Notes under the pieces: model-generated
The model's database searches: none
Told to the model about the DNA's origin: nothing
What the model saw: the letters and a program-made list of their open reading frames with translations, nothing else
Program-made: the position numbers and the translations under genes
Part shown: positions 1 to 23,641 of the stretch, in pieces
Numbering within the stretch: position 1 is the first letter of the stretch
Layout of the letters: each line of letters opens with the position of its first letter
Source: a virus
DNA: 23,641 nucleotides
IMG/VR virus record: IMGVR_UViG_3300025087_000298
Coordinates: 1 to 23,641 of that record
Direction: 5' to 3' (one strand)

Positions 1-2
1 GG

Positions 3-182
3 CAGTTTCTGTCGGCCAGCTTTAAAGATATTGGGATATTTAACACGCTTGCATCTCCGCGCTATCGCAACGAAAAGCAAGCGTGCAATCAAGCTGGCGT
101 ATCACAAGCTTCAATGGATGTGGCCGTGAATGAGGCCAGAAAGGAGTACCGGGACAGGATAGTGAAGCGTCAAAATGTTTAA
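3..182 (+). CDS. C-terminal end of unidentified protein (partial, runs off left edge)
   Basis: An open frame enters from the left edge and stops at TAA 180-182, giving 59 C-terminal residues ending in ...DRIVKRQNV. The tail is rich in Arg, Lys and Asp and looks helical (NEARKEYRDRIVKRQ). No family is recognised. Its place before the tRNA/lysis/neck genes would fit a head or packaging gene, but the residues do not show this. Because only the end is present, even its coding status rests on an open frame of 60 codons and reasonable composition. Confidence 0.5.
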   Translation, partial: QFLSASFKDIGIFNTLASPRYRNEKQACNQAGVSQASMDVAVNEARKEYRDRIVKRQNV

Positions 183-357
183 CCCTTTAAAGCCCACCTC
201 ATGTCCCCAAACAGCGAGTCGTCAAACCGGGTGCTACCTACCACAACTCCTCAAGTAAGTAGCTAGCCAAGTCTAGCTACTATCTCAAGCAGTAAGTCCT
301 TTCAATAACTATTTCTACTATCCGTCTCGAGTGGAATACCGTTCGGGCGGACGGTAT
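183..357. other. non-coding spacer before the tRNA
   Basis: No convincing reading frame is seen on either strand. The stretch contains a perfect 9-bp hairpin at 258-281 and, next to the tRNA, a second inverted repeat (ATACCG / CGGTAT, about 336-357). This is compatible with a transcribed, processed leader for the tRNA. Confidence 0.5.
258..281. repeat. perfect 9-bp hairpin, 6-nt loop
   Basis: AGTAGCTAG (258-266) and CTAGCTACT (273-281) are exact reverse complements around the loop CCAAGT. There is no T-run after it, so it is not a canonical intrinsic terminator. It lies about 75 bases before the tRNA and may be an RNA structure or a protein site. Confidence 0.6.
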
Positions 358-429
358 GTCAAAGTAGCTCATTGGTAGAGCGCATGGCCGAAGACCATGG
401 CGCAGGTAGTTCGATTCTACCCTTTGACA
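358..429 (+). tRNA. tRNA-Phe (GAA) with C at position 33
   Basis: The cloverleaf can be drawn by hand. The acceptor stem is GTCAAAG (358-364) with CTTTGAC (422-428), 7 bp, and the discriminator is A429. TA is at positions 8-9. The D-arm is GCTC/GAGC with loop ATTGGTA. The anticodon stem CATGG/CCATG is perfect. The anticodon loop CCGAAGA gives anticodon GAA (Phe). The variable loop has 5 nt. The T-arm is GGTAG/CTACC with loop TTCGATT. CCA is not encoded. The odd point is C rather than the nearly universal U at position 33, just before the anticodon. It could be a working phage tRNA or one drifting out of use. Confidence 0.85.
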
Positions 430-552
430 TGCTAGGAAGTAATGTATGTGTGCGAACGCCATGTGGGAGTTAGTTCTCCGTTCATTCGACCGATAGGACG
501 AGTGGACGGGATACTGGCCATGAAGCCCACTGAGTGGCAAACGATGAGTAGT

Positions 553-630
553 GCGGCAGTAGCTCATTGGTAAAACGTGCAGGCGTAAGGGATAATTAAG
601 ATAATATCTTATGCGGTTTCGACTGCCTTT
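553..630 (+). pseudogene. degenerate second tRNA-like element
   Basis: The 15-mer AGTAGCTCATTGGTA at 558-572 is identical to the acceptor/D-arm part of the tRNA at 363-377. A T-loop-like TTCGA follows at 618-622, and ACTGCC (622-627) pairs with GGCAGT (555-560). No normal anticodon arm can be drawn, and the T-arm and 3' acceptor strand overlap. In place of the anticodon arm there is an imperfect hairpin (GCGTAAG with CTTATGC). It is a decayed or rearranged tRNA copy, or a tRNA mimic; a functional tRNA is unlikely. Confidence 0.45.
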
Positions 631-693
631 CCCGAAATCCTGTTGCCGTCGGCAAGTGGCGATGAATGGCCGTGTAGGGCAGGCCTGCACTTG

Positions 694-726
694 CTGAATA
701 TAATTCAGAAAAGTATACCATATACT
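694..726 (+). promoter_or_regulatory. candidate promoter/operator before the peptidase gene
   Basis: Two adjacent dyads lie 22-54 bases before the start at 748: CTGAA-TATAA-TTCAG and AGTATA-CCA-TATACT. A TATAAT hexamer sits at 699-704 inside the first dyad, but there is no good -35 at the right distance; TTGCTG (691-696) with TATACC (714-719) is an alternative pair. The symmetry suggests regulator binding. Sequence evidence alone is weak. Confidence 0.35.
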
Positions 727-747
727 GTTTATAGTAAATACTAAACT

Positions 748-1671
748 ATGAATTACGGACTGATAAACAAACCATATAATTCTACTGATGATTGGTTCAA
801 GGGAGTATCTCGTTCCAATAATGTCATTGTTAATGAGGCTGGAGATTGGACTGATTTTCTACCACCTGTAGAATACCAGTCAGGTTTCGGGTTTGATTCA
901 TTTTCATGCGTATCATTCAGTGCTTTGAATTGTCTTGAGACATTGTTAAAAGCACAGGGTATATTTTTCAATGCTTCAGACAGATGGCTTGCTAAGATGA
1001 GCGGAACTACTGGAGCAGGAAATACCGTCTGGGCTGTCGCGGACGCTATCCGCAAATGCGGATTAGTAACTGAGCAAGATTGGCCGTATGACAGGGCAAC
1101 TATGAATTCATGGGATACGTTTTATTCAGATATCCCTAAAGAAATTCAAGACTTGGGAAAGAAGTTCCTTGAAATGTATGAAGTCAATTATGAGAATGTA
1201 AGGTATGCTGACATTAAAGAAGCATTGAAGTACGCACCTTTGCAAGTTGGAGTTTATGCTTGGCTTAGTCCTGTTAATGGAATATACCCATGCGACCACG
1301 ATAAGTCACAGAATCATTTAGTGGAATTATTCAAAATTGATGCTGATGGATATTATTATATTTATGACCATTACAATCAGTCTATAAAGAAACTTGATAA
1401 AGGATTTAAATTCGGTTCTGTTGTGAGATATTCCATAAAACCTAATCAAAAACCTATGTTGCAATTAGAAAACAACACGCTCGTACAAGAGGTGACTGAA
1501 TCAGGAAAGTTCGGGCTTTACCTTGATGGAAAAATTTTTGTTGACGATACAGCCTTAATCCTTGCCACTTGGACAATGAGGAATACTGGAATGGGGTTAA
1601 AGAAAGCTATCACAAAAGAAGATTGGGACAGCGTCCTTCATTATAATCTCAAGAGAGAGCAAGTTGACTAA
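748..1671 (+). CDS. papain-fold (C1-like) cysteine peptidase, candidate endolysin
   Basis: A 307-residue protein with the order of active-site residues of a papain-type cysteine peptidase. Cys54 lies in DSFSCVSFSALN, followed by a helix; His190 lies in SQNHLVEL; Asp207/Asn210 lie in IYDHYNQS. A typical oxyanion Gln is not obvious; Gln44 is a possibility. The last ~65 residues form a separate small region (VTESGKFGLYLDGKIFVDD...). There is no signal peptide. It is followed at once by small membrane-protein genes including a holin-like one, so a peptidoglycan-cleaving endolysin is an attractive role (inference). A capsid-maturation or tail-associated peptidase is the alternative, since neck genes follow. 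The ATG at 748 is preceded by an A/T-rich leader without a Shine-Dalgarno sequence. Confidence 0.7.
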   Translation: MNYGLINKPYNSTDDWFKGVSRSNNVIVNEAGDWTDFLPPVEYQSGFGFDSFSCVSFSALNCLETLLKAQGIFFNASDRWLAKMSGTTGAGNTVWAVADAIRKCGLVTEQDWPYDRATMNSWDTFYSDIPKEIQDLGKKFLEMYEVNYENVRYADIKEALKYAPLQVGVYAWLSPVNGIYPCDHDKSQNHLVELFKIDADGYYYIYDHYNQSIKKLDKGFKFGSVVRYSIKPNQKPMLQLENNTLVQEVTESGKFGLYLDGKIFVDDTALILATWTMRNTGMGLKKAITKEDWDSVLHYNLKREQVD

Positions 1672-1672
1672 T

Positions 1673-1801
1673 ATGAGATTCTTAAATGATTTAATCTGGA
1701 TTCTTAAAGACGTAGTAAAACACGGCAAAAAGACAAAGGAAATCATTGTTGGAAAATTAGTTGATTACGGATTTAAACATAAGAAACATGGATTCAGATA
1801 A
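1673..1801 (+). CDS. small basic protein, 42 aa, unknown function
   Basis: ATG at 1673 follows the peptidase stop by one base, and the frame stops at TAA 1799-1801. The product is 42 residues, amphipathic at the N-terminus (MRFLNDLIWILKDVVK) and Lys/His rich at the C-terminus (FKHKKHGFR). The tight spacing after the peptidase and overlap of the next start support a real gene in a lysis-like operon. A lysis accessory or membrane-interacting peptide is possible, but no family is recognised. Confidence 0.5.
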   Translation: MRFLNDLIWILKDVVKHGKKTKEIIVGKLVDYGFKHKKHGFR

Positions 1802-1892
1802 AAGGTTTGTTATTGAGATGTTATTGTTCTGTCTTGCTACGCTATTATTCGGAATATACAGCACGTTGCATTTTATTCTTAACTTAATTTAA
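1788..1892 (+). CDS. single-pass membrane peptide, 34 aa (spanin/holin-accessory-like)
   Basis: The ATG at 1788 overlaps the end of the preceding small gene by 14 bases, and the frame ends at TAA 1890-1892, two bases before the holin-like gene. After a short charged start (MDSDKRFVIE) nearly the whole peptide is hydrophobic, with one membrane-spanning segment at about residues 11-33. Its position between the peptidase and the holin-like protein suggests a lysis-related membrane peptide (inference). No family is recognised, and the small size leaves some doubt. Confidence 0.5.
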   Translation: MDSDKRFVIEMLLFCLATLLFGIYSTLHFILNLI

Positions 1893-1894
1893 GT

Positions 1895-2101
1895 ATGAAA
1901 GACTTACTGGTAAAACTGTTAACGTTTCTTAGTGGGAAAAAAAATGTAATTGCCGGACTTATTACCACGACCTCTGCTTTTCTTGCCTTGGAGCAAGTGA
2001 TTTCTCCGGAAGTGGCAACTTACATCAACGCAGTTTCATTGATAGTGTTTGGCAGTGCAAGTTACGCAACGGGAAAGTTAATTTACGACAAACAAACATA
2101 A
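1895..2101 (+). CDS. holin-like small membrane protein
   Basis: A 68-residue protein with a basic N-terminus (KDLLVKLLTFLSGKK) and two hydrophobic segments, about residues 17-32 and 41-60, joined by a short loop, ending in KLIYDKQT. Size, two membrane spans and charged ends match many small phage holins, which form lesions in the inner membrane so that endolysin reaches the wall. It is the last gene of the 748-2101 group and follows a cysteine peptidase. Holin is the best call by context and topology; any small phage membrane protein would look similar. Confidence 0.6.
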   Translation: MKDLLVKLLTFLSGKKNVIAGLITTTSAFLALEQVISPEVATYINAVSLIVFGSASYATGKLIYDKQT

Positions 2102-2117
2102 AAGTTGAATGTTCTCA

Positions 2118-2145
2118 GTTGGCGTATAAGGTATTATGCGCCAAC
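2118..2145. repeat. 12-bp hairpin between lysis and neck genes
   Basis: GTTGGCGTATAA and TTATGCGCCAAC pair over 12 bp with a single G-U wobble and a GGTA tetraloop. It stands 17 bases after the holin-like gene and 19 bases before the connector gene. There is no T-run after it, so it is more likely an RNA-processing, attenuating or stabilising stem than a standard intrinsic terminator. Confidence 0.65.
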
Positions 2146-2164
2146 CACAGAGTAATCAAACATT

Positions 2165-2770
2165 ATGTATACCTCAAAAACATCATTGGAGAATTATCTG
2201 GGAAAGTCATTGTCCGCAGGGCAGAGTGCCTCTATTTCGAGTTGGATTACTGCAGTCCAGCGATATATAGATAATTATACCCATTGCAAATTCGAGCAAG
2301 TTGTTGGAGAGACGAGATATTTCGATGGAAACGGATTGACTGAACTTGTTCTTGATGAGTTCATATCTCTTACAAGCGTTACCGTGCTTGAAGTTGATGG
2401 AACGACATTGCAGACATTGACAGAAGGAGATGACCAGGATTTTATAACCTATCCCTATAACGAAACAACTAAATTCAGGATTATACTGCAGCCGAGTTCA
2501 GCTATTGGTTATTTTCCAAGCAGGAGAAAATCAGTTAAGATTGTAGGGACATGGAACAATTCAACCGCAGTGCCGGCAGACATAGAACTAGTTGCCAATA
2601 TGCTTTTAGCGGATATGATTTCAGATGCAGGTTCAAACGGTAAAGAGATTGCATCAGAGTCTTTGGGCGGGTATTCAATTTCTTACAACAACAATGCAAG
2701 CATTGACGAAACGGCAGCAAGGTTGGGTATTAAGCAATTGTTAGACCAGTATGTCATTTACGAGTTATAG
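2165..2770 (+). CDS. head-tail connector protein (HK97 gp6-like)
   Basis: A 201-residue protein with the layout of the gp6-type connector family. An N-terminal helical part (SLENYLGKSLSAGQSASISSWI) is followed by a helix and strand with IDNYTHCKFEQVVGETRYFDG, then a beta-rich middle (FISLTSVTVLEVDGTTLQTL), a WN-containing strand and a C-terminal helical stretch. Members of this family form a ring between portal and head-closure protein. The next two genes are further neck proteins, as usual in siphoviruses, which supports the call. The exact family assignment is by pattern and synteny. Confidence 0.75.
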   Translation: MYTSKTSLENYLGKSLSAGQSASISSWITAVQRYIDNYTHCKFEQVVGETRYFDGNGLTELVLDEFISLTSVTVLEVDGTTLQTLTEGDDQDFITYPYNETTKFRIILQPSSAIGYFPSRRKSVKIVGTWNNSTAVPADIELVANMLLADMISDAGSNGKEIASESLGGYSISYNNNASIDETAARLGIKQLLDQYVIYEL

Positions 2771-2772
2771 AT

Positions 2773-3096
2773 ATGGCAATAACACATTTATTAAATAATA
2801 CGATTGTAGTCGAGCGACTGCAAGAGATTGTAGGAACTGATAGAATGGCCATGCTCACCGTGACTGCCAGTTTGCCTTGCCATATCCAGCCAAATTCTGA
2901 CAAGAAGTCCGGTGTTGCCGACGGAGTTTACGCAAAACAGTTTGTCATCTATCTTGATTCGGGGTCTGATGTTAAAGCTGGAGACAGGGTCAAAAGTTCT
3001 GACGGGTATGAGTATACTGTAGTTTCAGATGGAGTTACTCTATATTCATTCGGGTCAATAGATTTCTTAAAGGTGGTATGTGAAAAAACTTTATGA
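2773..3096 (+). CDS. head closure protein (SPP1 gp16 / HK97 gp7 type)
   Basis: A 107-residue, mostly beta protein containing the strand pattern of head-closure (stopper) proteins: NTIVVERLQ, then LPCHIQPNSD, YAKQFVIYLDSGSDVKAGDRVKSSDGYEYTV and a C-terminal strand. Such proteins attach to the connector ring and close the head after packaging. The start is 2 bases after the connector stop, and the end overlaps the gp10-like gene by 4 bases (ATGA). Order connector - closure - gp10 - terminator is classical. Confidence 0.7.
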   Translation: MAITHLLNNTIVVERLQEIVGTDRMAMLTVTASLPCHIQPNSDKKSGVADGVYAKQFVIYLDSGSDVKAGDRVKSSDGYEYTVVSDGVTLYSFGSIDFLKVVCEKTL

Positions 3097-3452
3097 TTAC
3101 CATGACAGTAAAAGGATATGACAAACTGATTGCAGGACTAAAGAGCAGTGAATCGGATATAAAGAATTCAATGCAAAAGGCTATCAATAAGATTGGTTTG
3201 ATAGCTCAGAGAGATATTAAATCATTCACTCCGGTTAGGACGGGAAGATTGCAACGAGGCAATCAGTTGATGTTGGGGTCATTGACTGCTATAATTTCCA
3301 ATAATGTTGAGTATGGCCCGTATATCCATAACGGCACTAAGAACATGAAAGGACGGCCATTTATGGAGTGGGGCGTGGAGAAAGCGATGCCTGAGATACA
3401 GAAGATTTTAGAAGATGAAGTTGACTCAGTCTTGAAAGCGATAATTAAATAG
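3093..3452 (+). CDS. HK97 gp10-like neck/tail component
   Basis: A 119-residue protein with the hallmark of the gp10 family. An N-terminal helix (KGYDKLIAGLKSSESDIKNSMQKAINKIG) is followed by RDIKSFTPVRTGRLQRGNQL, then the strand NNVEYGPYIHNGTKNMKGRPFMEWGVE and a C-terminal helix. The 'TPVxTGxLxxs' and 'xYaxyvEfGT..mxaRPFm' type motifs are clearly present in variant form. The family sits in the neck or tail-completion region. The first four bases overlap the head-closure stop. Confidence is high because motif and position agree. Confidence 0.85.
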   Translation: MITMTVKGYDKLIAGLKSSESDIKNSMQKAINKIGLIAQRDIKSFTPVRTGRLQRGNQLMLGSLTAIISNNVEYGPYIHNGTKNMKGRPFMEWGVEKAMPEIQKILEDEVDSVLKAIIK

Positions 3453-3458
3453 ATATAT

Positions 3459-3851
3459 ATGGATAATTATACTTTGATAAAGGAACTCAAGAAAATAGTA
3501 AAGATGTATTTTGTATTAAAGGGAGGTGAAGGTTCTGGAAATTTTGGTCACGAAGGAAGACCAGGTGAAATTGGCGGAAGCCAAGAAGGAGGTGGTTCAA
3601 GTGAAGGCTCATCAACCAAAGTTGGAAAGCACACTTTTGATAAATATCCTGAAAAAGTTGGGAGTGGTGTAAAAATAAATGATAAAGAGTATGTTCTTAC
3701 TAAGGGTTCTTTTGCCAACAAGGACAATGATAAAGTTCAATTTGTTTTAAAGTCTGCGTTAGCCGATGGCTCCTTTGACCCCAAGAAAGACTTGATAGAG
3801 TTAAATGCTAAAGAATTCAATGACGCATTTGAAAAAAATGGTCAGGAATAG
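3459..3851 (+). CDS. phage ADP-ribosyltransferase gene, N-terminal part
   Basis: A frame of 130 residues ending at TAG 3849-3851. After about 20 residues comes GSGNFGHEGRPGEIGGS (residues 25-41), a Gly-rich motif seen at the start of phage proteins with mono-ADP-ribosyltransferase domains and of some head-morphogenesis proteins. A Ser/Gly linker and a small lysine-rich domain follow. The catalytic domain lies downstream in the -1 frame (3839-4270). The two frames join at an A7 run (3832-3838). Read together they make a 270-residue protein. The gene sits between neck genes and the tail terminator, an unusual place, like a cargo insertion. Confidence 0.65.
   Translation: MDNYTLIKELKKIVKMYFVLKGGEGSGNFGHEGRPGEIGGSQEGGGSSEGSSTKVGKHTFDKYPEKVGSGVKINDKEYVLTKGSFANKDNDKVQFVLKSALADGSFDPKKDLIELNAKEFNDAFEKNGQE
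3833..3839 (+). promoter_or_regulatory. slippery A-AAA-AAT heptamer joining the two ART frames
   Basis: The frame-0 codons are GAA-AAA-AAT-GGT-CAG-GAA-TAG. A -1 slip on A-AAA-AAT (3833-3839) gives AAA-AAA-TGG-TCA-GGA and enters the frame that encodes the catalytic domain, bypassing the TAG at 3849. The heptamer has the X-XXY-YYZ form. No strong hairpin is visible just after it, unlike the tail-chaperone site. A true programmed frameshift, a homopolymer indel mutation and an assembly error are all possible. Confidence 0.5.
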
Positions 3852-4270
3852 ATGTAGATAAAGATACTAGAAGTGCTCTTGGAAAGTGGACCTCTAAGGC
3901 TGATTCAAGTGAAATAAAAAAGATTATAGACAGTCCAAGTGATAAAACCAAAGAGTCTATTTCTAAGCTCAGAGAAAGGCTTAAAGACACTCACGGAGAT
4001 ACTGTTACTTTGTATAGAGGTATAGAATCAGTTGCTCCTGAAGAGTTTGATACGTGGAGTGAATATAATGATTACGTTAAGGACATAGAAAGTTCTATAA
4101 ACGAAAGAGGCTTCGTGTCTTATACCAGTGACATAAAGGTTGCAAGAGATTTTGCAGGAAGTGATGGAGAGATAATAAAAGAAGATGTTTCCATTGATGA
4201 TATAATGTTTTCTTCTGATTATCAAGATTTTGGTAATTTTGGGGAGAATGAATATATTGTAAGATATTAA
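3839..4270 (+). CDS. ADP-ribosyltransferase catalytic domain (R-S-E type), reached by -1 shift
   Basis: This frame is open from 3833 to TAA 4268-4270 with no ATG before the domain, so it must be reached by frameshift or is a displaced part of a broken gene. It carries the three core motifs of the R-S-E class. The Arg is in TLYRGIES, the STS-like strand is RGFVSYTSD, and the ExE-like motif is GENEYIVRY. The enzyme class transfers ADP-ribose from NAD+ to Arg or similar residues on target proteins. Phage ARTs of this kind are known to modify host proteins, sometimes injected with the DNA. A TTG at 4010 could start a fragment, but it would begin just before the catalytic Arg, which seems too late. 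Confidence 0.7.
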   Translation, partial: WSGIDVDKDTRSALGKWTSKADSSEIKKIIDSPSDKTKESISKLRERLKDTHGDTVTLYRGIESVAPEEFDTWSEYNDYVKDIESSINERGFVSYTSDIKVARDFAGSDGEIIKEDVSIDDIMFSSDYQDFGNFGENEYIVRY

Positions 4271-4281
4271 AAAATAAAAAT

Positions 4282-4404
4282 ATGACATTTGAAGATTTCA
4301 TTCACAGTCCGATTGAAGATGATGAGGATTATTCTGTTAAAATAATAAGTGTTGATTTAAAAAAAGCAGTTATTGACAGCAGAAAAGACAATAAAATCAA
4401 ATAG
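4282..4404 (+). CDS. small acidic/lysine protein, 40 aa, unknown function
   Basis: ATG at 4282 preceded by the common A/T context (AAAAAT-ATG), stop TAG 4402-4404, two bases before the tail terminator gene. The 40 residues start MTFEDFIHSPIEDDEDYSVK and end in a lysine-rich helix. Position between the ART gene and the tail terminator, with tight spacing, supports a real gene, possibly associated with the ART (for instance an immunity or regulator protein; inference only). No family is recognised. Confidence 0.5.
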   Translation: MTFEDFIHSPIEDDEDYSVKIISVDLKKAVIDSRKDNKIK

Positions 4405-4406
4405 AT

Positions 4407-4859
4407 ATGTGGCAAACATTAATAGATAAATTAGTTTCAATTCTTGAAGCAAATACTCTGATAGGCGAAGTTTTTTCTTTTGAGGTGGAAGAGTTTAAGA
4501 ATGACCCCACTTGTACAGTCACTCCGTCAGAGAACAGTAGCGATTATAATACCACCGAAGAGAATGTCAGGATATATGCTTTTAACGTAAGATTGTTTGT
4601 CAATAGAACCGTACTTGTCTCGGGAAAAGACACCAAATACGAGGCTGACAGGAAGATGCGGAACTTGGTTGATTCAGTAATGGATGATTTCGATAAACAG
4701 TATTATCTTTCAGGGATAGTCAATCCAACTGGGTACACGTTCATCAATCTGTTCGCCACTCCGTCAATGTGGGGATACGCAGGAAGAGAATCGGAGTTCA
4801 GGTTTTGCGAGATTAAACTCCAATGTAGAGTTTCCGTGGATTTGAACGCAATCAGCTAA
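4407..4859 (+). CDS. tail terminator / tail completion protein
   Basis: A 150-residue alpha/beta protein. An N-terminal helix (MWQTLIDKLVSILEANTL) is followed by the strand VFSFEVEEFKNDPTCTVTPSE, then VRIYAFNVRLFVNRTV, a long helix (KYEADRKMRNLVDSVMDDFDK) and a C-terminal sheet ending CRVSVDLNAIS. This is the usual fold order of siphovirus tail terminators, which cap the finished tail tube and join it to the head. It lies after the gp10-like gene and before the major tail protein, as expected. The call rests on synteny and secondary-structure pattern. Confidence 0.65.
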   Translation: MWQTLIDKLVSILEANTLIGEVFSFEVEEFKNDPTCTVTPSENSSDYNTTEENVRIYAFNVRLFVNRTVLVSGKDTKYEADRKMRNLVDSVMDDFDKQYYLSGIVNPTGYTFINLFATPSMWGYAGRESEFRFCEIKLQCRVSVDLNAIS

Positions 4860-4864
4860 ATGCT

Positions 4865-5521
4865 ATGAATAAGAGTGGAAAGGAATACGAATGTTCTGCT
4901 TGTAAAACTATTGTTTATATTCCCAAATGGAGAAAACGTAAAAACAATTTTTGTTGCAAGAAATGTGCAGATGATTTCAGAAGAGGAGTTTTGAAAGTTG
5001 GCAAGATTGATAAATGCAGTATATGTGGAAATGATATTATAGTAACCCCTTTTATGGAAAGTCACGGAAAAGGAAAAAGTTGTTCCAAGGAGTGTGCTAA
5101 AATAAGCATTGCTAATACTTTAACTGGAAGAAAGCAAAGTCAGTATACAAAACTTAAAAGGAGTAAAAGTTTGAAAGGATTTGTATATAAAGATAAAAAC
5201 AGAAAGTATGAAAGCAGAGTAAAAGAGAACCATTGGAATTGGCAGAATGGAAAAACCAAGGAAAGCAGATTGTTTAGAGGAAGTATTGAGTATAGATTGT
5301 GGAGATTGAATGTTTTGGAGCGTGATAAGTTCAAGTGTATGGATTGTGGAGTGTCTGGAGTTGACCTAGAAGGCCACCACATTAAACCCATTAAAACTTT
5401 TCCAGACCTGGCTCTTGATGTTGATAATGGAATAACTTTATGTCATGATTGTCACAATAAAACTAAGTGGAAAGAAGATAAGTTTGAGAATAGATATCTT
5501 AACATATTAAGAAACATTTAA
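4865..5521 (+). CDS. free-standing HNH homing endonuclease
   Basis: A 218-residue protein. Two N-terminal zinc ribbons (CSAC...CCKKC; CSICG...CSKEC) are followed by a basic linker with the modular DNA-binding motif HWNWQNGKTKESRLF at about residues 120-134. The C-terminal HNH nuclease has a Cys pair CMDCG, then the GHHIKPIKTFP motif, NGITLC and HDCHN. HNH enzymes of this type nick or cut DNA in related phages so that the gene is copied into them. It is inserted between tail terminator and major tail protein, which in most phages are adjacent. It has AT-rich, lysine-rich coding compared with its neighbours. Confidence 0.88.
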   Translation: MNKSGKEYECSACKTIVYIPKWRKRKNNFCCKKCADDFRRGVLKVGKIDKCSICGNDIIVTPFMESHGKGKSCSKECAKISIANTLTGRKQSQYTKLKRSKSLKGFVYKDKNRKYESRVKENHWNWQNGKTKESRLFRGSIEYRLWRLNVLERDKFKCMDCGVSGVDLEGHHIKPIKTFPDLALDVDNGITLCHDCHNKTKWKEDKFENRYLNILRNI

Positions 5522-5533
5522 CTTTAAAACTAT

Positions 5534-6523
5534 ATGTCAGCAATGTGGATTGGCAGACGCCAAAGTGTCGGAATTGGTATTGAGTCTTCGAGAGGAACCG
5601 CTGTCGCGGCTTCTTATTGGTTGAATATAATGGCCTTCTCGTTTTCTGATAAACCTATCAGGGCGTTATCTGAGGCGAGTTACGGTGGTATCTGGGCTGG
5701 AGACCAAGCTCCGTTGGTATTGAATAATGCTGAAGGAAGTTTTGACTTTGAGATTGGAGATGCCAGTTTCGGTGCTATTTTGTATGCCATTTTTGGCAGC
5801 AAGTCTGTGTCGGGACCTTCTGACACTTCCGCTTATACGCATACGTTTACGCTTTCAAACAGCAATCAACACCCGAGTTTATCAGTTAGGACAATCGACC
5901 CGATTGGAGATTTGCTCTTCAAGATGACAATGATTGATAAGTTCACGATGAATGTCGAGAAAGATAAGATTGTTTCAGCTTCAGTGAGTTTTATCAGCAA
6001 GTCAAGTGCTACGAGTTCCGGAAACACAGCGTCTTACGTTGCAGAGAAAAAGTTCGTTGGCAGGAATCTTGTGTTTAAGATTGGTGCTGTAGTTGGTGAT
6101 TTAGCGGCTGCTTCTGCCGTGTCATTGCAAAGTCTTACTCTCAACATTGAGAAGAACGCACAAGCCCAGTCTACGCTTGGAACAGTTCAACCGGAAGACA
6201 TCGTAAATAAGAGATTCAACATCACAGGAGAAATAACTCTTAATTACGAGGACAGAACTTGGTTGAGTTATGTTACTGCCGGTGGTTATAAGGCTATTAG
6301 AATCCAGCTTGTCCATGATGATACCATTACGGGTGCGGCCACCACTAAATACACATTCACTCTTGATTTGAGTAAGTGTATGCTTGAAGGTTGGGAGCCT
6401 AATTATGCGATGGATGACATTACCACCCAGAAGTTAACATTCACGGCTTTGTACGATGCGGGTGTCCTAAATTCGGTTGTGTCAAGTTGTACGCTTATAA
6501 ATGGGGTTGTGTCCTATTCATAG
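5534..6523 (+). CDS. major tail protein (tail tube)
   Basis: A 329-residue protein with a tail-tube type opening (MWIGRRQSVGIGIESSRGTAV...YWLNIMAFSFSDKP), repeated beta strands, and Ig-like strand spacing in the second half (RFNITGEITLNYEDRTWLSYV...GYKAIRIQLVHDD). The ending is CMLEGWEPNYAMDDITTQKLTFTALYD. The pattern 'NITGEITL..ed' followed by late 'd.i..qkltFtalyd' is common in siphovirus tube proteins. Position between terminator and assembly chaperones is also standard. Subunits stack into the tail tube. No contractile sheath gene is present nearby, so a siphovirus-type tail is inferred. Confidence 0.8.
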   Translation: MSAMWIGRRQSVGIGIESSRGTAVAASYWLNIMAFSFSDKPIRALSEASYGGIWAGDQAPLVLNNAEGSFDFEIGDASFGAILYAIFGSKSVSGPSDTSAYTHTFTLSNSNQHPSLSVRTIDPIGDLLFKMTMIDKFTMNVEKDKIVSASVSFISKSSATSSGNTASYVAEKKFVGRNLVFKIGAVVGDLAAASAVSLQSLTLNIEKNAQAQSTLGTVQPEDIVNKRFNITGEITLNYEDRTWLSYVTAGGYKAIRIQLVHDDTITGAATTKYTFTLDLSKCMLEGWEPNYAMDDITTQKLTFTALYDAGVLNSVVSSCTLINGVVSYS

Positions 6524-6558
6524 TAATGTTATAACCTTTTGTATTATTGAACTTTATG

Positions 6559-6584
6559 TTATAATTAAAATATCTTAATTATAA
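6559..6584. repeat. perfect 10-bp inverted repeat in front of second HNH gene
   Basis: TTATAATTAA (6559-6568) and TTAATTATAA (6575-6584) are exact reverse complements around AATATC, ending three bases before the ATG at 6588. In RNA this would hide the start region. It also contains -10-like TATAAT sequences. Likely a regulatory element controlling endonuclease translation or a promoter; compare the repeat at 13088-13120. Confidence 0.65.
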
Positions 6585-6587
6585 TAT

Positions 6588-7448
6588 ATGACAGAAGAGC
6601 GAATAGTACTCAAAGTAGTTGACGGAAGAAACAACCAGTATGGAGTGTGTAAGAAATATCTGATGATATGTTTAGAGTGTAGAAGAGAGTTTTGGATTGC
6701 TGGTGGAGCTTATAATCAAGGAATAGGTTTGACTTGTGGGAATGTGTGTAAACATAAAAGACAAAGTAAAAGACTCAAAGGAAAACCTACTTGGATAAAA
6801 GGAAAAACGAAAGAAAACTTTCCCCAGTTAGCTGGTTATTGGAGTGGAAAAAGATTTAGCGATGAGCATAGAAAAAACTTATCAATTGTAAGTCAAGGTA
6901 GAATTGGTTATTGGAAAGACAAAAAACGTGACATTGAAACTATACACAAGCAATCTGCCACTCTCAGAGAAAGATATAGAAATGGCAGCGTAAAGCCAAG
7001 TAAAAGCACTTTCAAAAAAGGTCATGTTCCTGTAAATAAGGGCAAGAAAATGAGTATTGAGCATAGAATGTTGCTTAGTAAGATTCACACCGAAAGACCA
7101 AACAGATATTGGTTGGGGAAAGAAAGGTTGCACATGAAAGGAGATAGGCATTGGAACTGGGCAGGAGGCAAGTCGTTTGAGCCTTACAGTAAAGAGTTTA
7201 CTAAGTACGTCAAAAATCAAATAAGAAAAAGAGACAATTATACTTGTCGTAACTGTGGAAAGTCAGAAGAAACAGAGAAAGGAGAGAACCGTATCTCACT
7301 TACCATTCATCACGTCGATTACGACAAGAAGAATTGTTCAGATAGAAACCTCATAACTGTCTGTAGAAAATGTAACTTGTTGGCAAACAAAAATCGTGAT
7401 TTTTGGAAAAAGATATTCCAATCTAAAATCAGTAAAATTTATTCTTAA
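6588..7448 (+). CDS. free-standing HNH homing endonuclease with NUMOD-type repeats
   Basis: A 286-residue protein. An N-terminal zinc-binding part (CLECRREF...CGNVCKHK) is followed by several short DNA-binding modules of NUMOD3 character (SGKRFSDEHRKNLS; NKGKKMSIEHRMLLSK) and HWNWAGGKSFEPY. The C-terminal HNH domain is RDNYTCRNCG...LTIHHVDYDKKNCSDRNLITVC.KCN. Separates the major tail protein from the tail chaperones. It shares module order with the endonuclease at 4865, suggesting related but separate insertions. A perfect inverted repeat lies directly before its start. Function: selfish spread by cutting DNA of competing phages (family knowledge); its target is unknown. Confidence 0.88.
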   Translation: MTEERIVLKVVDGRNNQYGVCKKYLMICLECRREFWIAGGAYNQGIGLTCGNVCKHKRQSKRLKGKPTWIKGKTKENFPQLAGYWSGKRFSDEHRKNLSIVSQGRIGYWKDKKRDIETIHKQSATLRERYRNGSVKPSKSTFKKGHVPVNKGKKMSIEHRMLLSKIHTERPNRYWLGKERLHMKGDRHWNWAGGKSFEPYSKEFTKYVKNQIRKRDNYTCRNCGKSEETEKGENRISLTIHHVDYDKKNCSDRNLITVCRKCNLLANKNRDFWKKIFQSKISKIYS

Positions 7449-7459
7449 TGAAATAATTT

Positions 7460-7801
7460 ATGATTGAAACTTACAAAAAAAACACTCTCGGTGGAGTGGA
7501 GATTGAGTTTAAGAAATGGATTACTGGCTTTGATAAAAGAAAGCTAAACATTGTTCTTCTTGGTAGTCAAGATATAAGAATAGGAGAACAAAGCAGCGAT
7601 GGTCAAACATCTCAATTCATTAAAGGGGATAAAATAGTAGAATATCAAGATGAGCTTATTAGAGTATACGTAGTAAGTGTTAATGGAAAAACTGAGAACG
7701 TCTTTGATGAGGTTATGAATTTGAATGGTTCTGATTATGATTTCATAATGGAAGAAATAAACAACATCGGCAAGGATAATGCTTCATTGGAAAAAAAATA
7801 G
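7460..7801 (+). CDS. tail assembly chaperone, short form (gpG-like)
   Basis: A 113-residue protein ending ...NASLEKK at TAG 7799-7801. It lies between the major tail protein and the tape measure, separated from the former only by a homing endonuclease. Beta-rich N-terminus (GGVEIEFKKWITGFDKRKLNIVLL) and acidic helical C-terminus fit tail chaperones. Its last codons are GAA-AAA-AAA-TAG, exactly the place where a -1 slip makes the longer gpGT form. The chaperones bind the tape measure and recruit tube subunits during tail assembly and are absent from the finished virion (family knowledge). Confidence 0.82.
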   Translation: MIETYKKNTLGGVEIEFKKWITGFDKRKLNIVLLGSQDIRIGEQSSDGQTSQFIKGDKIVEYQDELIRVYVVSVNGKTENVFDEVMNLNGSDYDFIMEEINNIGKDNASLEKK

Positions 7802-7834
7802 CAGACCAGTATTTATCCCTCTTGAATACTGGTC
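7792..7834 (+). promoter_or_regulatory. programmed -1 ribosomal frameshift signal (slippery site + hairpin)
   Basis: The slippery heptamer A-AAA-AAA lies at 7792-7798 within an A8 run, directly before the TAG stop. Five bases later (TAGCA) begins a perfect 10-bp stem: GACCAGTATT (7804-7813) with AATACTGGTC (7825-7834) and an 11-nt loop. A slippery site, short spacer and strong hairpin at the end of the gene before the tape measure form the textbook layout for tail-chaperone frameshifting. Confidence 0.92.
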
Positions 7835-8010
7835 GTAGTTGTATAATTGAGGAGCTTAGAATAATAATGATTTGTTTAGAGATGAAATGGAGCTATAGAA
7901 CATATTTATCACAACCAACTTGGTTTATAAGTGGAATAAGTGAAAAGTTAAATCTTGACGCTGCTTTTCAGAATCAAGAAGCTAAAAGAAATAAATATGG
8001 CAGACGCTAA
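7798..8010 (+). CDS. tail assembly chaperone frameshift extension (gpGT-like C-terminus)
   Basis: After a -1 slip at 7792-7798 translation continues ATA-GCA-GAC-CAG... to TAA 8008-8010, making a 183-residue fusion with the 7460 product. The extension contains EMKWSYRTYLSQPTWFI, the W..YL.qP pattern usual in T-domains of tail chaperones. The segment has no ATG suitable for an independent start (TTG at 7822 only). It overlaps the tape-measure start by 14 bases. In lambda the T domain binds the tape measure and draws tube subunits to it; the same role is inferred here. Confidence 0.85.
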   Translation: MADQYLSLLNTGRSCIIEELRIIMICLEMKWSYRTYLSQPTWFISGISEKLNLDAAFQNQEAKRNKYGRR

Positions 8011-9913
8011 GTTGCAAATAATAATAAGCGCAATAGATAATGCTTCCAGGGTATTGGTTGACGTTGGAAAAAAAAGTCAGAAGTCGATGGAGAATTTATC
8101 TGCTATCACTAAGACCGTAGGAACTTCCTTTACTGCGGTTGGAGCTACTATTACAGGTGCGCTTGCGTTATCCGTAAAAGCATTTGATGAGGGGCAAGCT
8201 GCGGTTGCTCAGTTAAATGCTGTTTTAGCGTCCACAAAAGGAGTTGCTGGAGTAACTGCTGATTCTGTTACGAAATTAGCTACTGAAATGCAAAGGCTCA
8301 CTACATTTGACGATGAAACTATAATTGGTGCTGAAAATTTGTTATTGACGTTTACCAATATCGGTAAGGACGTATTTCCTCAAGCCACAAAAACCGTGCT
8401 TGACATGGCCATTGCCTTAGGCCAAGATACTAAGTCTGGCGCAATGCAATTAGGTAAAGCATTACAAGACCCAATAAGAGGAGCAGCAGCCTTGAGAAAG
8501 GTTGGTGTTAATTTTACTGCCGACCAAGAAAAACTTATTAAGACAATGGTTGATACCGGTGACGTGATGGGAGCACAGAAACTTATATTGTCTGAGTTGG
8601 CTACTGAATTCGGTGGCTCTGCGTCGGCAAAAGCACAGACATTCGGAGGCAGAATTACTGTTCTTAAAAACCAACTTGGTGATTTAATGGAACAAATAGG
8701 CTCAGTTGTAGTGCCAGTTCTTGAGAAACTTGTTAAATTTATTGAGCCAATAGTAGAAAAGATTATAGCTTTTTCTCAAGAAAACCCTAAATTATTCGCA
8801 ACGATTGTTACTGTCGTAGCTGCTATTGGTGCTTTATTGGTTGTTTTGGGGCCTCTTTTGATTATATTGCCAGGCATTGTAACGGCCTGTACTCTTCTAG
8901 CCGCGGCTATTGCTGCTATTACGTGGCCAGTAGTTTTAGTTATTGCTATAATAGCCGCCCTAATTGCCATAGGATATTTATTGATTACTCATTGGGAAGA
9001 AGTGAAGTCTTTTGCTGTGTCTGTTTGGGGAACAATAGCAAGTTTTATTTCTACAACTTGGGATAATGTTATAAGTTATTTAATAGGTGTTTGGAATTAT
9101 TTAAAAGAAACAACAACGTCAGTTATGAATGGTATAAAAGATTTTTTAATTACAATTTGGGATACTACCATAAACGCCATAAAGACAGTTATAAATTTTG
9201 AAATAGGTTTGATATTGTTATTTTTTAAGAAAGTATTTGGGGTTGATTTAGTTGAAGTATTTACTAATTTATATACGTTCATAGTTGGAACACTTGGAAA
9301 AATGTCTGAATTCTTTACTATGCTTTGGCAGAACCTAACCATTATAACTACAGCAGGAGGAGAGGTCTTGAAGTCGACATGGGGTTTTATTTGGGATGCA
9401 GTTTCAAGTCACTTCATGGCTATATGGAATGGCATTAAAACTATAATAGATTTTTTTGCACCATTTTTCTCTGCAACATTTGAAGCCGGTAAAGAAATTA
9501 TACTTGGAGTATGGACATCATTGTGGACAGCTGTTAAAGACACAGCTGTTGGGATATTTGACGAAATAAAGGAAACGATTTCATCTATAGTCAAGTGGAT
9601 TACTGATAAAATAGCTGCCGCCAAGGCTGCCTATAATTCTGCTAAAAGTTTCCTTTCCGGTGGCATGTCAAGCGCAATTAGTGCCGGAAGTAGTGTTACT
9701 AAATTTGCTTCTGGTGGAATAGTTACAAGAGCTACTAACGCCATAGTCGGAGAAGCTGGTCCCGAAGCAATTATTCCACTTAATAAACTTGGCGGATTTG
9801 GGACTAACTACGTTGTAAACATTCTTGGCGGAACTTATCTGTCCGAGAATGTCGCAGAAGACATAGGCAATAAAATAATAAGCAAGTTAATGATAGCTGG
9901 TCAAAAGATATGA
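7997..9913 (+). CDS. tail tape measure protein
   Basis: A 638-residue protein starting MADAKLQIIISAIDNASRVLVDVG. The N-terminal half has tape-measure patterns (AFDEGQAAVAQLNAVLA, MQLGKALQDPIRGAAALRKVGV, FGGRITVLKNQLGDLMEQIG). The middle holds long hydrophobic segments (about residues 275-345) and Trp-rich helical repeats. The C-terminus carries FASGGIVTRATNAIVGEAGPEAIIPL, a signature of tape measures. By the rule of about 0.15 nm per residue the tail would be near 95 nm (inference). The ATG at 7997 is preferred over upstream in-frame TTG codons because of the A/T start context and chaperone overlap. The last 4 bases overlap the next gene (ATGA). Confidence 0.92.
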   Translation: MADAKLQIIISAIDNASRVLVDVGKKSQKSMENLSAITKTVGTSFTAVGATITGALALSVKAFDEGQAAVAQLNAVLASTKGVAGVTADSVTKLATEMQRLTTFDDETIIGAENLLLTFTNIGKDVFPQATKTVLDMAIALGQDTKSGAMQLGKALQDPIRGAAALRKVGVNFTADQEKLIKTMVDTGDVMGAQKLILSELATEFGGSASAKAQTFGGRITVLKNQLGDLMEQIGSVVVPVLEKLVKFIEPIVEKIIAFSQENPKLFATIVTVVAAIGALLVVLGPLLIILPGIVTACTLLAAAIAAITWPVVLVIAIIAALIAIGYLLITHWEEVKSFAVSVWGTIASFISTTWDNVISYLIGVWNYLKETTTSVMNGIKDFLITIWDTTINAIKTVINFEIGLILLFFKKVFGVDLVEVFTNLYTFIVGTLGKMSEFFTMLWQNLTIITTAGGEVLKSTWGFIWDAVSSHFMAIWNGIKTIIDFFAPFFSATFEAGKEIILGVWTSLWTAVKDTAVGIFDEIKETISSIVKWITDKIAAAKAAYNSAKSFLSGGMSSAISAGSSVTKFASGGIVTRATNAIVGEAGPEAIIPLNKLGGFGTNYVVNILGGTYLSENVAEDIGNKIISKLMIAGQKI

Positions 9914-12585
9914 TTAGCGTTTTAATCAATGGAACAGAACGAGTGGGTTATATAAAAAAAGGCAGTCTATCAATAGAGAACGTCTTGACACGGCAAGTTG
10001 ATAGATGTTCTTTTGATATAGTCTATTATTCAAGTCCGTTTGACTATAATCCAACTATAGGTCATGAAGTTATTATCTATGATGGAGCGACCAAAATTTT
10101 TGGCGGAATGATTGTTAAGATTTCCCAGAACGCCGAAGAGAATGTGATAACTTTCAGGATAGAGTGCCAGGATTACACAAGATTTCTTGACAGGAAACTT
10201 GTCATTGACAACTATTCTCAAATGACAGTCAATGCCATTATTGCTGATTTCTTTTCCACTTACGGGCTTACCGACCAAGGATTTACCAGTGTTAATGTTG
10301 ATTGTAGTCTTGTTGTCAACAGCATAGTATTCAATTACGTCAACATGACGCAATGTTTAACTACGCTGGCTGATTTAGTTGGCTATGATTGGTATGTTGA
10401 TTACGATAAAGACCTGCATTTTTTTGCAAAGGATGACGTTGCTGCACCATTTGATGTTACTGACACTAATGGCAATCTGATAAATGCCAGTTTGCTTATA
10501 AGAAAAGATAACTCTCAAGTAAGGAATGTTATTTATATCAGGGGAGGAGAGTATTTAGGCGATACATTCACTTCGGTATATGTTTCCAATGGTCAGCAGT
10601 TTGTTTATCCTTTAGGGTACAAGTACGAAGACCTCACGCTTACCGTTACGGGTTCAAGCTGGGATGTCGGCCTTGAGCCTGCTTATAATCCTGCGTTATA
10701 TGATGCGATGTGGAATAAAGACGCTAGAGTCTTGAAGTTTAGGGTTGACAGGATTCCCAATAACACTTCCGATATAAGAGTTGGTGGGCGGCCGTATTTG
10801 CCTGTTGTTGCCAAAGTGCGTGATACCGTAGGCGTTGCGGCAATGAAAGCCACTGAAGGCGGCACTGGTGAATATGAGTTTGTTATAGTTGATAAATCCA
10901 TAAGTACAAAACAGGCTGCTAGAGAAAGAGCGCAGGCTGAGATTGATGCGTATGCCAGTTCATTGTCAGAAGGTGAGTTCTCAACTTACACGGCAGGTTT
11001 AAAATCAGGAATGAAGATTTTAATAAATTCTACAGTCCACGGAATAAACGAGTACTATCTTATCAACAGGGTAAGGTCTGAGATGTTTTCCAATGATGAG
11101 ATGGTTTATAGCATAAGTTTGGTTACGTTTAGGACGATGGGTATTATAGATGTACTGCAAAAACTATTAGGACAAGAGAAGTCCAAGATTGAGATAAATT
11201 CCAACGAGATAGTTGACGTTGCTGAATCGGCTTATGAAACCATTACATTGTCCGAGACATTCACGTCTTCAATCGACCACAACATGAAGACCGAGTCGAT
11301 GAACATGGCAGAGACGACTACCGCCCAAAGTTTGAACTATGATGTGGACTTCGTGCTTGGCGAGTTCGACCCTATCCTTGATGCAGGACTGCCTGACACC
11401 AGTTTGCAGGGCTACTGGAGATTCCAAGATGATTTCATGGGAGCAATGACAGCCGAGAATTCAATCCAAGACGTTAATGGCGACATAAACAATCCTGTTT
11501 ACAGATACAATTCCGAGAGATTGTATTATTCGGCTTTTACGGGTAATGGAAATGTGTTTGTAAAGGATGAAGGTGGAGTATATGATTACGGCAATAATGA
11601 CGATTACTCTATAAATTTCATTTTCAATACTGCCGTTGGGCAGGAACAATCAATGACTGAGCATTTTGAGGGAGAGACTGGTGTTTTTCCTTGGGCCATA
11701 ACTGGGCCATTGGCTGATGGAAGCATTGAGTTTGCCATAAAAAAACCATATCAAGCCATAACCGTTGTTGATAGCTATAGCGAAGCGTATCAAGATTCAG
11801 GAATACAGTTTGGAACAAGTCCATTCTATTATGGGCAATCGTTTTACAACGCCAATGCTATTGATTTGTACAGTTGTAAGTTTTATATAAAAAGGGTTGG
11901 AAACCCTACAGGAGACTTGACTGCATACCTGTATGCTCATACTGGAACTTACGGTTCTAACGGTGTTCCTACAGGTTCTCCGCTTGCCACGTCAAATACA
12001 ATCCTTGCGTCTTCATTGACTACCCTGTATCAGTTAAAGGAGTTCACGTTCAGCGGAGCCAATAAAGTAACTCTTTCAGCTACAACGAATTATGTCATTG
12101 TCCTTAAACATGTAAATTCTTCGGGCGGAAACGTAGTAGTTGTCGGTTGTGATTCAAGCACCTTGACCCACGGAGGAAACCAATGCCAATCAGACGATGG
12201 AAGTACATGGTTCCCTGAGTCTGGAATAGATGTCATCTTCTATGTTTATGGAGCAGACTTGTTTGCCGCTGTTGCAGCAGATGCATCTTATTCCGATGGT
12301 GCTGACCATGTATTGTGTGCAGTAAGAGACGATACTAATGGGTTAGTTTCTCTTTATATAGATGGAGCATTAAAAGCGTCTACCCTAGTGGGTTCAGGTC
12401 TTGATGTCAGTTCCTTGATAAATGGATTTTGTATTGGTAATCGTTCTACGTTAAACACCAATCCATTCTCAGGAAAGATTACCGCCTATAGATTATACGA
12501 CAAAGCATTAACGGATTTAGAAGTTAAAGAATTATATCATACTCACAAACGTCAGTTCGTTCTTGACGGTAGTGAGTTGGGTTAA
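9910..12585 (+). CDS. tail hub/baseplate protein fused to LamG-like and jelly-roll carbohydrate-binding domains
   Basis: An 891-residue protein. About the first 400 residues look like a siphovirus tail hub protein (SFDIVYYSSPFDYNPTIG, GATKIFGGMIVKI, FRIECQDYTRFLDRKLV). From about residue 500 a laminin-G/concanavalin-like domain starts (GYWRFQDDF...DYSINFIFNT). It is interrupted at about 580-760 by a second beta module (YQDSGIQFGTSPFYYGQSF ... LSATTNYVIVLKHV) resembling 'choice-of-anchor' jelly rolls. The LamG part then resumes (DGADHVLCAVRDDTNGLVSLYIDGAL...GKITAYRLYDKALTDLEV). The modules probably bind host surface glycans. It directly follows the tape measure, as hub proteins do. Confidence 0.75.
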   Translation: MISVLINGTERVGYIKKGSLSIENVLTRQVDRCSFDIVYYSSPFDYNPTIGHEVIIYDGATKIFGGMIVKISQNAEENVITFRIECQDYTRFLDRKLVIDNYSQMTVNAIIADFFSTYGLTDQGFTSVNVDCSLVVNSIVFNYVNMTQCLTTLADLVGYDWYVDYDKDLHFFAKDDVAAPFDVTDTNGNLINASLLIRKDNSQVRNVIYIRGGEYLGDTFTSVYVSNGQQFVYPLGYKYEDLTLTVTGSSWDVGLEPAYNPALYDAMWNKDARVLKFRVDRIPNNTSDIRVGGRPYLPVVAKVRDTVGVAAMKATEGGTGEYEFVIVDKSISTKQAARERAQAEIDAYASSLSEGEFSTYTAGLKSGMKILINSTVHGINEYYLINRVRSEMFSNDEMVYSISLVTFRTMGIIDVLQKLLGQEKSKIEINSNEIVDVAESAYETITLSETFTSSIDHNMKTESMNMAETTTAQSLNYDVDFVLGEFDPILDAGLPDTSLQGYWRFQDDFMGAMTAENSIQDVNGDINNPVYRYNSERLYYSAFTGNGNVFVKDEGGVYDYGNNDDYSINFIFNTAVGQEQSMTEHFEGETGVFPWAITGPLADGSIEFAIKKPYQAITVVDSYSEAYQDSGIQFGTSPFYYGQSFYNANAIDLYSCKFYIKRVGNPTGDLTAYLYAHTGTYGSNGVPTGSPLATSNTILASSLTTLYQLKEFTFSGANKVTLSATTNYVIVLKHVNSSGGNVVVVGCDSSTLTHGGNQCQSDDGSTWFPESGIDVIFYVYGADLFAAVAADASYSDGADHVLCAVRDDTNGLVSLYIDGALKASTLVGSGLDVSSLINGFCIGNRSTLNTNPFSGKITAYRLYDKALTDLEVKELYHTHKRQFVLDGSELG

Positions 12586-12590
12586 AACAT

Positions 12591-13052
12591 ATGCAAAACG
12601 AAGGATTGACTTTAAAAGGTCATTACAAATTCACAATACGAGACGCTGAAACTGGAGAGGTTAAGCGTGTTTATGATTACGAGAATCTGATTCCGACAGT
12701 TGCCAGGGCGATGATTGCCAACAATCTGACAGATTCAACTCCGACCAATGCGATGCGGATAAATTATACTGCGTTAGGGACAGGAGTAACTGCTCCTGCT
12801 AATGCGGATATAAAACTTGAAACTGAGTCATTCAGGAAAGAAGTATCTTCCGAAACTAACGCCTCGAACATTGCGTACTTTACTGCATTTTATACTGCAG
12901 CCGAGGTTAGCGGCACATTCAGAGAAGCAGGTGTATTCTGTGATGCGACAGGTGTTGCCGATTCGGGTGTTTTGTTTTCAAGAGTTGCAATAAATATCAC
13001 TAAGAGCGTTACCGAATCACTCACCGTGGACTATGCGATTACTATTTCGTAG
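12591..13052 (+). CDS. tail tip/fibre-associated structural protein
   Basis: A 153-residue, mainly beta protein (GHYKFTIRDAETGEVKRVYDYENLIPTVARAMIANNL...INYTALGTGVTAPANAD...TFREAGVFCDATGVADSGVLFSRVAIN). The sequence GTGxTxPA..D..L..E and REAGVF is widespread in small phage tail-fibre or baseplate proteins. It starts 5 bases after the hub gene. A role at the tail tip is inferred from context; no enzymatic motif is seen. Confidence 0.65.
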   Translation: MQNEGLTLKGHYKFTIRDAETGEVKRVYDYENLIPTVARAMIANNLTDSTPTNAMRINYTALGTGVTAPANADIKLETESFRKEVSSETNASNIAYFTAFYTAAEVSGTFREAGVFCDATGVADSGVLFSRVAINITKSVTESLTVDYAITIS

Positions 13053-13075
13053 CATATCTAGCTATTGACTATTTA

Positions 13076-13663
13076 ATGTCATTTGGTAAGATTATTGTAT
13101 CAATTATTAACAATAATCTTATGAAGAAAATAATGCTAGATGGAAGTCTCGTTTGCGAACTGTATGTCAATGGAGACAGTACTGTAACTTTAGCTAAACT
13201 ATTTAATGTAAGTTACGGAACTATAAACAATTGCCTAAAGAGTAACAACTGTAAATTGAGAAACAATAGAGACAAGTCTTTAAATGCAATTGCCAATGGA
13301 AGAAATTCAAACTCTGAATTGCAACGAAAAGTTGTTAGAAAAAAATGGACTGGAAAAGGAAACCCTAGATGGAAAGATATTGGCAGTAAGAGAAAGAGTG
13401 GTGAGTACATTCTTATTAAGACAAAAAATGGCTGGAGAAAAGAAGAACGAGTCATTGCAGAGAAGTTATTAAAAAGACAACTTAGAAATGATGAGGTCAT
13501 ACATCACATCAACGGTAATAAGTCTGACAATAGACCTAAAAATCTGTATGTCATGACTGCAAGTGCACATAAATCATTCCACGTAGTTGATAATTTGCAC
13601 AGAGATTTTGTTAAGATAAAGTTAAAATCAAATATCATTGATTACCAACTTACAATCAGTTAA
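13076..13663 (+). CDS. HNH homing endonuclease (HNH_3 type) with HTH module
   Basis: 195 residues from the ATG at 13076, but the start at 13121 (180 residues, MKKIMLDGSLVCEL) is equally or more likely because it follows a perfect hairpin. The N-terminal region has an HTH-like element (VTLAKLFNVSYGTINNCLKSNN). The centre has GNPRWKDIGSKRKSGEYILIK and GWRKEERVIAEKLLKR. The C-terminal nuclease core is DEVIHHINGNKSDNRPKNLYVMT, the HNH_3 signature. It interrupts the tail-fibre gene pair and is the third homing endonuclease of the window, of a different subtype from the two zinc-ribbon ones. Confidence 0.85.
   Translation: MSFGKIIVSIINNNLMKKIMLDGSLVCELYVNGDSTVTLAKLFNVSYGTINNCLKSNNCKLRNNRDKSLNAIANGRNSNSELQRKVVRKKWTGKGNPRWKDIGSKRKSGEYILIKTKNGWRKEERVIAEKLLKRQLRNDEVIHHINGNKSDNRPKNLYVMTASAHKSFHVVDNLHRDFVKIKLKSNIIDYQLTIS
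13088..13120. repeat. perfect 11-bp inverted repeat touching start of third HNH gene
   Basis: AAGATTATTGT (13088-13098) and ACAATAATCTT (13110-13120) are exact reverse complements with an 11-nt loop. The ATG at 13121 follows immediately. It lies inside the frame if the start is 13076, which argues for 13121 as the real start with the hairpin as leader. A translation-controlling structure is likely. Confidence 0.65.
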
Positions 13664-13673
13664 TTATAATTAT

Positions 13674-14447
13674 ATGAGTATCGGAAAAGAAACGTATTCA
13701 ATAGGTGAAAAGCTTTTAGCGTCTGAACAAAACCAGATAGCTAAAAATGCCAACGATGGCGGTGGTTTTCGTGATTCTTACAACGCAGGTGAAACAATCA
13801 ACGGCGCAACATTGCCTGTAGCTGTTTATCGAGCTTCTGCCGATTCGGAGATTTACGCTTGCGACGGTGATGATTCAACAAAATTAAACTTTATAGGATT
13901 TGCGATTTCCAATTCAACAAACGGCAATCCAATTTCAGTTCAATTAGAGGGAGTTGTGCGAGGATTTACTGGATTAACGATTGGAGCTGATTATTATGTC
14001 CAAAACGACAAAACGATTGGAACAACAAAAGGCACATATCCAATAAAGGTTGGGGTTGCTGTCAGCACCACCGAATTATTGATTCTGAATCAAAGTTGGC
14101 AATTGATTGGAACTGATACGATAGCTGCAAGCAGTGCTGTTGCAAATCCTTCTGACACGTCAATAATTCCAGACGGAACACGCTTTATTGTTTATGATTG
14201 TGAATCATACAAACTTGAAACCCCTAATTATAGTTATCAAAAACATGCGCAAATTTTTTTGATGCCAGGTATTATTACCACAGGTTATTTTGCCCCTGTC
14301 GCCACTGGCAATGCGGCTATTCCAACTTGTTTAATTGGCATTAAGGCAAGCATATCAGGCTCCACTTTAACTTGTGAAACGCTAAATTCTGCTGGTGGAG
14401 GAGGAGCGACTTCTTACATCGCTGGAACTGTTTATTATTTTAAATAA
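13674..14447 (+). CDS. tail fibre/decoration-like structural protein
   Basis: 257 residues from the ATG at 13674 (A/T start context, 10 bases after the endonuclease stop). The start MSIGKETYSIGEKLLASEQNQIAKNAN is followed by a beta-rich module found in phage capsid-decoration and tail proteins: YNAGETINGATLPVAVYRASADSEIYACDGDD, LNFIGFAISN, then VQLEGVVRGFTGLTIGADYYVQND, GTTKGTYPIKVGVAVSTTELLIL. The C-terminal part ends GATSYIAGTVYYFK. Probably a virion surface or fibre protein. Upstream in-frame starts would lie inside the endonuclease gene and are rejected. Confidence 0.65.
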   Translation: MSIGKETYSIGEKLLASEQNQIAKNANDGGGFRDSYNAGETINGATLPVAVYRASADSEIYACDGDDSTKLNFIGFAISNSTNGNPISVQLEGVVRGFTGLTIGADYYVQNDKTIGTTKGTYPIKVGVAVSTTELLILNQSWQLIGTDTIAASSAVANPSDTSIIPDGTRFIVYDCESYKLETPNYSYQKHAQIFLMPGIITTGYFAPVATGNAAIPTCLIGIKASISGSTLTCETLNSAGGGGATSYIAGTVYYFK

Positions 14448-14588
14448 TTTTACATCTATGAGCTACAAAGACGCACCAATCTACCAACGTCAACCGTTGC
14501 TAACTTCTTCGTCCAGGTAACAAAAGGAGCCGACACTAACACTTCCTATATCATCGCTGGAAGCATAATGTTCAAATGTCCAGTCTAA
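14448..14588 (+). pseudogene. broken small structural gene or in-frame continuation after the fibre stop
   Basis: Immediately after the TAA at 14445-14447 the same frame stays open for 46 codons to TAA 14586-14588. It encodes a plausible beta protein end (TSTVANFFVQVTKGAD ... SYIIAGSIMFKCPV), which mirrors the end of the preceding protein (TSYIAGTVYYFK). An ATG at 14458 in another frame opens with MSYKDAP but stops after 20 residues. Best reading: a small gene starting at 14458 that has suffered a frameshift. Stop readthrough of the fibre gene or a duplicated C-terminus are alternatives. Confidence 0.45.
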
Positions 14589-14611
14589 ACAATCCCAACA
14601 ATTAACCTTAA

Positions 14612-14644
14612 AAAATAGCCCTTTAAAACGGGTTATTTTGTTTT
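14612..14644 (+). terminator. intrinsic terminator after the structural genes
   Basis: AAAATAGCCC (14612-14621) pairs with GGGTTATTTT (14630-14639) over 10 bp including one G-U, with loop TTTAAAAC, followed by GTTTT. It ends the tail operon and precedes a promoter region for the next block, so position and structure agree. Confidence 0.75.
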
Positions 14645-14829
14645 CCCCTATACTCTACCATTCAAAACCTCACTAAAGTACCTTAAAACGCAATTTTAGC
14701 CCTCAAGTCCTATTCCACTATCACGTCCCCGACCCTTTATCCCTTTAACCTCTACACCCCAAACACCCCCTTTAAACCTTGTACCTGTACCTTATCATTG
14801 TACCTATTCCCTCACAACCCCCAAGGCAC
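14645..14829. other. C-rich, G-poor intergenic stretch
   Basis: No gene. The + strand is strongly depleted in G and rich in C and runs of CCC (for example at 14757-14770). Such C>G segments resemble Rho-utilisation sites, which would back up the intrinsic terminator just before it. The complementary strand carries several GGG tracts at about 14735-14772 and could form a G-quadruplex. Either role is inference. Confidence 0.45.
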
Positions 14830-14838
14830 TTATCCACA
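14830..14838 (+). promoter_or_regulatory. DnaA-box-like 9-mer TTATCCACA (copy 1)
   Basis: TTATCCACA matches the classical DnaA-box consensus exactly. It lies in a small dyad (ACTTATC / GATAAGT, 14828-14847) about 64 bases before the -35 of the promoter at 14902-14929. A second exact copy occupies the equivalent place at 19718. It may bind host DnaA for replication or transcription control, or a phage regulator. Confidence 0.55.
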
Positions 14839-14885
14839 GAGATAAGTTATTTACTCTAAATTTACACATTTTTAAGCAAGTACAC

Positions 14886-14929
14886 AAACCCCTAAAACCC
14901 CTTTACAAATCTATTCCACGTGCTATAAT
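14886..14929 (+). promoter_or_regulatory. sigma70-type promoter with upstream AAACCCCTAAAACCC box (copy 1)
   Basis: -35 TTTACA (14902-14907), 16-nt spacer, extended -10 TGC-TATAAT (14922-14929). The box AAACCCCTAAAACCCC (14886-14901) directly upstream is repeated before the promoter at 19756. It should drive the small-gene operon beginning at 14998. Confidence 0.75.
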
Positions 14930-14997
14930 ATAAATATAAAACATTTAACAACTAACAAACCTAACAAACCTAACTAACCAATCTAACAAACAATCCT
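14930..14997 (+). promoter_or_regulatory. G-free 5' leader with CTAAC repeats
   Basis: From just after the -10 to the ATG at 14998 the + strand contains no G at all. It includes repeats of AACAAACCTAAC/CTAACCAA. The transcript leader would be unstructured, which suits initiation without a Shine-Dalgarno sequence. CCTAAC words recur in other intergenic spots (about 16523, 21394). Confidence 0.5.
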
Positions 14998-15252
14998 ATG
15001 ACCAACATCACAAAGGAACAAGCAATCGAGAAACTAAACGTAAACATCAAAAGCGAAAGAGAGCAATTACTTTGGCTTGCTCAACAACTAAAGAAAATTG
15101 CAACCTACATCGAAGAACAAACACAGACAAGTCAAGAGCGTTATCTTAACTCTCTTGGAGAGATTCAAGCCTTGGGAGCAAGCGTCGATAATTCAATCGG
15201 AAAAGCAGTAATGTTACATCAATCTTTAGACCTTCTTGAAAGAATAGTATAA
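14998..15252 (+). CDS. 84-aa helical protein, unknown function
   Basis: First gene after the strong promoter at 14902-14929, so probably highly expressed early. The protein looks entirely helical, with heptad-like spacing (KLNVNIKSEREQLLWLAQQLKKIATYIEEQ) and a second helix (SVDNSIGKAVMLHQSLDLLERIV). No family is recognised. Early phage proteins of this size often bind and inhibit a host protein, but nothing in the residues shows this. Confidence 0.7.
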   Translation: MTNITKEQAIEKLNVNIKSEREQLLWLAQQLKKIATYIEEQTQTSQERYLNSLGEIQALGASVDNSIGKAVMLHQSLDLLERIV

Positions 15253-15262
15253 TAACATTAAC

Positions 15263-15325
15263 CTATCCTACCCCGAGACCGAAGCATACAGTCATGTTTA
15301 GAAGCCCAGGTCTCGGGAAGGATGG
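15263..15325 (+). ncRNA. long hairpin between 15252 and 15335 (attenuator or small RNA)
   Basis: CCCGAGACC (15272-15280) pairs perfectly with GGTCTCGGG (15309-15317). Outside a small internal loop, CTATCCT (15263-15269) pairs with AGGATGG (15319-15325). The apical loop has 28 nt. The stem is much more GC-rich than its surroundings and ends 9 bases before the next start codon. No T-run follows, so it is not a standard terminator. It is probably a translational control or RNA-processing element. Confidence 0.55.
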
Positions 15326-15334
15326 ATTAAATAT

Positions 15335-15421
15335 ATGAAAAAAGTAAAAGCATTGAATGTGTTTTTAGAAACCTTAATCAGGCGAGGTGGAGTAAGATTC
15401 ACCAGACCCAGAAAAATATGA
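15335..15421 (+). CDS. small basic peptide, 28 aa
   Basis: ATG at 15335 in the usual A/T context, stop TGA 15419-15421 overlapping the next start (ATGA). The peptide is very basic (KKVKALNVFLETLIRRGGVRFTRPRK). A nucleic-acid-binding or purely translational-coupling role is possible. It is the first of a chain of ATGA-linked small genes, which supports coding, but it is short and unrecognised. Confidence 0.4.
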   Translation: MKKVKALNVFLETLIRRGGVRFTRPRKI

Positions 15422-15576
15422 CTAAAAAACAAAAGCTCTGGATAATCACCAATGAATCCATTACTCCAGAGATGACGGCTAAAGAGGTTACCGAGACCGT
15501 TAAAAGAGTAAAGAAAATGAGTAAAGAAAAGATTGAGTCTGAGATTTCTAAAATACCCATATATCAACCTATATGA
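15418..15576 (+). CDS. small charged protein, 52 aa
   Basis: Starts at the ATGA overlap with the previous small gene and ends in another ATGA overlap at 15573-15576. Lys- and Glu-rich, helical in the middle (AKEVTETVKRVKKMSKEKIESEISK). No family is recognised. The chained ATGA overlaps on both sides are good evidence of a translationally coupled operon. Confidence 0.55.
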   Translation: MTKKQKLWIITNESITPEMTAKEVTETVKRVKKMSKEKIESEISKIPIYQPI

Positions 15577-15701
15577 TAAAAGACAAAAGACTTCTTTTGG
15601 ATTATATTCTAACTATAGTTTGTCTTCTTGGCGGATTTTTAACTGGATATTGGTTTCCTCTAGTAGGAGTTTTAAGCTACATTTATTTTTCTAGAAAATA
15701 A
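15573..15701 (+). CDS. small membrane protein, 42 aa
   Basis: Coupled by ATGA to the gene before. After MIKDKRLLLD comes a hydrophobic stretch (YILTIVCLLGGFLTGYW) and a second short one (LVGVLSYIYF) ending in SRK, so one or two membrane spans with a positive C-terminus. Function unknown; phage early membrane peptides may affect host membrane or superinfection (inference). Confidence 0.55.
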   Translation: MIKDKRLLLDYILTIVCLLGGFLTGYWFPLVGVLSYIYFSRK

Positions 15702-15705
15702 CCCT

Positions 15706-15858
15706 ATGACCAAAGCAGAAAAAATCGACATGCTTGCTCGTCAGTATTGCTACAACGAGGAAGACGTGCAAGACTTCATCACAGAGCATGAAAAGTTGTC
15801 AGACTGCAAAATCAATTTAATCTTTTTTAAAGAATTCGAATCACCTGAAGATTTATGA
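15706..15858 (+). CDS. small acidic protein, 50 aa
   Basis: ATG at 15706 after AACCCT, stop TGA at 15856-15858 overlapping the start of the next gene by ATGA. Helical and acidic (KAEKIDMLARQYCYNEEDVQDFITEHEKL). No family is recognised. Coding is supported by coupling and by composition like that of its neighbours. Confidence 0.55.
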   Translation: MTKAEKIDMLARQYCYNEEDVQDFITEHEKLSDCKINLIFFKEFESPEDL

Positions 15859-16151
15859 AAACCCTTGTAGGAATAGTTAGAAGCAAAATCTCGTCCAAAT
15901 CTTATGAAGTTTATCTTGACGAGAATGGGAATTACTCGTGTTCTTGCATAGTATGCCTGAGTGGCAAATCAAGGATGCCGTGCAAGAACGTCCAAGCGCA
16001 TTTGGTTGCCGTTAAATCTTTCAAGAAAGAAGAAACTGTTTCAGAGAATCCTGTCGTTTCCACTCCAATCAGAAAAAGCATTAAAAAATCCTCAATAGAA
16101 AAAATAACTATTTTCAAGCAACAGCTTGAAGAGCTAAGACAATGTCTATGA
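15855..16151 (+). CDS. SWIM-like zinc-finger protein
   Basis: 98 residues. The N-terminal half holds a beta hairpin and a Cys/His cluster, YEVYLDENGNYSCSCIVCLSG...PCKNVQAHLVAV, close to the SWIM pattern CxC...CxnH (here C-S-C, C, then C-x5-H). SWIM fingers bind DNA or protein. The C-terminal half is basic and helical (IRKSIKKSSIEKITIFKQQLEELRQ). Both ends overlap neighbouring genes by ATGA. The His spacing differs from the classical CxH, so the assignment is provisional. Confidence 0.6.
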   Translation: MKTLVGIVRSKISSKSYEVYLDENGNYSCSCIVCLSGKSRMPCKNVQAHLVAVKSFKKEETVSENPVVSTPIRKSIKKSSIEKITIFKQQLEELRQCL

Positions 16152-16498
16152 AATACAAGTACACGCTAAAAGTCGAGAATGTTGAGAGCGGGTTTCCAGT
16201 TATAGAACATGAGTTTGACGGTTCAAAAGAAATTGGTTCTTTTCTGGAATACGATGTAAACTTTTCCATAAAGGGCTGGGAAGATTTGCATACGTTAATT
16301 TGCAAGGTGTGCGGAGAGCGCAAGTTGCTTGCTGAAATCACCTTTAAAGAAACTGATGATGACAGACTAGACCCTATCTGCCACCCATGTGCCGAGCAAG
16401 TTATAGACGGCAGTAAAAAGCTCCCCGAGGTAGAAGCCGAGGAACTCTATAAAACAACCCCCTCACTTACTACCACATTACCACCTCAAGACGTTTAA
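16148..16498 (+). CDS. zinc-ribbon protein, ~116 aa
   Basis: The start at 16148 (MKYKYTLKVENVESGFPVIEHEF) forms an ATGA overlap with the previous stop and is preferred to the ATG at 16142. Two Cys pairs form a ribbon: CKVCGERKLLAEITFK...LDPICHPCAEQV. The N-terminal part is beta-rich and the C-terminus is a low-complexity Thr/Pro tail (TTPSLTTTLPPQDV). Probable nucleic-acid or protein-binding regulator; no specific family recognised. Confidence 0.65.
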   Translation: MKYKYTLKVENVESGFPVIEHEFDGSKEIGSFLEYDVNFSIKGWEDLHTLICKVCGERKLLAEITFKETDDDRLDPICHPCAEQVIDGSKKLPEVEAEELYKTTPSLTTTLPPQDV

Positions 16499-16603
16499 AA
16501 GCCTCTACAACAAGTTTTTTACCCTAACCCATACCTAACCATTAAAAACACAACCAAAGGCCTTTAAAAAGCAAAAACAGGCCTTTCGAGGTACATCAAA
16601 ACT
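16499..16603. other. G-poor intergenic leader with AGGCCTTT repeats
   Basis: No gene. The sequence is C- and A-rich. It contains CCTAAC words like the leader at 14930-14997, the palindrome AAAGGCCTTT and a second AGGCCTTT further on. The motif CTTTAAAAAGCAAAAACAGG resembles CCTTAAAACGCAA.. sequences at about 14690 and 20101, so a shared regulatory element of this phage is likely. Confidence 0.4.
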
Positions 16604-17764
16604 ATGACCAAAACCAAAAAAACAAACATCTACGTGGAGAAAGGCCACAAAGACGTATTGGAGAAAGGCCACAAAGACGTATTGGAGAAAGCAGTGGACA
16701 ACAATCTGCCCGTGTTGTTAATTGGCGAAACGGGGACAGGAAAAACCAGTTTTGTTCGAGATTTAGCCGAAAGAAAGGGGATTGAGTTGTTTAGACTTAA
16801 TCTTACAGGCCAGACTGGGGTTGATGAGTTCCTTGGAAAGTGGCTCGCCTCTCCAGAGAAAGGAACGTATTGGCTTGATGGATTATTGATTCGAGCAATG
16901 AAAGAAGGCAAGTGGATTGTACTTGACGAAATCAACATGGCCTTGCCTGAGATACTTTCAGCACTCCATTCATTATTGGATGACGACAGGAAAATAGTAA
17001 TGAAAGAATTTGACGGAAGCGTGGTCAAACCACATGAAGATTTTAGATTATTCGCCACAATGAATCCTGATGACGAGTACGCCGGAACTAAGGAGTTAAA
17101 CAAAGCGTTCCTATCAAGATTTCCTGTGGTTATGAGAATTGGATACAGCGACAAAGAAGAGCTTATCGTTGAGCAACAGGGAAGCGTTGAAGAATCAGTA
17201 GCTCAATCTCTGGTTATGGTTGGCCATGAGATTCGGTCTGCTAAAAAGAAACAGCTTATCACTTATACCTGTTCAACTAGAGACCTTATTTATTGCGCTT
17301 CATTGATGTCTTTATCCATTCCTAAAGCATTGAGTTTCGAGATGTCCATATTAAATAAGGTTCCCAATGAAGAACGTGAAGCGGTACAGAAAATAATCGA
17401 ACTTGTTACTGGCGAGAAGATAAAGACTTCCGAAGGAAAAACATTCAAAAGCATCGAAGAGATGTTGAAAGACTACAGCAAGTTGGACAAAGAATTACAA
17501 ACAATGAAGAGTGATACAAGCGACTTGCGAGACGCTCTCAACCTCAAAGGACAGGAAGCCGACCAGCTCCAGAAAGAAACCATGTTGGCCAAAAAACTTG
17601 CCAACGAGTTATCTGTTCAGCTTAAAAAAGAACTTGAGTCTCATGCCGCCACCAAGGAGAAAGCTAAGAACCTAATCAAAACTTTTGAATCCTTGACCGA
17701 AGACATTCCAGAAGATGAAAAGAAAGAGACTATGGTGAAAGTAGAAAGCATAGTTAAAGAATAA
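16604..17764 (+). CDS. MoxR/CobS-like AAA+ ATPase with C-terminal coiled coil
   Basis: 386 residues. Walker A GETGTGKT at 41-48, Walker B WIVLDEIN at 104-111, sensor 1 FATMNP at 150-155, and the arginine-finger-like LSRF at 170-173: an AAA_5/MoxR-type ATPase. After about residue 275 the protein becomes a long charged coiled coil (ELQTMKSDTSDLRDALNLKG...QLQKETMLAKKLANELS). In the family such ATPases remodel partner complexes and work with VWA-domain proteins; the next gene, 3 bases on, encodes exactly such a protein. Oddity: residues 12-27 are an exact tandem duplication EKGHKDVL x2 (24-bp DNA repeat). Likely early or middle-expressed. Confidence 0.88.
   Translation: MTKTKKTNIYVEKGHKDVLEKGHKDVLEKAVDNNLPVLLIGETGTGKTSFVRDLAERKGIELFRLNLTGQTGVDEFLGKWLASPEKGTYWLDGLLIRAMKEGKWIVLDEINMALPEILSALHSLLDDDRKIVMKEFDGSVVKPHEDFRLFATMNPDDEYAGTKELNKAFLSRFPVVMRIGYSDKEELIVEQQGSVEESVAQSLVMVGHEIRSAKKKQLITYTCSTRDLIYCASLMSLSIPKALSFEMSILNKVPNEEREAVQKIIELVTGEKIKTSEGKTFKSIEEMLKDYSKLDKELQTMKSDTSDLRDALNLKGQEADQLQKETMLAKKLANELSVQLKKELESHAATKEKAKNLIKTFESLTEDIPEDEKKETMVKVESIVKE
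16637..16684 (+). repeat. exact 24-bp tandem repeat x2 in AAA+ gene
   Basis: The 24-bp unit at 16637-16660 is repeated exactly at 16661-16684 and partly again (GAGAAAG) at 16685. It keeps frame and adds eight residues (EKGHKDVL). The identical DNA shows a recent duplication. Confidence 0.9.
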
Positions 17765-17767
17765 ATT

Positions 17768-19717
17768 ATGTTACATCACAAGAAAGAACTAGAAATCTTA
17801 GCCAATGTTTTATCCGACAAAATCAATGTCAGGATAATTCCCAGCGATTGTTGGAAATGCGATACGTCAAAAATGGTTATTTATTATCCTTCCGAAAGTT
17901 GGCTTGTCAATGCGGATTTCGGGCTTATAATCCACGAAGCTTCTCATTTGAGATTCTCTACTTTTAACAAGGCCAATAACAAGGCCAAGTTCCTTGAACA
18001 CATCAAGAAGTTCAAGAAAGAGAGTGTTCCGTTAATCCAACTCCATAACGCATTTGAGGATTTGAGAGTCGACAGGCTTATAGGGATAGTATATCCAGGC
18101 GCAAAGATGTATCTTGAAGAATTGTATTACGAACAGTATCTGGATGTCTTCGAGAAATACAGGATGGCCAACAGCCTAAAGTGGTACAGCAGAGAAATCA
18201 GGGATAAACATTCTGATTATCTCGTGGATAACAGCTGGATAGGCTTTTGTTTCTACTGGTTGTTCTTTTTCGAGGTGTCAGAAACTCATGCCAATTCATT
18301 CCTGCAATTCTTTAATGAAGATTTGATTCGAGCCATAGACGACAGTTATGATTTTATAACCAAAGAGTTCCCTAAAGTTGAAAGTGATGATGACATTTTC
18401 CAATTCCTTAAAAAGGTTCTCAAATTTAAAAAGGTTCTCAAATTTTTCCTGCCATTGGTTGAAGACATTGAAAACGAAGAAGAGTATGAGAAGCCAGAAG
18501 ACAGGAGAACTGATAAGGACGGTAGCGGAAGCAAAAAATCCGATGAGGCTGGAGAATCTGATAAGCCAGGAGAAAAATCTAAAAGCGATGATAGCGAGAC
18601 TGGAGACAAAGGAGAAGTTGGCTTCACAAAAGAGAAACTTAAAAAAATCATCAGTGAGGTTGAAAAAGTTATAGACAAGTTTATCAGCAGTTCCGCGCCT
18701 GGTGATGCTGGAGAAAAAGAAGGAGCCGAGCCAGATGTTTCAGGAAAGATGTCAGATATAAGCAGCAGTTCAAAAAGCTCTTCCGAAAACCCTGTAAAAG
18801 AAATATCCAGAGACGTGTTGGCTGATATGATTGGAGAATCAAAAGATGATGAAGATAAAGAATCTAAACTATCGTCTAAATTGTCATCTAAGAGACTTGA
18901 CTTTAGCGATTTGAGAGATTTATTCAAACTCAGGGATTCCGATGGAACTTATCTCTTGCCAGAAGATTTGGCTCATGACGTTGAGATGAATCTAGCCAAA
19001 GTACGCAGTGCTATTTCAGTTCTTAAAGATAGCGAGACTAACCGTTACGCAGGCGGATACGATAGTGGAAAACTAGAGAACAGAAAACTATGGAAACTGA
19101 CCAGCGTAAAAAAGACTAAAGTCTTCAGCAGAAAGATAGTTGACAGCAATGATAACAAGGACATGGCTGTAGCCATACTGACTGACGTTAGTGGTAGTAT
19201 GCTAGGCTCAAAGATACAGCACGCTTGCAGGGCTACCGCATTACTTGCCAAGGCTTTAGAGATGGCGGGCAAACCAGTAGCGGTCTACAGTTTTAACGGT
19301 AAATTCACTAAACATAAGGAATGGACCAAAAAAATGGACTACAAACGCATGGTTGAAATAGAGAATATAGTTTTAAGCGGAGACGGCTGTAAGTTCAATA
19401 ATGATGGATACGCAGTAAAGATGACAGCCAAGGAGTTAGCCAAGCGTTCCGAAAAGAATAAGATTATGATAGTTCTTTCAGACGGCCACCCCGAAGAGAG
19501 CGATGAGCGTTCTCCCGAAGGAATCCCTTACAATGAATACAGTCTAAGAGATGAAGCATTGAAAGCCGAGAAAATAGCTAAAGTATATTCAGTAGGAATA
19601 CAAAACAGCAGCGTTGAGAGATACTATTCAAGACACGTAGTAATCCACAGCGTTAAAGAGCTTGCCCCTGTAATGACTAAGTTCTTTAAAGAGAATTCAG
19701 GCAAGCGAAGGAAATAG
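17768..19717 (+). CDS. VWA-domain protein with HExxH motif, CobT-like partner of the AAA+ ATPase
   Basis: 649 residues. The N-terminal metallopeptidase-like domain has HEASH at 56-60 and a later Glu in LHNAFEDLRVDRL (93-104), the HExxH...ED.R pattern of gluzincin-like proteins linked to CobT/VWA families. An acidic, Ser/Glu/Lys low-complexity linker spans about 235-385. The C-terminal VWA domain has MIDAS DVSGSM at about 473-478, followed by helix and strand IMIVLSDGHPEE with the second MIDAS region. CobS/CobT-like pairs act as ATP-driven chaperones or chelatases; here no cobalamin genes are visible. It carries an 18-bp tandem repeat. Target unknown. Confidence 0.85.
   Translation: MLHHKKELEILANVLSDKINVRIIPSDCWKCDTSKMVIYYPSESWLVNADFGLIIHEASHLRFSTFNKANNKAKFLEHIKKFKKESVPLIQLHNAFEDLRVDRLIGIVYPGAKMYLEELYYEQYLDVFEKYRMANSLKWYSREIRDKHSDYLVDNSWIGFCFYWLFFFEVSETHANSFLQFFNEDLIRAIDDSYDFITKEFPKVESDDDIFQFLKKVLKFKKVLKFFLPLVEDIENEEEYEKPEDRRTDKDGSGSKKSDEAGESDKPGEKSKSDDSETGDKGEVGFTKEKLKKIISEVEKVIDKFISSSAPGDAGEKEGAEPDVSGKMSDISSSSKSSSENPVKEISRDVLADMIGESKDDEDKESKLSSKLSSKRLDFSDLRDLFKLRDSDGTYLLPEDLAHDVEMNLAKVRSAISVLKDSETNRYAGGYDSGKLENRKLWKLTSVKKTKVFSRKIVDSNDNKDMAVAILTDVSGSMLGSKIQHACRATALLAKALEMAGKPVAVYSFNGKFTKHKEWTKKMDYKRMVEIENIVLSGDGCKFNNDGYAVKMTAKELAKRSEKNKIMIVLSDGHPEESDERSPEGIPYNEYSLRDEALKAEKIAKVYSVGIQNSSVERYYSRHVVIHSVKELAPVMTKFFKENSGKRRK
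18408..18443 (+). repeat. exact 18-bp tandem repeat x2 in VWA gene
   Basis: The 18-bp unit at 18408-18425 is repeated at 18426-18443, in frame, giving LKKVLKFKKVLKF. It lies just before the acidic linker. Like the repeat in the ATPase gene it is an unmutated recent duplication. Confidence 0.85.
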
Positions 19718-19726
19718 TTATCCACA
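19718..19726 (+). promoter_or_regulatory. DnaA-box-like 9-mer TTATCCACA (copy 2)
   Basis: Exact second copy of TTATCCACA, starting immediately after the VWA stop codon and 30 bases before the -35 at 19756. Copy 1 at 14830 also precedes the same type of promoter. The pairing with a duplicated promoter argues against chance. Confidence 0.55.
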
Positions 19727-19740
19727 GTTTTATATAGCCA

Positions 19741-19784
19741 AAACCCCTAAAACCCTTTACACAATCAATATTATATGCTACGAT
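19741..19784 (+). promoter_or_regulatory. sigma70-type promoter with AAACCCCTAAAACCC box (copy 2)
   Basis: The box AAACCCCTAAAACCC (19741-19755), -35 TTTACA (19756-19761), 17-nt spacer and extended -10 TGC-TACGAT (19777-19784) repeat the layout at 14886-14929. The -10 is weaker than copy 1. It should drive the HTH gene and probably the following membrane genes. Confidence 0.7.
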
Positions 19785-19811
19785 AACAATATAACCCATG
19801 CGGAAAAATCT

Positions 19812-20123
19812 ATGGAAGAAATAACCAAAAGTTGGTATTCAACCGATGAATTGGCTAATATGTCTTGGTTCCCAGCCAAATCACCAAGCACAATCAGGAC
19901 GTTAATCAGGTTGGGTAAGCTTGAGGCAATCAATGTAAGCTCAACTGGAGTATTGCCCAGGTTTAAAATAAGCAAGGAATCTATTTTAAAGTATTTGGTG
20001 TCATGTGGAGTGGACTTGATTTTACCGCCAGACGATTTAAAACCCTCTAAAACGTCCATTTCCGAGGTCGAACATACCAAATCACCAAAACCCAAGTCAA
20101 AGCACCTTAAAACGCAAAAATAG
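19812..20123 (+). CDS. excisionase/MerR-like HTH DNA-binding protein
   Basis: 103 residues. WYSTDELANMSWFPAKSPSTIRTLIRLGKLEAINVS, then LPRFKISKESILKYLVS, is the standard excisionase-type winged HTH: helix, recognition helix with STIR, wing 'GKLeAi', and a final 'ykIskesl..yl'. The C-terminal 35 residues are Pro/Lys-rich and disordered. It is the first gene after the promoter at 19756, so a regulator (possibly of its own promoter) or a recombination directionality factor. No integrase is visible in the window, so regulator is preferred. An ATG at 19798 is out of frame. Confidence 0.75.
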   Translation: MEEITKSWYSTDELANMSWFPAKSPSTIRTLIRLGKLEAINVSSTGVLPRFKISKESILKYLVSCGVDLILPPDDLKPSKTSISEVEHTKSPKPKSKHLKTQK

Positions 20124-20166
20124 GCCTCGCAGCCCTATTCTAAACAAGCGTTAATCAATCAATCCT

Positions 20167-20289
20167 ATGAATACGGAGTTATTCAATCAATTCATGACAA
20201 TTATCAGATGGCTTATCATCTTCGAAGGTGCGGTTGCCCTTCTTATGGTTTTAGCCCTCCTGTTCTTGAAGTCGGTCATTAAGAAATAA
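20167..20289 (+). CDS. small single-span membrane protein, 40 aa
   Basis: ATG at 20167 preceded by CAATCCT, the same heptamer that precedes the start at 14998. The frame stops at TAA 20287-20289. Residues 10-36 are hydrophobic (MTIIRWLIIFEGAVALLMVLALLFL) and it ends in KSVIKK. It precedes the SPFH-protein gene by 36 bases; a partner or regulator of that membrane protein is plausible. Not recognised as a family. Confidence 0.6.
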   Translation: MNTELFNQFMTIIRWLIIFEGAVALLMVLALLFLKSVIKK

Positions 20290-20325
20290 ACTTTTAATAA
20301 TCTGTTCGTTTAATAATTTAAACTT

Positions 20326-21108
20326 ATGAAGAAACTCATTCTGGTTATTTGCGGATTCGTTGTGTTTATCTTGTTGTTAATTTTAAATCCTGTTGTGTTT
20401 GTCGGGGCTGGCGAACGAGGAGTGGTAATGAGGTGGGGAGCTGTGCAAGACAATGTCCTTATCGAGGGCGTGCATTTCATCAACCCCATTTCCAACAAGG
20501 TTAAAAAATTGGACGTAAGAACCCAGAAAGAACAGGTTGAGGCTAGTGCGGCTTCCAAGGATTTGCAGATTGTAAAATCCACCATAGCTCTTAATTATCA
20601 TTTAAAAGAGGACAAGGTAAATTCACTCTGGCAGAAGATAGGCGGAGATTACAAGGAACGCATTATAGACCCAGCCATTCAGGAAGCCATTAAATCCACC
20701 ACCGCAAAATACACCGCCGAAGAGCTTATCACCAAAAGAGAATTGGTCAAGAACGATGCCAAGCAGGTATTATTCGACAGGCTCAATGGAGAATATATAG
20801 CAGTTGATGAGTTATCCATTGTTAACTTTGATTTCTCCAATGAGTTCAATAAAGCAATCGAGTCCAAACAGACTGCCGTGCAAGACGCTTTAAAAGCCGA
20901 GAACGATTTAAGAAGAATCAAAGTTGAGGCAGAGCAGAGAGTAGCTCAGGCAACTGCCGAGGCTCAAGCTATTAAGATTCAAGCTGAGGCTATCACTCAG
21001 ACGGGCGGACAGGATTATGTAAATTTAAAGGCGGTTGAGAAGTGGTCTGGAGTTCTTCCCATTTACATGACAGCCAATGCTCCATTGCCATTCATTAACG
21101 TAAAATAA
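20326..21108 (+). CDS. SPFH/prohibitin-family membrane protein
   Basis: 260 residues. A single N-terminal membrane anchor (LILVICGFVVFILLLILNPVVFV) is followed by the band-7 domain: GERGVVMRWGAVQDNVLIEGVHFINPI, VKKLDVRTQKEQVEASAASKDLQIV, then LTKRELV-type region (ELITKRELVKNDAKQVLFDRL) and a coiled coil (AIESKQTAVQDALKAENDLRRIKVEAEQRVAQATAEAQAIKIQAEA). The C-terminus is YMTANAPLPFINVK. Prohibitins form rings on membranes and regulate membrane proteases or integrity. Phage copies are known in some large phages; their role is unclear, with membrane stabilisation or defence evasion suggested. Confidence 0.88.
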   Translation: MKKLILVICGFVVFILLLILNPVVFVGAGERGVVMRWGAVQDNVLIEGVHFINPISNKVKKLDVRTQKEQVEASAASKDLQIVKSTIALNYHLKEDKVNSLWQKIGGDYKERIIDPAIQEAIKSTTAKYTAEELITKRELVKNDAKQVLFDRLNGEYIAVDELSIVNFDFSNEFNKAIESKQTAVQDALKAENDLRRIKVEAEQRVAQATAEAQAIKIQAEAITQTGGQDYVNLKAVEKWSGVLPIYMTANAPLPFINVK

Positions 21109-21109
21109 T

Positions 21110-21289
21110 ATGCTTGCTAAAAAGCAGATGGCCAAAATGTTCGGCCCGAGATGCAAGGAGTTCAACGGTGCTTGCTATGGATGTCAGATGTACCTTGCCA
21201 GAGATTACGCAATCTGGTTCCAGCAAGAACTGGATTGGTTAGAACGTGAGGAAAAAGAAAGCAAACAATCTTTAAAGGAGAAGAAATGA
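21110..21289 (+). CDS. small Cys-containing protein, 59 aa
   Basis: ATG at 21110 two bases after the SPFH stop, ending TGA 21287-21289. It contains Cys at three positions (RCKEFNGACYGCQMY), enough for part of a metal site, followed by an amphipathic helix and a highly charged C-terminus (LDWLEREEKESKQSLKEKK). Function unknown. Good codon content and tight spacing support coding. Confidence 0.6.
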   Translation: MLAKKQMAKMFGPRCKEFNGACYGCQMYLARDYAIWFQQELDWLEREEKESKQSLKEKK

Positions 21290-21393
21290 GAATCGTTCTT
21301 TCGTGGCAACAGTATTGTCTTCTGCCGTTCGAAGTGCGTCTCGACTTAGAGCATGGCGCACTTCAAAAATGGTGGAAGTTAATCGTTACTTAA
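21286..21393 (+). CDS. small protein, 35 aa, with rare Shine-Dalgarno
   Basis: The start overlaps the previous stop (ATGA). Upstream AAAGGAG sits 5 bases before the ATG, the only good Shine-Dalgarno-like sequence seen in this window, although those bases also encode KEK of the gene before. 35 residues, Trp-rich (SWQQYCLLPFEVRLDLEHGALQKWWKLIVT). The perfect 8-bp inverted repeat GAAGTGCG/CGCACTTC (21331-21364) lies inside it. Function unknown. Confidence 0.45.
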   Translation: MRIVLSWQQYCLLPFEVRLDLEHGALQKWWKLIVT

Positions 21394-21407
21394 CCTAAAC
21401 CTAACAC

Positions 21408-21427
21408 AGCCCTGTCATATCAGGGCT
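21408..21427. repeat. perfect 7-bp GC-rich hairpin before the pentapeptide gene
   Basis: AGCCCTG-TCATAT-CAGGGCT, followed by A7. Strong stem, but on the + strand it is followed by A, not T, so it is not a canonical terminator for the upstream genes. It may be a weak terminator, processing site or operator. The next start codon is at 21454. Confidence 0.5.
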
Positions 21428-21453
21428 AAAAAAACTTAACTATAATTAAATAT

Positions 21454-21729
21454 ATGAAAATCTCAATCAAAAACCAGTATTCAGACGAGGTGTTATTAGA
21501 GGGCGAAGCGGAAAATTTAAAAGAATTTATTAAAATTAACAAAGCCAACCTGAGCGGAGCCGACCTGAGCGGAGCCGACCTGAGCGGAGCCGACCTGAGC
21601 GGAGCCAACCTGTGCGGAGCCGACCTGTGCGAAGCCGACCTGTGCGGAGCCAACCTGTGCGGAGCCAAAATTAAAATTTCGCAAAAAGAAGAACTGATAA
21701 AAGCCTTGGGTATTATAATCGAGGAGTAA
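21454..21729 (+). CDS. pentapeptide-repeat protein
   Basis: 91 residues. The N-terminal cap [29 protein letters not shown] is followed by eight perfect A(D/N)L(S/C)(G/E) pentapeptides at residues 31-70, then a lysine-rich helix. Pentapeptide repeats fold into a four-sided beta helix; eight repeats make two coils. Some family members mimic DNA and protect or inhibit gyrase, and small phage ones are common with unknown role. The repeat DNA (21544-21663) is GC-rich and nearly identical between units, so it was recently expanded by slippage. Confidence 0.88.
21544..21663 (+). repeat. 15-bp tandem repeats x8 in pentapeptide gene
   Basis: Eight consecutive 15-bp units of the form GCC-(G/A)AC-CTG-(A/T)GC-G(G/A)A. 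The first four read CTG-AGC (Leu-Ser), the last four CTG-TGC (Leu-Cys). Codon use is uniform and GC-rich compared with neighbouring genes, consistent with recent expansion in two rounds. Confidence 0.9.
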
Positions 21730-21756
21730 GAATTTAACTAACTAATATAAAAAAGT

Positions 21757-21945
21757 ATGGTCACAATGCAGTATGTTCTTCCGACAGCGGAGCAGTTAGA
21801 GATGATGCAGAAGTTCCGTGATTTGTATCAGGCCTTGTATCAAGAAGTAAATCAATTGGAGAAAAGTAGGGGCTTGTCTCTTGCTTTAACCAACTTAGAG
21901 CAAAGTGCGATGTGGTTGAATAAATCCATCACAAAAAACGATTAA
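21757..21945 (+). CDS. candidate Acb2/Tad1-type cyclic-nucleotide sponge (anti-CBASS/anti-Thoeris)
   Basis: 62 residues (59 if the ATG at 21766 is used). Two helices: EQLEMMQKFRDLYQALYQEVNQLEK, then SR-GLSLALTNLEQSAMWLNKSI (residues 37-58). The phrase 'SRelSLALTkLEea.MWankAI' is what I recall as the signature of the helical hairpin shared by Acb2 and Tad1 phage proteins, which bind cyclic di- or trinucleotide signals of CBASS and gcADPR-type signals of Thoeris. The place beside other small accessory genes fits a counter-defence role. The match is from memory of the family, not from alignment, and binding residues are not verified. Confidence 0.7.
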   Translation: MVTMQYVLPTAEQLEMMQKFRDLYQALYQEVNQLEKSRGLSLALTNLEQSAMWLNKSITKND

Positions 21946-21995
21946 AATCCAACCCTGTTTGGCGGAGCAGGCCAAAACCGCCTGACTATAAATTT

Positions 21996-22292
21996 ATGCT
22001 AAGAAAACAATGCAGTGAAATTAAATATTGTACGGAGTGTGGACTTGAATTAGAAGATTTTTTTACTGGAAGATTCGATTCTGCGACTGGCGAAAAATTA
22101 AAAAGAAAAGATTGCTTGAATGAAAAGTGTGAAAGGGGGTGCAGACGGATTGGCCATCAATATAATTTTTGGGGGTTCGGTTCTACGTGTAGAAGATGTG
22201 GTTATGTTATGGAGAGTCATTCTTCGCCTCCTCTCCCCCCTACTCGCAAGAGTTGGGAAATTCGTTCAGACACTCCCACCTTCATGTCATAA
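21996..22292 (+). CDS. double zinc-ribbon protein
   Basis: 98 residues. First ribbon: YCTECGLELEDFFTGRFD...KDCLNEKC. Second: GHQYNFWGFGSTCRRCGYVMES, similar to the 'HdW....g..CtrCGy' element of small phage proteins. The last ~28 residues (SPPLPPTRKSWEIRSDTPTFMS) are of different character and overlap the 5' strand of a long RNA helix (22228-22239), so the reading frame there may be incidental. Likely a nucleic-acid or protein-binding phage protein; function unknown. Confidence 0.65.
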   Translation: MLRKQCSEIKYCTECGLELEDFFTGRFDSATGEKLKRKDCLNEKCERGCRRIGHQYNFWGFGSTCRRCGYVMESHSSPPLPPTRKSWEIRSDTPTFMS

Positions 22293-22474
22293 ACCTGGAG
22301 GTTGGGGGAGAGGAGATTAACTCGATTCCTCAACACGGCGGTGTGGCAACATAGCAGTTGCGTCCGCCACAGTGGACGGCTTGCGCAAGCCTGAAAGGTG
22401 ACTCTACTCTACGGGACTGGCTACTACCAGCGGACAGTAATGTCCAGACAATTCCTTTCACCGCCGTGTTGAGG
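22228..22474 (+). ncRNA. large multi-helix structured RNA element
   Basis: Two long perfect helices follow each other. Helix A: CTCCTCTCCCCC (22228-22239) with GGGGGAGAGGAG (22304-22315), enclosing a GCAA-tetraloop hairpin ACTC/GAGT. Helix B: 16 bp, 22328-22343 with 22459-22474. It encloses GCAAC/GTTGC (22346-22361), CGTCC/GGACG (22361-22378), GGCTT/AAGCC (22378-22391), CTGG/CCAG (22417-22430) and GGACA/TGTCC with a GUAA tetraloop (22432-22445). It is far more GC-rich than its surroundings, and most of it is non-coding. No known RNA class is recognised. A phage ncRNA, ribozyme-like element or large regulatory leader of the gene at 22514 are possible. Confidence 0.75.
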
Positions 22475-22513
22475 TGTTAAGTAATATTAAAACCATAAGA
22501 ATTAAAAAATCCT

Positions 22514-22888
22514 ATGTCAAAATTCAAAGCGGGAATGATTATTGAGAACGCTGACGGTGAGCGTAAGATACTCGGCCAGTGCGGTGAGGTGTTCTTTATT
22601 AGCGAGGAAGATGATTTTGAAACAGCAGTATCCGAGATATACACAGAGAAAGAATTGCGGAACGCTGGCTTCGAACCAATCGAAGAGCCGTGGAAACCTG
22701 AAATTGATAATCTTTACGCTTATATTGGCAGTTTGGGTGATGTCGGTAAAACTTATTGGAGTAATTCAGAGGGTGACAAATATCATCTCTCCATTGGCAA
22801 TGTATTTCCACCCGAAAATAACGAAGAACTCATCGCCGAGTACAAGCGCAAATTACAGGAGATGTTTAAGCCAGAGGCTTACAAGTAA
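22514..22888 (+). CDS. phage protein of unknown function, 124 aa (possible N-terminal half)
   Basis: Start context ATCCT-ATG as at 14998 and 20167. N-terminal beta domain (SKFKAGMIIENADGERKILGQCGEVFFISEEDD) followed by the recurrent phage module EEPWKPEIDNLYAYIGSLGDVGKTYW ... LSIGNVFPPENNEELIAEYKRKL. The module 'W.P..g..Y..i...G.v....W.......r...GN.F' occurs in many phage hypothetical proteins, often as a small accessory domain. Stops at TAA 22886-22888; a good coding frame continues in the +1 frame, so the protein may once have been longer. Confidence 0.7.
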   Translation: MSKFKAGMIIENADGERKILGQCGEVFFISEEDDFETAVSEIYTEKELRNAGFEPIEEPWKPEIDNLYAYIGSLGDVGKTYWSNSEGDKYHLSIGNVFPPENNEELIAEYKRKLQEMFKPEAYK

Positions 22889-23186
22889 GAAACTAGAAGA
22901 ATCAGAAGAGCTGGGTTCGGAGAATATTAAAGACTTTGAAAGACTCGAAGTTGATTGGTGCGTTTATTATTATGAGGCTGGAGATTACGAGGGTTCCGGT
23001 TTCGGGCTTTGGAAGAAAGACGGTAAGTTAGGGTATTCGGATTTCAGTCATTGTTCGTGTTATGGCCCCACGGAAAATCTGAGTACTCTGTATTTTGACA
23101 GCATTGAAGATATAAAAAAATTCTGCAATGAGTATAACTTCGGACAAGAAGTTGTTGACTATGCCATTAAAAACGGACTTGTATGA
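22887..23186 (+). CDS. C-terminal domain in shifted frame (CSCYGP motif), no standard start
   Basis: From AAG 22887 the frame is open to TGA 23184-23186. The content is clearly protein-like: DWCVYYYEAGDYEGSGFGLWKKDGKLGYSDFSHCSCYGPTEN, then STLYFDSIEDIKKFCNEYNF. 'YEGSGF...HCSCYGP' is a motif I associate with a small uncharacterised phage/bacterial family. No ATG, GTG or TTG lies between 22869 and the motif, so it needs a non-standard start (CTG 22911, ATT 22926), a +1 shift from the gene at 22514, or it is a broken gene. Its end overlaps the next start by ATGA. Confidence 0.6.
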   Translation, partial: KKLEESEELGSENIKDFERLEVDWCVYYYEAGDYEGSGFGLWKKDGKLGYSDFSHCSCYGPTENLSTLYFDSIEDIKKFCNEYNFGQEVVDYAIKNGLV

Positions 23187-23440
23187 AAATAATAAACCAA
23201 AATCTTGGCGAAAAACTGCTTAATACGATTAGGACTTACCATAGTCATTGCTATAGAGCTATAAAGACATTGCCTAACGGTAATATCACCACCGAATATG
23301 TGGAAGGTGATTTAATGGTATGCAAAGCTCTCCGAGAAGAAATTGGATTATTGGAAGAAGAAATAAGCAGACGAAATAAAAAACTTTTAAATAAAAAAAC
23401 AAAAAACCTAAATGAAACCCAAATGCAAAAACTGCTATGA
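23183..23440 (+). CDS. 85-aa helical protein, unknown function
   Basis: Coupled by ATGA to the domain before. An N-terminal helix (QNLGEKLLNTIRTYHSHCYRAI), a beta hairpin (LPNGNITTEYVEGDL) and a long C-terminal charged helix (CKALREEIGLLEEEISRRNKKLLNKKTKN). Possibly a coiled-coil protein. No family is recognised. Overlaps the next gene by 29 bases. Confidence 0.6.
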   Translation: MKIINQNLGEKLLNTIRTYHSHCYRAIKTLPNGNITTEYVEGDLMVCKALREEIGLLEEEISRRNKKLLNKKTKNLNETQMQKLL

Positions 23441-23603
23441 TAAAGGTTTCGCCAGCGTTTATGAAGCTGGCAGTTATGCCATGCCTGATTTTTACGGCGA
23501 TAAAAAATACCGAGTCCAAAAAGTGGGAATAAGAATTAAATACTGTACTTGCCTAAAAGGCAAACGCATGAAAGCTTATGACAAACAAATTAAAAAAAGA
23601 TAA
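23412..23603 (+). CDS. small zinc-finger-like protein, 63 aa
   Basis: MKPKCKNCYDKGFASVYEAGSYAMPDFYGD...YCTCLKGKRMKAY: a CxxC pair at residues 5-8 and a CxC pair near residues 45-47 form a likely zinc site around a short hairpin. The C-terminus is basic. Proteins of the type 'C.nC..KG.a......C.C' are common small phage proteins of unknown function. Confidence 0.65.
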   Translation: MKPKCKNCYDKGFASVYEAGSYAMPDFYGDKKYRVQKVGIRIKYCTCLKGKRMKAYDKQIKKR

Positions 23604-23641
23604 ATTCCTAAAAGCATGGCGATATCTTGAAAGTCTTAAAT
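23578..23641 (+). CDS. start of a further gene (partial, runs off right edge)
   Basis: An ATG at 23578, overlapping the preceding gene by 26 bases, opens a frame that stays open to the end of the window: MTNKLKKDKFLKAWRYLESLK. The residues look natural (helical, basic), but only 21 are present, so the identity cannot be judged. Confidence 0.4.
   Translation, partial: MTNKLKKDKFLKAWRYLESLK

Follow-up and report, generated by a model that had tools for sequence, protein, structure and literature searches.

Hairpins processed by the double-strand-specific RNase III lie between phage early genes in T7-type early mRNA, and antisense small RNAs encoded by phages exist. ROOL and GOLLD are ornate RNAs of phages and prophages whose function is unknown; they are often found near tRNA islands, and GOLLD is often longer than 800 nt (PMC12286853). 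The element described here lies in a 23,641-nt stretch of viral DNA (IMG/VR record IMGVR_UViG_3300025087_000298, positions 1 to 23,641; the window) and would, like ROOL and GOLLD, be a structured non-coding RNA in a phage genome. Unlike these, it is only about 250 nt long and matches no Rfam family, and 22 kb separate it from the tRNA of the window. It shares with the T7-type RNase III hairpins the presence of long helices between co-directional phage genes, but is made up of two multi-branched domains, and its mRNA-strand pairing is not kept in a homologue. The proposed leftward transcript inside a rightward gene block is reminiscent of phage antisense small RNAs, although the element is far more structured than typical cis-antisense RNAs and has no established target. 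The element has a real structure and a narrow distribution and falls in no known family; it is a candidate for a new RNA family whose kind is familiar, not for a new kind of system.

Helices, folding and known RNA families

The element is a real, strongly folded stretch of about 250 nt between two phage genes. The preliminary description reported perfect 12- and 16-bp helices standing end to end with small hairpins, and these are present exactly where it placed them: a 12-bp perfect inverted repeat (helix A, 22228–22239/22304–22315) is followed by one of 16 bp (helix B, 22328–22343/22459–22474), with the smaller hairpins enclosed by the two. Of all perfect inverted repeats in the 23.6-kb window whose arms are separated by no more than 150 nt, helix B is the longest and helix A the joint second-longest. 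A 16-bp repeat was found in none of 300 dinucleotide shuffles of the whole window and in none of 5000 shuffles of the local 500 nt, while a 12-bp repeat occurred somewhere in 80 of the 300 whole-window shuffles as against 13 of the 5000 local ones. Two adjacent perfect helices are far beyond chance, and their perfection argues for maintenance or a recent origin.

The 276-nt region folds to −117.8 kcal/mol on the + strand (z = −7.5, with 0 of 200 shuffles as low) and to −112.8 kcal/mol on the − strand (z = −5.8); both domains are also significant by themselves on either strand, with z-scores of −4.7 (+) and −3.6 (−) for domain A and −5.2 on either strand for domain B. The element does not rank first in a sliding 150-nt folding scan because the 50-nt steps cut the 147 nt spanned by helix B; the full-length z-scores stand. 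Its G+C content is about 0.50, compared with 0.32–0.48 in the flanks. The shuffles support the proposal of selection for RNA structure, as, more weakly, does one homologue.

All parts of the element are annotated on the − strand. Domain A (22228–22315), in which the 12-bp perfect helix closes three small hairpins, is drawn as the 3′ domain of a leftward RNA, and domain B (22328–22474) comprises the 16-bp perfect helix closing a multi-helix junction. The inner helix of domain B (22393–22398/22454–22459, GAAAGG/CCTTTC on the + strand; the part spans 22393–22459) encloses hairpins at 22432–22445 and 22416–22431 and a short helix at 22403–22405/22446–22448, and three further hairpins occupy 22378–22391, 22362–22377 and 22346–22361 (part 22346–22391). 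The linker between the domains (22316–22327, ATTAACTCGATT on the + strand) is identical in the aligned homologue. By pattern match, a competing hairpin (GAGGAR...TTCCTC, 22310–22331) can form from the linker together with its flanks in both phages and would exclude both closing helices; its presence in both makes a switch between folds conceivable.

The preliminary description had assigned the RNA to no recognised class. Consistent with this, an Infernal scan against all families of Rfam 15 at curated thresholds gave no match to the element, the sole match in the window being the tRNA (358–429), and the homologue gave no match at the curated threshold either. A permissive scan of 21950–22600 returned nothing except models of eukaryotic lncRNAs and miRNAs and a single weak Flavo-1 match, all far below threshold. 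Membership of the ROOL/GOLLD family was rejected on the lack of a match to the family model and on size, an integron attC site on core letters that do not fit by eye, and a retron because no open frame in the relative's 10-kb locus was recognised as a reverse transcriptase. A search for a GC-rich stem followed by a T run revealed no intrinsic (rho-independent) terminator on either strand of 21900–23000.

The homologous copy and its neighbourhood

A scan of phage, plasmid, viral and species-genome collections for homologous loci, a search that the preliminary description had called for, identified one, in a syntenic place in two IMG/VR contigs (3300025087_000044, 99 kb, and 3300025117_000129, 42 kb) that are identical in the stretch compared. 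BLASTN of the element against annotated phages and plasmids gave one match only: an AT-rich stretch of 34 nt lying outside the helices, shared with a 635-kb phage. In pattern scans of the viral collection, the hairpin core had no matches and the linker matched the known relative only; the conserved 17-nt stretch returned 56 stretches, which were scored with a two-sequence profile, and beyond the pattern itself only the window and the known relative match. A hit to the core with wildcards (L014) was a chance match, and three hits to the leader pattern (L023–L025) are coding sequence of unrelated phages. No further relatives were reached through proteins, the VWA protein yielding none and a 63-aa protein leading back to the same contig, and the species genomes gave none via concatenated neighbour proteins or via the linker.

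The relative's copy is best read as a truncated, decaying remnant, possibly with reduced function. It starts inside domain A (window 22275), so the 5′ arm of helix A is missing and only the 22275–22315 side of the domain is kept. Domain B lacks 53 nt, comprising half of one helix B arm, two hairpins and most of a third (22378–22391, 22362–22377 and 22346–22361 are deleted except for the last bases of the first). The homologue folds no better than shuffles on either strand (z 0.0 to −1.1) and its minimum-energy fold is not the window structure, which gives only −10.9 kcal/mol when imposed on its − strand.

All recognised neighbouring genes are oriented rightward, and a + strand open frame (21996–22292) extends 65 nt into helix A. 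Downstream, the gene at 22514 has 74% protein identity with the relative's orthologue and 23207–23641 has about 80% DNA identity; in the relative, the element is separated from the orthologous downstream gene by a partial gene copy and two small genes. The upstream genes differ between the two phages, with short intergenic homology islands at 21735–21759, 21937–21998 and 22275–22475 between unrelated genes of both. Islands shared amid differing genes place the element at a boundary in a block of gene swapping. The putative counter-defence gene of the preliminary description is a real Acb2/Tad1 hairpin-domain gene (21757–21945; 62-aa product, Pfam PF24729, E = 4.8e-13), a candidate cyclic-nucleotide sponge, but its link to the element is not supported, as adjacency is not conserved and different genes occupy the place in the relative.

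Several other features of the locus and window were observed. The intergenic island at 21937–21998 has 89% identity with the relative between genes that differ on either side, and contains a possible H-type pseudoknot just before a start codon, CCTG(TTT)GGCGG-AG-CAGG-CCAAAA-CCGCC, possibly a leader for translational control. In the pentapeptide-repeat gene (21454–21729), 125 nt are about 84% identical to Salmonella phage genes (e.g. ST104, ST64T); the gene is repetitive, so convergence is possible. An AAA (CbbQ/CobS-like) ATPase gene adjoins a VWA (CobT-like) gene at 16604–19717, in a phage. A promoter-like block, TTTACA ... TGCTATAAT, is present once in the window (14886–14948) and about four times in the 99-kb relative (G001, near 41955, 47675, 51188 and 58463), perhaps marking early promoters. 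Positions 1–746 are largely non-coding, with a tRNA-Phe at 357–430; positions 1–362 are 95% identical to the relative, on its opposite strand, and in the relative, close to the place that corresponds to 1–746, a tRNA with a TTA (stop) anticodon is reported by ARAGORN. In the relative's locus (L002), positions 4749–4820 hold a partial copy of the start of the 22514-type gene and, after it, 30 nt that resemble the T-arm and acceptor of a tRNA and are identical to G001 17432–17461, and a 19-bp inverted repeat (89% complementary) lies at 6833–6911 in a gap between listed open frames.

Strand of the element

Since either strand of a perfect inverted repeat can fold, the evidence from a single sequence supports structure without choosing a strand. 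The changes in the element from window to relative, read on the + strand, are 15 G to A and 6 T to C, along with 1 A to G and 2 C to T; the first two kinds leave wobble pairs on the − strand and broken pairs on the + strand. When read on the − strand, 35 of the 36 comparable pairs (those with both partners present) stay standard in the homologue. The + strand reading implied by the preliminary description fares poorly, with 23 of 34 comparable pairs staying standard and 11 broken, against a single broken pair on the − strand. Its supporting tetraloops, GCAA and GUAA, are of the GNRA type on the + strand only, and the second reads ACAA in the homologue. Two double compensatory changes are observed, A-U to C-G in the inner helix of domain B (22394/22458) and C-G to U-A at 22404/22447 (both given as + bases); the other changes among the kept − strand pairs are G-U wobbles. 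Change of pairs without compensation, which the preliminary description held would refute its proposal, applies to most changed + strand pairs, whereas the two double changes are compensatory on either strand.

With random placement and unbiased mutation, 35 kept − strand pairs have p = 0.0019, and the 23 kept on the + strand fall below the 27.5 expected. With the observed spectrum held fixed, p is 0.12 for the 35 kept pairs and 0.07 for the two double changes, which means that most of the asymmetry could come from mutation with a strand bias. Of 15 transitions at paired positions, a count that includes four positions lacking their partner in the relative, 14 are wobble-keeping on the − strand and the fifteenth is compensated, compared with 47 of 80 in the homologous flanks (Fisher p = 0.009); among unpaired positions the share, 7 of 9, is no different from that in the flanks (p = 0.47). 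For the window copy, the + strand gives a slightly better fold than the − strand.

A candidate leftward promoter (22492–22520, TTGACA-17 nt-TATGGT, 10 of 12 matches) ends 18 nt before the first paired base on the − strand, the position that a leftward RNA would require; 1.7 such sites are expected by chance in the 1.1 kb scanned. The match is absent at the corresponding place in the homologue, and its TTGACA shares bases with the next gene's conserved start (ATGTCAA). The covariation data, two double changes and 35 of 36 kept pairs in one pair of sequences, are suggestive only of the − rather than the + strand as the working strand.

Alternative explanations and significance

We tentatively favor a lineage-restricted structured phage RNA with two compact domains, most likely transcribed leftward from the promoter-like site, at a gene-exchange boundary. 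The helices, their improbability, the lack of an Rfam match, one homologue and the pattern of substitutions are observed; from these we infer that this uncultivated tailed phage would make an RNA of about 260–270 nt, comprising domains A and B, most likely from the − strand and antisense to the surrounding rightward genes, with the promoter-like site (22520–22492) predicted to start it at around 22485. The folded domains and the single-stranded conserved linker would probably act by protein binding or by pairing with a target, and the element sits where related phages exchange genes. Against this reading stand the single homologue, the different fold and shuffle-like stability of that copy, the slightly better + strand fold of the window copy, a promoter match that is not conserved, the lack of a terminator on either strand of 21900–23000 and the rightward orientation of all recognised neighbouring genes. 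A more ambitious proposal, which we consider improbable, is a new class of compact two-domain phage RNA, antisense to an early operon beside anti-defence genes, acting in trans as a protein-binding regulator, decoy or ribozyme, with the linker switching between the two-domain fold and the small hairpin.

The main rival, somewhat unlikely in our view, is an intercistronic structure in a rightward early mRNA, i.e. an RNase III processing or stability site between the zinc-ribbon gene (21996–22292) and the gene at 22514 that separates upstream from downstream messages. The element lies between rightward genes, hence within any rightward transcript; the + strand has the lower folding energy (−117.8 kcal/mol, z = −7.5) and the GNRA loops, and RNase III is known to act on long helices between phage genes. 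However, 11 of 34 + strand pairs are broken in the homologue, fewer are kept (23) than expected under unbiased mutation (27.5), one GNRA loop is lost, and the at least five small hairpins exceed the needs of a processing site.

Third, and with rather little probability, the element may work as DNA, as a non-autonomous mobile remnant or a recombination or replication site that forms a cruciform, the repeats serving as DNA ends or boundaries at a gene-exchange hot spot. The perfect inverted repeats, the homology islands between unrelated genes and the truncation of the relative's copy in both domains are in accord with this. Against a transposon end or MITE, a second copy was found neither in the window nor in the two relatives (99 kb and 42 kb) nor elsewhere in the (incomplete) collections. 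Inspection by eye showed no target-site duplication and no direct repeats beside either unit, there being no empty site for comparison, and an inner structure with double changes exceeds what terminal repeats require. It is very unlikely that the element is a chance-assembled or decaying repeat of no present function whose strand asymmetry reflects mutation bias: only two lineages carry it, one copy is broken and the spectrum-conditioned permutation is not significant, but the improbability and perfection of the two adjacent helices argue otherwise. Least probable is a very divergent known class missed by covariance models (for example a guide of the omega RNA/HEARO type, a self-cleaving ribozyme or a GOLLD/ROOL-type RNA), since its fit in size and multi-branched junction to several classes, and the window's open frames that we take to resemble HNH endonucleases, are set against Rfam matches that all fall below the gathering score and against the lack of recognised IscB, TnpB or reverse transcriptase genes adjoining the element.

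Returning to the lineage-restricted RNA that we favor, many structured RNAs of phages fall outside every family model. Because this element has clear limits, a strong fold and one relative, cheap tests of its strand and structure are possible. A perfect inverted repeat from one sequence leaves the strand open, and the wobble-compatible substitutions of even one homologue can shift the judgement of which strand works.
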